Assembly: GCF_007004665.1 (NCBI RefSeq)
Contig: NZ_ML660052.1
Coordinates: 372,001-436,000 of the forward strand
DNA from: Denitrobaculum tricleocarpae
GTDB lineage: Bacteria; Pseudomonadota; Alphaproteobacteria; Kiloniellales; Kiloniellaceae
Length of the DNA: 64,000 nucleotides
Direction: 5' to 3'
In this document: positions 1 through 64,000 of the stretch, one piece after another
How positions within the stretch are numbered: position 1 is the first letter of the stretch
How the letters are laid out: every line of letters begins with the position of its first letter
Made by a program: the position numbers and the translations under genes
Notes under the pieces: generated by a model
What the model saw: the letters and a program-made list of their open reading frames with translations, nothing else
What the model was told of the DNA's origin: nothing
Database searches by the model: none

Positions 1-532
1 GCAGCTCGCGGAGACAGGGTGAGGCACCGCAAGGCTTCACCGGATCTAAGCGACACAATAGTTCACCTCCCTGGCTTTACATAATCCCGAGATACTCTTC
101 GGGCAGCGATAGGACTGACATCAGGCAACCATTCAAGTCCAAACTCCGGCGGACTGTAAGCATCGTTCATTACGGTCCGCCGGAATGCGTTCCGAACGTT
201 TCTTCACGCTGCTTGTGGGGTATCTTTGAGGGCAAGTCGGGTATGATTGCAGCGTGCGGTCACCGCAAAAGCATTAGGTTGCAGTTTGGATTGACGATGC
301 GTTCAAGATGAATGGAAAATTGCCTGGTTGGCCCTCTGTGCAGGTTAATTCATGTGGCCGAGTTTAACGCATCGACATGACATCAGGCTTTACCGGGCAT
401 GAACGCTACATGAATAAACCAAGTTAGCTGGCACCGTTTGGGTTAGACGGCGAACTGATGTTCCAAACTTCCCAACTTTCATAAGAGCGGCATGAGGCAA
501 ACCGCAATCAAGTCGACGTTACACGGGCAGTG
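1..532. other. Gene-free stretch at window start
   Basis: I see no convincing reading frame on either strand here. The only structure I can point to is a strong inverted repeat at 145-184, annotated separately. The start of the window may cut off a neighbouring gene. Confidence 0.5.
145..184. repeat. 15-bp inverted repeat (hairpin)
   Basis: The arms TCCGGCGGACTGTAA (145-159) and TTACGGTCCGCCGGA (170-184) pair at 14 of 15 positions around a 10-nt loop. No clean T-tract follows on the plus strand, so it is not a textbook intrinsic terminator. It could be a protein-binding palindrome or the end of a transcript entering from outside the window. Confidence 0.5.
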
Positions 533-781
533 TCAGGGAAAAGTTGTTTGAGCGTCGAAAACACGTCTCGTAGCGTCGTGAGGCGAGAAGCCCGTTCCGA
601 TGCTCTGTTCGACTGGTGGAGGCTCTGAGCTGATAGAAACCTGACGCTCAGTGATTTCGCGCGCCCGTGAGGTTTCCTTCAACAAACCTCTCAGTGCGAA
701 GGGCCGGTCGTTCGGCGCAGCTGCCGCACAGACTTCCGTACGGACCTCAGTGATGAATTCTTCAAGAAATGCTTGTGACAC
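533..781 (-). CDS. Hypothetical protein (82 aa)
   Basis: An 82-residue frame read leftward from a GTG that directly abuts the TAA stop of the gene before it (782-1018). The two would therefore be translationally coupled if real. No domain, signal peptide or membrane segment is recognisable; the N-terminal third could be helical. I do not recognise a family. Support is only the tail-to-head arrangement with its neighbour and the absence of a competing gene. Confidence 0.3.
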   Translation of the reverse strand: MSQAFLEEFITEVRTEVCAAAAPNDRPFALRGLLKETSRAREITERQVSISSEPPPVEQSIGTGFSPHDATRRVFDAQTTFP

Positions 782-1018
782 TTAGTAATCCCCTGTGCCT
801 TGCTTCTCGATTGTCCGCTTGGCCGCAATGGTTAGACTCTGGAAACAGAGCTCTGCGTCCTGCTGACGAGCAGTCATGAAACCTCGAGGACGGTCTTGCC
901 GCTTAGCAGGTTCGCCATTTCGCGTGTCGGCACCGGTTGAATTGAATGCTCGGCCTTGATATCCAGCATTAGCCGTTGGAGGGATTGGCTGTATTCGTAT
1001 TCCTTGCAAGTCCGCCAC
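782..1018 (-). CDS. Hypothetical protein (78 aa)
   Basis: A 78-residue frame starting MADLQGIRIQPIPP. The first half is rich in Gly, Asn, Pro and Arg and probably disordered; the second half could form a helix. No family is recognised. It lies directly upstream of the 82-aa frame on the same strand, and an AT-rich stretch at about 1019-1090 could hold the promoter. Existence is unproven. Confidence 0.3.
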   Translation of the reverse strand: MADLQGIRIQPIPPTANAGYQGRAFNSTGADTRNGEPAKRQDRPRGFMTARQQDAELCFQSLTIAAKRTIEKQGTGDY

Positions 1019-1266
1019 AAGAATAAGCCAGTTTGTGTAAATATATCACGGAAAAATACACCAAATAGAGATCTGTTTTTTCTTGATCTCTTTCAGTGTT
1101 TTTCTTGATGGCGTTCAATGTTAAATTTTTCGAAACGGTGCTATGTTAACCATGATGTATCAGTCTTCTGGCGCGAATGTGGCTCTCGAGGTCAACATGT
1201 CTACCTCTTCTGCGCGTCAAGTCCGACGCGGCGCCAGCACATTGAAGGCTTGAATGGTTTTGGGTT

Positions 1267-2364
1267 ATGGACCGCAACGAACTTAACCTCTTGGACAGCA
1301 TCGGCAATCCGGTATTCGTGCTGGATCTCAGGCCGTCCAATTGGCTTCAGTACATTGCCTGGAACCAGGCGGCAGTTGACAGGAGCGCTATCCCTCGGGA
1401 AGACGTGATCGGCAAGACGGCGCTTGAGGTTTACCCGGGACGTTTGGGCCGCATCGCCTATGAGCGTCACGCCATGGTGGCAAAATCGGGGAAAGCCGAT
1501 AGCTACGAAATCGCGCTGCCGCTAAAAGTTGGTGAACGCACCGTGAGAACAACCCTGACGCCTTTGAGCGAGCCGGATGGTCAAGTTCGGAAATTAGTGG
1601 GCTCAACCGTTGACCTGTCGTCCGAACGCGAACAGCACCAGAACCGGATTCAGGCCTCTGCGGAGATCACAGCGCTCACCTCGGAAATGGAGCAGTTCAT
1701 CTCGATGGCGGCGCATGACCTGCGCTCACCCATGCTCAATGTCCAGAATATCGCCTTTATGCTGCGTGAGGATTTTGAAGATCTCGGCGATGGCAAGCTG
1801 GAACTCATCGACCTCCTGGAGAATGTGGGGGTCCAGGCGACATCTCTGATCACCGATGTTCTGTCTTATGCCCGCGCGACGAACGCCCAGGCCCGGCAGT
1901 CGGTTTTCGGCCTTGAGGAACTTTGCGCCAATATTTTTGTGGTGCTCGACCCGCAGAACAAGCACGAGCTTTCGGCTGTTCAAGCCGAGCTCTTCTCCGA
2001 TGATATTGCGCTGCAGATTATTCTCCGCAACCTCGTGGACAATGCGATCAAGCATGCCGGCAAGGAAAGTGTCGATGTCCGCATCTCGGTGCGGGAAGGC
2101 GCGGAGGAGTATCTCGAATTTGAAGTGCGCGACAATGGGCGTGGTTTCGACGACCCGGCCATTGTGTTTCTGGGTGGGGGCAAGTTCCGCGCGGAGAGCG
2201 GTTTCGGACTCCTTGGTATCCGCCGGCTCATTAATTCCCGCGGAGGCGCGATCAGCGCCGAGGCACCTGAAACCGGCGTTGGCTCGATCGTGCGTTTCAC
2301 ATTCCCTGGAAAGGCGGTCAGCATCGCAGCCCCAAAGAGTGATCTGGCCTCGGCTGCCACCTAG
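1267..2364 (+). CDS. PAS-domain sensor histidine kinase
   Basis: A 365-residue cytoplasmic sensor kinase with no membrane segment. Residues about 6-120 form a PAS fold. The dimerisation helix carries the phospho-acceptor motif AAHDLRSPM with His150. The ATPase domain shows an N box (RNLVDNAIKHA, about 254-264) and a G1 box (DNGRGF, about 289-294). It would autophosphorylate and pass phosphate to a response regulator, but no regulator gene lies nearby, so it is an orphan kinase. Its TAG stop (2362-2364) lies inside the CTAG target duplication of the IS5 element. Rebuilding the uninterrupted site keeps the same stop, so the insertion did not truncate the protein. Confidence 0.88.
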   Translation: MDRNELNLLDSIGNPVFVLDLRPSNWLQYIAWNQAAVDRSAIPREDVIGKTALEVYPGRLGRIAYERHAMVAKSGKADSYEIALPLKVGERTVRTTLTPLSEPDGQVRKLVGSTVDLSSEREQHQNRIQASAEITALTSEMEQFISMAAHDLRSPMLNVQNIAFMLREDFEDLGDGKLELIDLLENVGVQATSLITDVLSYARATNAQARQSVFGLEELCANIFVVLDPQNKHELSAVQAELFSDDIALQIILRNLVDNAIKHAGKESVDVRISVREGAEEYLEFEVRDNGRGFDDPAIVFLGGGKFRAESGFGLLGIRRLINSRGGAISAEAPETGVGSIVRFTFPGKAVSIAAPKSDLASAAT

Positions 2365-3211
2365 GGTCCGTACTCAATTAGGTGTTCCCCTGCGTTTTCA
2401 GGTGTGATTCGATGATCCAAGTTTCCTAAATCAGGGAGGATTGGATGGGGCGGCTTTATTGGCTTTCGGAGGAGGAGTGGGCGCGGATCGAGCCTTATCT
2501 GCCGCGCGGCCGGCGCGGGGCTCATCGTGTAGATGACCGTCGGGTGATCTCCGGGATCGTCCATATGCTCAAGATCGGAGCGCGCTGGCGCGACTGCCCG
2601 CCGGAATACGGCCCTTACACGACGATCTACAACCGCTTCAATCGCTGGAGCAAGCAGGGGGTGTGGGAGGACATTTTCTACGCCCTGACCGGCAAGAGCG
2701 TTGTCGTATCGACCACGGCGGTGGATTCCACCCACATCAAGGCGCACCGCTCGGCGGCGGGAGCAAAAGGGGGGACTTCGAACAGGCAATCGGTCGATCG
2801 CGCGGCGGACGGACGACTAAAATTCATGCCATAACCGATGCGCTGGGCCGCCCCATCGCCCTCTCGATCACGCCAGGACAGGCGCATGACCTGGTCGGCG
2901 CTGCCATGCTTCTCGAGCGCATCCCTACCCCCAAGCAGCTCCTGGCCGACCGCGCCTATGACGCCACAAAACTGCGAGACTGGTTGAGCGAACGCGGCTG
3001 CGAGACAGTCATTCCACCGAACCCAACCCGAAAGCATCCTCACGCCTACGACAAAGTCGCCTACCGGGCCCGCAACCTCGTCGAGCGCATGTTCTGCAGG
3101 CTCAAGGATTTCAGAAGAATAGCGACACGCTACGATAAGCGAGCTGACATCTTCCTCGCCACCATCTTCTTGGTCGCATCCATCACTTGGTGGCTTAATT
3201 GAGTCCCGACC
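2365..3211 (+). mobile_element. IS5-family insertion sequence, 847 bp
   Basis: Terminal inverted repeats GGTCCGTACTCAATTA (2365-2380) and TAATTGAGTCCCGACC (3196-3211) match at 14 of 16 positions. The element is flanked by direct CTAG copies (2361-2364 and 3212-3215), which fits a 4-bp target duplication. It carries one transposase split over two frames, typical of the IS427-like branch of IS5. Both ends and both frames look intact, so it may still be mobile. It sits between the histidine kinase stop codon and a 141-bp palindromic repeat whose CTAG end was the target. Confidence 0.9.
2445..3202 (+). CDS. IS5-family transposase, two frames joined by -1 frameshift
   Basis: The first frame (2445-2834) starts MGRLYWLSEEEWARIEPYLP, the IS5/DUF4096 N-terminal domain, and carries the first catalytic Asp in AVDSTHIKAHRS. 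The second frame (open 2663-3202) continues with TKIHAITDALGRP, LLADRAYDA (second Asp) and RNLVERMFCRLKDFRRIATRYDK (catalytic Glu). Moving from the first to the second frame needs a -1 step, and a run AAAAGGGGGG at about 2764-2773 is the likely slippery site. The fused product would be about 250 residues, normal for this branch. The TGA stop lies in the right inverted repeat. Confidence 0.88.
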
Positions 3212-3352
3212 CTAGAGCGGACCATGTTTTAACGGAAACACTCAGTGTTTTCGATAAAACATGTGAACCCGCTCTACATCATATAGTCAGAGCAGATTCG
3301 CCGGTACGACGGATCGCCGAAGGCGATGCCATCTAAACCGGATCTGCTCTAA
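3212..3352 (-). repeat. 141-bp palindromic repeat, copy A
   Basis: Read on the minus strand this 141-bp unit aligns without gaps to 20328-20468, with about 77% identity by hand count (32 mismatches). It has a small stem (ATCGCC/GGCGAT) and a long hairpin (17 of 19 pairs) running from ATGTTTT to AAAACAT. Its ends read TTAGA and TCTAG. Many differences from copy B in the long hairpin are on both arms, so pairing is kept. The IS5 element is inserted exactly at its CTAG end; before that, this end supplied the stop codon of the histidine kinase. Confidence 0.85.
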
Positions 3353-4203
3353 AGGCATTTCGACGCTCCCGTTTGTGGAGAGCGCCGGTAAGTGAAATCT
3401 GTTTTCAGGTCATTCAGTTCTGAGAAATGGTCGGGGTGCAGTGACGTCCTAAAGCTTTTGTCGCCATTCGCTTTTGCTCTCGAGCCGGTCTTCTACAGGC
3501 GCATAGCGCATACCCTTTTTCGTCGCCATAAAGGCGCGATCCAGCTCCCGAATATGCAGCGCACTGATCTCCTTGCGCAGATCCTTCCGGATCCGGGTGG
3601 TCCAGGCAATGAGGCTGCGGGGGGCAGTTCCGGTATTTCTTTGCCACATGGTGGATTGCGCCTCCGCCGCTGGGGTTAGCGCCTGTTACGGCGCATCTAT
3701 GGTCACTGGGGTCCGTATGAGGGCCATATGGAGGTCTCTGCGAGTGATATGACCCAATGAAGTTCCACGATAGAGCCGGTGCTCGCGTGAGTCGTGCCCC
3801 ATATGGGTGATAATGCACCAAATGCGTGTGATTTGAAAGGTCCCGGATTGGTTTATGCCAAAGCGCGACCGTCCTGCTGGCCAAAGGTGGTCCCAGGGAC
3901 TTGCAAAGGCGTTGGGAGCCAGGCAGAGAGAGTTCCGCCGGTTACCGATTTTGTATGAAAGAACACCTGAGTTCCGGAACTGATCCTGACTTCCCGCGAG
4001 TTTAAGGCTGCCTGAACCCGGATTCCCAGGGTTATTCGTGATTTCGCAAACGCTCAGATTGTGCTGCGCAGGGTTTTTTAATCAATCCAGCGTATGAATA
4101 ACCGTGGTTTTCACTTAGTATCGGCGGTGTTGTGTCAAAAATGAGGCGCAATGCAGCCAGAGTCTATTCGATCTGGCGCTAACGAATTGATTTAAAAAAG
4201 TTA
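3353..4203. other. Long intergenic stretch, possibly decayed coding DNA
   Basis: About 850 bp without a confident gene. Several overlapping frames of 66-156 codons exist on both strands but none has family character. The last 200 bp are AT-richer and probably hold the promoter of the glycan operon that starts at 4204. Confidence 0.5.
3449..3649 (-). CDS. Doubtful small hypothetical protein (66 aa)
   Basis: A 66-residue frame starting MWQRNTGTAP, rich in Arg and Lys and predicted helical in the middle (DLRKEISALHIRELDRAF). No ribosome-binding site is visible before the ATG. It may be a small basic protein, a remnant of a larger gene, or chance. I list it because its composition is more protein-like than the other frames in this stretch. 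Confidence 0.2.
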   Translation of the reverse strand: MWQRNTGTAPRSLIAWTTRIRKDLRKEISALHIRELDRAFMATKKGMRYAPVEDRLESKSEWRQKL

Positions 4204-5370
4204 ATGGGCAAGTCTTCTTCCATAGTGCACGGCGGCATCATGATGATTGCCGGGACGCGACCTGAGTTGATCAAGGTCGCGCCGGTTGTAAGCGAGCTCG
4301 CGCGCTATGACGATATCCGGGTTGTGATCGTCTCAACCGCCCAGCAGGCCGATTTGCTGCCGGCATTTCTTAATCTGCTCGATACCGAAGTCGACTACTG
4401 TCTCAGCGTCATGTCGGCGGGGCAGTCCTTGAACGCTTTGCTGGCCAAAACAGTTGCCGCGCTGGACCCGGTCATTGCAAAAGAACAGCCGGACCTTATC
4501 GTCGTTCAGGGTGACACCACTTCTGCCTTGGCTGGGGCGCTTGCCGGGCGGATGCGTGGGATCCCGCTCGCACATATCGAAGCCGGGCTACGGACCGGCG
4601 ACGCGGATAAACCCTTTCCCGAGGAGACGAACCGCAGGCTGATCTCGCACATGGCGGCGCTGCATTGCGCGCCGACCCGGCGCAATCGTGCGGAACTGGT
4701 GCGCGAAGGTATAGCGCCACGGGATATTGTCGTAACAGGAAACCCGGTCGTTTCTTCACTACAGAATGCCTTGCGGACCGCCTCTACGTCCCTCGCGCTT
4801 GAGGGTGTATTTACCCGTCTTGAGGGGCTGAAACCAATTGTCCTGACGACCCATCGGCGCGAGAGTTTCGGTGTTACCCTGGATCGGAACCTGAGGACGT
4901 TGCGGGCCTTTGTCCTTAAGCACCCTGAGACAGCACTTATCGTCCCGATGCATCCAAACCCGAACGTAAAGGAGACCGTCGCGCGGATCCTGTCGGATAC
5001 CGAGCGGGTGGCTCTCATCGATCCGCTGGACTACGCGAGCTTTCTCCAACTGATTCAGAGGGCCTGGCTGGTTGTTTCCGACTCCGGCGGGATACAGGAG
5101 GAGGTCGCAAGTCTGGGTAAGGCCTTGCTGGTTTTGCGCAGTGTGACCGAGCGTCCCGAAGCGATCGAAGCGGGTGTCGCGCGGCTTGCCGGTGAATGGC
5201 CGGGTCAATTGGAAGCCTTGCTGGAGGATTGGGATGGGCTGAAGAGCTGGGTCAAATCGGTAAAGCCGATTCCCAACCCCTTTGGTGACCAGCGCAGCGC
5301 TATGCGTATTGCTCAGGCCTTTGCCGATTACCTCAGCGCGCAGCCTCAAAGAGAGAGGGTCGCGCTATGA
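4204..5370 (+). CDS. wecB: UDP-N-acetylglucosamine 2-epimerase
   Basis: Non-hydrolysing epimerase that interconverts UDP-GlcNAc and UDP-ManNAc in the cytoplasm for envelope polysaccharide synthesis. Family landmarks are GTRPELIKVAPV near the N-terminus, GDTTSALA, HIEAGLRT, PFPEETNR, THRRESFG and DSGGIQEE. At 388 residues it has the usual length. The ATG at 4204 gives a short extra leader; the ATG at 4240 (MMIAGTRPE) would match relatives better. It heads a six-gene operon and overlaps the next gene by 4 bp (ATGA). UDP-ManNAc is a plausible substrate for the GT2 domain encoded next. Confidence 0.88.
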   Translation: MGKSSSIVHGGIMMIAGTRPELIKVAPVVSELARYDDIRVVIVSTAQQADLLPAFLNLLDTEVDYCLSVMSAGQSLNALLAKTVAALDPVIAKEQPDLIVVQGDTTSALAGALAGRMRGIPLAHIEAGLRTGDADKPFPEETNRRLISHMAALHCAPTRRNRAELVREGIAPRDIVVTGNPVVSSLQNALRTASTSLALEGVFTRLEGLKPIVLTTHRRESFGVTLDRNLRTLRAFVLKHPETALIVPMHPNPNVKETVARILSDTERVALIDPLDYASFLQLIQRAWLVVSDSGGIQEEVASLGKALLVLRSVTERPEAIEAGVARLAGEWPGQLEALLEDWDGLKSWVKSVKPIPNPFGDQRSAMRIAQAFADYLSAQPQRERVAL

Positions 5371-7073
5371 CTGCAGAGCAAAAACCGGGCCGTAAGCACA
5401 TTCTGACCGTGGTGGTCGAAGATTACTTCCAGGTTGGCGCTTTCAGTCATCTGATCCCCAACGGCTATTGGGGACGATTTGAGACCAACCTTGAGCGCCA
5501 CACCGAGCGGGTCCTGTCTCTCTTCGCAGAAACCGACAGCCGCGCAACTTTTTTTACCTGTGGCTGGGTCGCCGACAACCATCCACGGATTCTGCGCAAG
5601 ATTGTCGATGCCGGGCATGAGATTGCCTGCCAGAACTACTTCCATCATCCGATCGGCGAACTTTCTCACGATGATTTCGCCAAGGATATCCGGCGCTCGC
5701 GGATTGCGGTTGAAGATGCCACGGGACAAAGGGTTGAAGGCTTTCGGATCGGGCGTGGCTGGATTGGCCCGAAGGATCTCTGGGCACTCGATGCGCTGGC
5801 GGAAGCGGGTTTCAAATACGATTCGAGCCTGCATGCGCCCTTGGCTCTTCAGGGCGTGGTACATAAACACCGAGGGCCGTTCGGCAGTATCGTCGAGGTG
5901 CCGGTATCTCGTTTGTCTGTCATGGGAAGGCCACTTTTGGTCTGTGGCGGCAATTATCTGCGCCAGTTCCCGGCCTGGCTTCTTCAGAAGAGCGTTGAAG
6001 ACTGGATCGCGGAAAACAACGACCCCCTGGTCCTCTATTTCCACAGTTGGGAACTCGAAGCTGATCAGCCGAAGATTGCCGCAGCCAGCTTACTCCAACG
6101 TCTGCGGCACTATCGCAATTTGGACGGCATGGCCGAAAAGGTACGGTTCTATCTGGAGCGCTACAAGTTCCAAACGATCGCGGAGCATCTCGATTTAGCG
6201 CTTCAGCCCGCTGCGCCGCGACCGCTCGATGATCTGCCGGTCGAGGCGGAGAACTGGGTTCCGGAGATCCGCAGCGACGCGGGTAAGATTCCCCTGACTC
6301 TGGTCATTCCTTGTTACAACGAAGCTGAGACTCTGCCGTATCTTGAGAAGACGCTGGCGCGTTTTGCGGAAAAGGGCGATTCCATCTTTGATCTCTACTG
6401 CATTCTTGTCGATGACGGCAGCAGTGATGAAACATGGGATCTTTTGCACAAAGCCTTCGGAACGCTGGATCGGTTTCAATTGCTGCGCCATGACGGCAAC
6501 AGGGGCATTGCGGCCGCTCTGATCACTGGTCTCGGACAGGTTCAAACTGAATTTGCCGCGACGCTGGATGCCGATTGTACCTTTGCGCCAGATCAGATTT
6601 TCGAGATGATGGCGCTGATGGGAGACGACGTCGACGTCGTCGCGGCCTCGCCTGCGCACGCGCAAGGGGTCATGCACGCTGTTCCTGCCTGGCGTTCGTT
6701 TCTGTCCAGAGGTTCGGCCTTTATGTATCGCTGCGTGCTGCGGCACAAGCTGACCAGCTATACCAGTTGTTTTCGCCTCTATCGCCGCGATGCCATCGAA
6801 GGCATCACCGTTTGCGACCCCGGCTTTTGCGGCGTGACCGAGATCTTGGGACGGATGGATCTTGCCGGCCGCCGCATCGTGGAATACCCGGCGGTTCTGG
6901 AGACAAGACTGCTTGGTCAATCCAAGATCAGGGTCTTCCGAACGATTGCCGGACACCTGCGACTGGCGTTCCGTTTGGCGAAGCAGCGTTGGCTGGGGCG
7001 GCCGCTTCCTGAACCCGAGCCGATGGCTTCCGAAATGCAAACCGCGGGCGCCGACCACAACGATGGACGCTAA
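5367..7073 (+). CDS. Polysaccharide-deacetylase-like / GT2 glycosyltransferase fusion
   Basis: A 568-residue two-domain protein. Residues about 10-280 resemble the XrtA-associated polysaccharide deacetylases (CE4, DUF3473): VEDYFQVGAF, RATFFTCGWVA, GHEIA and VLYFHSWEL are in place. Three catalytic motifs are altered: the usual DVED reads VVED (15-19), the metal site SHxxxH reads CQNYFH (88-93), and the RAPSFS motif reads RIGRGW (127-132). The domain may therefore bind sugar rather than deacetylate. Residues about 308-550 form a family 2 glycosyltransferase of dolichol-phosphate-mannose-synthase type, with CYNEAE, DDGSSDET (349-356) and DADCTF (401-406), and no obvious membrane segments. It sits in the glycan operon and overlaps the next gene by 11 bp. 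Confidence 0.85.
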   Translation: MTAEQKPGRKHILTVVVEDYFQVGAFSHLIPNGYWGRFETNLERHTERVLSLFAETDSRATFFTCGWVADNHPRILRKIVDAGHEIACQNYFHHPIGELSHDDFAKDIRRSRIAVEDATGQRVEGFRIGRGWIGPKDLWALDALAEAGFKYDSSLHAPLALQGVVHKHRGPFGSIVEVPVSRLSVMGRPLLVCGGNYLRQFPAWLLQKSVEDWIAENNDPLVLYFHSWELEADQPKIAAASLLQRLRHYRNLDGMAEKVRFYLERYKFQTIAEHLDLALQPAAPRPLDDLPVEAENWVPEIRSDAGKIPLTLVIPCYNEAETLPYLEKTLARFAEKGDSIFDLYCILVDDGSSDETWDLLHKAFGTLDRFQLLRHDGNRGIAAALITGLGQVQTEFAATLDADCTFAPDQIFEMMALMGDDVDVVAASPAHAQGVMHAVPAWRSFLSRGSAFMYRCVLRHKLTSYTSCFRLYRRDAIEGITVCDPGFCGVTEILGRMDLAGRRIVEYPAVLETRLLGQSKIRVFRTIAGHLRLAFRLAKQRWLGRPLPEPEPMASEMQTAGADHNDGR

Positions 7074-8439
7074 GGCCCCAGTTCGTGATGCCGCTCCGAC
7101 GGAGAGCCGGCCAGGCCACTGGGCCGTGGTTGGTGGCGGCATGCTCGGTCTGACGCTGGCCCTCCGGCTTACTCAGAACGGTCAAAGAGTCACGGTCTTG
7201 GAGGCTGCCCCGTCACTGGGAGGCCTCGCGTCTGCCTGGCAGGTCGAGGATGTGGTCTGGGATCGCTACTACCATGTCATCATGCTTTCCGACGCCCGGC
7301 TTCGGGCACTGCTGAGCGAGCTTGAGCTGGAAGACGAAATTCGTTGGAGCGTCACAAAGACCAACTTCTTCACCGGCACATCAATGTATCCGCTGAATAA
7401 TTCGTTCGACTATATCCGTTTGCCGGTCCTAAGCCTGGTCGATAAGGCGCGCCTCGGCGCGACGATTGTCTTCGGTTCACGAATAGAGAACGGCCGGCCT
7501 CTGGAGAAAGTCAGTGCTGAGTCCTGGCTCAGCCGCTGGTCCGGCCGCTCGGCCTATCGAAACCTATGGCGGCCTCTGTTGCGCTCGAAACTCGGCAGCA
7601 ACCACGGCAAGGCTTCCGCCGCCTATATCTGGTCGGTAATCCGGCGTTTCTATGCGGCGCGGCGTGGCGGTTTGAAAACCGAGATGTTCGGCTACGTGCC
7701 GGGTGGCTACCGCCGGATCCTCGCGGCGCTGGCCGACCGGCTTAGGGACTCTGGTGTCACACTTGAAACCGGCAGGCCGGTTGCGTCGGTTGTTGCTTCG
7801 GGCAAAGGCTTTCAAGTCACCGCAGGTGACGAAACACGGCACTTCGACAGGGTGATCAACACCTGCGCGTCACCGATCGCAATGCGCATATGCGAGGGGC
7901 TGAAGCCTGCAGAACGGAAGCAGCATCATTCGATTCTCTATCAGGGCATCGTTTGTGCATCTCTGCTGCTCAACCGGCCCCTGGGAGGTGCTTATCTGAC
8001 GTACATCACCGATGAGACGATCCCCTTCACAACCGTAATCGAGATGTCGTCGTTGATTGAGCGTTCCGAGATAGGTGGCCGGCACCTTCTGTACCTGCCA
8101 AAGTATCTTCCTGTGGATGATCCTCTGCTCGATGCGGACGATGCTGAGATTGAGGCTGCTTTCCTGCCTGCGCTACAACGCCTCTTCCCTGATCTAACGC
8201 GAGATGCGATCAAGGCATTTAAAGTGACGCGAACCCGTCACGTCCTGGCGGTATCGACATTGAATTATTCCGATAACCTGCCACCTATGGCGACCTCGAT
8301 ACCGGGCTTGTATATCGTGAACTCCGCACAGATCGTGAATGCGTCCCTGTCGGTGGACGAAAGCGTCAATCTTGCCAACGAAGCGGTTGCCTCGATCATG
8401 ACGAGAGACCCTGTGTTCATCTCGAGGCCCGGGCAATGA
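7063..8439 (+). CDS. FAD-dependent oxidoreductase of amine-oxidase/UDP-galactopyranose-mutase type
   Basis: A 458-residue flavoprotein starting with the dinucleotide-binding motif VVGGGMLGLTLALRL, followed by EAAPSLGGLASAW. Related proteins recur in polysaccharide clusters as protoporphyrinogen-oxidase-like or mutase-like enzymes with undefined substrates. I chose ATG 7063 because it overlaps the upstream stop by 11 bp and places the Rossmann motif about 20 residues in; a longer frame opens at 6862 but would overlap the upstream gene by 200 bp. It ends in an ATGA overlap with the deacetylase gene. A role in modifying a lipid-linked or nucleotide sugar is inferred from position only. Confidence 0.78.
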   Translation: MDAKAPVRDAAPTESRPGHWAVVGGGMLGLTLALRLTQNGQRVTVLEAAPSLGGLASAWQVEDVVWDRYYHVIMLSDARLRALLSELELEDEIRWSVTKTNFFTGTSMYPLNNSFDYIRLPVLSLVDKARLGATIVFGSRIENGRPLEKVSAESWLSRWSGRSAYRNLWRPLLRSKLGSNHGKASAAYIWSVIRRFYAARRGGLKTEMFGYVPGGYRRILAALADRLRDSGVTLETGRPVASVVASGKGFQVTAGDETRHFDRVINTCASPIAMRICEGLKPAERKQHHSILYQGIVCASLLLNRPLGGAYLTYITDETIPFTTVIEMSSLIERSEIGGRHLLYLPKYLPVDDPLLDADDAEIEAAFLPALQRLFPDLTRDAIKAFKVTRTRHVLAVSTLNYSDNLPPMATSIPGLYIVNSAQIVNASLSVDESVNLANEAVASIMTRDPVFISRPGQ

Positions 8440-9428
8440 ATGCGGCCATAGCAAACCCGCTCCAGCGACCGCGCGCGACCCTGTCACTAGATCTAGATAA
8501 CCTGTGGTGTTACCAGCGCAGCTTCGGTCTTGAGACCTGGCGCAGCTATCCGTCCTTTCTGGAGATTGCGGTTCCGAGGATTCTGGATTTTCTGGATCGT
8601 CTGAATCTCAAGGTGACATTTTTCGTTATCGGACGTGATGCTTCCGATCCTGCAAACCTCGGTCTGCTCTCTGAGATCGTGGTGCGGGGCCATGAAGTTG
8701 GAAACCATTCTTTCGATCATGAACTCGCGTTGCATCTGCAGTCGCGCGAAGAGATCGAAGATGAAATCCGGCGCGCCGCGGACGCTATCGAGACAGTGAC
8801 CGGACAACGGCCGCGTGGTTTCCGCGGTCCCGCCTTTGGTCTGTCGCAGGATTTGCTCGAGGTGCTCGCGGGACTCGGGTATGATTACGATGCCTCCACC
8901 TGCCCGAACAGCTTGGGACTGTTGGCGCGGCTTTGGCATCGTAGTAAGGCTTCGAAAATCGGCAGCGATGAAAAGGTTGTCGGCGGCCTTTATGGCAGCC
9001 TGAAAGATACCGGCCAGTCGCTTAGGCCTTATCTCTGGTCCTTGAAAGATGGTGCTTTGATGGAAGTACCGGTGACGACCCTGCCGATCCTGCGGCTGCC
9101 GTTTCATGGAACCTATCTGAATTACCTTGCTGATTTTTCGCCTGCTCTTGCCCGGGGCTATTTCATGACCGCGCTGAGGCTTTGCAAGCTGCGCGCTGTG
9201 CCGCCCTCGTTCTTGCTGCATGCCAGCGATTTTTTAGGCGGTGATGATTCGGTTCCTCTCACCTACCTGCCCGGTATGAAGCGCAGTGCGGAGGAGAAAA
9301 ATCAGTTCATGGCAGAGACCCTCCAAGCCTACAGCCGGATGTTTGAAGTGACTCCGATCGGCACCTTTGCCGATGAACTGAAACAACAGCAAGCACTGCC
9401 GAGCTTTTTGCCGGCTCTTGGCGCATGA
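8436..9428 (+). CDS. Polysaccharide deacetylase (CE4 family)
   Basis: A 330-residue NodB-fold deacetylase with the catalytic motifs intact: LSLDLDN (Asp19 and Asp21), GHEVGNHSFDH (metal-binding His91 and His95) and FRGPAFG (129-135). It should remove N-acetyl groups from a GlcNAc- or ManNAc-containing saccharide. No signal peptide is evident, so it may act on a cytoplasmic lipid-linked intermediate. It overlaps the genes before and after by 4 bp each, which shows tight operon packing. It contrasts with the degraded deacetylase domain two genes upstream. Confidence 0.85.
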   Translation: MNAAIANPLQRPRATLSLDLDNLWCYQRSFGLETWRSYPSFLEIAVPRILDFLDRLNLKVTFFVIGRDASDPANLGLLSEIVVRGHEVGNHSFDHELALHLQSREEIEDEIRRAADAIETVTGQRPRGFRGPAFGLSQDLLEVLAGLGYDYDASTCPNSLGLLARLWHRSKASKIGSDEKVVGGLYGSLKDTGQSLRPYLWSLKDGALMEVPVTTLPILRLPFHGTYLNYLADFSPALARGYFMTALRLCKLRAVPPSFLLHASDFLGGDDSVPLTYLPGMKRSAEEKNQFMAETLQAYSRMFEVTPIGTFADELKQQQALPSFLPALGA

Positions 9429-11179
9429 GTGGGGCGCCCGTGACCTCCGAACCGCTGATACACACAAGGGCCGACTGGGTGAGGGGGATCGCCCAAGGAG
9501 GATGGCGCAAGACGGGACTCCTGTTCTGCCTCTTCGTGGCTTTCTATCTCCTCACGGCAGCCGGAAACATCAGCGAAACCGACGACGTTTATGCCTTTGC
9601 ATACCGCGCCGAGAACTTTCCGGTCGATTATCTCTCCGATCCCCGCTTGATGCTCTACCACATTTCGATGCGCCTGCTCTTCCTCGCGTCGGGCCTGTTG
9701 GGATGGGATGTTTCCGCGCTCGTACTGATGCGCGGTTTCTCGGCGGTCTGTGCGGCGGCATCTTTGTTGCTGCTGATGCGGATTGTTTTTGTCGATCTGA
9801 AGTTATCAGCCGCAACGGCGGTTGTTTCCGCGGCGGTTCTCGGCTGCAGTTACGGATTTTGGCGCTATGCGGCTGAGGCGGAAGTGTACGTTCCGGCCAT
9901 TTTTCTCATTCTTCTGGTATTCCATAGTCTGGTGCGGATTACGTCCGGCACACGAGATGACGTGTCAGGACTCTTCCTGTCCGCCGGATGTGGGGTCATA
10001 TCCGGCATAACCGTCTTGTTTTATCAGCCAAGCGTCATTCCGCTCTTTTTTGCCTTCCCGTTTCTACTTCTCTATCGGGCGCGGCTGTTCCACCTGGGTG
10101 TTTACGGGGTCACCGGTGGTGCTGTTGTTATCTCTGGTTACCTGCTTGGCTTTTTTGCCTTCTGGCCGGAACCCTTCAGCCTCGCGGCCTTCGAGGCTTT
10201 CCTTTCACAGCGATCCAGCGAGTTTATTGTTCCGACCTTTTCTCTCAAGACACTGGTTGTTTCCATGATCCGTTCGGCCTTTGCGATCGGACACGATCTG
10301 GTGTCGATGAATTGGGTCTTCGCTTTCGATCCCGTTATTGCACTTATCCAGCAGGCCTTTTCGTACCATATTATCGACGAGGAAGTGTTTTCGGCGAGGC
10401 GGGCGGGTTTTCTGGTTTACCTGCCGATTGTCACGGTGGTCGCGCTGGCCACGGTATCGTTGCGTATCCTTGTGGTGCTTGGAATACCTTCGATCACGTT
10501 TCTCAAGCAGCGCCCATTCCTGGTGATCTTCCTTTGGACTGCAATCAATGGCGCAGTCGTTGGGCGTCTGAACCCTGGTGGCCTCGAGGCCTGGATCATG
10601 GTTTTCCCGCCTCTCATTCTTCTCTTTGCGGCGCTTGTGGTAGAACCTTGCATGCGGATGGGGCGAGGGGCCTGGGTCGTTGCCTTCGCCGTTGTTCTTT
10701 CACTGCACAACGCAGTGGGAGGTATGGCGTTGGTCAGGGATCCTGCGCACGAATACGCCCGGGTCGTCGGGGCATGGGTCATTGACGAAGCCAAATCCGA
10801 GGATCTTGTCATCGTGACGGGCGATGCCAGTCTGGGAGAGAGCTTACGCTATCTGTCCGCTGCGCAGGTGGCGTTCGTAGGGGAATTCCAGGCGCCGGTG
10901 ATATCCGCGCGTTTGCTTGATGGAGACTTGAGCGACCTTGCGACACGGACCAAGGGACGTGACTTCGATGGCGTACCGCTCCATGAGCTCATCGAGACGA
11001 CCTGGCGCGCCGACGGGCGTGTGATCTTTTTGGAGCGTTTCTTCGAAGTCCCCAGAGGTTTCAAGAGAGAAAACTGGCCCGAGTTCGAATTGACGAGTGT
11101 TCTGCGCGCCCAACTCGAGCAGGTTCATGATAATCCGGACGTCGGCGGGACATACCTGCTGTCTGAACCGCTTCAATGA
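9425..11179 (+). CDS. Polytopic membrane glycosyltransferase (GT39/ArnT-like)
   Basis: A 584-residue membrane protein with about 10-12 hydrophobic helices and a soluble C-terminal part from about residue 430. The first loop carries ETDDVYAFAYRAENFP, similar in place to the acidic catalytic loop of GT-C enzymes, and AEAEVYVPA resembles the DUF2723/TMEM260 group. GT-C enzymes use polyprenyl-phosphate sugars as donors at the outer face of the inner membrane, which fits with the upstream dolichol-phosphate-mannose-synthase-like GT2 domain making such a donor. Specific acceptor and sugar are unknown. Confidence 0.72.
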   Translation: MSGAPVTSEPLIHTRADWVRGIAQGGWRKTGLLFCLFVAFYLLTAAGNISETDDVYAFAYRAENFPVDYLSDPRLMLYHISMRLLFLASGLLGWDVSALVLMRGFSAVCAAASLLLLMRIVFVDLKLSAATAVVSAAVLGCSYGFWRYAAEAEVYVPAIFLILLVFHSLVRITSGTRDDVSGLFLSAGCGVISGITVLFYQPSVIPLFFAFPFLLLYRARLFHLGVYGVTGGAVVISGYLLGFFAFWPEPFSLAAFEAFLSQRSSEFIVPTFSLKTLVVSMIRSAFAIGHDLVSMNWVFAFDPVIALIQQAFSYHIIDEEVFSARRAGFLVYLPIVTVVALATVSLRILVVLGIPSITFLKQRPFLVIFLWTAINGAVVGRLNPGGLEAWIMVFPPLILLFAALVVEPCMRMGRGAWVVAFAVVLSLHNAVGGMALVRDPAHEYARVVGAWVIDEAKSEDLVIVTGDASLGESLRYLSAAQVAFVGEFQAPVISARLLDGDLSDLATRTKGRDFDGVPLHELIETTWRADGRVIFLERFFEVPRGFKRENWPEFELTSVLRAQLEQVHDNPDVGGTYLLSEPLQ

Positions 11180-11198
11180 CGAAGCCAGGAGCGGTCAT

Positions 11199-12179
11199 GT
11201 GTTCAACGGGCTCGTAAACAAAAAATCATGGTATTTGCTGCTCTTCGGCCTTGTTGTCGGCGGTGCGGCCGCCTGGCTGGTCTTTGGCAACACAGATGTC
11301 GCGGGCGTATTCGACATCCTGCAGCACGACACCGACATGACGCTGACACTCGTCGCGGCTACGACCTATGGGTTGTTTTTCCTGGGTAAAGCATTGCGCT
11401 GGCGGTACCTTCTGGAACCTGTTCTCGAGATTTCTTCGCTGCGTCTCCTGCCCTATGTCCTGATCGGCTATGCGGGAAATGTTCTTTTACCCTTTCAGGC
11501 GGGGGAGGCGGGGCGTGGATACCTGCTCTCGAAGCATCATGAAATCGGCACCGCTGCCGCACTCTCTGGGATCGCCCTGGAAAAGCTCCTCGACTTCTTT
11601 GCCCTGCTCTTGCTTCTGATCTGGGCTCTTATCGCCATGGATGCGCCTTCGCCACTGGCCGAACAGCTTGGTCTGTCGCTCGCCGGTATCCTTACTTTCG
11701 CAGCTTTATGCTTGATCGCTCTATTGCTCGAGCCGAAGGCCACGGCAGGGATCATCGACCGGGCTTTATCCTGCGGTCCGCAAAACGTCGCTTCGTGGCT
11801 GGCACCCAAACTTCACGATGCCATCCGCGGTTTGATGGCATTGCGTCAGACATCTCTGATCTTGAAACTCGTGGTTACAAGTCTGGCGACCTGGATGCTG
11901 ATGTTGATCACGCTCTACCTCACCATCAACGCTGTTCAGCTGGAGGTGCCGCTTGCTGTTGCAATACTGGTTCTGGTGCTCGCTGCTGTCGGCTTGGCGT
12001 TACCGACAAGCCCCGGATTCATCGGGACGCTTCAGGCGGCGTTTGTTCTGGGCATGGTCCCGTTCGGAACAGAACAGGAAGGGGCCGTTGCCGCTTCCTT
12101 GCTCTACCAGTTTCTGACGACTCTGCCGCCGCTGGCCCTTGGGCTGATCTGTCTCGCGTTTTTGAAGCGAGGTTTCTGA
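11199..12179 (+). CDS. LPG-synthase-like integral membrane protein (UPF0104)
   Basis: A 326-residue protein with about 8 membrane helices, of the lysylphosphatidylglycerol synthase transmembrane family without the soluble aminoacyl transferase domain. Family landmarks are the Arg-rich GKALRWRYLL, LIGYAGNVLLPFQAGEAGRGYLL, EKLLDF and the late LPTSPGFIGTLQAAF. I chose GTG 11199, which has an AGGAG site 7 bp upstream; a longer frame opens at 11097 but overlaps the previous gene. Such proteins in glycan operons are suspected flippases or transferases. It ends 1 bp before the stop of the convergent dctM gene. Confidence 0.8.
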   Translation: MFNGLVNKKSWYLLLFGLVVGGAAAWLVFGNTDVAGVFDILQHDTDMTLTLVAATTYGLFFLGKALRWRYLLEPVLEISSLRLLPYVLIGYAGNVLLPFQAGEAGRGYLLSKHHEIGTAAALSGIALEKLLDFFALLLLLIWALIAMDAPSPLAEQLGLSLAGILTFAALCLIALLLEPKATAGIIDRALSCGPQNVASWLAPKLHDAIRGLMALRQTSLILKLVVTSLATWMLMLITLYLTINAVQLEVPLAVAILVLVLAAVGLALPTSPGFIGTLQAAFVLGMVPFGTEQEGAVAASLLYQFLTTLPPLALGLICLAFLKRGF

Positions 12180-12180
12180 G

Positions 12181-13473
12181 TTAACGGTATCCGAACTGCT
12201 TCGGCAGGGTGAGAACGATCTCTGGGATGAGGGTGATCAGCAGGAGCGCGATCAAAAGCGCGCAAAAGAAGGGCACAATCTCGCGGATCATGGAACGTAG
12301 CGGGATCCCGGTCGTCGCGTTGATGACGAACAGCAGAATACCATAGGGTGGCGTGATCAGGCCGATCATGGTGTTGACGACAACCACGACGCCGAAGTGA
12401 ACAAGATCTATACCCAGCTCCCGGCAGGCGGGGATAAAGAGGGGAACGATCACAAGCAAAATTGTGGCGGCATCCAGGATGCAGCCCAGAATGAGTAGCA
12501 GAATATTGATAATCAGCAGGAATGCGATCGGCGAGAGGTCTATTGACTTCAGCAGTGCGGCGACACTGGCGGGAATGTTCTCACTTGCCACGATGAAATT
12601 GAAGATCAGCGCCCCGCCGATCACCAGACCGACAGCTGCCGACGAGCGTGCGCTATCGGAAAGAATTGCATAGAGAGATCGCAGCGAGAGGCTGCGGTAA
12701 AAGACGGCCGCCAGAATAAAGGCATACGCCGCGGCCACCGCGGCGGCTTCAGTTGGCGTGGTTGCGCCACCGTAAATGCCAAACAGCAGGATCACCGGCA
12801 TCATCAGGGCCGGAAAGGCTTGAAGCGTCAGTTTTGGCATGGCCCGCAACGCTATTGGGGCTTCGAGGACCAAATTCTTCCGCCGGGCCAGAACCGCGAT
12901 AATAATCATGAGCGAAAGGCCCATAAGAAGACCCGGTAGAATGCCGCCCAGGAAGAGGTAGCCAATTGAGGTGTCCGAGACCAGCGCGTACATCACCATG
13001 GGGATTGAAGGGGGAATGATCGGACCGATCGTTGCAGAGGCGGCAGTGATGGCCGCTGCAAAACCAGGGCTGTAACGGCCCTCCTTTGTCATCATCTGAA
13101 TGATGATCTTGCCGATCCCCGCTGCGTCGGCGATCGCCGACCCCGACATTCCCGAAAAGATCAGACTGGCGACGACGTTGACGTAACCAAGACCACCCCG
13201 GAAGCGGCCCACCAGAGCGACGCAGAAGGTCAGCAACCGGTCACTGATCGTGCCTGCGTTCATGACGTTCGCCGCGACAATGAAAAGCGGTACCGCGAGC
13301 AGGATGAAGCTGTTGTAGAGACCCTGGAGAATCTGCTCCGACGCCAATCCCAGATCCTGACCGGTTACGGCCAGATAGGTGATTGCGGCGACGATCATGG
13401 AGATGGCGATCGGCGCGCCGATGGCCGAGAGACCGAAGAGGACCGCCAGGCAGATGAGAAAACCCGAACTCAT
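12181..13473 (-). CDS. dctM: TRAP transporter large permease (DctM)
   Basis: A 430-residue DctM protein with the normal complement of about 12 hydrophobic helices. It carries the family signature of small-residue-rich helices such as GGLGYVNVVASLIFSGMSGS and PIIPPSIPMVMYA. It forms the ion-coupled membrane channel of a tripartite ATP-independent transporter with the DctQ and DctP encoded upstream. Its ATG overlaps the dctQ stop by 4 bp. It converges with the glycan operon with essentially no spacer. Confidence 0.92.
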   Translation of the reverse strand: MSSGFLICLAVLFGLSAIGAPIAISMIVAAITYLAVTGQDLGLASEQILQGLYNSFILLAVPLFIVAANVMNAGTISDRLLTFCVALVGRFRGGLGYVNVVASLIFSGMSGSAIADAAGIGKIIIQMMTKEGRYSPGFAAAITAASATIGPIIPPSIPMVMYALVSDTSIGYLFLGGILPGLLMGLSLMIIIAVLARRKNLVLEAPIALRAMPKLTLQAFPALMMPVILLFGIYGGATTPTEAAAVAAAYAFILAAVFYRSLSLRSLYAILSDSARSSAAVGLVIGGALIFNFIVASENIPASVAALLKSIDLSPIAFLLIINILLLILGCILDAATILLVIVPLFIPACRELGIDLVHFGVVVVVNTMIGLITPPYGILLFVINATTGIPLRSMIREIVPFFCALLIALLLITLIPEIVLTLPKQFGYR

Positions 13474-14009
13474 TCCCGGTCACCCGTCTCAATCGTATTC
13501 TCCGGGCCGTCATTTTTGGGGCCGTCGTTGTCCTTCTCATTGAGCGTATTGCCGCGAAGAACGGCCCAGGCGCGCAATGTGTAACGGAGGATGACCGCGG
13601 TTAAGAAGACCAGATAAATCGAGAAGACATAGTCGAAACGAATGCCCAGAAGCGAGGTCTTCTCGATCTTCATAAATGCGATGAAGTCCGCCGTTGCCGG
13701 CAGCGACACCCCCAGGGCCACAACAATCGCAACTGCCGCCAGGAGTGCGAAGACTCGCCGCACCCGGGGGGCAACGGAGGAATAGAGGATATCGAATTTG
13801 ACGTGATCCTTATCCTCAAGCAGGAACGCGGACCCCCAGAAGACTGTCCATAACCAGGCCAAAAGACAGGCTTCGAGTGTCCAGCCCAAGGGGTGATTGA
13901 TGACGTAGCGGCTGAAGATTTGCAGGATAAAGGAAAGAAACATGGCGGTGAGAAGACCCACCGCCACGTTATCTGCCCGTGCATGGAGCCAGAGCCGAAC
14001 CGCCTTCAT
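13470..14009 (-). CDS. dctQ: TRAP transporter small permease (DctQ)
   Basis: A 179-residue DctQ protein with four predicted membrane helices and the usual motif FSRYVINHPLGWTLE followed by ACLLAWLW. The C-terminal tail is hydrophilic and contains a small internal duplication (NDGPKNDGPEN). It lies 15 bp downstream of dctP and overlaps dctM. Together the three genes make one TRAP uptake system. Confidence 0.9.
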   Translation of the reverse strand: MKAVRLWLHARADNVAVGLLTAMFLSFILQIFSRYVINHPLGWTLEACLLAWLWTVFWGSAFLLEDKDHVKFDILYSSVAPRVRRVFALLAAVAIVVALGVSLPATADFIAFMKIEKTSLLGIRFDYVFSIYLVFLTAVILRYTLRAWAVLRGNTLNEKDNDGPKNDGPENTIETGDRE

Positions 14010-14024
14010 GCCCGTAACTGCCTG

Positions 14025-15023
14025 TTAATTGACCGCGTTGACGCGCTCGAGCAGACCCTTGGGCCAATCCTTGGAAAAATCTGATTCGAGGTACATGCTC
14101 TGCGCACGGTTCCGAAAAGCGTCGACATCCGGCGTATAAACCTGCAGACCCTGTTCCTTAAAGAAGTCGACCAGCTGCGCCTCGTTGGCGAGGATGGTTT
14201 TGGTTATTTCGGCAGAGGCCTTTTGCGCTGACGCCATCACGGTTTCCTGCTGATCGGTAGAAAGCCCGTCCCAGGTCTTCTTGCTGAAGGCAAGAAAGTT
14301 CATATCCACCAGATGACCGGTGAGAACAATCTGCTTGGTCACTTCGTGGAACTTCTTGTCTTTATTGGTCGGCAGAGGATTGTCCTGGCCGTCGATCGCT
14401 CCCGTCTGCAGGCCTGTGTAAACCTCGGTAAAGGCCATGGGCGTCGGATTGGCACCCAGCGCCCTGCCGAGGAATTGCCATGCCTCTGTTCCAGGCATGC
14501 GCAGCTTGACGCCTTCCAGGTCGGCCGGGGTCGTGATCTTTGCGTCGGTCCGCAGATTGAGCTGACGGGTACCGAAGTACATGACCGAGAGCAGCTTGAC
14601 GCCGAGTTTATCCTCGACCAGCTGATACATTTCCTTGCCGATATCACCTTCGAAGACTTTTCGTTGATGCTCTGCGTCGCGCATCAGATAGCCGGCCGTG
14701 AAGATCGACCATTCCGGAATCAGTTTTGCCAACTCCTGGGCAGATGTGATCGACATTTCCAGGTTGCCGCGTGCAATCGCGACCAATTCCGTCCCTTGCT
14801 TGAAAAGTGTGTCGTTGTAATGCGGCTCGTAGGTTGCGAATTCGCTGACACCGTCTGCGAAGACTGTTGCCAAACCTTGAGACCGGAAGTCGGTTTCCGT
14901 GGCCGGCGTGGACATGCGCAACTGGATCTTATCTGCGGCGAAAGCGGTCATCGCAGTTGATGCGGAGACCAGTGTTACAGCACCAAGCGCGGCTGACAGT
15001 GCGAGGGGTTTCATCAAATTCAT
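14025..15023 (-). CDS. dctP: TRAP transporter solute-binding protein (DctP)
   Basis: A 332-residue periplasmic receptor with a Sec signal peptide (cleavage likely after TAFAADK-type Ala). Landmarks are GVKLRMPGTEAWQFLGRALG with the substrate-carboxylate Arg, TEVYTGLQTGAIDGQDNPL, and KFHEVTKQ. The ribosome site GGGAGG precedes the ATG. TRAP receptors mostly bind carboxylates or sugar acids. The divergent DapA-family gene suggests a 2-keto-3-deoxy sugar acid, sialic-acid-like or hydroxyproline-derived substrate, but that is inference. Confidence 0.9.
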   Translation of the reverse strand: MNLMKPLALSAALGAVTLVSASTAMTAFAADKIQLRMSTPATETDFRSQGLATVFADGVSEFATYEPHYNDTLFKQGTELVAIARGNLEMSITSAQELAKLIPEWSIFTAGYLMRDAEHQRKVFEGDIGKEMYQLVEDKLGVKLLSVMYFGTRQLNLRTDAKITTPADLEGVKLRMPGTEAWQFLGRALGANPTPMAFTEVYTGLQTGAIDGQDNPLPTNKDKKFHEVTKQIVLTGHLVDMNFLAFSKKTWDGLSTDQQETVMASAQKASAEITKTILANEAQLVDFFKEQGLQVYTPDVDAFRNRAQSMYLESDFSKDWPKGLLERVNAVN

Positions 15024-15147
15024 GCCGTTCCTCCCAAATCAATTTTTTTGAAGCCTGCTTCGTTGCGGCTTGGAAATCCAAGAAATGACTGGACTTGATA
15101 AAAAACTGCCACGATACATCAATGCTTGCAACGCAAAATCCGCAGAG

Positions 15148-15157
15148 TAACATGTTA
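15148..15157. promoter_or_regulatory. Candidate operator palindrome between dctP and the dapA-like gene
   Basis: TAACATGTTA is a perfect 10-bp palindrome 20 bp before the GTG of the dapA-family gene, in the 154-bp divergent gap. A GntR/FCD regulator gene follows that gene, so this could be its operator. Only one copy was seen, so support is weak. Confidence 0.3.
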
Positions 15158-15177
15158 GTTCGTTGAAAGGATGTTTT

Positions 15178-16071
15178 GTGACGACCTCAAACACGAGATT
15201 CGGATTATCCGTTGCCCTGGCGACAGCGTTTGAGCCCTCGGGTGAGATCGCGGATACGCAACTCCTGGCGCATGCCCGGACGTGCCTCGACGGCGGGTGC
15301 GATAGCGTCACGCTTTTTGGCACCACGGGCGAGGGACCGTCGCTGGGTTGGGAGGAGCGCGTTCGGCTTCTAACTCAATTCAAGGCAGCTGGGATTACTG
15401 GTGACCAGCTTGTCTGCGGCATCTCCGCGACGGCGGTCAAGGATGCCGTGGCGCAGATTAGAGCGGCACAGGTTGTTGGGTGCAGGCGGATCCTTCTGCC
15501 GCCGCCTTACTATTTCAAGCAACCGAGCGATGAGGGTGTCGAGGCCTGGTATCGTGAAGTGCTGAGCCAGTTGGACCAGGGTTCCGTCAGCGTCATCCTC
15601 TACAACATCCCTGCCCTGACGCAGGTTGCGCTCAGCGTGGGCTTGATCGGACGTCTGCGTGAGACTCTGGGTGACGCAGTTATCGGCGTGAAGGATTCAA
15701 GCGGCGATTGGAGTTACACAGAAGCACTGCTGAATGCTCACAAGGATATTTCGATTCTGGTGGGTGAGGAGCGCCACCTGGCGGCTGCCGTTCGCCTTGG
15801 TGGCGCAGGCGCAATCTGCGGCATGGCGAATCTCGATCCCGCCGCTGTCCGGCGCATGGCATGTGATGGCAAGGAAGAGCCTTATATCAACGATCTTATT
15901 GACCTTCTCGAAAAATTCCCGCTCATACCGGCAATCAAGTCTGCGATTGCTCACCAGAGTGGCGATCCCGTCTGGTTCAACCTGCGGGCGCCTCTTGTGG
16001 GCATCGGGCAAGATGATGGCAAGCGGCTCGAGCAGGCGCTGGACCAGTTGAAGATTGCCAGGGCCGGGTGA
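15178..16071 (+). CDS. Dihydrodipicolinate synthase/N-acetylneuraminate lyase family protein
   Basis: A 297-residue class I aldolase of the DapA/NanA superfamily. Landmarks are LFGTTGEGPSLGWEER for substrate carboxylate binding, YNIPALTQV with the catalytic Tyr, and GVKDSSGDW with the Schiff-base Lys. Members away from lysine genes usually cleave or dehydrate 2-keto-3-deoxy acids. I chose GTG 15178 with AAAGGA 6 bp upstream over the TTG at 15163. Its placement opposite a TRAP operon and before a GntR regulator supports a catabolic role in the cytoplasm on the transported acid. The exact substrate is not known. Confidence 0.83.
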   Translation: MTTSNTRFGLSVALATAFEPSGEIADTQLLAHARTCLDGGCDSVTLFGTTGEGPSLGWEERVRLLTQFKAAGITGDQLVCGISATAVKDAVAQIRAAQVVGCRRILLPPPYYFKQPSDEGVEAWYREVLSQLDQGSVSVILYNIPALTQVALSVGLIGRLRETLGDAVIGVKDSSGDWSYTEALLNAHKDISILVGEERHLAAAVRLGGAGAICGMANLDPAAVRRMACDGKEEPYINDLIDLLEKFPLIPAIKSAIAHQSGDPVWFNLRAPLVGIGQDDGKRLEQALDQLKIARAG

Positions 16072-16137
16072 AGCGGGAAGTCAGCGATGACATCATAGGG
16101 TTTTTCTGGGTTGAGAACGAGTGAACAGGGATAGGTA

Positions 16138-16788
16138 ATGGCCGTAGAAAAAATGCGCGAACAGGCGTATCAGTCCTTTACGCAGCATCTGCTGGCCAGT
16201 CATGTCCGGCCCGGTCAGTTCGTCTCTCAGCGCGAGTTGGTCGAGCTGACCGGTATGACCCTGGCTGCTATCCGGGAGCTGGTGCCGCGTCTCGAGGCGG
16301 AAGGTCTGATCACCACCGTGCCGCAGCGCGGCATGCAGATCGCGGCGATTGACTTTAATCTTGTGCGTGATGCCTACCAGTTTCGCGTTATCCTCGAAAA
16401 GGAGGCTGTTGCCCATTGCACCCGGACCGCCGCCGACGCGGACCTGGAACGCCTTCGCTGCGAACATCAGAACATTCTGGATGAAGCATTGGATGCAGGG
16501 GTCTCCAGGGATCTGGATGCCAGAGCCCAGAACGTTGACTGGGGCTTCCACGATTTCCTGATCGATTCTTTGAAAAACGAAATCGCTATCAAGACCTACC
16601 GTGTGAATTCTCTGAAAATTCGTTTAATTCGGCAGGAGCTGACCAGGATTGAAGGTCATGTCGTACCGGTGATGAAGGAACACCTCGAGGTCGTCAAGGC
16701 CATGCAGGCGCGGGATGTGCAGGGCGCGGTCGATGCATTGGTTTTCCACATCGAGCATGCACGCCAGCGCGCTATGGGCTTGTCTTAG
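16138..16788 (+). CDS. GntR-family regulator (FCD domain)
   Basis: A 216-residue transcription factor. The N-terminal winged helix contains VSQRELVELTGMTLAAIRE and LEAEGLITTVPQRGMQI. The C-terminal all-helical FCD domain (about 75-215) shows the metal/ligand pattern with YQFRVILEKEAV and DWGFHDFLIDSL and the late HIEHAR. FCD regulators usually sense organic acids and repress catabolic operons. It follows the dapA-family gene by 66 bp and likely controls both divergent transcripts. Confidence 0.87.
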   Translation: MAVEKMREQAYQSFTQHLLASHVRPGQFVSQRELVELTGMTLAAIRELVPRLEAEGLITTVPQRGMQIAAIDFNLVRDAYQFRVILEKEAVAHCTRTAADADLERLRCEHQNILDEALDAGVSRDLDARAQNVDWGFHDFLIDSLKNEIAIKTYRVNSLKIRLIRQELTRIEGHVVPVMKEHLEVVKAMQARDVQGAVDALVFHIEHARQRAMGLS

Positions 16789-16806
16789 ACTCCTGCGGTT
16801 CCGCGG

Positions 16807-17118
16807 TTAAGGCGTTGCTTCGTCGTGCCGGCCGTTGATCCGCTCGGCGGCTTTTACCGAGAGATCCTCGATATGCCATACTCTCTTTTTCAGGCAAGCG
16901 GCGTCGCTGGATGGAAGGGTTGCGTTTTCGATCGCGCTGAGGAGAGCGCTGCAGCGGTTTTCGATATCTTCCAGGACATCCCCGGTATCAGATAGAATCT
17001 GAAGCAAGCGCGTGCGGGGCGGCAGACAGTCTTCACGGTCATCAAGTTCATCGAAAAAATTCCGGCCGGTGTTTGCACCAGACAAATTCTCGACCCGTTC
17101 CAATTCGCTGTTGGGCAT
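16807..17118 (-). CDS. Hypothetical protein (103 aa)
   Basis: A 103-residue acidic protein beginning MPNSELERVENLSG, with several predicted amphipathic helices, four Cys and no signal peptide. I do not recognise the family. It converges with the GntR gene with an 18-bp gap. No better frame competes on either strand and codon use looks coding. Confidence 0.45.
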   Translation of the reverse strand: MPNSELERVENLSGANTGRNFFDELDDREDCLPPRTRLLQILSDTGDVLEDIENRCSALLSAIENATLPSSDAACLKKRVWHIEDLSVKAAERINGRHDEATP

Positions 17119-17298
17119 ACTTTGATCTCACGCGAGTGATCGCAGGCGACCCTCGTCCCTCAAGTGGGGCGACCAGCCTGTCCGGCGATCGCATCACGTG
17201 AAGTTACTTCAATAATCCGGTTAAAAGGTGTGATTTCAGCGTAGCAAGGGGATGTCATTTTTATTACTAAGTTCAATTAGTTAGGGAAATTACACCAG

Positions 17299-17505
17299 CT
17301 ATGCGGCAATCGCGCGGTTGTATGCTGTGGTTCGTGCGGCGTCGCGAATAAGGCAAAAAGGAAGGGCGTCCGGGTATGCCTGACGCCCTTTTCTTGTGTA
17401 AGAAGCTTTGCCCTTTTTGGCTTTGATCACCCGTTTTCGATACTTCGGATCGGCCAGTTCCCTGGCGGCGGGGTTCGGCCTGCGCGGCCGCTGTCGTCGT
17501 TTCAT
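17299..17505 (-). CDS. arfA: ArfA-like alternative ribosome-rescue factor
   Basis: A 68-residue basic protein. Residues about 11-40 (NPAARELADPKYRKRV, then KKGKASYTRKG at 30-40) match the core of ArfA, in Escherichia coli a DP-F-R-RV helix followed by KKGKGSYMRKG. ArfA recruits release factor 2 to ribosomes stalled on stopless mRNA when trans-translation fails. A terminator-like hairpin lies inside the frame at codons 39-50 (see next entry). This is how known arfA genes make their own mRNA stopless: the product is tagged by tmRNA and destroyed unless tmRNA is lacking. The sequence after residue 50 is unlike ArfA and may rarely be translated. Assignment rests on motif recall, not a search. Confidence 0.75.
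   Translation of the reverse strand: MKRRQRPRRPNPAARELADPKYRKRVIKAKKGKASYTRKGRQAYPDALPFCLIRDAARTTAYNRAIAA
17354..17390 (-). terminator. Intrinsic-terminator-like hairpin inside arfA
   Basis: Read on the minus strand, AAGGGCGTC (17390-17382) pairs perfectly with GACGCCCTT (17370-17362) around an 11-nt loop, and is followed by a C/T-rich tail with five T residues (17358-17354). It lies within codons 39-50 of the arfA-like frame, just after the conserved KKGKASYTRKG. Termination or RNase III cleavage here would give a truncated mRNA without a stop codon. Confidence 0.7.
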
Positions 17506-17529
17506 GTCATGTCTACCTTTGCTTTTTGA

Positions 17530-17549
17530 GCCGGAGATTTGTCTCCGGC
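17530..17549. repeat. Perfect 8-bp stem with TTTG loop
   Basis: GCCGGAGA and TCTCCGGC form a perfect stem 25 bp upstream of the arfA start, in the gap to the divergent von Willebrand lipoprotein gene. No T-tract follows on either strand, so it is more likely a leader structure or binding site than a terminator. Confidence 0.35.
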
Positions 17550-17712
17550 CGCGGGTTGTATCACATCCTGAAGGTGAGGGTGATTCTTTTTAATAAAGCT
17601 TAACACGGCCGCAAAATCGTCGCGTTATGTCATACATTTGCCACAGCCTTTCCGTCTTTCCGCCTTGGGAGGGGACCAGGATCCGGCCTTTCAATCCTTG
17701 GGGGATAAGGCG

Positions 17713-19329
17713 ATGATCATGAAACGAACTTTCGGCGGCGTTTTGATCGCCGGCGCACTCGCGCTGGCACTGGCCGGCTGCGCATCGGATACCGAGTACA
17801 GCGCGCACGGTTCCGGGCCAGGCGCCGCGCAGGCACCTGCAACCGGCGTTGCCCGCTACAAAGGAAGCAACGAATACTCCTCGACTTACGGCGGTGAGCG
17901 CTATCCGAGCCTGCCCTATCAGGGTTTTCAGCAGGTCGGGGAGCAGCCGCGCTCGACCTTCAGCGTCGATGTGGATACCGCGGCCTACGCCCATGTCAGG
18001 CGCATCCTGAAAAGCCGGCAGATGCCGCCGCGCGATGCGGTGCGCATCGAGGAGATGGTGAACTACTTCGACTACGCCTATCCGCAGCCGCGCAATCGGG
18101 AGGAGCCCTTCGCGATCGCGACCACTGTGCTGCCCAATCCCTGGAACGCGGAAACCCAGCTTTTGCATGTCGGCCTGCAGGGCTATAGCGTGCCGCGCCG
18201 CGCTCGGCCCCCGGTCAATCTGGTCTTCCTGATCGATGTGTCCGGTTCCATGAAGGGCGAGGACCGTCTCGGTCTCGCGAAACGCTCTCTCAAAGGTCTC
18301 ACCAAAGGTCTGCGGGCAGACGATCAAATTGCGATCGTGACTTTCAGCGACGGCACGCGCACCGTGCTCGACCCGACCTCCGCCAGGTACAAGCACCCGA
18401 TCGAGCGCGCGATCAACCGGTTGCGCGCGGGCGGCGGCACCGGTGGTGAGAAAGGGCTGGAGCATGCCTACTCCGTCGCGGATCATCACTTCAGCCCCGA
18501 CGCGGTCAACCGCGTGATCCTGATCAGCGACGGCGACTTTAACCTCGGGGCCAGCGACCCGGCGGCGATGCGCAAGCTCATCACGCAAAAGCGCAAGAGC
18601 GGCGTTTATCTGACGGTGCTGACCGTCGGCGACGGCAATGTGAACGACCATATTGCGCAGGCGCTGGCCCAGGCCGGCAACGGGCAGGCGGCACATCTGG
18701 ACAGCCTGATGGAAGCCCGCAAGGTGCTGGATGACGAGGTGACCGCGAACCTGATTCCCATTGCAGAGGACGTGAAGGTCCAGATCGAATTCAATCCTGA
18801 CATCATCGCCGGTTACCGTCTGATCGGGTACGAAACCCGTGCCCTCAGGAGCCGCGATTTCCGCAACGACCGGGTCGATGCCGGTGACGTGGGCAGCGGC
18901 CACAGCGTCACGGCACTCTATGAGATCACCCTGGTGCCGCACTTGGCACGGGCGCGTCAGGGCTTCCGCTACCAACTGGCCTCAAAGGATCCCGATCTCA
19001 AACGCATGGTCGCGGCGGAGGACGAATACGCTTACGTCAAGCTGCGTTACAAAGCGCCGGGGACCCGGAGCAGCCACGAGCTGGGTAAGGCAATCTCGAA
19101 GTTCGAGGAAGTCGAGCTCCTGGAAGATGCATCCGAGGATGTCCGTTTCGCGGTGGCTGTCGCGGCCTTCGGTCAGATCCTGCGCGGTGAGATCGATACC
19201 GGTGAGTTCAACTACGACGACGTCCTGGACCTGGCGCACAGCGGCCGCAGCAGCGACCCCTATGGCCGCCGGGGCGAGTTTCTGCAGCTTGTAAGACAGG
19301 CGGAGGGTTTGAGCGACGGAGCCTGGTGA
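17713..19329 (+). CDS. von Willebrand factor A lipoprotein (YfbK-like)
   Basis: A 538-residue envelope lipoprotein with signal peptide and lipobox LALAGC (Cys23). An N-terminal YfbK-type domain (STFSVDVDTAAYAHVRR, RIEEMVNYFDY) precedes a vWA domain whose metal-adhesion motif is DVSGSM (Asp175). The C-terminal part matches DUF3520, the usual partner of this vWA type. These proteins probably bind partner proteins through a metal ion; their physiological role is poorly known. I chose ATG 17713, six bases before another ATG at 17719, because the longer frame has no signal peptide. No obvious partner gene is adjacent. A hairpin follows at 19396. Confidence 0.87.
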   Translation: MIMKRTFGGVLIAGALALALAGCASDTEYSAHGSGPGAAQAPATGVARYKGSNEYSSTYGGERYPSLPYQGFQQVGEQPRSTFSVDVDTAAYAHVRRILKSRQMPPRDAVRIEEMVNYFDYAYPQPRNREEPFAIATTVLPNPWNAETQLLHVGLQGYSVPRRARPPVNLVFLIDVSGSMKGEDRLGLAKRSLKGLTKGLRADDQIAIVTFSDGTRTVLDPTSARYKHPIERAINRLRAGGGTGGEKGLEHAYSVADHHFSPDAVNRVILISDGDFNLGASDPAAMRKLITQKRKSGVYLTVLTVGDGNVNDHIAQALAQAGNGQAAHLDSLMEARKVLDDEVTANLIPIAEDVKVQIEFNPDIIAGYRLIGYETRALRSRDFRNDRVDAGDVGSGHSVTALYEITLVPHLARARQGFRYQLASKDPDLKRMVAAEDEYAYVKLRYKAPGTRSSHELGKAISKFEEVELLEDASEDVRFAVAVAAFGQILRGEIDTGEFNYDDVLDLAHSGRSSDPYGRRGEFLQLVRQAEGLSDGAW

Positions 19330-19395
19330 TCCCTCAGCTTCACTGATCAAACTGCGTCTTTGACCGATCTACAGGTAGGCACTGGTCAAGGCCGG

Positions 19396-19422
19396 GAGGT
19401 CCCGCGCGCTGCGCGGGGCCTC
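19396..19422 (+). terminator. GC-rich hairpin after the vWA gene
   Basis: CCCGCGC and GCGCGGG pair around GCT, extended outward by AGG/CCT across one mismatch, and followed by TGGTGTTTCTTG. The T-tract is weak. It lies 67 bp after the stop and is a plausible terminator. Confidence 0.5.
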
Positions 19423-19677
19423 CTGGTGTTTCTTGTTAACTGCCGCCCGTGTTTGAAGTTGAGAACGCGTAAATCCGCAGCGCACCCACCGCCGCTTGAG
19501 GCAGAGACTGTTCGCGCCCGTACAGCTTCCAAAATGATCCTTATCAAGGTCACTTACACTTGGGCCGTTATGATACCCGGGTTGTAGCGGCAATTCTTTT
19601 GTCGTTTCGCATGAAAGAACGGGTTTCCTGCGTCGAACAGACTGCCGCAATCGAGCATGCCGCGGGGTGTCACAGCG

Positions 19678-20331
19678 ATGAGCTACCATATTGACGATCA
19701 GTCGCTTGGTCTGAAGTGGCTGGAGGAGCGTTTGCGAAACACGGACCTGATCCCGAGTCAGAAGCCGCTCCTTGACGGTGTTTCGAAGAAAATGCACGCG
19801 CTTGCAGAGGCGGGCGTTCAATCCCTGGGGGACTTGCGGACCGCACTGAAAACGGAGAAATCCCTGACATCGCTCTCAAGGCGCTCCGCTGTCGAGGCTG
19901 ATTACCTTCAGTCCTTGAGGCGGGCGGTTAATGGATTCTTTCCAAAACCAAGAGCGTTCAAGGACATGGACTGGCTGGACGAGAAGACGGTCGCCAGCCT
20001 GGATAAGCTTGGCCTCAAGAACACACAGCAACTTTTTGAAGCTGCTTCCAGCGGAGAAGCCGGTCTGGACAAGGAGACCGACTTCGACCGGAACCAGCTG
20101 AAGAACTTCATGTCGATTTCAGATTTGTGCCGTATTCAATGGGTGAGCCCGAACTTCGCACGCGTGCTTGCAGCGGCCGGTTTCAAAACCGCCGACGCCG
20201 TTGCTCATGCAGATCCCGAAACTCTCTTTCACGCGATAGCGCGCGCCAATGAGGGGGCACGGTTTTATAAGGGCAAAGTCGGTTTAAGAGACGTGCAGCG
20301 CCTGGTGGCAGCCGCAGCATATGTGCCTTAG
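19678..20331 (+). CDS. DUF4332-domain protein
   Basis: A 217-residue protein with helix-hairpin-helix-like repeats. The C-terminal part reads SDLCRIQWVSPNFARVLAAAG, then DPETLFHAI and GLRDVQRLV, the pattern of DUF4332 proteins, which resemble the helical tails of DNA-binding or polymerase-associated proteins. The function is unknown. Two weaker copies of the same fold seem present earlier (WLDEKTVASLDKLGLKNTQQL). Start ATG 19678 was preferred to 19657. Its TAG stop lies within the TTAGA end of the second 141-bp repeat. Confidence 0.7.
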   Translation: MSYHIDDQSLGLKWLEERLRNTDLIPSQKPLLDGVSKKMHALAEAGVQSLGDLRTALKTEKSLTSLSRRSAVEADYLQSLRRAVNGFFPKPRAFKDMDWLDEKTVASLDKLGLKNTQQLFEAASSGEAGLDKETDFDRNQLKNFMSISDLCRIQWVSPNFARVLAAAGFKTADAVAHADPETLFHAIARANEGARFYKGKVGLRDVQRLVAAAAYVP

Positions 20332-20468
20332 ATCAGATCAAGATTAGATGGAATCGCCGAGGGCGATCACTCGTGCTTGTGAATCCGGTCTAACTATAAG
20401 ATGTAGAACGGATTCACATGTTTTGACGGAACCAGAAAATGGTTCCGTCAAAACATGATCCGGTCTAG
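20328..20468 (+). repeat. 141-bp palindromic repeat, copy B
   Basis: Aligns gap-free to copy A (3212-3352, inverted). It ends with a perfect 18-bp stem, CATGTTTTGACGGAACCA, with a GAAAA loop (20417-20457), followed by ATCCGGTCTAG. A shorter stem ATCGCC/GGCGAT lies in the first half. The conserved ends TTAGA and TCTAG are partly self-complementary. It begins on the stop codon of the DUF4332 gene, so the element supplies that gene's end. It encodes nothing and looks like a non-autonomous dispersed element of the palindromic-intergenic type known in Alphaproteobacteria. Confidence 0.88.
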
Positions 20469-20590
20469 CAACCGTCAGGCAAAAAGGGACTGAGCAATGG
20501 CGTTTAACAGTCATGAGGAGATTCCGGTCGTTTTGGCCGGCTGCCGTGGATCGCCGGTAAGCGGCTCTTCAGAAGCGTGACGAAGTAAAC

Positions 20591-21922
20591 ATGAACCTGT
20601 GGAAGGGCAGCACTCACATCCGATCCAAGGCGGCTATCGAGGCGGAAGAACGGATCGGTCTGCGCCTCGGTGCCATCGTGCGCGCGGTGACCATGACGGT
20701 GATTGCCGTCTGGCTGTTTTTCCAGGTACCGCTCGAGGAGGTGGCCTTCTACTGGGTTTTGCTGGCCGCTTTCATCCTGACCGGGTGGCTGCCCTATCAT
20801 TTTCGATTGCGTGAGGAGACCCGGAATTGGGTGTTCTATCTCTTTCCGCTCCTGGACGCCGCGTTGCTGACCTATACTCTGCTTGCGCCCAATCCGCTCG
20901 ATAAGGAAAACCTGCCTGCGGCTATGCTCTTGCGACTGGGAAACGAGATCTATTTCTTTCCGATCATCGCCTCTGCAGTCTTCTATTACCGGCCGCTCAT
21001 GTTGATCTGGTCGGGCGTCTGTGTCGCCGTGACCTGGACGTTGGGGACACTCTGGATCGCGTCGCAACCGGACAGCCGCCTGTTTCGCTGGCAGGAGTAC
21101 AGGGCGCTCTCAAGTCAGCAGCAGGAAATAGCCTATTTCCTTGCTCCGGAGAGAGTGGACCTGAACACATTGGGCACGCAGATCATCGTCTTTATGCTGG
21201 TCGCGGGATGCTTGGCTCTTCTGGTTTCCCGTTTTCAGGGGCTGCTGATCGGACATGCCGAGGCGGAGCGCAAACGCTCGAACCTGACCAGATACTTTTC
21301 GCCGAACATTGTCGAAGAGCTTGCGGACGCCGACGAGCCTCTGGGTGAGGCGCGGAGCCAGGACGCCGCTGTCCTGTTTGCCGATGTGATCGGCTTCACA
21401 CGTCTTGCCGAGATGCAATCGCCGGAAAAGGTTTTCAATCTTTTGCGTGAGTTGCTGAGTCTGATGGCTCGCGAGGTCTTTCTGCACAATGGCACCTTGG
21501 ACAAATACCTCGGGGATGGTGTCATGGCGACCTTCGGTACGCCGCGCAACAACGGTCACGAGGCCCGGGATGCGCTCGCCTGCGCCCGGGCGATCCTGTC
21601 CGGTGTCGCCGAGTGGAACGAGAAGCGAGAACGCAAAGGCGAACCGCGGCTGGAGATCGGTATCGGTCTTCATTACGGGCCGGTCGTGCTTGGGAACGTG
21701 GGGGACGAGAGCCGGCTCGAGTTTGCGGTTCTGGGCGATACCGTCAATGTGGCGAGCCGTTTCGAGCGCTTAACCCGCAACCTCAATGTCAGCCTGGTTG
21801 TGAGCGGCGACCTGATCGCAGCTCTCAGCGACCAGGATCAGTCGCATGCGATGGGATTGACGCCCTGCCGGCCCGAGAAGATCCGTGGACGCGACCGGCC
21901 CGTGCCTGTCTGGACACTTTAG
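20591..21922 (+). CDS. Membrane-bound class III adenylate/guanylate cyclase
   Basis: A 443-residue protein with about six N-terminal hydrophobic helices (residues about 25-215, MASE-like) and a C-terminal class III cyclase domain (about 255-443). The catalytic domain shows AVLFADVIGFTRLAE with the metal-binding Asp, DKYLGDGVMATFG, and FAVLGDTVNVASRFE. It makes a cyclic nucleotide, probably cAMP, in response to an unknown membrane signal. It is separated by 133 bp from the cytochrome genes and may be transcribed alone. Confidence 0.88.
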   Translation: MNLWKGSTHIRSKAAIEAEERIGLRLGAIVRAVTMTVIAVWLFFQVPLEEVAFYWVLLAAFILTGWLPYHFRLREETRNWVFYLFPLLDAALLTYTLLAPNPLDKENLPAAMLLRLGNEIYFFPIIASAVFYYRPLMLIWSGVCVAVTWTLGTLWIASQPDSRLFRWQEYRALSSQQQEIAYFLAPERVDLNTLGTQIIVFMLVAGCLALLVSRFQGLLIGHAEAERKRSNLTRYFSPNIVEELADADEPLGEARSQDAAVLFADVIGFTRLAEMQSPEKVFNLLRELLSLMAREVFLHNGTLDKYLGDGVMATFGTPRNNGHEARDALACARAILSGVAEWNEKRERKGEPRLEIGIGLHYGPVVLGNVGDESRLEFAVLGDTVNVASRFERLTRNLNVSLVVSGDLIAALSDQDQSHAMGLTPCRPEKIRGRDRPVPVWTL

Positions 21923-22055
21923 TCTCTTAGTCTTGCGCCAGGCGACCGCAAGTCTCCCGGAAATAGAGGGGTATGCGGCATGAAAGCCTGTTGACCTTCC
22001 TGTCCCTGGAAGCCTTAGCGTTCCAGAAATCTCACTGCTCTGGTTCGGGCTGATT

Positions 22056-22538
22056 ATGATTCGTCCTTTCGTGATCTCGATGTCTCTGCTCATGCTGATA
22101 GCCGCGGGTGGGCTCGTTTGGCTGCTGACCCCCAAAGGTGAAACTGCACCGAGACTGCGGCCCGACGACACCGCGGTGGTTGCGCAGGGCGCGGTGGTCT
22201 ATGCGGAGAATTGCGCGGCCTGCCATGGCGCCGATCTGAGCGGGGAACCGGGTTGGCCTGATTGGCGGATACGCAAGCCCGACGGTCGCTTGGCCGCGCC
22301 ACCACACGATGAGAGTGGACATACCTGGCATCATCCGGATGAGGTGTTGTTTCAGATCACCAAACTGGGCACTGCCGGTGCCATAGGCGATCCGAATTAT
22401 GAGAGCGATATGCCGGCCTTCGGCGAAGTTTTGTCGGATGCCGAGATAGAGGCCGTTTTGTCCTATATCAAAAGCACATGGAGAGGTCGCGCACGAGAAG
22501 CCAACGCGGAGATCAACCGTCAGGCGGGTCAAAATTAG
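22056..22538 (+). CDS. Membrane-anchored monohaem cytochrome c
   Basis: A 160-residue protein with an N-terminal hydrophobic anchor (residues 5-24) and one haem site CAACH (Cys53, Cys56, His57). A Met ligand candidate is in SDMPAFGEVLSD, as in class I cytochromes. It faces the periplasm and carries electrons. It starts a run of four genes ending with a multicopper oxidase. Confidence 0.85.
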   Translation: MIRPFVISMSLLMLIAAGGLVWLLTPKGETAPRLRPDDTAVVAQGAVVYAENCAACHGADLSGEPGWPDWRIRKPDGRLAAPPHDESGHTWHHPDEVLFQITKLGTAGAIGDPNYESDMPAFGEVLSDAEIEAVLSYIKSTWRGRAREANAEINRQAGQN

Positions 22539-22620
22539 GCACAAGCAGAACCGCGAACTGGGCGGGAAAAAGATCGATCAGGCAAACCTGTTCCAAGACA
22601 AGGTGAGAGAGTGGGGAGGA

Positions 22621-23112
22621 ATGATACAGACTAAGTACAAGCAGCTTGTCCGCATTGCGACGGCTGTCGGGATGGCATCTGCGCTTGTCGCAGCGTCTCT
22701 GACCGCCTTCGCCCACGGCGGGGCCACGGGTGTCGTGAAACAGCGTATGGACGCCATGGAGGTCATGGGAGAAGCCATGAAGAACCTCGGCGCGATGTTC
22801 AAGGGACAGGTAGACTACGACGCCGATGCGATCCAGGCCGCTGCGGAACTGATCGGGCAGCATGCACAGGACATTCCGATGCTGTTCCCGGATAGCCATG
22901 AAAGCCGACATGGTAAAGCCACCGAAGCCTTGCCGGTGATCTGGGAGCAGAAGGAGCGGTTCGACAAGTTTGCTGCCGATATGCTGCGGGAATCCAGGGC
23001 CCTGTCCGTGATCGCCGGAGAAGGCGAGCAGCGCGCGGTTCGTCTGCAGTTCGCCAAAACGGCAAAGGTTTGCTCGGCCTGCCACACCGCGTTCCGCAAA
23101 CCTGAGGATTGA
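22621..23112 (+). CDS. Cytochrome c'-type protein
   Basis: A 163-residue secreted protein with a signal peptide ending near TAFAHGG and a four-helix-bundle cytochrome c' pattern. The haem site CSACHTAFRK is at the extreme C-terminus (Cys151, Cys154, His155), as is typical of class II cytochromes. These bind NO or act as electron shuttles. ATG 22621 directly follows a GGGGAGGA run; GTG 22603 is an alternative start adding six residues. It lies between the monohaem and dihaem cytochromes. Confidence 0.85.
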   Translation: MIQTKYKQLVRIATAVGMASALVAASLTAFAHGGATGVVKQRMDAMEVMGEAMKNLGAMFKGQVDYDADAIQAAAELIGQHAQDIPMLFPDSHESRHGKATEALPVIWEQKERFDKFAADMLRESRALSVIAGEGEQRAVRLQFAKTAKVCSACHTAFRKPED

Positions 23113-23119
23113 CACCGCA

Positions 23120-24031
23120 GTGCCTGTCTCGCGTTGGATTCTCCTCACTGGAACTGTTTTTCTGCTGAGTGCAAGTCTGCTCTACGTTGCGGTCTTGCCG
23201 TATCTTGGCCGCAGCGACAGCGCCAGGGATTTTACCGCTGTTACAGGAGATGCCGAGCGGGGTGCTTACGTTGTGCGCACTGCGGGCTGTATCGCCTGTC
23301 ACAGTGACGTGGCGAAGACCGGTGGGACCTTTGCCGGCGGTTCGGCGCTAAAAACGCCTTTTGGAAGCTTCTACGGTCCCAACATCACGCCGGACAAGAA
23401 GCATGGGATCGGCAACTGGAGTCTGGCGCAGTTTTCGCGCGCGCTAACAGATGGCCTGTCGCCGGAAGGCGAGCACTATTTCCCGTCTTTTCCTTATACG
23501 TCCTACACAAAACTGACGGCGCAGGATATCGCCGATCTGAAGGCTTACCTCGACGGGATCGAGCCGGTTGCCAGACCGAACCGCCCCCACGATCTGGCCT
23601 GGCCTTTCTCCGACCGTAAGCTTCTGGGCGCCTGGAAGGTCCTTTACTTCATTGCGGGAGGCTTCCAGCCGGACCCGGCGCGAAGTCAGACCTGGAATCG
23701 GGGTGCCTATCTGGTAAGGGCCGCTGGGCATTGCGCCGAATGCCATACAGAGCGAAATTTTCTGGGCGGATTCCAGGGCAGTGCCCTTGCGGGGAACCGT
23801 CACGGGCCTGACGGCATCGCCGTTCCCGCCATTGACGCCCTGTACGATCATCCGCGCCAGCCCTGGAGCAGGGAAGATCTGATTCTCTCGCTTCAGACAG
23901 GTTTGCTGCCGGACGGAGACACCTTTGACGGTGCCATGGGCGAAGTTGTGGAGCATGGGACCAGCCACATGACCGACGATGACATCACCGCCATCGCGGA
24001 CTATCTCTTTTCAGGGGAGCAGCGGGAATGA
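23120..24031 (+). CDS. Dihaem cytochrome c
   Basis: A 303-residue membrane-anchored periplasmic protein with two haem sites, CIACH (Cys57-His61) and CAECH (about 205-209), each followed by a cytochrome c domain. The layout GAYVVRTAGCIACH, FYGPNITPDKKHGIGNWS resembles the cytochrome subunits of periplasmic dehydrogenases such as alcohol or gluconate dehydrogenase. No dehydrogenase large subunit is adjacent, so the nearby multicopper oxidase may be its partner. Start GTG 23120, 7 bp after the preceding stop. Confidence 0.85.
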   Translation: MPVSRWILLTGTVFLLSASLLYVAVLPYLGRSDSARDFTAVTGDAERGAYVVRTAGCIACHSDVAKTGGTFAGGSALKTPFGSFYGPNITPDKKHGIGNWSLAQFSRALTDGLSPEGEHYFPSFPYTSYTKLTAQDIADLKAYLDGIEPVARPNRPHDLAWPFSDRKLLGAWKVLYFIAGGFQPDPARSQTWNRGAYLVRAAGHCAECHTERNFLGGFQGSALAGNRHGPDGIAVPAIDALYDHPRQPWSREDLILSLQTGLLPDGDTFDGAMGEVVEHGTSHMTDDDITAIADYLFSGEQRE

Positions 24032-24074
24032 ATGGGATGAGGTCAGTCACGGTTTTTGGGAAGGTGGTGAAGTC

Positions 24075-25502
24075 ATGGTAAAACGCCGGAGCTTTTTGGC
24101 CGCATCCGTGGCGAGTGCCGGTCTGATGATTGCGGCGCCGTTTTGGCGGCTGGCCGCGCAGAACGATGACGGGTTTTTCGATCTTGAGGCGGGACCGGCG
24201 CGCGCGTCTTTGCTGGGAACCGAGGGGCCGCCCACCGCACTCTGGGCCTACGGCGGAAGCTCCCCCGGTCCGGTGATCCGGGCGCGCCAAGGCGAGCCGG
24301 TCCAGGTCCGGCTGCGCAACAATCTGCCCGAGCCGACCTCGACCCACTGGCACGGCATCCGCATCGCCAACGCCATGGACGGTGTGCCCGGCCTGACCCA
24401 GGAGGTAGTGCCTCCGGGCGGCTCGTTCGACTATTCCTTTATTGCGCCGGATGCAGGGACCTACTGGTATCACTCGCACAACAAAAGCTGGGAGCAGATG
24501 GCGCGTGGCCTCTACGGCCCTCTGATCATTGAGGAACACGATCCTCTGCCGGCGGACCGGGAAATGCTGCTGGTGATCGACGACTGGCGCTTGGGCGAAG
24601 ACGGGCAAGTTCATGCTGAGTCTTTCGGGTCTCTGCGCGACTGGAGTCACGGCGGGCGGCTCGGCAACTGGCTGACCATCAACGGCGCCTCGGCGCCGCA
24701 GCTGGAGGTAAAGCGCGGCGAACGCTTGCGTCTGCGCCTGATCAACTGCGCCAATGCCCGGATCGTCACCTTAAAGCTCGATCAACTGGCGCCGCTGGTG
24801 ATTGCGCTGGACGGTCAGCCCCTGCCTGAGGTGCGGGAGATCGGTTTCTCCGGTCGTCTGACCCTGGCGCCCGCGCAGCGCGCGGACCTTCTGCTGGATG
24901 TTTTCCTGGAGCCTGGCGATCGCGTGCAGATCCTGGAAGTCACCGGTCAGGAGGGCGTTGAGATCGGCAGCTTCCTTTGCAACGGCGTTGCTGCGGATGG
25001 CATGGCGGGCAGGGAAATGCCGCGCTTGCCGACAAACAACCTGCCGCGTCCTGATTTGTCGGACCCCCTGAAACTCGACCTTGTCATGGAAGGCGGGGCT
25101 ATGGGGGCGATGCGTTCTGCAGTCTTTGACGGCCGGGAGCTCTCGATCCGGGAATTGGTGGCCGAAGGACAGGTCTGGGCGCTCAACGGCGTCGCCGGAA
25201 TGACGGATATCCCCCTTGCGCGTATCCAGCGCGGGCGCAGTGTCGTCCTGGAATTCGATAATCAAACCGCCTGGCCTCATGCCATGCACATCCATGGTCA
25301 CCATTTTCGTGTGATGGCGCGCAACGGACAGCCGGTCGATAATGGCGCCTGGCGGGATACGGAACTGGTGGCCGCAAATGAGAAAGTGACCGTCGCCTTC
25401 GTCGCCGATAATCCGGGCAAGTGGCTGATCCATTGCCACATGCTGGAGCATCAGGCCGCCGGGATGAAGACCTGGTTCCAGGTCACCAGGCAGGCCGGAT
25501 GA
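24075..25502 (+). CDS. Multicopper oxidase, Tat-exported
   Basis: A 475-residue three-domain copper oxidase. The N-terminus MVKRRSFLAASVAS is a twin-arginine signal. All four copper-binding stretches are visible: HWHGIR (91-96), WYHSHNK (131-137), HAMHIHGHHF, and HCHMLEHQAAGM near the C-terminus with the type 1 Cys, His and axial Met. It oxidises a substrate such as Cu(I), a phenol or a metal and reduces O2 to water in the periplasm. ATG 24075 has AAGGTGG upstream; the frame opens at 23979 but that would overlap the cytochrome gene. The adjacent cytochromes suggest electron exchange. Confidence 0.88.
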   Translation: MVKRRSFLAASVASAGLMIAAPFWRLAAQNDDGFFDLEAGPARASLLGTEGPPTALWAYGGSSPGPVIRARQGEPVQVRLRNNLPEPTSTHWHGIRIANAMDGVPGLTQEVVPPGGSFDYSFIAPDAGTYWYHSHNKSWEQMARGLYGPLIIEEHDPLPADREMLLVIDDWRLGEDGQVHAESFGSLRDWSHGGRLGNWLTINGASAPQLEVKRGERLRLRLINCANARIVTLKLDQLAPLVIALDGQPLPEVREIGFSGRLTLAPAQRADLLLDVFLEPGDRVQILEVTGQEGVEIGSFLCNGVAADGMAGREMPRLPTNNLPRPDLSDPLKLDLVMEGGAMGAMRSAVFDGRELSIRELVAEGQVWALNGVAGMTDIPLARIQRGRSVVLEFDNQTAWPHAMHIHGHHFRVMARNGQPVDNGAWRDTELVAANEKVTVAFVADNPGKWLIHCHMLEHQAAGMKTWFQVTRQAG

Positions 25503-25567
25503 GGTTTTGCCGGTGCCGACTTTTCGTTGGTGCCGGCCTGCCGGTTCGGAAGGTCTTTTAATCCGAC

Positions 25568-25882
25568 TTATCTGGCCCCAAGCCTGACCAGCACTTCTGC
25601 AGGAATTCCGTAGTGGGCTATGGGCTCATCATGGTTTGGAAAGCCGCAAAGCTCGCGTTGGATGAAGTAGGCGTAGACGGCGTCGATGGCCGCTTGCAGG
25701 ATGACGGCACGGTCGTCTTTTGGGCCTGAATAGTTCCTTAAGTGAAGCAATGCTTCCTCCGCCCGCTTTCCCGCGTGTCCGAGGGCGGCGGCCTTCTCGG
25801 CCAGAATTTCGCCATCCAGAACACTTGCACCGGTCTCAAGCTGAGAAGTCTGGAACAGGCTCTGCGGCAAACGGAGCGACAT
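25568..25882 (-). CDS. DUF6665-like small protein
   Basis: A 104-residue helical protein with LDGEILAEKAAALGHAGKR, AIDAVYAYFIQRELCGFPNH and IAHYGIPAEVLVRLG. I recall this pattern from the alphaproteobacterial DUF6665 family, whose function is unknown. No signal peptide. It converges with the multicopper oxidase gene across 65 bp. Confidence 0.65.
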   Translation of the reverse strand: MSLRLPQSLFQTSQLETGASVLDGEILAEKAAALGHAGKRAEEALLHLRNYSGPKDDRAVILQAAIDAVYAYFIQRELCGFPNHDEPIAHYGIPAEVLVRLGAR

Positions 25883-26083
25883 TGGATCCTCGCGTTGGTT
25901 TTTCTAGCATGAAATAGTATTTTCTGTTTGTTCTTAAAGAATAATTTTGAAATGAGCTACAGGTTTTAACGACGTGCCGGACGACACTTACATACAGATT
26001 ATTTGAACCGATTTTGCCTATCGGGCGACTACCTCACGAAACCCCCGCTCTCTGGGGTTAACAAAACAAATGAGGTTTCGAAT

Positions 26084-26746
26084 ATGCCCGTTAACCTGAA
26101 AATCGCAAGCCGTGCCACCGCGGCTGCACTCGCCCTTTCGATCGTTCTGCCCGGTGTTGCCAGCGTGCAGGCCGGAAACACCCCCCAAGGTGTCGGCGGC
26201 GTCTCCGTCGGAAAGCCGGATATCACGGCAGCCGTCGGTTATCTGGCCTTAAAAAAATGGACTGACGGCGGTACCGTTATTCTGGATCACGCGGGATCCG
26301 TTCAGATGACCCAGGCCGGCCCGCAGAACAACATGTGCCGCTTCAAGCAGATGGATCTGCAGCCGAAAAACGCAGGACTCGCGGATCATGGTGCTTTCGT
26401 CACAAAAGTCTACCGCGGCAACGCACTGGTTCACACCGAAGCCTTCGCGCCTGCTTCTGTTCCGGTCGGGTATCTGACCAATTTCCGGAAGTGGAGGATC
26501 GATCTGAAGGAAGGCATGAATACGGTCAAGGTATTCATGGACGCCGAAAAACAGGTCGCCGAGATGAAGGAAAGCAACAACAACTACACGGTCAAGTTCA
26601 ACGTGCAGCTGGATTGCGACGGCGACGGACATATAGGACCGGGTAAGATTAAGAACAGGACCCTCAAAAAGGATCACGGTGCCACCCGGAAAGATCCGCG
26701 GCGTCCTAAGCCCGGCTCCAAACCAAGCTCTAAGCCACGTGGCTAA
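26084..26746 (+). CDS. Exported CARDB-like protein with basic tail
   Basis: A 220-residue protein with a signal peptide (to about VASVQAG). The body resembles a CARDB/Ig-like adhesion domain ending VFMDAEKQVAEMKESNNNY, where the ESNNN turn is typical. It then carries DCDGDGHIGPG, the start of a calcium-binding DxDxDG loop without the final Glu, and a Lys/Pro/Ser-rich tail. It may bind surface material in the periplasm or outside the cell. ATG 26084 has GAGG upstream; the frame opens earlier at 26003. A strong bidirectional terminator follows. Confidence 0.68.
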   Translation: MPVNLKIASRATAAALALSIVLPGVASVQAGNTPQGVGGVSVGKPDITAAVGYLALKKWTDGGTVILDHAGSVQMTQAGPQNNMCRFKQMDLQPKNAGLADHGAFVTKVYRGNALVHTEAFAPASVPVGYLTNFRKWRIDLKEGMNTVKVFMDAEKQVAEMKESNNNYTVKFNVQLDCDGDGHIGPGKIKNRTLKKDHGATRKDPRRPKPGSKPSSKPRG

Positions 26747-26760
26747 AATATTTCCGAATG

Positions 26761-26799
26761 GATCGCCGGTGACCTTGATGAGGTTGCCGGCGATCTTTT
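26761..26799. terminator. Bidirectional intrinsic terminator
   Basis: GATCGCCGG and CCGGCGATC pair, with an inner ACCT/AGGT stem, followed by TTTT on the plus strand. It lies 14 bp after the CARDB-like gene and can also serve the convergent cupin gene. Confidence 0.75.
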
Positions 26800-26822
26800 C
26801 GTTTCATCTGCCCGGTCTCGCC

Positions 26823-26870
26823 GTTCGGTCTGCTGGTCGTTCAGTCTGCTGGTCTTTCAGTCTGCCGGTG
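26823..26870. repeat. Three tandem 16-bp repeats
   Basis: GTTCGGTCTGCTGGTC, GTTCAGTCTGCTGGTC and TTTCAGTCTGCCGGTG follow each other without spacing. The last unit contains the stop codon of the cupin gene (read on the minus strand), so the repeat spans its 3' end and tail. Confidence 0.75.
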
Positions 26871-27315
26871 TGGTCTCGAAGTCCGCAGGCAAGGTGATCT
26901 CGATCAGTTCCATATCGTCGCTATGGGCCAGCTCGCGATGCCGGATACCCGGCGGCTGGTGCACACAGGAACCGGCCTCCAAACGGACTTCGCCGACACC
27001 TTCGTATTCGAACTCGACCCAGCCCTTGGTGACGTAAACCATTTGGAATTCGAGGCTGTGACGATGCCACTGCGGTGCGGCCCCGGTTCCGGGACGAGCG
27101 CGGATGACATGGGCGCCGAACCGGCCTTTGGTCGCGGCCCGGATGCCCAGGTCCCGGTATTCGAAAAAGGCTCGCAGGCCGTCCGGCGCGAAGGGTGTAT
27201 CTTTGCTGTGGCTGACTGAAAAGCCGTCCGGATACTTTTGATGATCTCCGTCCACGGGTCTTTTTCCTTCCCTGTTTGATTGACCCAACTGATTGCCCTT
27301 TTGATCCCGAGGCAT
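26857..27315 (-). CDS. Cupin-domain protein
   Basis: A 152-residue single-domain cupin. The metal-binding motifs are WHRHSLEFQMVYVTKGW (His, His, Glu) and PPGIRHRE (final His). An N-terminal hydrophilic leader of about 30 residues precedes the fold; a start at a later codon is possible. Small cupins act as sugar isomerases, dioxygenases or sensors; nothing nearby fixes a substrate. It ends within the tandem repeat. Confidence 0.78.
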   Translation of the reverse strand: MPRDQKGNQLGQSNREGKRPVDGDHQKYPDGFSVSHSKDTPFAPDGLRAFFEYRDLGIRAATKGRFGAHVIRARPGTGAAPQWHRHSLEFQMVYVTKGWVEFEYEGVGEVRLEAGSCVHQPPGIRHRELAHSDDMELIEITLPADFETTPAD

Positions 27316-27570
27316 ACGGGTGACGTCAGATCATACCGTGCCGGGAGACATGACAGTAGAGGCCGTTTCCCGGGCGCATACTGCCCGTCCACCGGAATAA
27401 GGTTCGCACGCTTTGGAGCGATGTAACAGACGGTGCCAACTATTGCTCATGGAGGCCACAGAAATTCCATGAGTCACTCCCGACCACCGCTTCCAAATTA
27501 AAGGTGGAAAGTAAACATGGTTAATATTATTGTAAGTCTACAAATGAAACTTTAAGCCCTGGGAGATGTT

Positions 27571-28749
27571 ATGGCACGCAAAGCAAAGACCACGTCGAAA
27601 CGCAAGCCTGCAAGCAAGAGCCGGGTGTCCACGAAGTCGAGGACCTACAAGGCCAGGGCGGCGCGCGGCAGCAGCAGGTCGGTCGCTAAGTATGAGCCAG
27701 AGTATCGGAAGGACATTGCAGCCTGTGCGGTTCCCGAAGCGCCCTTGCGGCCAATCGACGACGGTATCGATCCTTTCCGTTTGTCGCTCATTCGTTCGAT
27801 TGAAAAGAAATGGGTCAACGGCACGGTCTTGAACTACTACTTCTTTGATAGCCCGACCCGCTGGCGGGGGTCCGAGGCGCAAAAAGATGCAGTGCGCGCT
27901 GCCTTTGCCGAGTGGAAAAGCCATGGCATCGGCTTGGAGTTCCAGGAGACCGACGACCCGCAGGAAGCCGAGATTCGTATCGGCTTTGAGCGTGGGGCGG
28001 GGGCCTGGTCTTATGTCGGCCGCGACGCGATCGATCATGCGTCGGACCCCACCGAGCGCACCATGAATTTCGGCTGGGATGTGACCACGCCCTATGGACG
28101 CGACACGGCCCTGCACGAAATCGGTCATGCCTGCGGCTATCCGCACGAACACCAAAACCCCAATGCCGGCATTGTCTGGAACGAGCCGGCTGTGATTGAT
28201 TATTTTTCGGGCCCGCCCAACAACTGGAACGAAGGGCAGATCCGCCACAATATTCTGCGCAAGATCAACCCGGCTCTGGTGGAGGGTTCGAGCTGGGACA
28301 AAGACTCGATCATGCATTATCAGTTCGCTGCCGGCTTAATCACACAACCCGAGCGCTTTCAGACTGAAAATCTGATCCCGGCGCCTGGTCTCTCAAAGGT
28401 CGACATCGACCGCGTCCGTAAATTCTATCCGCCGATCAACCGGATGCCTGCACTCAAGTCCTATCAGTCTCAGCGTCTGCGGATCGGTGCAGGGGAACAG
28501 GTCAACTATGTGATCGAACCCACGCGCAGCCGCAAATACACGATCCAGACTTTTGGTCAGATGGATACTGTGATGGTCCTGTTTGAAGAGATCAATGGCA
28601 CACCGCGTTACCTGGAAGGGGACGACGACAGCGGGTCATCGCTCAATGCGAACATCCGGCAACGCCTCTTCAAGGGGCGTCGCTACATCGTGCGGGTCAG
28701 GCTCTACCATGCGCAGCAGCAGGGCGAGGGCGTGCTGATGATGTGGTAA
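27571..28749 (+). CDS. Astacin/M12A-like zinc metalloprotease with C-terminal PPC-like domain
   Basis: A 392-residue protease. The extended zinc motif is HEIGHACGYPHEH, matching HExxHxxGxxHE of astacins and related metzincins, and SIMHYQ is the expected Met-turn downstream. Residues about 300-392 look like a bacterial pre-peptidase C-terminal beta domain (RKYTIQTFGQMDTVMVLFE, GDDDSGSSLNANI). The first 45 residues are strongly Lys/Arg/Ser-rich with no hydrophobic core, so there is no Sec signal peptide. Export would need another route, or the start lies elsewhere. It is flanked by intergenic gaps and appears monocistronic. Confidence 0.8.
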   Translation: MARKAKTTSKRKPASKSRVSTKSRTYKARAARGSSRSVAKYEPEYRKDIAACAVPEAPLRPIDDGIDPFRLSLIRSIEKKWVNGTVLNYYFFDSPTRWRGSEAQKDAVRAAFAEWKSHGIGLEFQETDDPQEAEIRIGFERGAGAWSYVGRDAIDHASDPTERTMNFGWDVTTPYGRDTALHEIGHACGYPHEHQNPNAGIVWNEPAVIDYFSGPPNNWNEGQIRHNILRKINPALVEGSSWDKDSIMHYQFAAGLITQPERFQTENLIPAPGLSKVDIDRVRKFYPPINRMPALKSYQSQRLRIGAGEQVNYVIEPTRSRKYTIQTFGQMDTVMVLFEEINGTPRYLEGDDDSGSSLNANIRQRLFKGRRYIVRVRLYHAQQQGEGVLMMW

Positions 28750-28820
28750 GACCTGTGCTGGGATATAGCGAAGCGCGCGGGCAAGCGGGCGCCTAAATCA
28801 TGGTGCGTACATCTCAGCGC

Positions 28821-29525
28821 CTACATCACGCCGAAGGTTTCGAAAGCCTCCACAGCGCCCATGCCCGCCCGGATCGCCTCGCCGACTTTGTTTTCGGCTG
28901 CGGCTTTTTCGAGCGACAGGCGGATGACCTCTTCCTCCGCTGGCTTGGGGATGGTCAAGACGCCTTCACGGTCGCCGAACAGGAGCGTGCCAGGCTCGAT
29001 ATAGACGCCGCCGATTTCGATACCGCAGCGGAAGTCGACGACTTTGCCGCGCGGCCCCTGGTCTTGCGCGTAAACCCCGCGGCAGAAAGCCGGGAAGCCA
29101 AGCGCCTCAATGGCGTCCGCGTCGCGCAGGTAACCATCCAGAACCGCGCCGTTGGCTTTTAGGTGCTGCGCACGCGTCGACATGAGTTCGCCCCAGAGCG
29201 CATAGCGCAGGGATGCGCCGGTGGCGACATAGATCTCTCCTGGCTTCAGGTCGTCCAGCGCCTCCAGCATCAGGCCGAAGGGCTTTCCCGAGAGGGGCCC
29301 CCGGCCCGCTTCACCCGTGCCTTTTCGATTATCCTCGAAGACATCCGCCTCCAGCACAGGCATGGCCCGGCCTGCGAGCGTCATGCCGCTCTTCAGCGGC
29401 GCGATCCCGGCCGGCAGGAATTGGTGCTGAAAGCCGAGCTTATCGAGGATGTCGCCGACCACGGCCGTGAAGAGCTCGCTACGTAAAAGTGTGAAGAGTT
29501 CGTCGTCGTTACTGTATGGGGGCAT
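28821..29525 (-). CDS. RraA-family protein (HMG/CHA aldolase-like)
   Basis: A 234-residue protein of the RraA/DlpA fold. The active-site block reads GELMSTRAQHLKANGAVLDG followed by YLRDADAI, with the Arg and Asp used by 4-hydroxy-4-methyl-2-oxoglutarate aldolases and oxaloacetate decarboxylases. It is longer than true RraA and lacks its gammaproteobacterial context, so a class II aldolase role is more likely than RNase E inhibition. Convergent with the protease gene. Confidence 0.8.
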   Translation of the reverse strand: MPPYSNDDELFTLLRSELFTAVVGDILDKLGFQHQFLPAGIAPLKSGMTLAGRAMPVLEADVFEDNRKGTGEAGRGPLSGKPFGLMLEALDDLKPGEIYVATGASLRYALWGELMSTRAQHLKANGAVLDGYLRDADAIEALGFPAFCRGVYAQDQGPRGKVVDFRCGIEIGGVYIEPGTLLFGDREGVLTIPKPAEEEVIRLSLEKAAAENKVGEAIRAGMGAVEAFETFGVM

Positions 29526-30041
29526 GAGGTGTCCCTGCGGTTTCCGTTTTTTGATTTGCGTCTTTATTTGCCAGGCGAGCTATCAATCAAGACTTTCAGC
29601 CTGGGGTCCGGCCTTCGTTCTGAAGCTAAGTCCCTCGTGACGATACACCTGCATATTCGGCAGCGGAAGTGCCTCTTGGTATGAGCTGGAGTGCCGCTCT
29701 TTCCTGGTGGTTCTCGGATTAACCGCGATCGCATCACAGGGTCTCATCCCGGTCCATTCCCGGCCGGTTTCCGGCCAGACCGAGGCTTACTGTTTCGTGA
29801 TAGTTCTAGAGTTCACACGCAAAGGGCGTGTAAGGAGCAATGAACTCTCTCTTCATGCACGGACTTATAAAGAGAAACGTCTATTTTCTATGCAAAAATG
29901 AAGTGAAACTGAATTCATGGTTGCGTTGATATACCTCAAAAAATGGTATTTCTATTTTTTAACGGAAAAGAAATTTTAGTTTTGTTTTATCAGGAATGAA
30001 ATTTACTTCTGAAATATATCGCACTTACTTGGAGTGGTGTC
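29526..30041. other. AT-rich intergenic region upstream of the chemoreceptor
   Basis: A gap of 516 bp. The last 150 bp are distinctly AT-rich, a likely promoter for the chemoreceptor. Frames at 29449-29901 have no protein character. I see no flagellar-type sigma factor site that I would defend. Confidence 0.4.
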
Positions 30042-32261
30042 GTGACTGAATTAAATGACGCAAAGAGTTTAGAGGGTTCCGATCAGCCGATGTCGTTCCT
30101 GACGGTTTCGCGAAAGCTGTTTTCAGGCCTGGCTGGTTTGATCGCGCTCGGTTTTATCGCCGGCGGTGTCGGGCTGTTCTATATCGGATCGATTGAGGAT
30201 ACCCTCAATGGCATCACAGATGTCGCCGCGCCGACCGTCGAAACGTCCGATGACCTGATCGCCAACATCTGGGAATCGAACAAGATCGCGGAGGAGATCA
30301 TCGCCGACGAGGAACTGAGCGATGTTGCCAGTCTGGCAGAGGAATTTGCCCAGATGGCGGTGGAGTTTTCAGCGACCTTCGAGGAGCTCAAGGGGCTGGT
30401 GACCGATGAAGCTCTGCTGGTGGAGCTGGATGAGGTCCTCAAGGAACACGACGAGTTCATGCAGCACGGCAATGAAATGATCCAGTTCCATACCGCGGAG
30501 CTTGAAGAGGAAATAAAATCGGATCAATTGCTCGATGCCTTCGACATCGCCGGTTCCGAGCTCGTGATCATGCTCGATGAATTCGCCGTGGAGAATGAAG
30601 AGGAAATGGCCAAGGCGGAAGACGAAGGCGACCGTCTCGAAGCCACCGGTACGGCTTCAGCCGCGGATGTCAATGCTGTGCTCGGCAATCTCTTCGAAAA
30701 TGAATATCCCGCCGTTGAAGCGGCCCTGAAGCTGCAGCGGCTTGTGATCGAGATGGAGTCCCTCGCGCGGAAATACATGGCCATTGAAGATCCTACCAAA
30801 CTCCAGAATTTGCTCGATAGCTTCAGCGAAACGGCAGGAAAGGCTACGCCTCATTTTGAGGTTCTCGAGCGCTTGGCCGAGTCGGAAGAGGACAAGGCGG
30901 ACGCCGAAACTCTGATCAAAGCGTTCAACGTCTGGGTTTCGACCGCCAAGGAGCCGGAGCAGCTCTTTGACACGCACCGGGACATGCTTGAGGCCGAGTT
31001 CAAGGCGGACGAAGCCACGGAGCTGATGGAGAGCGATGCGGACCGGGTTGCGTCTGCGCTTGACATCGTCGCGGAAGCGGCCGACGCAATCAGTGATTCG
31101 GCCGACGAGACGGCTGCAGCCGTGGTCTCGACCGCGCAGACCGTTGTCATCGGCGTGCTCCTTCTGCTTCTTGCGGTTTCGGTTTCTCTAATGTTCGTGA
31201 TCAAGAACACTGTCGTCGGTCCGATCAATCGCATGACCGGAACCATGCAGCGTCTCGCCAGCGGCGACATGGACGCCGAAGTCCCTGCTCTGGACAAGCA
31301 AGACGAAATCGGTGCTATGGCCAAGGCAGTGCAGGTCTTTAAGGAAAATGGCATCGAAACCGAGCGTCTGCGCAAAGAGCAGGCCGTGGCCGAAAAACGG
31401 GCCGAGGAAGAAAAACGCCAGGCGACCTTGAAGATGGCGGATGATCTGGAGTCCAGCGTAAAGAGCGTTGTGGATGGCGTCGGTGGTGCGGCCACCGAGA
31501 TGAAGGTGACGGCACAGTCGCTTTCTGCAGCCTCCGAGCAAACGACCAGCCGGGCGGGCACTGTCGCAACGGCCTCTGAAGAGGCGACTGTTACCGCTCA
31601 AACGGTGGCCTCCGCCGCGGAAGAGCTTTCCAAATCGATCCAGGAAATCTCGCGTCAGGTCGGGGATGCCAAGAGCGTGGCATCGACCGGCAGGGGACAG
31701 GCTGAATCGACCAATGTCACGGTAAAAGGCTTGGCCGAGGGTGCGCAGAAGATCGGCGATGTGGTCAGTCTGATCAACGACATTGCCGAACAGACCAATC
31801 TGCTCGCCCTGAATGCCACTATCGAGGCGGCGCGCGCCGGGGAAGCCGGCAAGGGCTTTGCGGTTGTGGCGTCCGAAGTGAAGTCTCTGGCGAACCAAAC
31901 CGCCAAGGCAACCGAGGAAATCAGCCAGCAGATCGGGACCATGCAGGAATCGACCCAGAAAACCGTGACCGAGATCGAGGCAGTGGTCGAGGCGATGGCG
32001 CGCATCAGCGAGATGACGACTGAGGTTGCTTCGTCGGTCGATGAGCAGAATGCCGCGACCCACGAGATTGCGCAGAACATCCAGCGCACGGCGACCGGTA
32101 CGCAGGATGTCTCGACCAATATCGTTGAGGTCAACGCAGCGGCCCAGCAGTCAAGTGACGCGGCAAACAAGGTGGTCGACGTCGTTGGTCAACTGACCAC
32201 GCAGTCCGATACGCTGCGCAGCGAACTGGAGAAGTTCCTGGCGACGCTTCGCGCAGCCTGA
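30042..32261 (+). CDS. Methyl-accepting chemotaxis protein
   Basis: A 739-residue chemoreceptor. One membrane helix lies near residues 28-52 and a second near 365-390; between them is a large periplasmic helical sensor of about 310 residues that is unusually acidic. A HAMP domain follows (about 390-445), then the signalling domain with the hairpin [20 protein letters not shown] and the adapter-binding tip [15 protein letters not shown]. It controls flagellar motor bias through CheA. No che genes lie in the window. Start is GTG 30042 with GGAG upstream. Confidence 0.93.
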
Positions 32262-32286
32262 TCCGCCCGCAGAACGGCTTTAAAAG

Positions 32287-32330
32287 ACGGCACCCGCGCA
32301 TCCATCTCAGGATCCGCAGGTGCCGTTTTC
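32287..32330. terminator. Bidirectional intrinsic terminator
   Basis: ACGGCACC and GGTGCCGT, extended inward by CGCG/CGC, form a long stem with TTTT after it on the plus strand and AAAA before it. It ends the chemoreceptor transcript and overlaps the 3' end of the small convergent gene. Confidence 0.75.
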
Positions 32331-32495
32331 ATTCAAGGGTGGCGAAACCCGATCAATTGCGCCAGCGTTGCCGATTGACCCGGCGATCCGGGTGATTTCA
32401 CGCTTGGTGTCACCGCTTTGCGCAAGGGCTGCCTGATAGGGGAAAACCAGCGCAATCAAAAGTGCCGCAAAACCCAAGTTTCGAAGAAACTGCAT
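32307..32495 (-). CDS. Small exported peptide (62 aa)
   Basis: A short protein, MQFLRNLGFAALLIALVF then PYQAALAQSGD, with a clear signal peptide leaving about 38 mature residues. A GGGAG site lies 8 bp before the ATG. The mature part has one Cys near the end. No family recognised. Its final codons and stop lie inside the terminator stem shared with the chemoreceptor gene. Confidence 0.55.
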   Translation of the reverse strand: MQFLRNLGFAALLIALVFPYQAALAQSGDTKREITRIAGSIGNAGAIDRVSPPLNENGTCGS

Positions 32496-32618
32496 GATCA
32501 ATCTCCCTGAAAACGGAATAGCCAGTTTTAAGAGATCCTGCCTGCTCCTGAGGCCGAGGCACAGGAGGAGCCGTTCACAACTGCGTGCGGATGCGCCTTG
32601 GGCTGGAGGAAAACGATG

Positions 32619-33962
32619 CTACGAGGTGGAGGCTTCCAGCGGGTTGGGAGCTTCTGGCGCCGTCTTGACGATAATGGGTTCCTGCAAAATCATTTTCCGG
32701 TGCGGATAGGGGATTTCGATGCCCTGTTCCTTAAAGGCATCCCAAACTGCGAGCAACACCTCACCCTTGATGTTCACCACACCGGCCTGGGGATCCTTGA
32801 TCCAGAAGCGCAGCAGGAAATCAAGTGAGCTGTCCCCAAAGCCAACAAGGTGACAGACCGGTGAAGTCTCGTCGGAGACCCGGGGCGATTTCGCGGCGGC
32901 TTCCCTGGCAACCCGGCGCACTTCATGGGGGTCGCAGCTATAGTCGACCCCAAATGGAATCTCCAGGCGGACGAGATCGTTACTGAAGGACCAGTTGACC
33001 ACCCGATGGGTGATCAGGTCTTCGTTCGGGATCAGGTACTCCTTGCCGTCCCGGGTGACCACCGAGACATAACGCGCGCCCAGAGACGTGATCCAGCCGA
33101 AGGTGTCTTCGAGCTCGATGACGTCTCCGGGTTTGATCGACTTGTCCAGCAGCAGGATCACGCCGCTGATCAGGTTGGAGACCACCTTCTGCAACCCGAA
33201 ACCGATGCCGACACCGATTGCGCCGGAAAAGACCGCAAGCGCCGTGAGATCGATACCGACGGAGTTCAAGGCGATCACGACCGCCAGGGTCAGCAGCGTG
33301 ATCTTCAGCAGCTTGCCGAGCAGAACCTGAACCGATGGCGTCAGGTCCGGCAGGCGGTTGATGCGGGCCTCCAGAATCCGTGACAAGGCCGAGGCGCCCC
33401 ACAGCAGCAGAGCCAGCGATGCCATGCCGTTGACCACCGTCAGGAGCGAAATGCGCAGGCCACCGACGTTAAAGGAGAGGGCGTCCATCACCTCAATCGC
33501 GGGGCCGAGCAGTCCGGTGATGTTCAAGGCGGCCAGGGTCCAGACCCCCAGGGTCAGGGTTTTGGCGACCACCGGATTGCGGATGAAGGTCGAGCCGAGT
33601 CTGATGACGATCCAGGCCGTCATCAGACTGGCGACAATGCGCAGCAGGTAGCTCCGGCTGGGCCAGGTCATCTCCTGCATAATGCCGATCACAAACCAGA
33701 GCAGAATTAAAAACACCACGGGTGCCAGCAGAGAAGGAAGCGCGCGGAAGAGTGCCGCCAGACCGGGTCGAACGGTCAGGCTGGCGAGGCGGGCTTCAAG
33801 AAGCGGACCGAGGCGGCGGGCGGCGAAACGGGCCAGGGGATAAAGCAGAGCGAGGAGCACGAGTTGAAGAAAGTTCCAGGGATCCGCGACATGCTCGATT
33901 AGCCATTGGTATGCGGCGCTCAGCCAATCCACCAGGGGGGCTATGTCGAAAAACTCCTGCAT
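32619..33962 (-). CDS. MscS-family mechanosensitive channel
   Basis: A 447-residue small-conductance-type channel with extra N-terminal membrane helices (about five in all) before the conserved pore helix region VFSGAIGVGIGFGLQKVVSNL. The beta domain carries KPGDVIELEDTFGWITSLGARY and RDGKEYLIPNEDLI, which are family hallmarks. It releases solutes on osmotic downshift at the inner membrane. The arrangement with long N-terminus fits the YbdG/YnaI size class. Confidence 0.9.
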   Translation of the reverse strand: MQEFFDIAPLVDWLSAAYQWLIEHVADPWNFLQLVLLALLYPLARFAARRLGPLLEARLASLTVRPGLAALFRALPSLLAPVVFLILLWFVIGIMQEMTWPSRSYLLRIVASLMTAWIVIRLGSTFIRNPVVAKTLTLGVWTLAALNITGLLGPAIEVMDALSFNVGGLRISLLTVVNGMASLALLLWGASALSRILEARINRLPDLTPSVQVLLGKLLKITLLTLAVVIALNSVGIDLTALAVFSGAIGVGIGFGLQKVVSNLISGVILLLDKSIKPGDVIELEDTFGWITSLGARYVSVVTRDGKEYLIPNEDLITHRVVNWSFSNDLVRLEIPFGVDYSCDPHEVRRVAREAAAKSPRVSDETSPVCHLVGFGDSSLDFLLRFWIKDPQAGVVNIKGEVLLAVWDAFKEQGIEIPYPHRKMILQEPIIVKTAPEAPNPLEASTS

Positions 33963-34081
33963 CCCTAAGTCTTTCTTTCTGTCTTCGGGTTAGCGCCGGC
34001 TCCTATCCATCTTAAAGGTGAGTATAGACCAAGGGAGGCAAAGGGAGCGAGTCGCAGTCCGGGACGGTAGGAAGTGGGATT

Positions 34082-35137
34082 TCAGGCGACGCAGCCCCGG
34101 GCTGCAACCTTACGGTCTCCTTCCAGTCTGTCGCCCCGGTGCAGCAGGATACGATCGACCATGTTGCTGACGACGCAGCAATGGTTTGGCACGATCCGCA
34201 TACGCTCGCCGACTGCCAGCCCGGTTGCACCCTCTGTTGCGGTGATACAGCCGTGTTCTTCAGACAGAGATCGGACGGAAAGATCATCGCGGCCAAGCAG
34301 GTGGCCATGCCCTTCGAGGCCCAGCAGGTCCGATGTCAGAATTTTCGAGCCTGCGTCAATCACGGCACGGTCAGGGGCCGGGGTGCTGACCACGGTGGCC
34401 AACACAGTGAGTGCGCAATCCTGCCAGCTGCAGACACCGGCTTCCACGAGAGAGCGGTCGTTGTAGATGTAGGTTCCGACCCGGTATTCGGTCACGACGG
34501 GTGCATGATGTGCCGTCCACATGTCCGGCGAACCGCCGCTGGAAACGAGGGGACAGTCGAGACCGGCTTCTTTGCACAGCGCGAGCGCTTCCGTCATCCA
34601 ACTCTGCACATTTTGGGTGCCGCCGACGGCAGGATAGGTCATCAGCCCGCCAAAGGAGAGGCCCGCGGCGCGCTCAACCGCCTGAGCCAGCGTGATCGCA
34701 TCCGATGGTTCGGTGACACCGCAGCGCAATGCACCGGTGTCACATTCGACCAGGACGCTCAGAGGCTCGGGTGAGTCTTCAAAGCTATCGCTGAGCCCGT
34801 CGATCACGAAAAGGCTGTCGGCTGTGACCGAGAGTCTCACCTGGTTCGAGAGCGCGCGCAGCTTTGCGAGCTTCGATGCGCCCACGATGTTGTAGGTAAT
34901 CAGAATATCGTCGAGGCCGGCTTCGGCCATGACCCGGGCCTCGCTGATCTTCTGACAGGTAATGCCGACCGCGCCGGCCATGACTTGCTGCCTGGCAAAC
35001 TCAGGTGTTTTGTGGGTCTTGATATGCGGACGCAGGGTAAGGCCGTGTTCGTTGCAGTAGTTCTGATATCGAAGGATGTTGCGCGTGGCGACATCCAGAT
35101 CGACCAGAACCGCGGGTGTTTCCAATTCGTCAAACAC
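34082..35137 (-). CDS. D-threonine aldolase-like PLP enzyme (alanine racemase fold type III)
   Basis: A 351-residue PLP-dependent enzyme. RPHIKTHKTPEFARQQ carries the PLP Lys. GGLMTYPA, SSGGSPD and the metal site PNHCCVVSN (His and Cys) match the D-threonine aldolase/D-serine dehydratase group. It would cleave or dehydrate a D-hydroxy amino acid in the cytoplasm. Start GTG 35137 shares one base with the TAG stop of the M81 gene, so the two are coupled. The TRAP, M81 and opp genes around it suggest catabolism of imported D-amino acid-containing material. Confidence 0.83.
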   Translation of the reverse strand: MFDELETPAVLVDLDVATRNILRYQNYCNEHGLTLRPHIKTHKTPEFARQQVMAGAVGITCQKISEARVMAEAGLDDILITYNIVGASKLAKLRALSNQVRLSVTADSLFVIDGLSDSFEDSPEPLSVLVECDTGALRCGVTEPSDAITLAQAVERAAGLSFGGLMTYPAVGGTQNVQSWMTEALALCKEAGLDCPLVSSGGSPDMWTAHHAPVVTEYRVGTYIYNDRSLVEAGVCSWQDCALTVLATVVSTPAPDRAVIDAGSKILTSDLLGLEGHGHLLGRDDLSVRSLSEEHGCITATEGATGLAVGERMRIVPNHCCVVSNMVDRILLHRGDRLEGDRKVAARGCVA

Positions 35138-36606
35138 TAAGCGCTCTCCAGTTCGGCATGCGGGTTCTCGACGATCGGCCAGACCGGGCGTGTCAGTTTC
35201 CTGTAGCCGTTGGTCAGGGGATTGCTGGGGTAAAGACCCTCGATGGAGACATAAAGAATGTCGGAGGCAAGGGCTTCGAAAGCGCCCCGGAAGTGGTTTG
35301 TTGATTTTACGATCAGGATCTTACGGGCGCTCGGGTCGATGCCAAGATTGGAGAAGAGATCTGGCGAAAAGGCCTGACTGCGGACCGAGTTTAAGACGAC
35401 TTCAATGCCGTCAACCCGGATCGCGGCGGCGTCTCCCAGGGGAACGCGGCTCTGACCGAAGCTCTGTTCCGCGTTGCGGACAAGTTTGAAGATCTCCACC
35501 TCCGCATCGATGGGTGCGCCCGCGGTTGCCGAGGTCTTGCCGCCGAAGCGCAGGAACAGACGGGCCCCTTCGCCCGCTGACATGCAAATGCGCACGGCCA
35601 TGGGGTCCCAGATGCTGCCCACTGCCAGGGAGGTCATCTGCCGATCCAGCGCCAATTTTGTGAGGATTGTCGAATCCCCGGGGACACCGCCGCCCGGATT
35701 GTCCCAGATGTCCGCGATGACCACAGGACCACCAGGCGCGTTTTGAGCCTGTTCGAGAGCCTCGCCGGCGCTGAGTAACTGTGGCTTGGTCCGGCCGCGA
35801 AAATCGAAAAGCTGCATGCCGAGGTCTCTTGCCAGGTACGCACCGAGTTCGGGATGGTCATCAGTGATGACCATGATGTGGGCTCCGATATCCGGGACAT
35901 CGGCGGCCATGAAGCCATGGATGATGGAAACCGAAAGGACGGAGCCGCGGCCTTCATGCGCTTTGATCTGGTCGACAAATCCGCGCATCGGCTCTGCGTT
36001 GGTGGGCATGACCTCAATCATGCGGCAGTCGAACGCAGAGAGGCGGGGTTTGATTTCACCACGGGCAGCCCGCAAGGTTAGGTCCACGCAGGATTCTGCA
36101 CAATCGACGAAATCCGTGTGCGGGAATTCCTTGAAAGCGATCAGAATGTCGGCTGCCTCAAGGCGCCTCCGGGTTAGATGACTATGGGGGTCGAGCGTGG
36201 CGCCGATCACCACATCGGGTCCGGCCACCTCTCGAATGCGTGAGAGCAGATCGCCTTCGCAGTCGTCGCAGGTTTGCGCGACCATCGCACCGTGCAGTCC
36301 CAGAATAATACCATCGAGCGGCAGGGCCGCCTGCACCTGTTCCAGGATCTCATTACGCAGATATTCCCAGGTTGCTGCGTTGATCAGACCGCCAGGTTCC
36401 GCCCAGGTGGCCGTGCCCTCAATCAGAGTCCAGTTCTCCGCGCGGGCGCGGCGGCGGCAGACCGGAAAGACGGCACTGCAGAGAGTGGGTGTTTCCGGGT
36501 GTTCGCCCGGCGCGGCGTAAAAACTCTCCTCGAAGTCGGTCATATCCGTTTTCAGGGGAGAAAATGTATTGGTCTCTGTTGCCACGGAAGCGCAAAAAAT
36601 GCGCAT
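35137..36606 (-). CDS. M81-family metallopeptidase (MlrC-like)
   Basis: A 489-residue protein starting MRIFCASVATETNTFSPLK with GAGGA upstream. LHGAMVAQTCDDCEGDLL and TLDPHSHL, then FPHTDFVDCAE, provide the Asp and two His of the MlrC zinc site. MlrC was defined in microcystin degradation, hydrolysing linear peptides, but most homologues are in small-molecule catabolic clusters. The C-terminal MlrC_C domain is present (VKSTNHFRGAFEALA). A longer frame opens at 36666 but has no ribosome site. Located between dctP and the D-threonine-aldolase-like gene. Confidence 0.87.
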   Translation of the reverse strand: MRIFCASVATETNTFSPLKTDMTDFEESFYAAPGEHPETPTLCSAVFPVCRRRARAENWTLIEGTATWAEPGGLINAATWEYLRNEILEQVQAALPLDGIILGLHGAMVAQTCDDCEGDLLSRIREVAGPDVVIGATLDPHSHLTRRRLEAADILIAFKEFPHTDFVDCAESCVDLTLRAARGEIKPRLSAFDCRMIEVMPTNAEPMRGFVDQIKAHEGRGSVLSVSIIHGFMAADVPDIGAHIMVITDDHPELGAYLARDLGMQLFDFRGRTKPQLLSAGEALEQAQNAPGGPVVIADIWDNPGGGVPGDSTILTKLALDRQMTSLAVGSIWDPMAVRICMSAGEGARLFLRFGGKTSATAGAPIDAEVEIFKLVRNAEQSFGQSRVPLGDAAAIRVDGIEVVLNSVRSQAFSPDLFSNLGIDPSARKILIVKSTNHFRGAFEALASDILYVSIEGLYPSNPLTNGYRKLTRPVWPIVENPHAELESA

Positions 36607-36707
36607 TTCAGATCCTCGTTGTCGTGAGGGTAAGGGGTTGTGCAGAGCTGCCGGAGGCCGCGCCAATGCAGACGCAACCCCCGGCCAGAATGGTCACTGC
36701 ATAATGC

Positions 36708-37763
36708 TCACTGCATGTAGCGCTTTGCGTTGGCTTTGCTGACTTCCTCCTGGAACATCTCCAGGAGCGTCACGCCGTCTTTGCCAAGCGTTTCCTCCAC
36801 GTGCTTGAGCACGACCGGCTGTGCGGCGGCCTTGAACTTGTCGCGGTCCTGGGCGGACAGGGCCGAGACCTCGATCTTATCCATCAGACCGGCGAGACCT
36901 CTATCGGAACCTTCGATGATACGGCTGAGACCCCGGCTGGCGGTGACGCAAGACTCGGCAGCATAGCGGATCGTCCGCTGCTCACTGTCGCTCAGGCCAT
37001 CCCAGAAGCTTTTCGAAAGCATGAGGGTATAGGGCGAGAAGAGGTGATTGGTCAGGGTCATGTACTTCTGCACTTCAGCGAACTTGGCGAAGGAAATGAT
37101 CGGGACCGGATTCATCTGCCCGTCGATCACGCCGGTCTGCAGGCCCGAATAGACCTCGCCCCAAGCCAGCGGATAGGCTTCACCGCCCAGCGATTGGATG
37201 ATCTTCTGGTGCGACGGCAAGGTCATGGTGCGGATGCGCACGCCTTCGAAGTCTTCCAGGGTTTTGATCGGACGCTTGGAATTGGTGACCGCGAAGAAGC
37301 CGCCGGTATCGGGGAAACCTGCAACCACCACGTCGCCCAGCGTGGCTTCAATGTCGCGGGCCAGGGCGTTCCCGAAGGGACCGTCGAAGACATCGTAGGT
37401 GGCGGCGTTGTGGTCGAAGGCAAAGGCAAGGTTCAGGACGTCGATGCGCGGATAGTAGGATGCGATCGCACCGGTCGAAGTCAGCGTGGCCTGGATCACG
37501 TCGTCGCGCACCATCTGCACATGCTCCTTCGCGGAGCCGAGCTGATTCGAGGGGAAGACCTCGACCTTGATGGAACCGTTGGTATCGGCCTCGACAATAT
37601 TGGCAAAGACCGCCGTGCAGGCGTGAGCCGGGTTCTCGAAGGGGTCTGCCTTGTTGTCGTGGCCGAATTTGAGGGTCTTGCTTTGGGCACTGGCGGTCCC
37701 GCCGGCACTCGCGAGTAGAGCTGAGGCCGCGATGGCTGCACCGAGAAACTTTAAGGCTTTCAT
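36708..37763 (-). CDS. dctP: TRAP transporter solute-binding protein (DctP)
   Basis: A 351-residue periplasmic receptor with signal peptide (to GTASAQSK). It shows FEGVRIRTMTLPSHQKIIQSLG with the carboxylate-clamp Arg and GEVYSGLQTGVIDGQMNPV. It sits downstream of dctQ and dctM in the same operon. It differs clearly from the other DctP in this window (14025-15023), so the two systems have different ligands. A carboxylate-bearing amino acid derivative is a fair guess here. Confidence 0.92.
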   Translation of the reverse strand: MKALKFLGAAIAASALLASAGGTASAQSKTLKFGHDNKADPFENPAHACTAVFANIVEADTNGSIKVEVFPSNQLGSAKEHVQMVRDDVIQATLTSTGAIASYYPRIDVLNLAFAFDHNAATYDVFDGPFGNALARDIEATLGDVVVAGFPDTGGFFAVTNSKRPIKTLEDFEGVRIRTMTLPSHQKIIQSLGGEAYPLAWGEVYSGLQTGVIDGQMNPVPIISFAKFAEVQKYMTLTNHLFSPYTLMLSKSFWDGLSDSEQRTIRYAAESCVTASRGLSRIIEGSDRGLAGLMDKIEVSALSAQDRDKFKAAAQPVVLKHVEETLGKDGVTLLEMFQEEVSKANAKRYMQ

Positions 37764-37889
37764 TTCATACCTCCCGTTCAGATGTCTCTTGTTAGCGACC
37801 GTTTAAAGGTCTGGTCGCGGATGACCGGCACAAATCTTCCCGGCAGATCGTCGCCGGATGTTCGTTGCAGCAAATTTTTCCGGACCCCA

Positions 37890-39170
37890 TCAGGCAAAGC
37901 CCAGGAGTCTCGGGATGAACAGCGCCATGTCTTCCCAGAGGGCAAAAACAAAGAGTATGGCGACCTCGGCGAGCAGGAACGGCCAAAGCTTGGCCGCTAT
38001 CCGCTCAAGCCGCTCGCCCGTGACCGAAGACAGTACGAAGAGGCAGGCACCGACTGGCGGCGTCATCAGTGAGATGTTGAGCGCCAGCACAAAGACGATG
38101 CCCGCATGGATCGGGCTCATGCCGATTTGTTCCGTCAGCGGCACCAGGACCGGCGCCAGAATGATCAGGATCGCCGTGATATCCATCACCATGCCGATGA
38201 TCAGCAACAGGCCGATGATTAGCGATATGATGACGTAGGGATTGTCGGCGAACAGCAGGAAGGCCTGGGCGACCTGCTGCGGGATCTGATTGAAACTGAG
38301 CCACCATCCGAGGATCGAAGCGAAGGCAATAATGACAAAGATCACACCCGTAACCCGCGCTGTACGAATCAGCATCTGGATGAAGTCTGCGACGGTGATC
38401 TTGCGGTAGACGAAGGTGCCGATGAAGAGGGCGTAGGCAACCGCGATGGAAGCGGCCTCGGTGGGAGTTACGATGCCGCCGAGAATACCGCCCAGGATAA
38501 TGATCGGCATCATGAGGGCCAGGACCGACTGACGGAAGATCTGTGCGAGCTCGCGCAACTGAGCCCGTTTTTCGCTCTTCGGCAGGTCGTTGGCCGTGGC
38601 GCCGATCGCGATCACAATCATGCAGGTGGCGCAGATGATCAGGCCGGGCAGGATACCGGCCGCGAAGAGGCCGCCGATGGAAACCCCCATCAGAGAGCCG
38701 TAGACCACCATCAAGCCCGAAGGGGGGATGGTCGGGCCGATGATCGAACCGGCGGCGGTGACCGCGCAGGCGTAGTCCTTCTTGTAGCCGCGCTCAACCA
38801 TCGCCGGAACCAGTGTTCTGCCAAAGGCGGCCGCATCGGCGGTGGCTGCACCGGTCAGGCCGGCGAAGAAGACCGAGGCCAGCATATTGGTGTGAGCGAG
38901 CCCCCCGCGGAAGTGCCCGACCAGGGCCTGGGCCAGATGGACCAGGCGGCTGGTGATTCCGGTGTGGTTCATTATCTCGCCGGCCAGGATGAAGAAGGGC
39001 ATGGCGAGGAAGGGAAAGATATTGAGACCGTTGAAGATCTTGCTGGGGCCGAGCGCCAGGAACTTGTCGCCGCCCATCTCGAATAGGCCGATCACGCCTG
39101 CCGCCCCGATCGCGAAACCGATCGGCAGGCCGAGCAGGATAAGACCAACGAAGGCGAGGGCGACCAGCAT
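37890..39170 (-). CDS. dctM: TRAP transporter large permease (DctM)
   Basis: A 426-residue DctM with about 12 membrane helices, including GGLAHTNMLASVFFAGLTGA and GPTIPPSGLMVVYG. I chose ATG 39170 (MLVALAFVGLILLGLPIGFA), which begins the first membrane helix and lies 2 bp after the dctQ stop. The frame extends to 39677 but that part is the shadow of dctQ. Confidence 0.92.
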   Translation of the reverse strand: MLVALAFVGLILLGLPIGFAIGAAGVIGLFEMGGDKFLALGPSKIFNGLNIFPFLAMPFFILAGEIMNHTGITSRLVHLAQALVGHFRGGLAHTNMLASVFFAGLTGAATADAAAFGRTLVPAMVERGYKKDYACAVTAAGSIIGPTIPPSGLMVVYGSLMGVSIGGLFAAGILPGLIICATCMIVIAIGATANDLPKSEKRAQLRELAQIFRQSVLALMMPIIILGGILGGIVTPTEAASIAVAYALFIGTFVYRKITVADFIQMLIRTARVTGVIFVIIAFASILGWWLSFNQIPQQVAQAFLLFADNPYVIISLIIGLLLIIGMVMDITAILIILAPVLVPLTEQIGMSPIHAGIVFVLALNISLMTPPVGACLFVLSSVTGERLERIAAKLWPFLLAEVAILFVFALWEDMALFIPRLLGFA

Positions 39171-39172
39171 GG

Positions 39173-39673
39173 TCAGGCCTCCGCCTGTCCGGTGAGGCTT
39201 TGGGTGCCGAGATCTCGAATTGCGGTCAGGACCAGCTGCAGCATGGCGAGGCCGGCGGAGACCGGAATGGCGGCGAAGGGCAGGGCGAGCGTCATGCCGA
39301 AGATCATGGCCTGCCGCGAAGCGCCGCCTCCCGCGAAGCCGATGCCGAACCAGGCGATATAGAAAAAAAGGAGAAAGGCCACGCCATCCATGCTGACCAG
39401 CACGATCCGCCGAAGGGGCCCCGGGATACGGCTGATCAGGATGGAAAGGCCGATGTGTTCGCGCCGCGCTATTCCGCAGGAGACGGCAAGTAAGGCCGCC
39501 CAGATCATAAGATAACGGGCGACCACCTCCGGCCAGGGGAGCTGCCAATGAAAGAGGTAGCGGTCGATCACGCCGAGCCAGACGTCGAGGACCAGAAGCA
39601 CCATCAGAAGGGCGACGACCCGCTCGACCAGCCAATTCAGCCGTTCGCTCAAGCGGCCTGCGGTTTCGCGCAT
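39173..39673 (-). CDS. dctQ: TRAP transporter small permease (DctQ)
   Basis: A 166-residue protein with four membrane helices; DVWLGVIDRYLFHWQLPWPE, then VARYLMIWAALL, matches the DctQ core. First gene of the leftward arm of the catabolic locus. Its start lies 20 bp from the first palindromic operator. Confidence 0.9.
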   Translation of the reverse strand: MRETAGRLSERLNWLVERVVALLMVLLVLDVWLGVIDRYLFHWQLPWPEVVARYLMIWAALLAVSCGIARREHIGLSILISRIPGPLRRIVLVSMDGVAFLLFFYIAWFGIGFAGGGASRQAMIFGMTLALPFAAIPVSAGLAMLQLVLTAIRDLGTQSLTGQAEA

Positions 39674-39692
39674 TCACCCCCTCCTTCGTATT

Positions 39693-39707
39693 TGTAGTTT
39701 TTCTACA
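39693..39707. promoter_or_regulatory. RpiR-type operator 1
   Basis: TGTAGTTTTTCTACA has perfect 5-bp arms (TGTAG/CTACA) with a 5-bp spacer. It closely resembles the HexR/RpiR consensus TGTA-N7-TACA. It lies 20 bp before dctQ, in the gap divergent to ridA, and an RpiR regulator gene follows ridA. Confidence 0.65.
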
Positions 39708-39796
39708 TTAATGGGGTTTTCATATTGATGTCTAGCCTCAAAATTGAAAATATGGATCGAAACTGAAGGGGCTCCGCTTGCTTTTCGTATCATGCA

Positions 39797-39811
39797 TGTA
39801 GTTTAATTACA
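39797..39811. promoter_or_regulatory. RpiR-type operator 2
   Basis: TGTAGTTTAATTACA repeats the left half of operator 1 exactly and differs by one base in the right half, 104 bp centre to centre, about ten helical turns. It lies 35 bp before ridA. Two sites in phase would allow one regulator to hold both divergent promoters, possibly by looping. Confidence 0.65.
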
Positions 39812-39845
39812 TTTATGAATTGCATCGAAAATCAGGATTAAGAGT

Positions 39846-40235
39846 ATGAGCATTGACTTTATCGGCGCGGAACGCAGTGGCGCTGGCGGCCAGTCCCTAC
39901 CGTTCTCACCCGCTGTGCGGGCCGGGGACTTCGTTTTTATCTCGGGTCAGGTCGCGATGGGAGGCAACGGGGAGATCGTGCCGGGCGGGATCGAGGCACA
40001 GACGCGCCAGACCATGGAGAATGTCCAGAAGGTGCTCGCGTCGGCTGACTGTGGCCTTGATGATGTCGTAAAGGTCAATGTCTGGCTCGACGACACCCGC
40101 GACTTCTGGACTTTCAACCGAGTCTATGCATCGTACTTTCCGGAAAACAAACCGGCGCGCTCGACTGTGCGCTCGCAATTGATGGTCGATGGGAAAATCG
40201 AGATCGATGTCGTGGCTTACAAGCCCCAGACGTGA
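39846..40235 (+). CDS. RidA-family enamine/imine deaminase
   Basis: A 129-residue RidA/YjgF protein with FVFISGQVAMGGNGEIVPGG and the substrate-binding Arg in ARSTVRSQLM. RidA hydrolyses reactive 2-aminoacrylate or related enamines released by PLP dehydratases. Its position opposite a D-threonine-aldolase/D-serine-dehydratase-like gene fits that role. First gene of the rightward arm. Confidence 0.9.
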   Translation: MSIDFIGAERSGAGGQSLPFSPAVRAGDFVFISGQVAMGGNGEIVPGGIEAQTRQTMENVQKVLASADCGLDDVVKVNVWLDDTRDFWTFNRVYASYFPENKPARSTVRSQLMVDGKIEIDVVAYKPQT

Positions 40236-40270
40236 GTGGAACTCACAGGTAACGAGTGAGTGGACCTCAC
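40232..40270. repeat. Tandem duplication carrying two small palindromes
   Basis: GTGAGTGGAACTCAC (40232-40246) and GTGAGTGGACCTCAC (40256-40270) are 24 bp apart, each a GTGAG/CTCAC inverted repeat. The first contains the ridA stop. The following AGTGGATGG at 40281 looks like part of a third unit and contains the annotated ATG of the regulator gene. Confidence 0.7.
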
Positions 40271-40285
40271 GGCTAAACGAAGTGG

Positions 40286-41203
40286 ATGGCGGCGGCCATG
40301 ACTGAGGAACAAGCGGCGGCGCAGGCCGGTCCGCCGATCGACATCATTCTCAGGCTTCGGAACGTTGTGGACAGTTTGTCCGCCAGCGAAAAGCAGGTTG
40401 CCGCCTTCATTCTGGATGATCTGGAGCGCGCCACGCTTGCGACGGTTTCGGGTATATCCGAGGCGGTCGGGGTCAGCGAACCGACTGTCATCCGCTTCTG
40501 CCGCAGTCTTGGCTGCGAAGGCTTCAAGGATTTCAAGATACGGCTGGCGCGCAATCTGGCAGTCAGCCTGCAGTACATCAATCCGGAGACGACCGCCGCC
40601 AATGACCGGCCCGCCTTTTCCGACCTGGTCTTCAGCTCGCTGGTCGAAACCCTCAAAGTGGCGCGCAATCAACTGGATGCCGTTGCAATCGACAAAGCGG
40701 CCAAGATGATCGACACGGCGCGTCAGGTTGCTTTTTATGGCGTCGGGGGTGGGTCTTCAATCGTCGCGCAGGACGCGGCCAACCGTTTCTTCCGGATTGG
40801 CGTCATGGCGACGGCACATTCCGACGGGTACCTGCAGCGCATGCACGCCTCGACCCTTGGCGAAGGTGACGTGGCGGTTGCGATCTCAGCGACCGGCCGG
40901 CCGGAGGAACTGATCGACAGCCTGACGATCGCCAGACAATATGGCGCCGCTACCTTGTCGCTGACAAAGCCCGGATCGCCACTGACCCGGGTTTCCGACG
41001 TCGTGATCGAGCTGGACTTGCCCGAACATCCCGAAATCTTCAAGCCAACCGCCACGCGGTTGGTCTTTCTCTGCGTGATTGATGTGCTGGCGACTCAGGT
41101 CGGCTATATGCGCGGCGAGGAAGTACGGGAAACACTCAGGCGGATTCGTTCCTCCCTTTCATCCCTGCACGAAACGATTGATCCGCAGCCTATCGGCGAT
41201 TGA
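40286..41203 (+). CDS. MurR/RpiR-family regulator (HTH_6 and SIS domains)
   Basis: A 305-residue transcription factor. The N-terminal helix-turn-helix includes ISEAVGVSEPTVIRFCRSLG and FKDFKIRLARNL. The C-terminal sugar-isomerase-like domain (about 140-270) has VAFYGVGGGSSIVAQDA and ISATGRPEELIDSL, which binds phosphorylated or small ligands. It should bind the TGTAG palindromes upstream of ridA and dctQ. The ATG at 40298 (MTEEQAAAQ) is an equally likely start; neither has a clear ribosome site. Confidence 0.88.
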   Translation: MAAAMTEEQAAAQAGPPIDIILRLRNVVDSLSASEKQVAAFILDDLERATLATVSGISEAVGVSEPTVIRFCRSLGCEGFKDFKIRLARNLAVSLQYINPETTAANDRPAFSDLVFSSLVETLKVARNQLDAVAIDKAAKMIDTARQVAFYGVGGGSSIVAQDAANRFFRIGVMATAHSDGYLQRMHASTLGEGDVAVAISATGRPEELIDSLTIARQYGAATLSLTKPGSPLTRVSDVVIELDLPEHPEIFKPTATRLVFLCVIDVLATQVGYMRGEEVRETLRRIRSSLSSLHETIDPQPIGD

Positions 41204-41290
41204 TCTTGTCTTTCGTCTTGCAGCTGCGCCAAGCAGCATCCGTGTTTTTTTGAGGATTGCCGGAAAAAGATCTGAAGGCTGGCGAGAGTC

Positions 41291-41308
41291 TGTCGTAAGC
41301 TAACGACA
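41291..41308. promoter_or_regulatory. Imperfect 18-bp palindrome before oppA
   Basis: TGTCGTAAGCTAACGACA is self-complementary at all but one symmetric pair of positions. It lies 28 bp before the oppA ATG and differs from the TGTAG sites, so it may bind a different regulator or form the leader hairpin of oppA. Confidence 0.45.
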
Positions 41309-41336
41309 ACTCACAACCAATAAGGGAGTGCATAGG

Positions 41337-42947
41337 ATGCCAAAAAACCGTTTGGCCGCGTTTTTTCCCCGCCTTTGTGCCGCTGTTCTGGCCGCCGCTT
41401 TCATGGCTGCGGCTTCGCTAACCGCGCCGGTCTCCGCCGCGATGCTCAATCTTCACAACGGCGGCGACCCCTCGTCCCTGGATCCGCACAAGGTCTCCGG
41501 AGACTGGGAGAACCGGATCGTTGGCGATATCTTCGAGGGCCTGACGACCGAAGACGTCGAGGCCAAGCCCATCGCCGGTCAGGCGGAAAGCTGGACCATC
41601 TCCGATGATGGCCTGGTTTATACCTTTAAACTGCGGGATAACGCCAACTGGTCGGACGGCCAGCCGGTAACCGCCGGTGATTTCGTCTTTGCGTTCCAGC
41701 GGATTATGAACCCGGCAACGGCGGCGGAATACGCCTACCTGCAGTATCCCATCAAGAATGCCGAGGCGATCAATTCGGGTGCCATTGCGGATCTCGGACA
41801 GCTCGGTGTGAAGGCGATCGACGACAAGACGCTCGAGATCACGCTTGAGCGGCCGACGCCCTTTTTTCTGGGCGCGCTGACACACTATACGGCTTATCCG
41901 GTTCCCAAACACGTGGTCGAAGCCAAGGGTAACGACTGGGTAAAGATCGAAAACATCGTGGTCAACGGTCCTTATAAGCCGGTCGAGTGGATTCCCGGCG
42001 CGCACGTAACGACGACAAAGAACGATCTCTACTACGATGTTGCCAATCTGAAGATCGACGGCGTGAAGTTCTACGTTCTGGAGGACCAGGCCGCGGCCTT
42101 AAAGCGCTACCGCGCCGGTGAGTTCGACATCCTGACCGACTTCCCGAAGGACCAGTATCAGTGGCTGCAGGAGAATCATCCGGGTGAAGCCCGGGTTGCG
42201 CCCTTTGCCGGTCTCTACTACTACGTTTTTAATCACCGCAAACCGCCTTTCGACGATGCACGGGTGCGCAAGGCGCTCTCCATGGCGATCAATCGCGAAG
42301 TGATCGGTCCGCAGGTTCTGGGGACCGGCGAGCTGCCGGCCTACTCCTGGGTGCCGCCCGGTATGGCAAACTCTGGCGAGTCCGCCGAGGTCGATTGGGC
42401 GGAGATGCCTTATCCCGAGAGAGTCGAAATGGCCAAGGCGCTGATCGCCGAAGCGGGCTACGGCAAGGATAATCCGCTGAAAGTCACCCTGCGCTACAAC
42501 ACCAACGATAACCACAAACGTGTCGCGGTTGCCATCACCGCCATGTGGAAGGCGCTGGGGGTCGAGGCGAAGCTGTTCAACTCCGAGCTCAAGGTGCACT
42601 ACGCGGAGATCCGCAAGGGCGAGTTCGATGTGGCGCGCGCCGGATGGCTGGCCGATTACAACGATCCGGTCAACTTCCTCGATCTTCTCAAGGGCGGCAC
42701 CGGCAACAATTACGGTGCCTACAGCAGTCCGGAATTCGACAAGGTCATGGATCAGGCTGCGATGGAGACCGATCAGGAAAAACGCGCGGTACTCCTGACC
42801 CAAGCGGAACGGATCGCGATGGACGATAACGCCGCCGCGCCGATCTATTTTTACCTGTCGGAGAACGTTGTCTCACCCAAGATCAAGGGTTTCAAAGACA
42901 ATGCCTTCGATATTCACCGCACCCGCTGGCTCTCGAAAGAAGAGTGA
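41337..42947 (+). CDS. oppA: Peptide ABC transporter substrate-binding protein (OppA)
   Basis: A 536-residue SBP_bac_5 protein with a signal peptide (to about APVSAAM). LNLHNGGDPSSLDPHKVSG, then WTISDDGLVYTFKLRDNANW and DGQPVTAGDFVFAFQRIMNP are typical of OppA/MppA. It captures oligopeptides, perhaps murein peptides, for the importer encoded downstream. ATG 41337 has AAGGGAG 10 bp upstream; GTG 41328 is an alternative. Confidence 0.92.
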   Translation: MPKNRLAAFFPRLCAAVLAAAFMAAASLTAPVSAAMLNLHNGGDPSSLDPHKVSGDWENRIVGDIFEGLTTEDVEAKPIAGQAESWTISDDGLVYTFKLRDNANWSDGQPVTAGDFVFAFQRIMNPATAAEYAYLQYPIKNAEAINSGAIADLGQLGVKAIDDKTLEITLERPTPFFLGALTHYTAYPVPKHVVEAKGNDWVKIENIVVNGPYKPVEWIPGAHVTTTKNDLYYDVANLKIDGVKFYVLEDQAAALKRYRAGEFDILTDFPKDQYQWLQENHPGEARVAPFAGLYYYVFNHRKPPFDDARVRKALSMAINREVIGPQVLGTGELPAYSWVPPGMANSGESAEVDWAEMPYPERVEMAKALIAEAGYGKDNPLKVTLRYNTNDNHKRVAVAITAMWKALGVEAKLFNSELKVHYAEIRKGEFDVARAGWLADYNDPVNFLDLLKGGTGNNYGAYSSPEFDKVMDQAAMETDQEKRAVLLTQAERIAMDDNAAAPIYFYLSENVVSPKIKGFKDNAFDIHRTRWLSKEE

Positions 42948-43010
42948 TCGTCTTTCGAGGGGGAGTCTGACTCGGCACTGCGCCGGGAAAGAGTCTCTTT
43001 AAGGAAAAAG

Positions 43011-43045
43011 GGGCTGTCTCTTGAGGGGGACTCGGGGGGCAGCCC
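43011..43045 (+). terminator. Hairpin between oppA and oppB (possible attenuator)
   Basis: GGGCTG and CAGCCC pair around a 23-nt G-rich loop just upstream of oppB. There is no long T-tract. In many binding-protein operons such a stem stabilises the abundant oppA message and limits read-through to permease genes. Confidence 0.4.
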
Positions 43046-43067
43046 GCCTTAAGGGGTGGTGTACATT

Positions 43068-43991
43068 ATGCTGGGCTTTGCGCTGCGCAGGCTGCTTTCG
43101 ACGATACCTGTACTCTGGATCGCGCTGACACTGTGCTTTTTCATCCTGCGGCTGGCGCCTGGGGGGCCATTCGACGCGGAACGGCAATTGCCGGAACGTA
43201 TCCTGGCCAACCTCCGGGCGCACTACAATCTCGATAAACCTCTGCTCGTCCAATACTGGGATTACGTCTCCGGTGTGTTGATGGGAGATCTCGGCCCTTC
43301 CTACATCACGGACGACTTTACCGTCGTGGACCTCATCGCGATCGGACTGCCTTACACCTTTATCCTGGGTGGAGCCGCCTTCGCGCTCGCCATTCTGCTG
43401 GGTGTTTTCGCCGGGGTGATCGGGGCGCTTAATCAAAACAACAGTTCCGACTATGCCATCGCGCTTGTGGTCATGACCGGGTTGATTGTGCCGAACTTTC
43501 TTCTGGCGCCGATCCTGCAACTGGTGTTCGGGGTCTCGCTCGGTTGGCTTCCGGTCGGCGGCTGGGGCGACGGCGAACTCTCTCATCTCGTGCTTCCGGT
43601 GATCATTCTGGCGCTGCCGCATGTCGCCCGGATCTCACGGCTGATGCGCGGCTCCATGATCGAAGTGCTGGGCGCGAATTATATCCGCACGGCTCGGGCC
43701 AAAGGGATCGGCGCGCGGCTGATGATCACCCGTCACGCCATCAAGCCGGCGCTGCTGCCGGTGGTCTCCTACCTTGGGCCTGCCGCCGGTTATTTGCTGA
43801 CCGGCTCGCTGGTGGTGGAGTCGATCTTCGGTCTGCCGGGGATCGGGCAGTACTTTATCAACGCCGCGCTCAATCGGGATTACGGCATGGTGTTGGGCAC
43901 GGTGATTTTTTACATGGTGCTGATCATTCTGCTGAACCTGGTGGTCGACCTGGTCTATGCCTTGCTCGATCCTAAAGTGAGGGCGCGCTGA
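43068..43991 (+). CDS. oppB: Oligopeptide ABC transporter permease (OppB)
   Basis: A 307-residue permease with six membrane helices and the N-terminal family segment LRRLLSTIPVLWIALTLCFF. The ATPase-coupling loop reads NYIRTARAKGIGARLMITRH. ATG 43068 was chosen over GTG 43056 because the conserved first helix begins there. Followed by two 17-nt tandem units leading into oppC. Confidence 0.92.
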   Translation: MLGFALRRLLSTIPVLWIALTLCFFILRLAPGGPFDAERQLPERILANLRAHYNLDKPLLVQYWDYVSGVLMGDLGPSYITDDFTVVDLIAIGLPYTFILGGAAFALAILLGVFAGVIGALNQNNSSDYAIALVVMTGLIVPNFLLAPILQLVFGVSLGWLPVGGWGDGELSHLVLPVIILALPHVARISRLMRGSMIEVLGANYIRTARAKGIGARLMITRHAIKPALLPVVSYLGPAAGYLLTGSLVVESIFGLPGIGQYFINAALNRDYGMVLGTVIFYMVLIILLNLVVDLVYALLDPKVRAR

Positions 43992-44022
43992 TGGAAGAGA
44001 TGGGCTGATGGGAGAGGTGGAC
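43989..44022 (+). repeat. Two 17-nt tandem units with mini-ORFs between oppB and oppC
   Basis: TGATGGAAGAGATGGGC and TGATGGGAGAGGTGGAC are followed by TGATG. The oppB stop overlaps an ATG that encodes MEEMG, its stop overlaps an ATG that encodes MGEVD, and that stop overlaps the oppC ATG. Each link is TGATG, so ribosomes could pass along by reinitiation. GGGAGAGG serves as the oppC ribosome site. Confidence 0.7.
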
Positions 44023-44024
44023 TG

Positions 44025-44945
44025 ATGCTGGGATCGGAAAAGCGCGACGCGCTGGTCGACGCCCTGGAACCTCATCACGGCGACGGCTTTGCGCCCACCG
44101 GCCGCAGCCTGACCCAGGATGCCATGCGCCGCTTCCGCCGGAACAGGGCCGCGCTGGCTTCGGTCTATGTCCTGGGGGGATTGGTTCTGGCCGCGTTGCT
44201 GGGGCCCTTCGTCATTCCCTATGGCTACGAGGATCCGGACTGGGCGGCCTTCCGCTTGCCGCCCGACTTCGCCAGCGGGCACTATTTCGGAACCGATCAG
44301 AACGGCCGGGACGTCCTGGCGCGGACCCTCTACGGCACCCGTATCTCCTTGATGGTGGCGCTGGTCGCGACCCTGGTTTCCATCGTGATCGGCGTGACCT
44401 ACGGGTCGATTGCCGGTTATCTCGGCGGGCGGACCGATGCGATCATGATGCGCTTCGTCGATATTATGTATGCGCTGCCCTATATCCTCTTTGTGATCCT
44501 TCTGATGGTGATCTTCGGGCGCAACGTGATCCTGCTCTTTATCGGGATCGGCGCCGTGGAGTGGTTGACCATGGCACGGATTGTGCGCGGCCAGACGCTC
44601 TCCCTGCGCGAGCGGGAGTTTATCGAAGCCGCCAAGGCGGCGGGCCTCAAACCCTTCCAGATCATTCGGCGGCACATTGCGCCCAACCTGGTCGGTCCTG
44701 TCGTGATCTTCGCCACCCTGACCGTGCCGGAGATCATCGTGACCGAGAGCTTTCTGTCTTACCTCGGCTTCGGTGTACAAGAGCCCCTGACCTCGCTGGG
44801 CACACTGATTGCCGAGGGCGCCGATGTCATGGAGGTCATGCCCTGGTTGTTGGGTTTTCCTGCCGCGTTCCTAGTCACCATGCTGCTGAGTCTCGCCTTC
44901 ATTGGTGACGGCTTGCGCGATGCTTTTGATCCGAAGGATGTCTGA
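44025..44945 (+). CDS. oppC: Oligopeptide ABC transporter permease (OppC)
   Basis: A 306-residue permease with an N-terminal OppC_N helix (RFRRNRAALASVYVLGGLVL) and five further helices. YFGTDQNGRDVLARTLYGTR is the family signature, and EFIEAAKAAGLKPFQIIRRH the coupling loop. Partner of OppB. Confidence 0.92.
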   Translation: MLGSEKRDALVDALEPHHGDGFAPTGRSLTQDAMRRFRRNRAALASVYVLGGLVLAALLGPFVIPYGYEDPDWAAFRLPPDFASGHYFGTDQNGRDVLARTLYGTRISLMVALVATLVSIVIGVTYGSIAGYLGGRTDAIMMRFVDIMYALPYILFVILLMVIFGRNVILLFIGIGAVEWLTMARIVRGQTLSLREREFIEAAKAAGLKPFQIIRRHIAPNLVGPVVIFATLTVPEIIVTESFLSYLGFGVQEPLTSLGTLIAEGADVMEVMPWLLGFPAAFLVTMLLSLAFIGDGLRDAFDPKDV

Positions 44946-44949
44946 AGCC

Positions 44950-45933
44950 ATGACTGAAAGCATCTTCAAAAGCGAAGACCTGACCGTACGTTTCGACACG
45001 CCGGAGGGAGAAGTGCAGGCCGTCACCGGACTCAACCTGGATATTGCGGCCGGCGAGACGGTTGCGATTGTCGGGGAGTCCGGATCGGGCAAGAGCCAGA
45101 CTTTCCTCTCGGTGATGGGACTGCTTGCCAGGAACGGACGGGCATCGGGGAAAGCCGTCCTGGAGGGTCGGGATCTGCTGAAGATGCGCCCGCGCGAGCT
45201 GGATGTTTACCGGGGCCGCGATATCTCCATGGTGTTCCAGGATCCCATGACCGGCTTGAACCCTTCGCTGCGGATTTCCCGCCAATTGACCGAAACCCTG
45301 GAAGTGCATCAAGGCTGCACACGCAAGGAGGCCGATGCCAGGGCGCTTGCAATGCTGGAAGCTGTCGGCATTCCGGATCCCAAGCGGCGCTTCAGGATGT
45401 ATCCGCACGAGCTTTCCGGCGGCATGCGCCAGCGGGTGATGATCGCGATGGCTTTACTCTGCGAACCCAAACTGCTGATCGCAGACGAGCCGACGACCGC
45501 GCTGGATGTGACCATCCAGGCCCAGATCCTGGAGCTCTTCGGGCAGCTGAAAACGGCTTTCGACACTGCACTGATACTGATTACCCATGATCTGGGGGTG
45601 GTCGCCGGGCTCGCCGACCGGGTCTTTGTGATGTACGCCGGACGGGTGGTCGAGGAGGCGCCGGTCGATGATCTCTTCGAAGACCCGAAGCACCCCTACA
45701 CCAAGGCCCTGCTGGCGTCCACACCAAGGATAGATACGGATCTTGAGAGCCTGGAGCCGATCCTGGGCCGCCCTCCGAACCTGCAACGCTTGCCCAAGGG
45801 CTGTGCCTTCGCGGCGCGCTGTGCCTTTGCCCAAGCGCAGTGTCATGATGTGCGGCCGCCGTTGAAATCCATCGCAAACCAGCGGACCTGCGCCTGCCTG
45901 TTGGTTGAGGCCGAAGAGAGGGAGCCGGTATGA
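44950..45933 (+). CDS. oppD: Oligopeptide ABC transporter ATPase (OppD)
   Basis: A 327-residue ATPase. Walker A GESGSGKSQ, signature LSGGMRQRVMIAMAL, Walker B LLIADEPTTALD and the switch His in LITHDLG are intact. The C-terminal oligopeptide extension carries the Cys cluster region (GCAFAARCAFAQAQC, then CACL), an iron-sulphur-like motif common in OppD. I chose ATG 44950, 4 bp after oppC; a frame opens at 44902 inside oppC. Confidence 0.93.
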   Translation: MTESIFKSEDLTVRFDTPEGEVQAVTGLNLDIAAGETVAIVGESGSGKSQTFLSVMGLLARNGRASGKAVLEGRDLLKMRPRELDVYRGRDISMVFQDPMTGLNPSLRISRQLTETLEVHQGCTRKEADARALAMLEAVGIPDPKRRFRMYPHELSGGMRQRVMIAMALLCEPKLLIADEPTTALDVTIQAQILELFGQLKTAFDTALILITHDLGVVAGLADRVFVMYAGRVVEEAPVDDLFEDPKHPYTKALLASTPRIDTDLESLEPILGRPPNLQRLPKGCAFAARCAFAQAQCHDVRPPLKSIANQRTCACLLVEAEEREPV

Positions 45934-46916
45934 GTGAAACGCTTCTCGAGGTTCAGGATATCAGGACCGAGTTTTCGGTCTCCGGCGGTGGCCTCTTTCA
46001 GCCGAAGAGACGACTGCGGGCGGTCAATGATGTGAGCTTCACGCTCAGGCGAGGTGAAACCCTGGGGATCGTTGGAGAGTCCGGCTGCGGAAAATCAACG
46101 CTGGGACGCAGCCTCCTGCGATTGATTGAACCCTCCGCGGGACGGGTCCTGTGGCAGGGAGAGGATATTGCCGGCCTCTCGCCCGAAAAGATGCGCCTGA
46201 AACGGCGGGACATGCAAATGATCTTTCAGGATCCTATTGCGTCCCTGGATCCTCGCATGACCATTGGCGATATCATTGCCGAGCCGCTGACCGTGTTCGA
46301 ACGCAGTCTGAGCAAGGCGGAGCGGCGTGCGCGCGTGCTCGATGTCATGGATACAGTGGGGCTGTCGGGCGACATGCTCAATCGCTATCCCCATGAGTTC
46401 TCAGGCGGTCAGGCGCAACGCATCGGCATTGCCCGGGCCATCATCACCCGGCCGAAGCTGGTGGTCTGTGACGAGCCGGTCTCGGCACTGGATGTCTCGA
46501 TCCAGGCCCAGATCATCAACCTCCTGCAGGAGCTCAAACGCAAGTTCGGCCTGACCATGATTTTTATCAGCCATGATCTTTCGATCATGCGCCTGATCTC
46601 CGACCGCATCATGGTCCTGTACCTCGGACGGGTGGTGGAATTGTCTGAGAAATCAATGCTCTTTGCGGACCCAAAGCATCCCTATACCCGCGCGCTGCTG
46701 TCGGCGGCCCCCGTGCCCGATCCCAAGACGGCGCGGGCGCGTCAACGGATCATGCTGCGCGGCGACCCGCCCTCACCGCTGGACCCGCCGTCGGGCTGCG
46801 CATTCCGAACCCGGTGTCCACTTGCCCAAGAGCGCTGCGCCCAGCGGGTTCAGGAACTGGAAACGGTCGCGGAAGGGCAGGAGATAGCCTGCGAGGTCGT
46901 CGCGGGCAGTCTGTGA
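45930..46916 (+). CDS. oppF: Oligopeptide ABC transporter ATPase (OppF)
   Basis: A 328-residue ATPase with GESGCGKSTLGRSLL, SGGQAQRIGIARAI, VVCDEPVSALD and FISHDLS. The C-terminal GCAFRTRCPLAQERCAQ matches the OppF tail. ATGA overlap with oppD. It completes the importer; energy comes from ATP hydrolysis by the OppDF pair at the inner membrane. Confidence 0.93.
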   Translation: MSETLLEVQDIRTEFSVSGGGLFQPKRRLRAVNDVSFTLRRGETLGIVGESGCGKSTLGRSLLRLIEPSAGRVLWQGEDIAGLSPEKMRLKRRDMQMIFQDPIASLDPRMTIGDIIAEPLTVFERSLSKAERRARVLDVMDTVGLSGDMLNRYPHEFSGGQAQRIGIARAIITRPKLVVCDEPVSALDVSIQAQIINLLQELKRKFGLTMIFISHDLSIMRLISDRIMVLYLGRVVELSEKSMLFADPKHPYTRALLSAAPVPDPKTARARQRIMLRGDPPSPLDPPSGCAFRTRCPLAQERCAQRVQELETVAEGQEIACEVVAGSL

Positions 46917-46938
46917 TCCCCCCTAACTTGCTTTCGTT

Positions 46939-48738
46939 CTATTCCGCGGCTGTGATCTGCTTGGCCTGCTGACGGCTCTCGCGCGCCTCGGTTTGCTTGT
47001 GCGCCTTTGCCACCGCCGCTTTCGCGGCTTCGGTCAGGGCGAACATCTCCAGGTCCTCGTCTTCGCCATGCTCGTCGACAGGGGTCAAGGCGATGTCCAT
47101 GTAGGACTGGGTTGCCGGATCGCGTTTGATCCTTTTGGCCAGGATAAAGAGCCTGACGGCGTAGGCGGCAAAGGGGCCGTAGGTGGTGAGGATCTCCCAG
47201 GCCCGTTTCGGATAGAAGACGAGCGGGCTCTCAAGCGGCAGGCCCGATCGGCGCTGGGTGCGGAGCTTGCGGCGAAAGTAGCCGCCCTGAAGGGGGTGGA
47301 CCTTTTCGTAGCGTATGCATCCGGCGAACTGCAGGGTATGCATCCAGATGCGTTCCGGTTTGTTGCCGCTGACCACCATGCGTTTCATCATGGTCGCGAC
47401 GTGATCATCCGAGTAATAGAGCTCCCAGGCCTTGTTATAAATTCCCTGCCATTCCTCTTTGGACATCATGGCGTGACCTGTGCAGACATGCTCCAGGTCG
47501 TAGATGTTCATATCCGGATCCATGGGGATGCCCTGCTTGTAGAGGTTCTGATGATCTTCCGATCCGGGCAGCGGCGTGAGGCAGAAGAACTCCAGTATAT
47601 CGACCGGCAGCTCGCGCTTGATGATCTCAATGTCGTTGGCGATCTTCTCCGGGGTGTCTGCCGGAAAGCCCAGGATGTAGCCCGCGAAGGTGATGATCTG
47701 TTGCTCGCGCCACATCTGAAGCATGGTCCGGTATTCGGTAATCCGGTTCTGCCGTTTTTTGGCGTGCATCAGGTTGTCCGGATTAATGTTCTCCATGCCG
47801 ATAAAGACGCGCGCGACACCGGCGCGCTTGGCTTTCGAAATGAAGTTCTTGATCTTGTGACAGAGGGTGTCGACCTGGATCGTGATCGAGAAGGGTAGAT
47901 CCAGTTCTTCGCGCAGGTCCCCGAGCCGGTCGAAGATGGCTTCCCAGTTTTTGTTGCGGGCGAAGTTGTCGTCGGTGATGAAGTAGCGGTAGATCCCCTG
48001 TTTCACGTTCGCGCGTACCAGCCGTTCGACGTCATCCGCTTCGCGGAAGCGGGACTTGCGGCCCTGTACGTTGATGATGGTGCAGAAGCTGCACTGGAAG
48101 GGGCAGCCGCGGCCTGCATCGAAACAGGCAATGGAGGCCCCGTATTTCCGTACCATCTTTTCCGGCAGGAAAGGCGTCGGCTCGTTGTCGATGCCCGGCA
48201 GATCGTTCATGTAGTTGTAGATCGGTTTCAGCTCACCGCGCAGGGCGTCGAGGTAAAAGTCCTGCAGGCGTCCTTCGGACTCACCTGCGTAGAGGGAAAT
48301 GCCCAGATCAAGCGCTTCCTGAAGATCGGGCGGCAGTTTCGGCAGCATGGAAAGGCAGCCACTCGGATGGAAACCGCCGATCGCCACCTGCAGGCCCGCG
48401 GCCCTGAATTGACGGGCGAGGTCCATGGCACGGGGAAACTGATTGGATTGAACACCCACCAGACAGACAACCCCTCTGGCATCCTGCTGGCTTTGCCGCC
48501 GGATGATGTCCTTGACGGGGATGACGCTGTTGGTTTCGTCGTAACCTTTCAGAATCACTTCGACGTCGTCGCCAAGGGCGCGGCGCTCAATCAGGTCCAT
48601 CGATATCCCGTAGATGCTTGAGAGGGTATTGGAGGGGATCCAGGCCTTGAGCCACTGGATGACGTAACCCTCGTCGTCGTAGTGTGACGGCTTGATTAAC
48701 TCAACGAAGAACGTCCGTTTTTCATTCGATGTGTTCAC
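46939..48738 (-). CDS. B12-binding-domain radical SAM protein
   Basis: A 599-residue enzyme, numbered from GTG 48738. The N-terminal part resembles a cobalamin-binding domain (VVCLVGVQSNQFPRAMDLAR, VAIGGFHPSG). The iron-sulphur motif is CPFQCSFC (Cys212, Cys216, Cys219) in a TIM-barrel domain (about 200-420) with YFITDDNFARNK and ARVFIGMENINP. The tail is hydrophilic. Many such enzymes methylate or rearrange lipids or cofactors; this one has no partner genes to define a substrate. The start is uncertain: ATG 48786 would add 16 residues, and the frame opens at 48942. Confidence 0.83.
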   Translation of the reverse strand: MNTSNEKRTFFVELIKPSHYDDEGYVIQWLKAWIPSNTLSSIYGISMDLIERRALGDDVEVILKGYDETNSVIPVKDIIRRQSQQDARGVVCLVGVQSNQFPRAMDLARQFRAAGLQVAIGGFHPSGCLSMLPKLPPDLQEALDLGISLYAGESEGRLQDFYLDALRGELKPIYNYMNDLPGIDNEPTPFLPEKMVRKYGASIACFDAGRGCPFQCSFCTIINVQGRKSRFREADDVERLVRANVKQGIYRYFITDDNFARNKNWEAIFDRLGDLREELDLPFSITIQVDTLCHKIKNFISKAKRAGVARVFIGMENINPDNLMHAKKRQNRITEYRTMLQMWREQQIITFAGYILGFPADTPEKIANDIEIIKRELPVDILEFFCLTPLPGSEDHQNLYKQGIPMDPDMNIYDLEHVCTGHAMMSKEEWQGIYNKAWELYYSDDHVATMMKRMVVSGNKPERIWMHTLQFAGCIRYEKVHPLQGGYFRRKLRTQRRSGLPLESPLVFYPKRAWEILTTYGPFAAYAVRLFILAKRIKRDPATQSYMDIALTPVDEHGEDEDLEMFALTEAAKAAVAKAHKQTEARESRQQAKQITAAE

Positions 48739-49246
48739 TGGGTAGAGCCCCCCTCTAATGCCCCAATGCCGCACAGAATAAGGCATTTTTGTCTGAAAAG
48801 ATAGACTCGTAAGAATGCGAACGAAATCAATTCCTTGAGTCAAACAGCTGCTGACTGCAACCCTCAGGCGCATTGGCACTTGATTTCTAAAACGGGGTTT
48901 GTTAAACACCGCGTCCCTCGCGATGAACGCGATGTGTTTCAACCAAGTGAGAACCGACGTGAAAATGTTTCGCGATAGAGATGTCGCACCGGATCTCGAT
49001 TGGGTTGCCCGCCGACTGCGCTAGTTGCGCTTCCAGGCCGGTGATCCGAGACCGGCGATATCAAACAAAGAGTCGATCGAACCAGGGCTGCGAGCCTTCC
49101 TGATCAAGCCATCGGGATTCCGTCGCGCCTGTTGGTTCGATTAAGAAAGAGCCTATCGCTCATGCTGTCCCATGCCTGTTGGACGCGGCGCGCCTGCGCT
49201 TGTTTTCCGGTGATGTGATGCCTGTGCGAAAAACATGTGAAGAAAA
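48739..49246. other. Intergenic region between divergent genes
   Basis: About 500 bp separate the radical SAM gene and the AAA ATPase. Frames here are short and not protein-like. No repeat or RNA gene was recognised; promoters for both genes must lie here. Confidence 0.4.
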
Positions 49247-51358
49247 ATGGAAACCGCAAAATCGAGAGGCCTGATCGCCCGCTATATCGCCGGGTTGATG
49301 ACAGGCATTGAACCGAAGTCCGCGCCCGGCAAAGTCCTGAGCGGCTGGCTGCGTGGCCAGTCACGTCTGGTAGGACTGGACTTTGATAAAGTCACGACGG
49401 TGGTTACGGCATCCGGCAAGATCCGAAAGGCCAGGGCGGGAGATAAACCTCTGTCCGCAAAGGCCTGGGGACAGCTGCGCGCTGCCCTGGAGAACGCTGA
49501 CATCACCGATGCTGTTTCAACCAGGATTCCAATGGCCAATCTGCAGCACTTTGCCGATGCAATGTCGTTGCAACCCTTGGAAAGCAAGGTCTTCGCCTTT
49601 GTCTTTCACTGTAGTTGCGAGGACGCCTTCGACGCCTTGTGCGATCAACTGGTGGCAACCCGCATGATCGATTCCGTCGGGGTGATTGGCGCAGCGATCG
49701 GCGAGAGCCAGACGGAAATCTGGCAAAGCCTGACAGCGGGCCCTCTGGCCAGTCTTGGGCTGATTACCAGTTACGGACATGGGGCGGGTCAGTTCAGTTA
49801 CAGCCTTCCCTATCGGCTGCGCCGGGCGCTGTTGCCGCCCAACGAGGGCATCCAGGCGATCGAGCGGGCGTTGATGGGAACCCCGTTGTCGACAGATTTG
49901 GACTGGGCGGATTTCGAGCATCTGGCGCCCCAGCGCGACTTCATGGCGCGCCTTCTGAGTGGCGCAGCAGCAACGAAGCAGCGTGGCGTCAATATCCTGT
50001 TGTACGGTCCGCCCGGCACCGGCAAGACCGAGCTGTGCAAGATGCTGACGGCGAAGGCCGGACTGTCTTTGTTCGGGATCGGCGAGAGCGATGAAGACGG
50101 CGATGAGCCCGACCGCTACGACCGGCTGGCGGACCTGCGCCTGGCGGAACGCCTGGCCATGCGCCGGGGGCAGGCAGCTTTATTATTCGACGAGATGGAG
50201 GACATTCTGCAGAACGACGTCCGCATGAGTTACGGCGGCGGGCGGTTGCGGCGCGCGGGTTCCAAGGTCTTCATGAACCGGACGCTGGAGGGGAATCGCG
50301 TCCCGGTCTTTTGGACCGCGAACAGCCTTCAGGAGTTTGATCCGGCTTTTTTACGCCGGATGTCGTTCATCGCCGAGATCAAGTTGCCGCCACTGGCAAC
50401 ACGCCGCCAGCTTTGGCGCAAGGCGTTGGAGGCCCATGGTGTTTCCCTGGCTCCTGAGGAGGTGACGTCGCTTTCCAGGCGACATCGGGTCGGGCCCGGC
50501 GTCATCAATACGGCGACACGGTCTGTTGCTGTGGCGGACGGCGCTTGTGCCGACATTGACTTCGTCGTGGAAGCCATGACCAAGTTGATCGATGGTGAGG
50601 GGCGGCGCAAGCGAGACTCCGAAGGCTCGGTGCGTTTCGAAGTGGAGCTGGCGAATGCGGATATCGATTTGTCGAAGCTGCAGGCGTCTCTTTCACGGGA
50701 GGAGGCGCCGCGCGATTTTTCGATCTGTTGTCACGGCCCACCGGGAACGGGCAAGAGCGCGTTCGTTCGTCAGCTTGCGGCCGAGATGGGCGTCGACGTG
50801 CTCGAGAAGCGCGGGTCTGATCTTTTGTCCAAGTGGGTCGGCGGCACTGAAGAGCTGATCGCCGAGGCTTTCGCCGAAGCGCGGGAGGATGAGCGCTTTC
50901 TGATCATCGATGAAGCGGACTCTTTGCTTTGGGGCAGGGGAGCGGCTGAACGTTCCTGGGAAGTCTCCATGGTCAATGAGCTTTTGCTGGCCATGGAAAC
51001 TCATGATCAGCCCTTTGCCTGCACGACAAACCAGATGGCGCAGATCGATGCCGCGGCTTTGCGGCGCTTCACCTTCAAGGTGAAGTTCGGCTTCATGTCC
51101 AACGCTCAGGTCCGTTCTGCGTTCCTGCGCTTCTTTGGTTTCGAGGCGCCGGCGATGATCGGCAGGATTTCCAGTCTGACGCCCGGTGATTTTGCCGTCG
51201 TGGCAAAGAAACTGAAGTTCCTCACCGCGAAAGCGGATGAGGACGCGGATGCGAGCGCTGCCGCATCCAGGGCGGAGGAGATCCTGCGCCTCTTGGAGCA
51301 GGAAGTCGCGGTAAAGCCGGCGGCAGACCGCAAGATCGGATTTACGCTGACGGCGTGA
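49247..51358 (+). CDS. Tandem AAA ATPase (SpoVK/Cdc48-like)
   Basis: A 703-residue protein with two AAA modules. Module 1 has Walker A GPPGTGKTEL (254-263), Walker B LLFDEMED (Asp315, Glu316) and sensor Asn in WTANS. Module 2 has GPPGTGKSAF (497-506), LIIDEADSLLWG and CTTNQ, plus LSKWVGGTEE, the hinge seen in Cdc48-like enzymes. Residues 1-240 form a helical N-terminal region with no recognised domain, likely the substrate adaptor. Probably a cytoplasmic unfoldase or remodelling machine of unknown client. It stands alone. Confidence 0.82.
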   Translation: METAKSRGLIARYIAGLMTGIEPKSAPGKVLSGWLRGQSRLVGLDFDKVTTVVTASGKIRKARAGDKPLSAKAWGQLRAALENADITDAVSTRIPMANLQHFADAMSLQPLESKVFAFVFHCSCEDAFDALCDQLVATRMIDSVGVIGAAIGESQTEIWQSLTAGPLASLGLITSYGHGAGQFSYSLPYRLRRALLPPNEGIQAIERALMGTPLSTDLDWADFEHLAPQRDFMARLLSGAAATKQRGVNILLYGPPGTGKTELCKMLTAKAGLSLFGIGESDEDGDEPDRYDRLADLRLAERLAMRRGQAALLFDEMEDILQNDVRMSYGGGRLRRAGSKVFMNRTLEGNRVPVFWTANSLQEFDPAFLRRMSFIAEIKLPPLATRRQLWRKALEAHGVSLAPEEVTSLSRRHRVGPGVINTATRSVAVADGACADIDFVVEAMTKLIDGEGRRKRDSEGSVRFEVELANADIDLSKLQASLSREEAPRDFSICCHGPPGTGKSAFVRQLAAEMGVDVLEKRGSDLLSKWVGGTEELIAEAFAEAREDERFLIIDEADSLLWGRGAAERSWEVSMVNELLLAMETHDQPFACTTNQMAQIDAAALRRFTFKVKFGFMSNAQVRSAFLRFFGFEAPAMIGRISSLTPGDFAVVAKKLKFLTAKADEDADASAAASRAEEILRLLEQEVAVKPAADRKIGFTLTA

Positions 51359-51579
51359 ATCCGAACCTGTTGCGCGCAGTGTTTGCGGCGCGAAGTGCGC
51401 AATGGTTTAGCTGATTCCGATAATAAATTATCTTTCTGTGACAATTATTTAACCCGGATTGATTCAAGTCATGGGCAATGCTTTGATAGCATGCAAAGCT
51501 GGTAAAAAGTGGTACCAGTCCCACCCTCCTGAACTTTGTTGGGCGGCAACCTCATTGTGAAACTCCAAGGAGACTCAAT

Positions 51580-51993
51580 ATGTGTGCAGCACAGGCAAAA
51601 GAATCCGCGACCAAAACCGAAGAGCCGACTTTTACGCCCTTTAGCTCCGAAGCGATTATGGAGATGAACTCGGCGAACATTCAGACCTTCACGAAGATGA
51701 GTGATGTCATGATGAAGGGCGTGGCAACCCTCAATGAAGAGATGAGCCGTTTCGCAAGCATGCGCTTTAGCGAGGACATGGAAGCGCAAAAGTCCTTCAT
51801 GGCCTGCAAGTCACCGATCGAGGCGTTCAGTGTCTGCTCGAGCTTCATGCAGTCGACCATGCGCGAATACTTCGAAGAGGTCAGGACTCTGACCGGCATT
51901 GCCGCGGAAATTTCGCAGCAGAGCCTCACGCCCGTTGAGGAGCAAACCGAAGAGATACTGAAAGCAGCAAATGGGGCAACCAAGAAGAACTGA
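51580..51993 (+). CDS. Phasin-family PHA granule protein
   Basis: A 137-residue helical protein. The phasin_2 pattern reads FTKMSDVMMKGVATLNEEMS, then FMACKSPIEAFSVCSSFM and VRTLTGIAAEISQQS. Phasins coat polyhydroxyalkanoate granules, control their size, and are usually repressed by PhaR, whose gene is 9 kb away. No phaR-type site was identified. A duplicated terminator follows. Confidence 0.8.
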   Translation: MCAAQAKESATKTEEPTFTPFSSEAIMEMNSANIQTFTKMSDVMMKGVATLNEEMSRFASMRFSEDMEAQKSFMACKSPIEAFSVCSSFMQSTMREYFEEVRTLTGIAAEISQQSLTPVEEQTEEILKAANGATKKN

Positions 51994-52033
51994 GTTTGCG
52001 CTTGCCCTCGTTCGTCATTGATCACGTTTGTTG

Positions 52034-52082
52034 CGCGGCCGGTTTTTTTCCGGTCGCGTTTTTTTCCGGTCGCGTTTTTTTG
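52034..52082 (+). terminator. Duplicated intrinsic terminator after the phasin gene
   Basis: GCGGCCGG (52035-52042) pairs with CCGGTCGC (52050-52057) around a T7 loop, with one G-U pair. The 16-nt unit TTTTTTTCCGGTCGCG occurs twice in perfect tandem (52043-52058, 52059-52074), followed by seven more T. The same T-run can act as loop or as U-tail. Confidence 0.75.
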
Positions 52083-52223
52083 TCTGCGAACTCTTGTCAG
52101 GCCACCGCCTTTCTTCCCGTCTTTCAACAACGCCGGCGTGACAAGGCCAGCAAGCAAATGTAGCGTTACCGCGCATCCGATGATTACGGGTCATCCATGT
52201 CGCGGTGAGGGGAAGAAATAAAA

Positions 52224-53195
52224 ATGAAGGTTTTGATCACTGGAGGCGCGGGCTTCCTGGGTAACAAGCTGGCCATCGCTCTGAGCGAAAAAGGAAGTTG
52301 TGCGGACGCGAGCGGGCGGCAGGCCGCGATTGACGAAATTCTTCTGTTGGATCATGTCGAGCTGCGAATCCTGCCTGCGGGCTGCAGAGCTGTCGTCGGC
52401 GACGTTGCCGACCCGGCGGTGATTGAGCGGGTGATCGATGCCGACACGGCGGTGGTATTCCATCTTGCGGCTGTTGTAAGTGGAGAGGCCGAAGAGAACT
52501 TCGATCTGGGTATGCGCGTCAATCTGGATGCCACCCGCTTGCTGCTGGAGCGTTGCCGCAGTCTTGGGACTTGCCCCAAAGTTCTTTTCGCCAGTTCGGT
52601 TGCGGCCTTCGGGCCCGAGGGTGGGCGGATCTTGAGCAGCACGCCGAACCGGCCTCTGACGTCATACGGAACCCAGAAGGCTATTGCCGAGCTGATGCTG
52701 AACGACTACGCCCGGAAGGGCTTCATTCAGGGGATCGCCTTTCGCCTGCCGACGGTGGTGGTGAGACCTGGCCGCCCGAACCGCGCCGCGTCTTCTTTCG
52801 CCAGTTCTATTTTGCGTGAGCCGTTGCAGGGCCAGGCAATGGTTTGCCCCGTGCGCAAGGACGTGGGCGTGTGGCTGACATCGCCGCGCTCCATTGTCTC
52901 GGCTTTTATTCACGGCGCCGATCTGGATTTGGAGAAGCTTGGCACATGGCGGACTCTCAATTTACCCGGCCTTACGGTTGCTCTGGAGGAGATGGTGGCG
53001 GCACTGGTGCGCAAGGGCGGTGATGCCGGTTTGATTTCCTGGGAGCTGGATCCGGCCATCCAGAAAATCGTCGACACCTGGCCCGTCTCGATCGACACGC
53101 CGGAAGCAACGGCTCTTGGTTTTGTAACTGATAGCTCGATCGACGAGGTGATCGATATTTTCCTGGAGGAAGATATCGAGCGCGCGCCTGCCTGA
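52224..53195 (+). CDS. denD: NAD-dependent epimerase/dehydratase, D-erythronate dehydrogenase-like
   Basis: A 323-residue extended SDR with ITGGAGFLGNKLA for NAD binding and the active-site YGTQK. FRLPTVVVRPGRPNRAASSF and ILREPLQGQAMVCPV followed by WLTSPRS match DenD, which oxidises D-erythronate at C2. The usual DenD partners (OtnK kinase, OtnC aldolase, OtnI isomerase) are not in the window, so the symbol is tentative. Confidence 0.72.
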   Translation: MKVLITGGAGFLGNKLAIALSEKGSCADASGRQAAIDEILLLDHVELRILPAGCRAVVGDVADPAVIERVIDADTAVVFHLAAVVSGEAEENFDLGMRVNLDATRLLLERCRSLGTCPKVLFASSVAAFGPEGGRILSSTPNRPLTSYGTQKAIAELMLNDYARKGFIQGIAFRLPTVVVRPGRPNRAASSFASSILREPLQGQAMVCPVRKDVGVWLTSPRSIVSAFIHGADLDLEKLGTWRTLNLPGLTVALEEMVAALVRKGGDAGLISWELDPAIQKIVDTWPVSIDTPEATALGFVTDSSIDEVIDIFLEEDIERAPA

Positions 53196-53322
53196 GAAAG
53201 AGTCCGGGGTTTTAAAGATAATCCGAGAGTGCGATTGCACTCGCTCACCGCCCGAAGTATCAGGAGATGGAACTTTCAGATCCCTTTCCGTCCGCCGCTA
53301 CTTTTATGGAGCAACTGAACAG

Positions 53323-54354
53323 ATGACACAGGCGAAGAATCGTCAAATCCTCCTGGCCGCGCGACCCAGCGGCGCACCCACGGCCGAGAATTTCGATCTG
53401 GTGGAGCGGGAGGTGCCGACGGCGGGGCCCGGCCAGATGTTGCTGAGAACCCTCTTCCTGTCGCTCGATCCTTACATGCGCGGGCGCATGAACGATGGAC
53501 CCTCCTATGCGGAGCCGGTGGCGGTTGGTGGCGTCATGACGGCGGGAACCGTTTGCGAGGTCGTCGAGTCCAAGCTCGAAGGTTACACGGCGGGAGATAT
53601 CGTGCTGGCCGGCAGCGGCTGGCAGGACTACGCCCTGTCGGATGGCGAGGCGGTCCGGAAGCTCGATCCGGATGCGGGGCCGCTGTCTTACGCGCTTGGA
53701 GTGCTCGGCATGCCCGGTTTTACGGCCTATATCGGCTTGCTTCACATCGGTCAGCCAAAAGCCGGCGAGACCGTCGTTGTCTCTGCAGCCTCGGGTGCCG
53801 TTGGATCTGTCGTCGGTCAGATCGCGAAACTCAAAGGTTGCCGCGTGGTCGGCGTCGCGGGCACACCGGAGAAATGCGATTATGTGACCCAGGAACTGGG
53901 TTTCGATGTCTGTGTGAACTACAAGGACGCCGATTTCGCCGATCAACTGGCCGCTGCCTGTCCGGACGGGATTGATATCTACTATGAGAATGTCGGTGGA
54001 GCAGTATTTCAGGCGGTTGTGCCCCTCTTGAACACCTGGGCCAGAATTCCGGTCTGCGGCATGATTGCACACTATAACGCAACGGCGCTGCCGGAGGGAC
54101 CGGACAGGACGCCGCTGCTGATGCGTAACATCCTGACCAAGCGGCTGCTGGTCCGCGGCTTCATCATCTTTGACCACTATGCCGATTTCCCTGCTTTTTT
54201 CAGCGAGATGACCGCATGGCTCAAAGACGGATCGGTGCGCTACCGCGAAGACATGGTTGAGGGGCTTGAGACTGCGCCGGAGGCCTTCATGGGGCTCCTT
54301 GAAGGCAGGAATTTTGGCAAGCTTGTGGTGAAGGTTGCCGGGCCATCGTCCTGA
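53323..54354 (+). CDS. MDR-family NADP-dependent oxidoreductase (CurA-like)
   Basis: A 343-residue zinc-free medium-chain reductase of the leukotriene B4 12-hydroxydehydrogenase/CurA group. It shows LFLSLDPYMRGRMND, GMPGFTAYIGLLHIGQPKAG, the nucleotide-binding VSAASGAVGSVVGQIAKL, and IDIYYENVGG. Substrates are alkenal or alkenone double bonds, reduced with NADPH. It lies 127 bp downstream of the SDR gene and may be co-transcribed. Confidence 0.87.
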   Translation: MTQAKNRQILLAARPSGAPTAENFDLVEREVPTAGPGQMLLRTLFLSLDPYMRGRMNDGPSYAEPVAVGGVMTAGTVCEVVESKLEGYTAGDIVLAGSGWQDYALSDGEAVRKLDPDAGPLSYALGVLGMPGFTAYIGLLHIGQPKAGETVVVSAASGAVGSVVGQIAKLKGCRVVGVAGTPEKCDYVTQELGFDVCVNYKDADFADQLAAACPDGIDIYYENVGGAVFQAVVPLLNTWARIPVCGMIAHYNATALPEGPDRTPLLMRNILTKRLLVRGFIIFDHYADFPAFFSEMTAWLKDGSVRYREDMVEGLETAPEAFMGLLEGRNFGKLVVKVAGPSS

Positions 54355-54607
54355 CTTTGCAGTCACTGCTGCCTGGAAGGGGGCAGATTGACGGGCACGT
54401 TCAATCGTTTTCGGCGATTCCGTCTGAACCTCTGATCAGGGCCCGGCCTGGTGCCCCGCGACTGTCATGCCACGACCGCCGCGCTGAGCTGCCTTGACGT
54501 GAGGCCGCGCGCGACTGTCGAACAGCCCGGGGTGTTAGATCACTGTTCAGATCATTGGGCGAGTTTCAGCCTGCTTTGCATTCTTTGCGTGCAAAACAGG
54601 CTGACTC

Positions 54608-54973
54608 TTATGCTTCGTCGGCCAGAGTCCGGCAGAGTTGGCTCACCGCGTTCTGGTGGCGCTCGTTCGTGATCCGCGTGAAGTTGCGGGCCAAATCGAG
54701 GCACACGCGCTGCCTGGCTGGAATCGCGGATTCACTTTCTTCCATCCCGTCGTAGAAATAGCTGACATCCACGCCAAGGACTTCAGCGATCTCATACAGG
54801 CGTCCGGCGGAGACACGGTTTGTTCCTCGCTCATACTTATGGGCCTGCTGATAGGTAACCCCGATAAGATTGGCAAGGTGTTGCTGGGTTAACCCCAGCA
54901 TCGTACGCCGTGTCCGAATCCTCTGTCCGACGTGCACTTCTATTTTTCTCGTCTGGGGGGAAAATTTGCTCAC
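54608..54973 (-). CDS. XRE-family helix-turn-helix regulator
   Basis: A 121-residue DNA-binding protein. GQRIRTRRTMLGLTQQHLAN, then GVTYQQAHKYERGTNRVSAG is the HTH_3 fold as found in the common alphaproteobacterial group in which a Lys-Tyr-Glu-Arg-Gly-Thr-Asn-Arg block follows the recognition helix. The C-terminal half is helical. Relatives regulate surface polysaccharide or stress genes, but nothing adjacent tells its target. Confidence 0.85.
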   Translation of the reverse strand: MSKFSPQTRKIEVHVGQRIRTRRTMLGLTQQHLANLIGVTYQQAHKYERGTNRVSAGRLYEIAEVLGVDVSYFYDGMEESESAIPARQRVCLDLARNFTRITNERHQNAVSQLCRTLADEA

Positions 54974-55862
54974 TCGATTTCACCTTTGCGGGTAGTGCGG
55001 TTGAGTGTTTCGATTAATATGTTACTTATGATTGTGACACAATGGCATTGTATGAACGCAAAAACAACAGGAATTTCCAAAAAGTCGAAGCGTCAAAGCC
55101 ACGGTTTTAACATCTGGTTTCCATTGTACAAAAGTCTCAAAGACAAAAAAAATAATTTTAATCAATAGCTTAGTTTGATTCGGCGTATTGTAAGGACTGA
55201 TACAAATTTTTTTTCCGGGCTTGCTTCTCTGACCACATTCCTTGCCATCTTCTCTTTTCGATTGTTGACAGTCTGCGATCGGTGTTTCCTTTTGGTTGTG
55301 TCTTCGGGGCTTCTTGACGTTTTTCCGCCTCCGGCACTCATGAAACTAGGGCGATTCTGCGTGAAGTCGAGTTTCAACTGCCTATTTAACCATGGCCGGG
55401 GAGGCTTACGCCCCGGCTTACAGCTTGTCGATTGCCGCTGTTCGTCGCGATATACACTTATGGCATGAAAAATAACATATAACACACTTTTAAGGGTGCG
55501 TTTCTGCTCAAGAAACCATAGACGGCATAAAAATCCGACCGCTGTTCGCTCGCTCCGAAGCTTGCAGGCTGTCGCAAGCGGTGCGCATGAGTTGACGCTG
55601 AACCTAAGCGGGCTCGTCTGACCGGCTGCGTTTAGGCCACTGCATCTGGATGGTTCCGTTTCCGCGGTGTTTTCAGGACCCGAGCTTCTGCGCACGTTAT
55701 CAAGTAAAGCAGCTGAAGCCGATTGCCGCTGTTGGCGATGGGCTGGGCGGCGAACATGCGGCGAGTATAGCGTTACAGCCGATGTCTCCCGATGACCTCG
55801 GCGGAGTGCAATTGTTGCCGAAAGACCCGAAAACCGGATGAGCAGGCGTGTTGAGAGGGTGG
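54974..55862. other. Gene-poor, AT-richer stretch
   Basis: About 890 bp without a confident gene. Overlapping frames on both strands (for example at 55162-55695) have no family character. A 38-codon frame at 55052-55168 encodes a very basic peptide, but no ribosome site supports it. Base composition is AT-richer than its surroundings up to about 55500. Confidence 0.45.
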
Positions 55863-56387
55863 TTAAACGGCGACTCTCACGACTTGAGAGCTTTCACCGA
55901 AGTAGAGAGGCTCCGCGCCGGCGCGTCGATAGGCTTCGCTGGATTGACTGTAGCGATCAAGAAGCATCTGTTTTTGCGCCGTGGGAGACACAGCCACAAC
56001 CTCGCCATCGTTCTGACCCATCAGGTGGGTGACAAAGCCCACATGCGCTGAGGTGTCGAGCGAGGGTTGATCGACAACCCTTGGATCCCCGTAGGCAGCT
56101 TGCATCTGGCTGTCCCGGTGGAAGCCTGCGCGCTTTTGCGGGGTATCGAGATCAGGCCTGTTTGGCGTCCGATCATCCTGATTCAGGCGATTTTCGCGCT
56201 GGCCCGTGGCTTGCTGCCGACTGTGCTCCCGTAAAAAGCCAAGCGCTGCGTCGTTGTCGAGAACAACCGGTGCAACAGCCTCGACCTCCCGTGCGCCACC
56301 ATTTGACATCGCACGGCCCATCGGGCGTGCAACTGTCACCTTTGCGGTGCTGGGGTTGAGTCTGCTGAGTTCGTTCATTCTTTCCAC
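55863..56387 (-). CDS. Hypothetical protein (174 aa)
   Basis: A hydrophilic 174-residue protein, MERMNELSRLNPSTAKVTVA, with a low-complexity middle rich in Arg, Asn, Gln and Asp and a tail with VSPTAQKQMLLDRYSQSSEA. ATG 56378 is a possible later start. No domain recognised and no signal peptide. It may be a secreted or regulatory protein; the presence of a clean start and stop in an otherwise empty area supports it. Confidence 0.45.
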   Translation of the reverse strand: MERMNELSRLNPSTAKVTVARPMGRAMSNGGAREVEAVAPVVLDNDAALGFLREHSRQQATGQRENRLNQDDRTPNRPDLDTPQKRAGFHRDSQMQAAYGDPRVVDQPSLDTSAHVGFVTHLMGQNDGEVVAVSPTAQKQMLLDRYSQSSEAYRRAGAEPLYFGESSQVVRVAV

Positions 56388-56728
56388 TAAGTTCAGCGCG
56401 GTTACGAGAGCAATTCCCTGGTTCGATATTTAGGGCTATTCCCTCACTAATCTATATCTAATTTTATATAAATTGAATAAAAAAATCGTGAGTTCCGACG
56501 TTAACTATAAAAATTAACAATAAAGATCCATGTAAGTTCCCATAATGTGATGAATTACGAGCATTTAACGCGATTAAATTTTAACTTACGACAACCGCAG
56601 GTCAATAATTATTTACCTTTCATTAAGAAAAATGCCGTATTTTTTGGTGAATGTCGTATTGCTGCGCGCCATAACGACGAAATCACGCCTTTCCAAGTAG
56701 GAAAACAGGCGCTTTAAGCTAGGAGAGC
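56388..56728. other. AT-rich intergenic region
   Basis: 341 bp, strongly AT-rich between 56440 and 56660, between divergent genes. Likely holds promoters for both; no hairpin or repeat stands out. Confidence 0.4.
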
Positions 56729-58555
56729 ATGGCCGTGACACGGTCGGAATCTACAAGGCATCTTTTAGATGAGATCGGGCGGCTGCGCTCGGCCATCGAT
56801 GCATCCGGAGATATCCTCTACGACTGGGATCTCGCGGCGGATTCGATCCGTTGGACGGGGCGTTCCGACGTTATGCTCGGTCTGCCCGCAGACTCATTGC
56901 CGGTTTCCGGTGACGGCTGGAACGCTCTGCTCAGTCCGGAAGATCTGCCACAGCGCTCACGTGCGCTCAACGAGCACTTTGCAGGACGTAATGAATACGA
57001 TGTCGAGTATCGGGTGCGCACCGATGGCGGCAAACTCCGCTGGGTTCATGACCGGGGCAGTGTTGAACTTTCGGCCGCGGGTGTGCCCGAACGGATGCGT
57101 GGAACCCTTAGGTGTATCGACCGCAGGAAACAGACCGAGGCGCGTCTCGAATATCTCGTCAACTATGACGAACTGACAGGTCATTTTAACAAGCTGCGCC
57201 TGCGGGAGGCGCTTCAGCAGTCCATGGCGCGCGCGGAGCGCTCCGGTAAGACCGGCGCTTTCGTCGTGATCGGCATCGATAAACTCGGCATGATCAATAC
57301 CGCTTACGGCTGCGAGTCCGGGGATGCGATCCTGGTCGACGTTGCGCGCTGTCTCGATGACTGCCTGCGTATGAGTGACACCGTGGGCAGGCTGGGGGGC
57401 GACCGTTTCGGCATCGTGCTGGAAGGCCGTGACGAGGGTGACGCCGATGTCGTCGCCGACCGCGTTTTGAGCTCCATCCGAAGCCTCTTTGTCGATATCG
57501 ACGCAGGTCGTCTTCATGTTTCCGCCTCCGCCGGCATTGCAAACTACCCCTCGGCGGGTCAGAACAGCCTCGATATCATCACGCACGCAGAAAGTGCTTT
57601 GCTCGATGCGAAAGCAAAGGGGCGCGACTGCGTGCACGCCTATGAAATGACCGAGGAGCAGCGGAACGAATATCGCGCTTCGGTCGGGATCGGCGCCGAG
57701 GTACGTCAGGCCATCAAGGAAGATCGTCTGACGCTCGCATATCAGCCGCTTGTTGATGCGAAAACCGGCGAAACCAACTGTTACGAGTGTTTGCTGCGCA
57801 TGTACGCGCCCGACGGCAGCCTGGTTCCGGCGGGACGCTTTATTCCGGTCGTTGAAAAGCTTGGTTTGATGCGCGCTGTGGACCGCCGTGTTCTCGACCT
57901 TGTGCTGGAGGACCTTGAGCGCACGCCTGACGTGGTGCTTGCGTTCAATATATCGGGCCTGACCGTGGCTGACCGTTCTTGGCTGCGCAGCCTGCAATCC
58001 CGCCTGCGGGACAAGCGCCAGATCGCCGAACGCCTGATCCTGGAAATTACCGAGACGGCCTCGCTCTACGACAACAATGAATCCGCGAAGTTTGTCGAGG
58101 CGGTGCGGGCACTCGGCTGCCGGGTCGCGATTGATGACTTCGGTGCGGGCTATACCACCTTCCATCACCTCAAGATCCTGCCGGTGGATATCGTCAAGAT
58201 CGACGGCGAGTTTGTGCGGGACATTCAATCCTCCCCGGACAATCAGCTTTTCGTGCGCAACCTCTTGTCCCTGGCCAAGACGCTGAACCTTGAAACCGTC
58301 GCGGAGTGCGTCGAGACCCGGGAGGATTCGGATTTCCTAAAGTCTGAGGGCGTCGACCTTCTGCAGGGTTATTTTTTCGGCAAACCGGACATTCTGCCCG
58401 CGTGGCGCACCGTCGATCGCATAGCGGTGGCGGGGAATGCCAAGGGTTCCGGGGAGCCTGTCAACACCGATGAGGCGGCAAATCAAGAGCCAGGGCATCA
58501 GGACTCGGCGGCAGCGTTTTTGCTTCCTCTGCCCGCGATCGGCCAGTCACGTTAG
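56729..58555 (+). CDS. PAS-GGDEF-EAL signalling protein with degenerate GGDEF
   Basis: A 608-residue cyclic-di-GMP protein. PAS about 20-135 with a PAC end (EYRVRTDGGKLRWVHDRG). The GGDEF domain (about 145-305) has GGDRF at 223-227 in place of GGDEF and IGIDKLGMIN for the metal-binding Asp loop, so cyclase activity is doubtful. The EAL domain (about 320-565) has ECLLR (353-357) but retains FNIS, LEITET, IDDFGAGY, VKIDGEF, AECVET and the Gln in LQGYFFGKP, the metal and catalytic residues. It is likely a phosphodiesterase with a regulatory GGDEF. No membrane segment. Confidence 0.88.
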   Translation: MAVTRSESTRHLLDEIGRLRSAIDASGDILYDWDLAADSIRWTGRSDVMLGLPADSLPVSGDGWNALLSPEDLPQRSRALNEHFAGRNEYDVEYRVRTDGGKLRWVHDRGSVELSAAGVPERMRGTLRCIDRRKQTEARLEYLVNYDELTGHFNKLRLREALQQSMARAERSGKTGAFVVIGIDKLGMINTAYGCESGDAILVDVARCLDDCLRMSDTVGRLGGDRFGIVLEGRDEGDADVVADRVLSSIRSLFVDIDAGRLHVSASAGIANYPSAGQNSLDIITHAESALLDAKAKGRDCVHAYEMTEEQRNEYRASVGIGAEVRQAIKEDRLTLAYQPLVDAKTGETNCYECLLRMYAPDGSLVPAGRFIPVVEKLGLMRAVDRRVLDLVLEDLERTPDVVLAFNISGLTVADRSWLRSLQSRLRDKRQIAERLILEITETASLYDNNESAKFVEAVRALGCRVAIDDFGAGYTTFHHLKILPVDIVKIDGEFVRDIQSSPDNQLFVRNLLSLAKTLNLETVAECVETREDSDFLKSEGVDLLQGYFFGKPDILPAWRTVDRIAVAGNAKGSGEPVNTDEAANQEPGHQDSAAAFLLPLPAIGQSR

Positions 58556-58700
58556 CACAAACCCTGGAGTCGGGGTGGGCCCTGTTTGAATTCTGACGAG
58601 AGAATTGCGGCACCGGCGAGCTCTGTCGTCAAGGGCGGGTTCTTCAAGGCCTGTGCGCTCGTCACGCCTTCGAAGCCATGCCTTCCAGTTTTGGTAAGCG

Positions 58701-59645
58701 TTAGAGAAAAGCGCGTTCGGGACGGCTGGTAATGGGCGCGGTTTCGATCAGCCAGGTTCGGAAGGTCTCCAATGCCGGATTTGCCGGCGTTGGCGAGGGT
58801 TCAACGAAGTAGACGCCACGGCCCGTATAGAGCGGGTTGGGCAGAGCCAGTCTCAAACGCCCTGCATGTAAATCCTCGGCAATGAGCGATAGATCACCCA
58901 GGGCGATGCCGTGGCCGGCTTCCGCCGCGCGCACGGCCATGTCGAGCGTTTCAAATGCCGGACCCTCGGTGCCCTGTACGGCTTTCATACCCATCTTCTT
59001 CAACCACCAGGGCCAGTCGCGCCGATCTGTCGTGGTGTGGAGCAGAACGCTCTTTCCAAGGTCGATCCGGTGATCGTGCTCCGGATCACCCCGCTCGGGG
59101 TCACTACGCCGAGGATCACCAGGCCGGGGATCAGCCGCAACGACCGGCGCCAGACACTCCTGCGAGAGGCAGGTCGACTGGGTACCGGGCCAGACGCCAT
59201 CGCCATAGAGGATAGCGACATCGAAACTGTCCGTGTCGAGCTGATCGGGATGAAGCGTAATGGTGACTCTTACATCAATTGCCGGGTGGACCTGTGCGAA
59301 GTCGGGCAGGCGCGGCATCAACCACCGCACGGCATAGGTTGGCATCACTTGAAGCCGGAGGACGCTTTTGTCCGTGAGTAACACCTGAGCGGCTTGATCA
59401 AGGCTGCTCAGTGCCGCTGTGACCGAAGGCGCCAGCCGATGACCCGCATCGGTGAGGTTTAGTGAGTTCGTGCCACGCGAGAAAAGCTTCACACCAAAAT
59501 AGTCTTCCAGATTTTTGACCTGACGGCTGATCGCGCCCTGAGTGACGAAGAGCTCGGCTGCGGCGCGGGTGAAGTTACCGTGACGGGATGCAGCCTCGAA
59601 AGCGCGAAGTGCGTTCAGTGGGGGCAGGTGCCGGTACATGTTCAT
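58701..59645 (-). CDS. LysR-family regulator (GcvA-like)
   Basis: A 314-residue LysR protein starting MNMYRHLPPLNALRAFEAAS. The winged helix reads FTRAAAELFVTQGAISRQVK. The effector domain carries RWLMPRLPDF and DVAILYGDGVW, as in GcvA/AmpR types. Within it, between LAPVV and SVLLHT, lies an extra Pro/Asp/Arg stretch with three five-residue repeats of form xxxDP, absent from relatives as I recall them. The longer frame from 59834 overlaps the divergent ureohydrolase gene. It probably controls that gene. Confidence 0.85.
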   Translation of the reverse strand: MNMYRHLPPLNALRAFEAASRHGNFTRAAAELFVTQGAISRQVKNLEDYFGVKLFSRGTNSLNLTDAGHRLAPSVTAALSSLDQAAQVLLTDKSVLRLQVMPTYAVRWLMPRLPDFAQVHPAIDVRVTITLHPDQLDTDSFDVAILYGDGVWPGTQSTCLSQECLAPVVAADPRPGDPRRSDPERGDPEHDHRIDLGKSVLLHTTTDRRDWPWWLKKMGMKAVQGTEGPAFETLDMAVRAAEAGHGIALGDLSLIAEDLHAGRLRLALPNPLYTGRGVYFVEPSPTPANPALETFRTWLIETAPITSRPERAFL

Positions 59646-59790
59646 CACGCTATGAGTTTTTATCAGTCTTAGCTTCAGCTTAAATCGCTGGAAGTCCGGT
59701 AAAACAATGATTTTACTCAAAGCGTAACAGCTTTGGCTGAATTTTTCTAAGGCAATCGCAGAACTGAAAATCTCTCGAAAGGGCGTTGAT

Positions 59791-60834
59791 GTGACCGGGG
59801 ATTCATTCGACCGCGAGACTTCGCGCAACCACAAAGTCTTTATGGAGGGGCTTTACTGGTGGGGGATTCCAACGTTGTTTCGCTGCCCCTACTCGGAAAC
59901 GGCGGAGGATTGCGATATCGCGTTGGTCGGCGTGCCTCACAGCACCGGAAACGGTACGACGGAGCGTGATCAACACCTGGGACCCCGCGCCGTGCGCGAT
60001 GTCTCGGCCTTGGGACGGCGTGTGCACATGAAGTTCCAACTCGATCCCTGGAAAAGCTGCCGGATCAATGATCTGGGAGATGTGCCCCTGCCGGAAGGCA
60101 ACAACAATGAGCGTTCGATTGAGCACATTGCCGAGTTTTACCGGGCGATAGACACCGCGGGCGCACGCCCGGTCTCCATCGGAGGCGATCACTCGATTAC
60201 CGGCGGTATTCTGCAGGCATTGAGTGGTCCGGGTTCCAGGCTTACCAGGGGTGAGAAGGTCTCGATCCTGCATTTCGATGCCCACACGGATACCTTTCAG
60301 CACATGGATCATTTCCTGGGAGCCAAGAAGTCGGCCGCCCATTGGGCCGCTTATCTCGTGCGCGACGGTCATGTCGATGCGTCGCGCAGCGTGCAGGTGG
60401 GTATACGCGGCAATCCGCGGACTTTGAACTGGCTCAAGCCGAGCGACGAACTCGGCTATGAAGTCTTAACCATGGACCGCTACGAAGCGCTCGGGTCCGA
60501 CGCCTGTGTCGATCTGATTCGAGACCGTATCGGGGACCGTCCGGTCTATATCACCTTTGATCTGGATTGCCTCGACCCAACCGTGGCACCGGGAGTGGCA
60601 AATATCGAAGCGGGGTCGACCGGCTTTACGGTCGCGCAGGCAACGCGGCTGATGCATGCCGTTCGCGGCCTGAACGTAATCGGCGGGGACGTGGTCTGTC
60701 TGATGCCGACACGCGACAACCCGAACCGCATTACGTCGATGGTGGCCAACGCGGTCATGTTCGAGATGGTCTGTTTGATTGCCGACAATCAGGTGCGTGC
60801 GCGGGGAGTGGCGGTAAAAGAGACGACGTCTTGA
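59791..60834 (+). CDS. Ureohydrolase (agmatinase/guanidino-acid hydrolase family)
   Basis: A 347-residue Mn-dependent hydrolase of the arginase superfamily. The metal motifs GGDHSITGGI, HFDAHTDTF and TFDLDCLDPTVAPG are complete. The size and N-terminus fit agmatinase, guanidinobutyrase or guanidinopropionase, all of which release urea from a guanidino compound. Start GTG 59791. The LysR gene diverges from it, 145 bp away, as is usual for guanidino-acid catabolic genes. Confidence 0.88.
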   Translation: MTGDSFDRETSRNHKVFMEGLYWWGIPTLFRCPYSETAEDCDIALVGVPHSTGNGTTERDQHLGPRAVRDVSALGRRVHMKFQLDPWKSCRINDLGDVPLPEGNNNERSIEHIAEFYRAIDTAGARPVSIGGDHSITGGILQALSGPGSRLTRGEKVSILHFDAHTDTFQHMDHFLGAKKSAAHWAAYLVRDGHVDASRSVQVGIRGNPRTLNWLKPSDELGYEVLTMDRYEALGSDACVDLIRDRIGDRPVYITFDLDCLDPTVAPGVANIEAGSTGFTVAQATRLMHAVRGLNVIGGDVVCLMPTRDNPNRITSMVANAVMFEMVCLIADNQVRARGVAVKETTS

Positions 60835-60981
60835 GCCGGTTTCCTCGGCCTTCACACGCAGATGCGGTTGCGAAGAGTTCGGGTGAGATAGAGGCTGAAC
60901 GGCAATCCGCTGAAGCTGCTCTTATTGAATGGAGAGGGGGTTAAAACCCCTTGGCGGACTTATCACGCGGTTCTCATAAAC

Positions 60982-61010
60982 ACGACCCGGTCCGAGAGGG
61001 ACCAGGTCGT
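60982..61010. terminator. Strong hairpin between ureohydrolase and phaR
   Basis: ACGACCCGGTCC and GGACCAGGTCGT pair at 11 of 12 positions around GAGAG. It lies between two convergent genes and can end both, though the T-tracts are weak. Confidence 0.55.
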
Positions 61011-61032
61011 AGCCATTCGAGGCGAAGGCGGG

Positions 61033-61659
61033 TCAGCTCCCCTTCTTTTCCGACTTGCTGATCACCTCCAGCTGTTTCTGCAGCTCCTCGACCTTTGTCT
61101 TCAGGTCGTCGAGAGATTCTGATGAAGCCGCGTCCGAGTCCGTTTTTGTGTCCGGGGCGCCGCTTTCTTTCGCGTCATCCGATGATGCATCCGGCGCGGG
61201 CGGGGTCCAGAGCTTCATGGCGTTTTCAAACATGGCCATGTTCTGTTTGCCCATCTCCTCCAGATTGCCGAAGGGGAAAATACCGCCGAAGGTCTCCTGC
61301 ATGGATTGGCGCAGCTTCTCCTGGTTTGTGGCGAAGCCTTCCATCATGTGCTCGAGATACCGTGGTACCATCCACTGCATGTTGTCGCCGTAGAAGCCGA
61401 TGAGCTGACGCAGAAAGTTGATCGGCAGCAGGTTCTGTCCCTTGGCTTCTTCCTCAACAATAATCTGGGTCAGGACAGCGCGCGTGATGTCGTCGCCGGT
61501 TTTCGCGTCATAAACGACGAAATCAACGTCTTCCTGAACCATCTGGCAGAGGTGATCGAGTGTGACGTAGCTGCTGGTCGCTGTGTTGTATAAACGGCGA
61601 TTAGCATACTTCTTGATTGTAATCGGCCCATCTTCGCCGTTCTTTTTCTTGGACGACAC
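61033..61659 (-). CDS. phaR: PHA synthesis repressor PhaR
   Basis: A 208-residue regulator. The N-terminal DNA-binding domain shows ITIKKYANRRLYNTATSSYV and TLDHLCQMVQEDVDFVVYDAK, the PHB accumulation regulator pattern, followed by repeat segments (VLTQIIVEEE, LLPINFLRQLIGFYG). The acidic tail and final coiled coil (LDDLKTKVEELQKQLEVI) are usual in Alphaproteobacteria. PhaR senses PHA granules and represses phasin genes. Start GTG 61659 gives the canonical N-terminus; the frame opens upstream at a TTG. Confidence 0.9.
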   Translation of the reverse strand: MSSKKKNGEDGPITIKKYANRRLYNTATSSYVTLDHLCQMVQEDVDFVVYDAKTGDDITRAVLTQIIVEEEAKGQNLLPINFLRQLIGFYGDNMQWMVPRYLEHMMEGFATNQEKLRQSMQETFGGIFPFGNLEEMGKQNMAMFENAMKLWTPPAPDASSDDAKESGAPDTKTDSDAASSESLDDLKTKVEELQKQLEVISKSEKKGS

Positions 61660-61918
61660 TTTTTCGCCTTTCGTTTCGGCTCCAGCGATAAATCCCGCCG
61701 AAGCTCTGAAACATCTGAGTTTTCCCGACAACTATGGTTGGATATTGCTGCGGCGCGATAAGGTCTGTCAACGTCTAGAAATTTAACCATATCCTGCAAA
61801 TGACACTCGTTGCTGTTCAGCGCAGGGTTTTCCTGCTGCTGTTGAGACTTGACTGTCCTCCGGACACAAGCACCGCGGATATGGCATTCTCGCGGTCGGC
61901 GGCTTATATTGCCGCGGC

Positions 61919-62395
61919 ATGACAGAAGAAAATGACACTGACGAATTGGCGAAACGCTTTCTCGATCTCTGGCAGGATCAGGCGCAGGCCGTCGCCGCCA
62001 ACTTGTCCGCACAGGGCGACTGGGCAAAGGTCATGAGAGACTTCGGCTTTCCTGCCGCTGACCGGGAAGCCGCGGAAAGCCCTGCGGAGAACCTTGCGGC
62101 GCAATGGGCGGCGTGGCCTGCCATGATGGCGGCAGCGGCCTCCGTGGCAAAAACCGCAGGAAGCATGTCCGAAGAGTCGGCCAAGGCTGCAGATGGGAAC
62201 CAGGATCAAGATGACGGCTGCAACGCGCAGGCATCCAGGAAAAACACCCCGGGAGAGCCTGCCCCGTTTGGGACCAAGGCCGCTTCCGCTTCATCTGGCG
62301 ATGGCCTGCACAACCTGGACCAGCTCCTCCGCCGGCTTGACGCTATTGAAGAACGGCTGGCCGCTCTCGAATCCAAACAACCCCGCAAGCGGTAA
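61919..62395 (+). CDS. PhaE-like small protein upstream of the synthase
   Basis: A 158-residue acidic protein beginning MTEENDTDELAKRFLDLWQD, helical in the first half, Gln/Asp/Ser-rich in the middle and ending in a short coiled coil (LDQLLRRLDAIEERLAALES). Size and composition are unlike catalytic proteins. Position just before and overlapping a PhaC-like gene suggests a PhaE-type partner of a class III-like PHA synthase. Its final coding bases also encode the N-terminus of the next frame. Confidence 0.6.
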   Translation: MTEENDTDELAKRFLDLWQDQAQAVAANLSAQGDWAKVMRDFGFPAADREAAESPAENLAAQWAAWPAMMAAAASVAKTAGSMSEESAKAADGNQDQDDGCNAQASRKNTPGEPAPFGTKAASASSGDGLHNLDQLLRRLDAIEERLAALESKQPRKR

Positions 62396-63530
62396 TCCGG
62401 AAAACGGACAAGCGCTTGGAATTGAAACCCTTTTAAGTCAGATTGAGGGACTCGAGGGTGACGATTTCAACAAGGCGCTGACACAGGAGGTCAGTGCTCG
62501 GCTGCGCGCTTTACTGGACGGTATCCAATCCTACAGATCACACCCTTACCGTCGTGATCTGGAGGACCCGCCTTCTGCCTGGCAGGAGGGCTCCGCCCGC
62601 TTGTTGGATTTTGGTTTGGCGAAACACCGGTCGAAGCGGCCGGGTGCCAAAAGCAAGCCTGCAGTTTTGGTCGTGCCTTCACTGATCAATCGTTCCTATG
62701 TGCTTGATCTGAGCGAGAAACGCAGTCTCTGCCGCTGGCTTGCCGGCCAGGGCTTTCGGCCTTTCCTCATGGATTGGGGAGCGCCAAATGGAACGGAGCA
62801 GCGGTTTGGTCTCTCAGATTATACCTGCGGGTATCTGGAACGCGCACTGGATCATGTTCTCTCTGTGACCGCGGGCCGGCCTCCCGTGTTGTTGGGTTAC
62901 TGCATGGGCGGGCTCCTGACGCTGGCTCTGGCGCAGCGCCGTGCTGAGGACGTCTCCGGTCTTGCCCTGCTGGCGACGCCCTGGGATTTTCATGCCGGTG
63001 AAAATGCCCTGCCTGACGGCCAGTTGGCTGCCGTTTCCAGCAGCTGTCTGCCCCTGGCATCGCGGCTCGGATATCTCCCTGTCGATACACTGCAGAGTCT
63101 TTTCGCGCTTTTGGACCCGATGGCGGTCACCCGGAAATTTGTCGGCTTTTCGAAGCTCGACCCTGACAGCCAGAGCGCCAGGGAGTTTGTCGCGGTTGAG
63201 GACTGGATCAACGACGGGGTGCCGCTCGCAGCGCCTGTGGCTGGCGAATGCCTGGAGGGCTGGTACCGGCGCAATCTGACCGCGCGGGGCGAATGGGAAA
63301 TCGATGGCGAGAAGGTCCGGCCGGAGCATCTGGATTTACCCTGTCTCGCGATTGTCCCCGCCCAGGACCGGATCGTTCCGCCCGGCTCCGCACTTGCGCT
63401 TTGCAAAGCACTCAGGTCCGTCGAGCTTTTGCGTCCGAGATCCGGGCACGTGGGTATGGTCGTCGGACAACAGGCACGCGAGGATACCTGGCAACCTCTG
63501 GCCGCCTGGCTGAGCGCACTGGCCACTTGA
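62346..63530 (+). CDS. phaC: PhaC-like alpha/beta hydrolase (PHA synthase)
   Basis: About 394 residues. The lipase-like box GYCMGG (near nucleotides 62895-62912) carries the catalytic Cys; PAQDRIVPPGSA gives the Asp and SGHVGMVVG the His. SYRSHPYRRDLEDPP, WQEGSARLLDFG, VPSLINRSYVLDL and PFLMDWGAP are PhaC landmarks. The length matches the shorter class III-type synthases that need a PhaE partner. It polymerises hydroxyacyl-CoA. The start is unclear: no ATG lies in frame between 62301 and about 62769, so TTG 62346 or 62337, or ATG 62301, must be used, all inside the upstream gene. Confidence 0.78.
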   Translation: MKNGWPLSNPNNPASGNPENGQALGIETLLSQIEGLEGDDFNKALTQEVSARLRALLDGIQSYRSHPYRRDLEDPPSAWQEGSARLLDFGLAKHRSKRPGAKSKPAVLVVPSLINRSYVLDLSEKRSLCRWLAGQGFRPFLMDWGAPNGTEQRFGLSDYTCGYLERALDHVLSVTAGRPPVLLGYCMGGLLTLALAQRRAEDVSGLALLATPWDFHAGENALPDGQLAAVSSSCLPLASRLGYLPVDTLQSLFALLDPMAVTRKFVGFSKLDPDSQSAREFVAVEDWINDGVPLAAPVAGECLEGWYRRNLTARGEWEIDGEKVRPEHLDLPCLAIVPAQDRIVPPGSALALCKALRSVELLRPRSGHVGMVVGQQAREDTWQPLAAWLSALAT

Positions 63531-63572
63531 GCGCGCTTTAGCACCTGAGCGGGTTGGCCACTTGCACGCGCT
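63520..63572. repeat. Direct repeat after the synthase gene
   Basis: TGGCCACTTGAGCGCGCT (63520-63537) returns as TGGCCACTTGCACGCGCT (63555-63572), 16 of 18 bases alike at a 35-bp step. The first copy contains the stop codon of the synthase gene. The 266-bp gap to phaA contains no other recognised feature. Confidence 0.6.
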
Positions 63573-63760
63573 GCCGGCTTGCACGCCGGGTGTGGACGTT
63601 CTTTCGGAATTTATTGCTTTTCTAACGCACGCACCACTTGCACCGGCGGTGTGGGCGTCGTTATATCTTAACAAACGTTTTGCAGTGCAGCTAAACCGTT
63701 CAGCGGCGGTCTGGCTGGCGATGGATTGGGTGTCCGGTCGATATGGCCCGTTGCGGGTAA

Positions 63761-64000
<240 letters not shown>

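Follow-up and report, generated by a model that had tools for sequence, protein, structure and literature searches.

An ArfA-family gene with a conserved terminator-like hairpin inside its reading frame in an alphaproteobacterial genus

The arfA frame and its genome setting

The window, by which we mean the whole 64,000-nucleotide stretch of Denitrobaculum tricleocarpae DNA (genome G000) analysed here, carries on its minus strand a short arfA frame with a hairpin inside it. The features of this locus are listed below.

17299..17505, minus strand: arfA frame of 68 codons, with its ATG at 17505 and its stop codon at 17301-17299
17356..17505, minus strand: part probably translated from a terminated mRNA, about codons 1-50, as judged from the position of the T tract; 84 of 115 columns invariant
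17362..17390, minus strand: in-frame terminator-like hairpin with a perfect 9-bp stem, from its fold and 25 of 29 invariant columns in four genomes
17355..17361, minus strand: T tract CCTTTTT, the presumed 3' end of the mRNA, from the sequence and 5 of 7 invariant columns in four genomes
17299..17354, minus strand: remaining frame and stop codon, unconserved (10 of 53 columns invariant, variable distance to the stop) and presumably seldom transcribed

The original prediction had named this 68-codon frame an arfA-like gene on account of the core KKGKASYTRKG. Both the frame and the core are present, on the minus strand, which had not been given, and the 68-residue product matches the Pfam model of ArfA (PF03889) over residues 18-42 with 28.3 bits, above the curated cut-off of 25.5. 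Its six best matches among solved structures are all ArfA chains (E 1e-4 to 2.5e-4), with which KKGKASYTRKG aligns; the basic KKGKG(S)Y.RKG segment of ArfA is the part that occupies the empty mRNA channel. No NCBIfam model matched the product, though NCBIfam may hold no ArfA model. One point against function in the manner of E. coli ArfA is that Ala18 of the E. coli protein is not conserved and aligns with Arg15 of the window protein; in an excerpt of PMC8012679, the change of Ala18 to Thr is described as abolishing RF2 activation. We regard this residue as critical to function in E. coli, but did not treat it as defining the family, and by its sequence the window frame is a member of the ArfA family.

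The genes next to arfA code for a vWA-domain protein and an uncharacterised protein of 103 aa, and all four genomes of the genus that were compared retain both. The downstream neighbour lies on the strand of arfA in all four, and the nearest gene pointing the opposite way ends at 16788, about 570 nt away. Outside the genus, arfA was found in none of 19 genomes of the same family and in none of the 57 of the order, those 19 included. The genome also carries an alpha_tmRNA (RF01849, 265.6 bits, on contig C15 of G000), and tmRNA was found in all 20 genomes tested. Three of its proteins have a release-factor domain, namely two full-length class I proteins and one short GGQ protein from a 142-codon open frame, which we label RF1, RF2 and ArfB from their sequences without a family search. 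Because the ArfB-like protein is present too, ArfA would be an addition to ArfB in this genome and no replacement for it. The host is indeed an alphaproteobacterium with an ArfB-like protein, in line with the prediction's statement that ArfB is the usual backup there.

Two further elements lie close to the gene. Near the end of the frame, a well-conserved AT-rich block at 17227-17283 contains an imperfect inverted repeat (TAACTAATTGAACTTAGTAA) and may serve the conserved 103-aa gene (17118..16807) as promoter or operator. Directly upstream of the arfA start, a perfect 8-bp inverted repeat at 17530-17549, kept in G003 and partly in G002, could affect translation.

Structure and conservation of the in-frame hairpin

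The stem AAGGGCGTC/GACGCCCTT (17390..17362, minus strand) is a perfect helix of 9 bp, six of them G-C, with a loop of 11, and is accompanied by a 2-bp inner stem. A perfect stem of this length followed by a C/T-rich tail with five T had been predicted, and we confirmed it, the hairpin and its CCTTTTT tail taking up codons 39-51 of the frame. Two C residues separate the stem from the T5 run, which is a point against a terminator. The 38-nt hairpin piece folds at -18.0 kcal/mol (z = -4.2), none of 200 shuffles doing as well, and a 91-nt piece has z = -3.6. A stock terminator scan, whose stated loop limit is 8, missed the hairpin. On the opposite strand, the stem is followed by the T run TTTTCTT, so it could act in both directions.

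An energy-based lax detector was undiscriminating, with 68 hits (dG <= -12) over 54 kb of ORFs. As it was too permissive for a GC-rich genome, we built a strict detector that requires a helix of at least 7 bp with at least 5 G-C pairs and a T4 run beginning at most 3 nt away. The E. coli arfA hairpin escapes the strict detector but not the lax one. Run over 136.5 kb of long ORFs (150 aa or more) in the window and six related stretches, the strict detector gave five sense hits; one was excluded from the rate, as its helix and loop size equal those of the L026 arfA hairpin and we took it to be another arfA hairpin, and this background is not fully independent because L085-L087 are orthologous to the window. 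When the window frame (L001) was recoded synonymously, a strict hit arose in 63 of 3000 trials, and the corresponding counts were 86 for L002, 32 for L004, 70 for L028, 155 for L026 and 87 for L027, each of 3000; L003, itself without a strict hit, gave 0 of 3000. Of 300 recodings each under the lax detector, those reaching the observed energy numbered 5 for L001, 30 for L002, 0 for L003, 5 for L004, 6 for L028, 2 for L026, 2 for L027, 0 for L046 and 0 for E. coli, and the hairpin energy of L002 is thus not significant by this measure. Across loci, 4 to 226 of the 300 lax recodings contained some hairpin at -9 or better.

Conservation is a stronger argument against a random hairpin than these chance statistics. 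The gene was found in all four genomes of the Kiloniellaceae genus examined, and the stem is kept in every one. Of the outcomes named as refuting the original prediction, neither the lack of an ArfA profile match nor the loss of the hairpin in orthologues was observed. The T5 run after the stem is present in three of them, the same number as are positive by the strict detector, and the G001 copy, with the tract TATTT, fails the strict test. Across the four genomes, 84 of 115 columns before the hairpin (the first 115 nt, a stretch without gaps) are invariant, as are 25 of 29 in the hairpin and 5 of 7 in the tail, against 10 of 53 in the rest of the frame; the difference between the part before the hairpin and that past the T tract is highly significant (Fisher p = 4e-11). 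The residues past the hairpin, which had been described as unlike ArfA, accordingly look unconstrained. Not one base varies in codons 36-42, a stretch that takes in the 5' arm, whereas among codons 1-35 nine vary synonymously only and 15 in amino acid. The stem arms are more conserved than the preceding codons (17/18 versus 84/115 columns invariant), a weakly significant difference (p = 0.04), and the sole change in the stem, A to G, leaves a G-U pair. The frame stays open across the hairpin in all four genomes and reaches its stop about 18-24 codons past the T tract. From the core to the end of the frame it is 78 nt in G000 and G003 but 96 nt in G001 and G002, and only the closest pair, that of G000 and G003, has similar tails after the hairpin. 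Because constraint is lost beyond the T tract and both the stop position and the tails vary, selection appears, from these comparisons, to end at the T tract rather than at the stop codon.

Several other accounts of the hairpin were rejected. A chance hairpin was dismissed on the strict background, the recoding test and conservation, and a terminator for a convergent gene on the orientation of the next downstream gene, which is on the same strand in all four genomes. A search of Rfam over 16500-18000 returned three weak matches (20.3 and 22.5 bits against 50, and 18.1 against 39), two of them overlapping the hairpin on the plus strand; we treated them as chance and rejected a known RNA family at this place.

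ArfA in other genomes and in phages

Of 398 genomes drawn from across the phylum, 51 had an ArfA match, three of them alphaproteobacterial (G000, G157 and G737), and the best-scoring 30 of the 48 non-alphaproteobacterial matches served as a calibration set. A loose test (four or more T, dG <= -12) found an in-frame hairpin in 22 of these 30 loci and the strict one in 10, while 8 had none by either. At three loci (L104, L105 and L109) a short hairpin follows the core directly, near the position it has in the window, and at five further loci, from family f200, the hairpins overlap the end of the core and have poor T tracts. As calibration loci show similar hairpins and positions, the design in the window falls within the known range; the eight loci without an in-frame hairpin indicate that ArfA does not require this design.

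Within Alphaproteobacteria, the Pfam model matched 9 of 385 genomes, 8 of them above the cut-off and G000 included, and an alignment of alphaproteobacterial cores used as query matched 23 of 384, some with short-loop or doubtful peptides. A strict in-frame hit was obtained at 7 of 24 alphaproteobacterial arfA-like loci (L001, L002, L004, L028, L026, L027 and L036). This count leaves out six weak or partial loci with no recognisable core (L009, L039, L043, L044, L045 and L047), at which the lax detector found no in-frame hairpin, and L005, L006 and L010-L016 are duplicates, their loci being entered elsewhere under different ids. We discounted L036 because its T tract is weak, its core lacks GKG and its same-genus relative L038 gave no hit; this leaves three clear lineages, which are the window genus, f119 (L028) and f130 (L026 and L027). 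A Poisson calculation puts three or more lineages at roughly 5e-5. The two genomes examined from the order of f130 are both ArfA-positive, and the pair retains the hairpin and T tract with a long indel beyond, as in the window genus. The f119 genome (G171) has its in-frame hairpin in an assembly that is 81% complete in 380 contigs, and misassignment of its arfA contig is possible. G737, whose genome is 100% complete in about 10 contigs, has a strong in-frame hairpin with a weak T tract, and at L046, a weak ArfA match in G128 (78% complete), the lax detector alone calls an in-frame hairpin, which is A-T-rich. The lax detector also made in-frame calls at L036 and at the phage loci L020, where the hairpin lies beyond the real stop, and L021.

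In the f130 genome G182 (L089:2085-5049), the gene order is RF3 (prfC), an MscS-type channel gene and arfA, and in E. coli arfA overlaps mscL, another mechanosensitive channel gene. Short-loop ArfA-like peptides without GKG occur at L034-L036, L038 and L040-L042. Four of them (L034, L035, L036 and L040) were scanned against Pfam, and three resembled DUF7230 below the cut-off; this likeness hints at a distant kinship between DUF7230 and ArfA. The 35-40 residues common to the ArfA loci are too few for a tree.

Among the 20 genomes tested for a third release-factor-domain match, ArfB is absent from 5 of 12 with ArfA (G157, G431, G171, G182 and G216) and from none of 8 without it. G285, of the same genus as G182, has the third match, which speaks against a simple exchange of ArfA for ArfB, although that genome is 10% contaminated. 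G157 and G431 are single-contig genomes of an order of small genomes that we took to be SAR11-like, its cores being near-identical to those of records named Pelagibacteraceae, and having no third match they have no ArfB. In this order 234 of 297 genomes match ArfA, or 125 of 150 of good quality, with weak matches in family f244 (E 3e-6 to 8e-4). None of 28 new loci among the best-scoring (L127-L154) has an in-frame hairpin, and in 27 of the 28 the stop comes at most 10 codons past the core; at four loci a weak hairpin spans or follows the stop. L029, L030, L007 and L008 are other SAR11-like ArfA loci.

ArfA-like frames also occur in phages. Eight of 11 matching records are phages of Brevundimonas, Citromicrobium and Ochrobactrum, with weak E-values of 0.05-0.8, six of the eight being annotated as ribosome-rescue factors, and the other three of the 11 are Salmonella. 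The six phage loci L020-L025 have no strict in-frame hairpin. Viral contigs scanned with the window ArfA and a phage collection scanned with a SAR11-type ArfA peptide yielded no relative. Excerpts of the literature mention ArfA in a SAR11 phage (PMC12753301) and in a Citromicrobium phage (PMC8953757).

For bacterial chromosomes, a survey excerpt (PMC11633108) confines ArfA to Gammaproteobacteria, some Betaproteobacteria and a few Bacillus, and gives arfB in 2,022 of 2,376 and arfA in 0 of 2,376 for Alphaproteobacteria by DNA profile searches. A second survey (PMC10070815), based on Pfam searches in annotated proteomes of complete genomes, reports Alphaproteobacteria to lack arfA. Small unannotated frames and DNA-level profiles would account for these misses. 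A search of the full-text literature, whose coverage leaves out most subscription journals, returned no report of chromosomal ArfA in Alphaproteobacteria. The hairpin-gated arfA design is already known from gammaproteobacteria, and what is new is its place in Alphaproteobacteria. We give an even chance to the view that this class holds two working forms of ArfA: a hairpin-gated backup to tmRNA in the window genus, f130, f119 and f187, with varied forms and positions and maybe separate origins, and an ungated, pre-shortened form with a normal stop in the SAR11-like order, where it would apparently replace ArfB.

Proposed mechanism and comparison with known systems

Gene and hairpin are kept in all four genomes and constraint collapses past the T tract; the locus therefore has the anatomy expected of a tmRNA-controlled non-stop arfA mRNA. 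We favour the reading, with a probability of roughly 0.84, that the gene is a true arfA with an intrinsic terminator within its frame, at which transcription stops, leaving most of its mRNA without a stop codon and making the protein a tmRNA-gated backup. By analogy with E. coli, ribosomes would stall at the 3' end of this mRNA after about codon 50, and as long as trans-translation works, tmRNA-SmpB would tag the nascent ArfA for degradation. Once trans-translation is lost or can no longer keep up, ArfA, truncated but active, would be released without a tag, bind stalled ribosomes and recruit RF2. The observation behind the original prediction is thus confirmed, and its mechanism is supported as far as sequence can tell.

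The non-stop message could also be made by RNase III cutting at the hairpin instead of by termination, with the same regulatory outcome. The E. coli arfA stem-loop can serve in both roles, according to an excerpt of PMC8012679, and G737 and the five f200 loci combine strong stems with poor T tracts. A stem of 9 bp with a 2-bp inner stem, followed by T5 in three of four genomes, is nevertheless more in keeping with a terminator than with a long RNase III duplex, and we think cleavage improbable in the window. We place still less weight on an ordinary, perhaps bidirectional terminator, with readthrough giving mostly stop-containing arfA mRNA outside tmRNA control. T runs flank the stem on both sides, as this would have it, and bidirectional terminators are often intergenic; a normal terminator, however, is expected 3' of the stop codon, whereas here the frame is open across the hairpin in all four genomes and the stretch to the stop is unconserved. 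The same-strand downstream gene and the distance to the nearest opposing gene also speak against it. An ArfA-like frame without function, arisen by chance or through decay, is hardly credible: the gene is limited to one genus of its family and its Pfam score is modestly above the cut-off, but it occupies the same place in four of four genomes, with a gap-free first 115 nt and a conserved hairpin.

Should these genes prove functional, views on how widespread and how old ArfA is would have to be revised. With hairpin-gated and stop-terminated forms in the same class, one could ask by direct comparison why the self-reporting design persists or disappears, and the stop-terminated form common in the SAR11-like order concerns some of the most abundant bacteria of the ocean.

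Among known systems, SAR11-type ArfA has the same core, with two examples above the Pfam cut-off. It is unlike the window gene in that, among its best-scoring loci in an order with 234 matching genomes, 0 of 28 have an in-frame hairpin and 27 of 28 stop within 10 codons of the core. An excerpt of PMC8012679 describes BrfA of Bacillus subtilis as an RF2-dependent rescue factor whose mRNA has a rho-independent terminator before the stop codon; the likeness is one of described design only and gives no basis for filing the window gene there. E. coli ArfA (YhdL; PF03889) differs from the window gene in the start of the hairpin (about codon 52, against codon 39), in its neighbour (mscL, against the vWA-domain and 103-aa genes) and in Ala18, which the window protein does not conserve. 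With E. coli arfA and the arfA genes of other classes, the window gene nevertheless shares the core DP..R.RV..KKGK.SY.RKG, an in-frame hairpin that lies past the core or overlaps its end, the frame staying open beyond the hairpin, and a genome that carries the genes for tmRNA and RF2.
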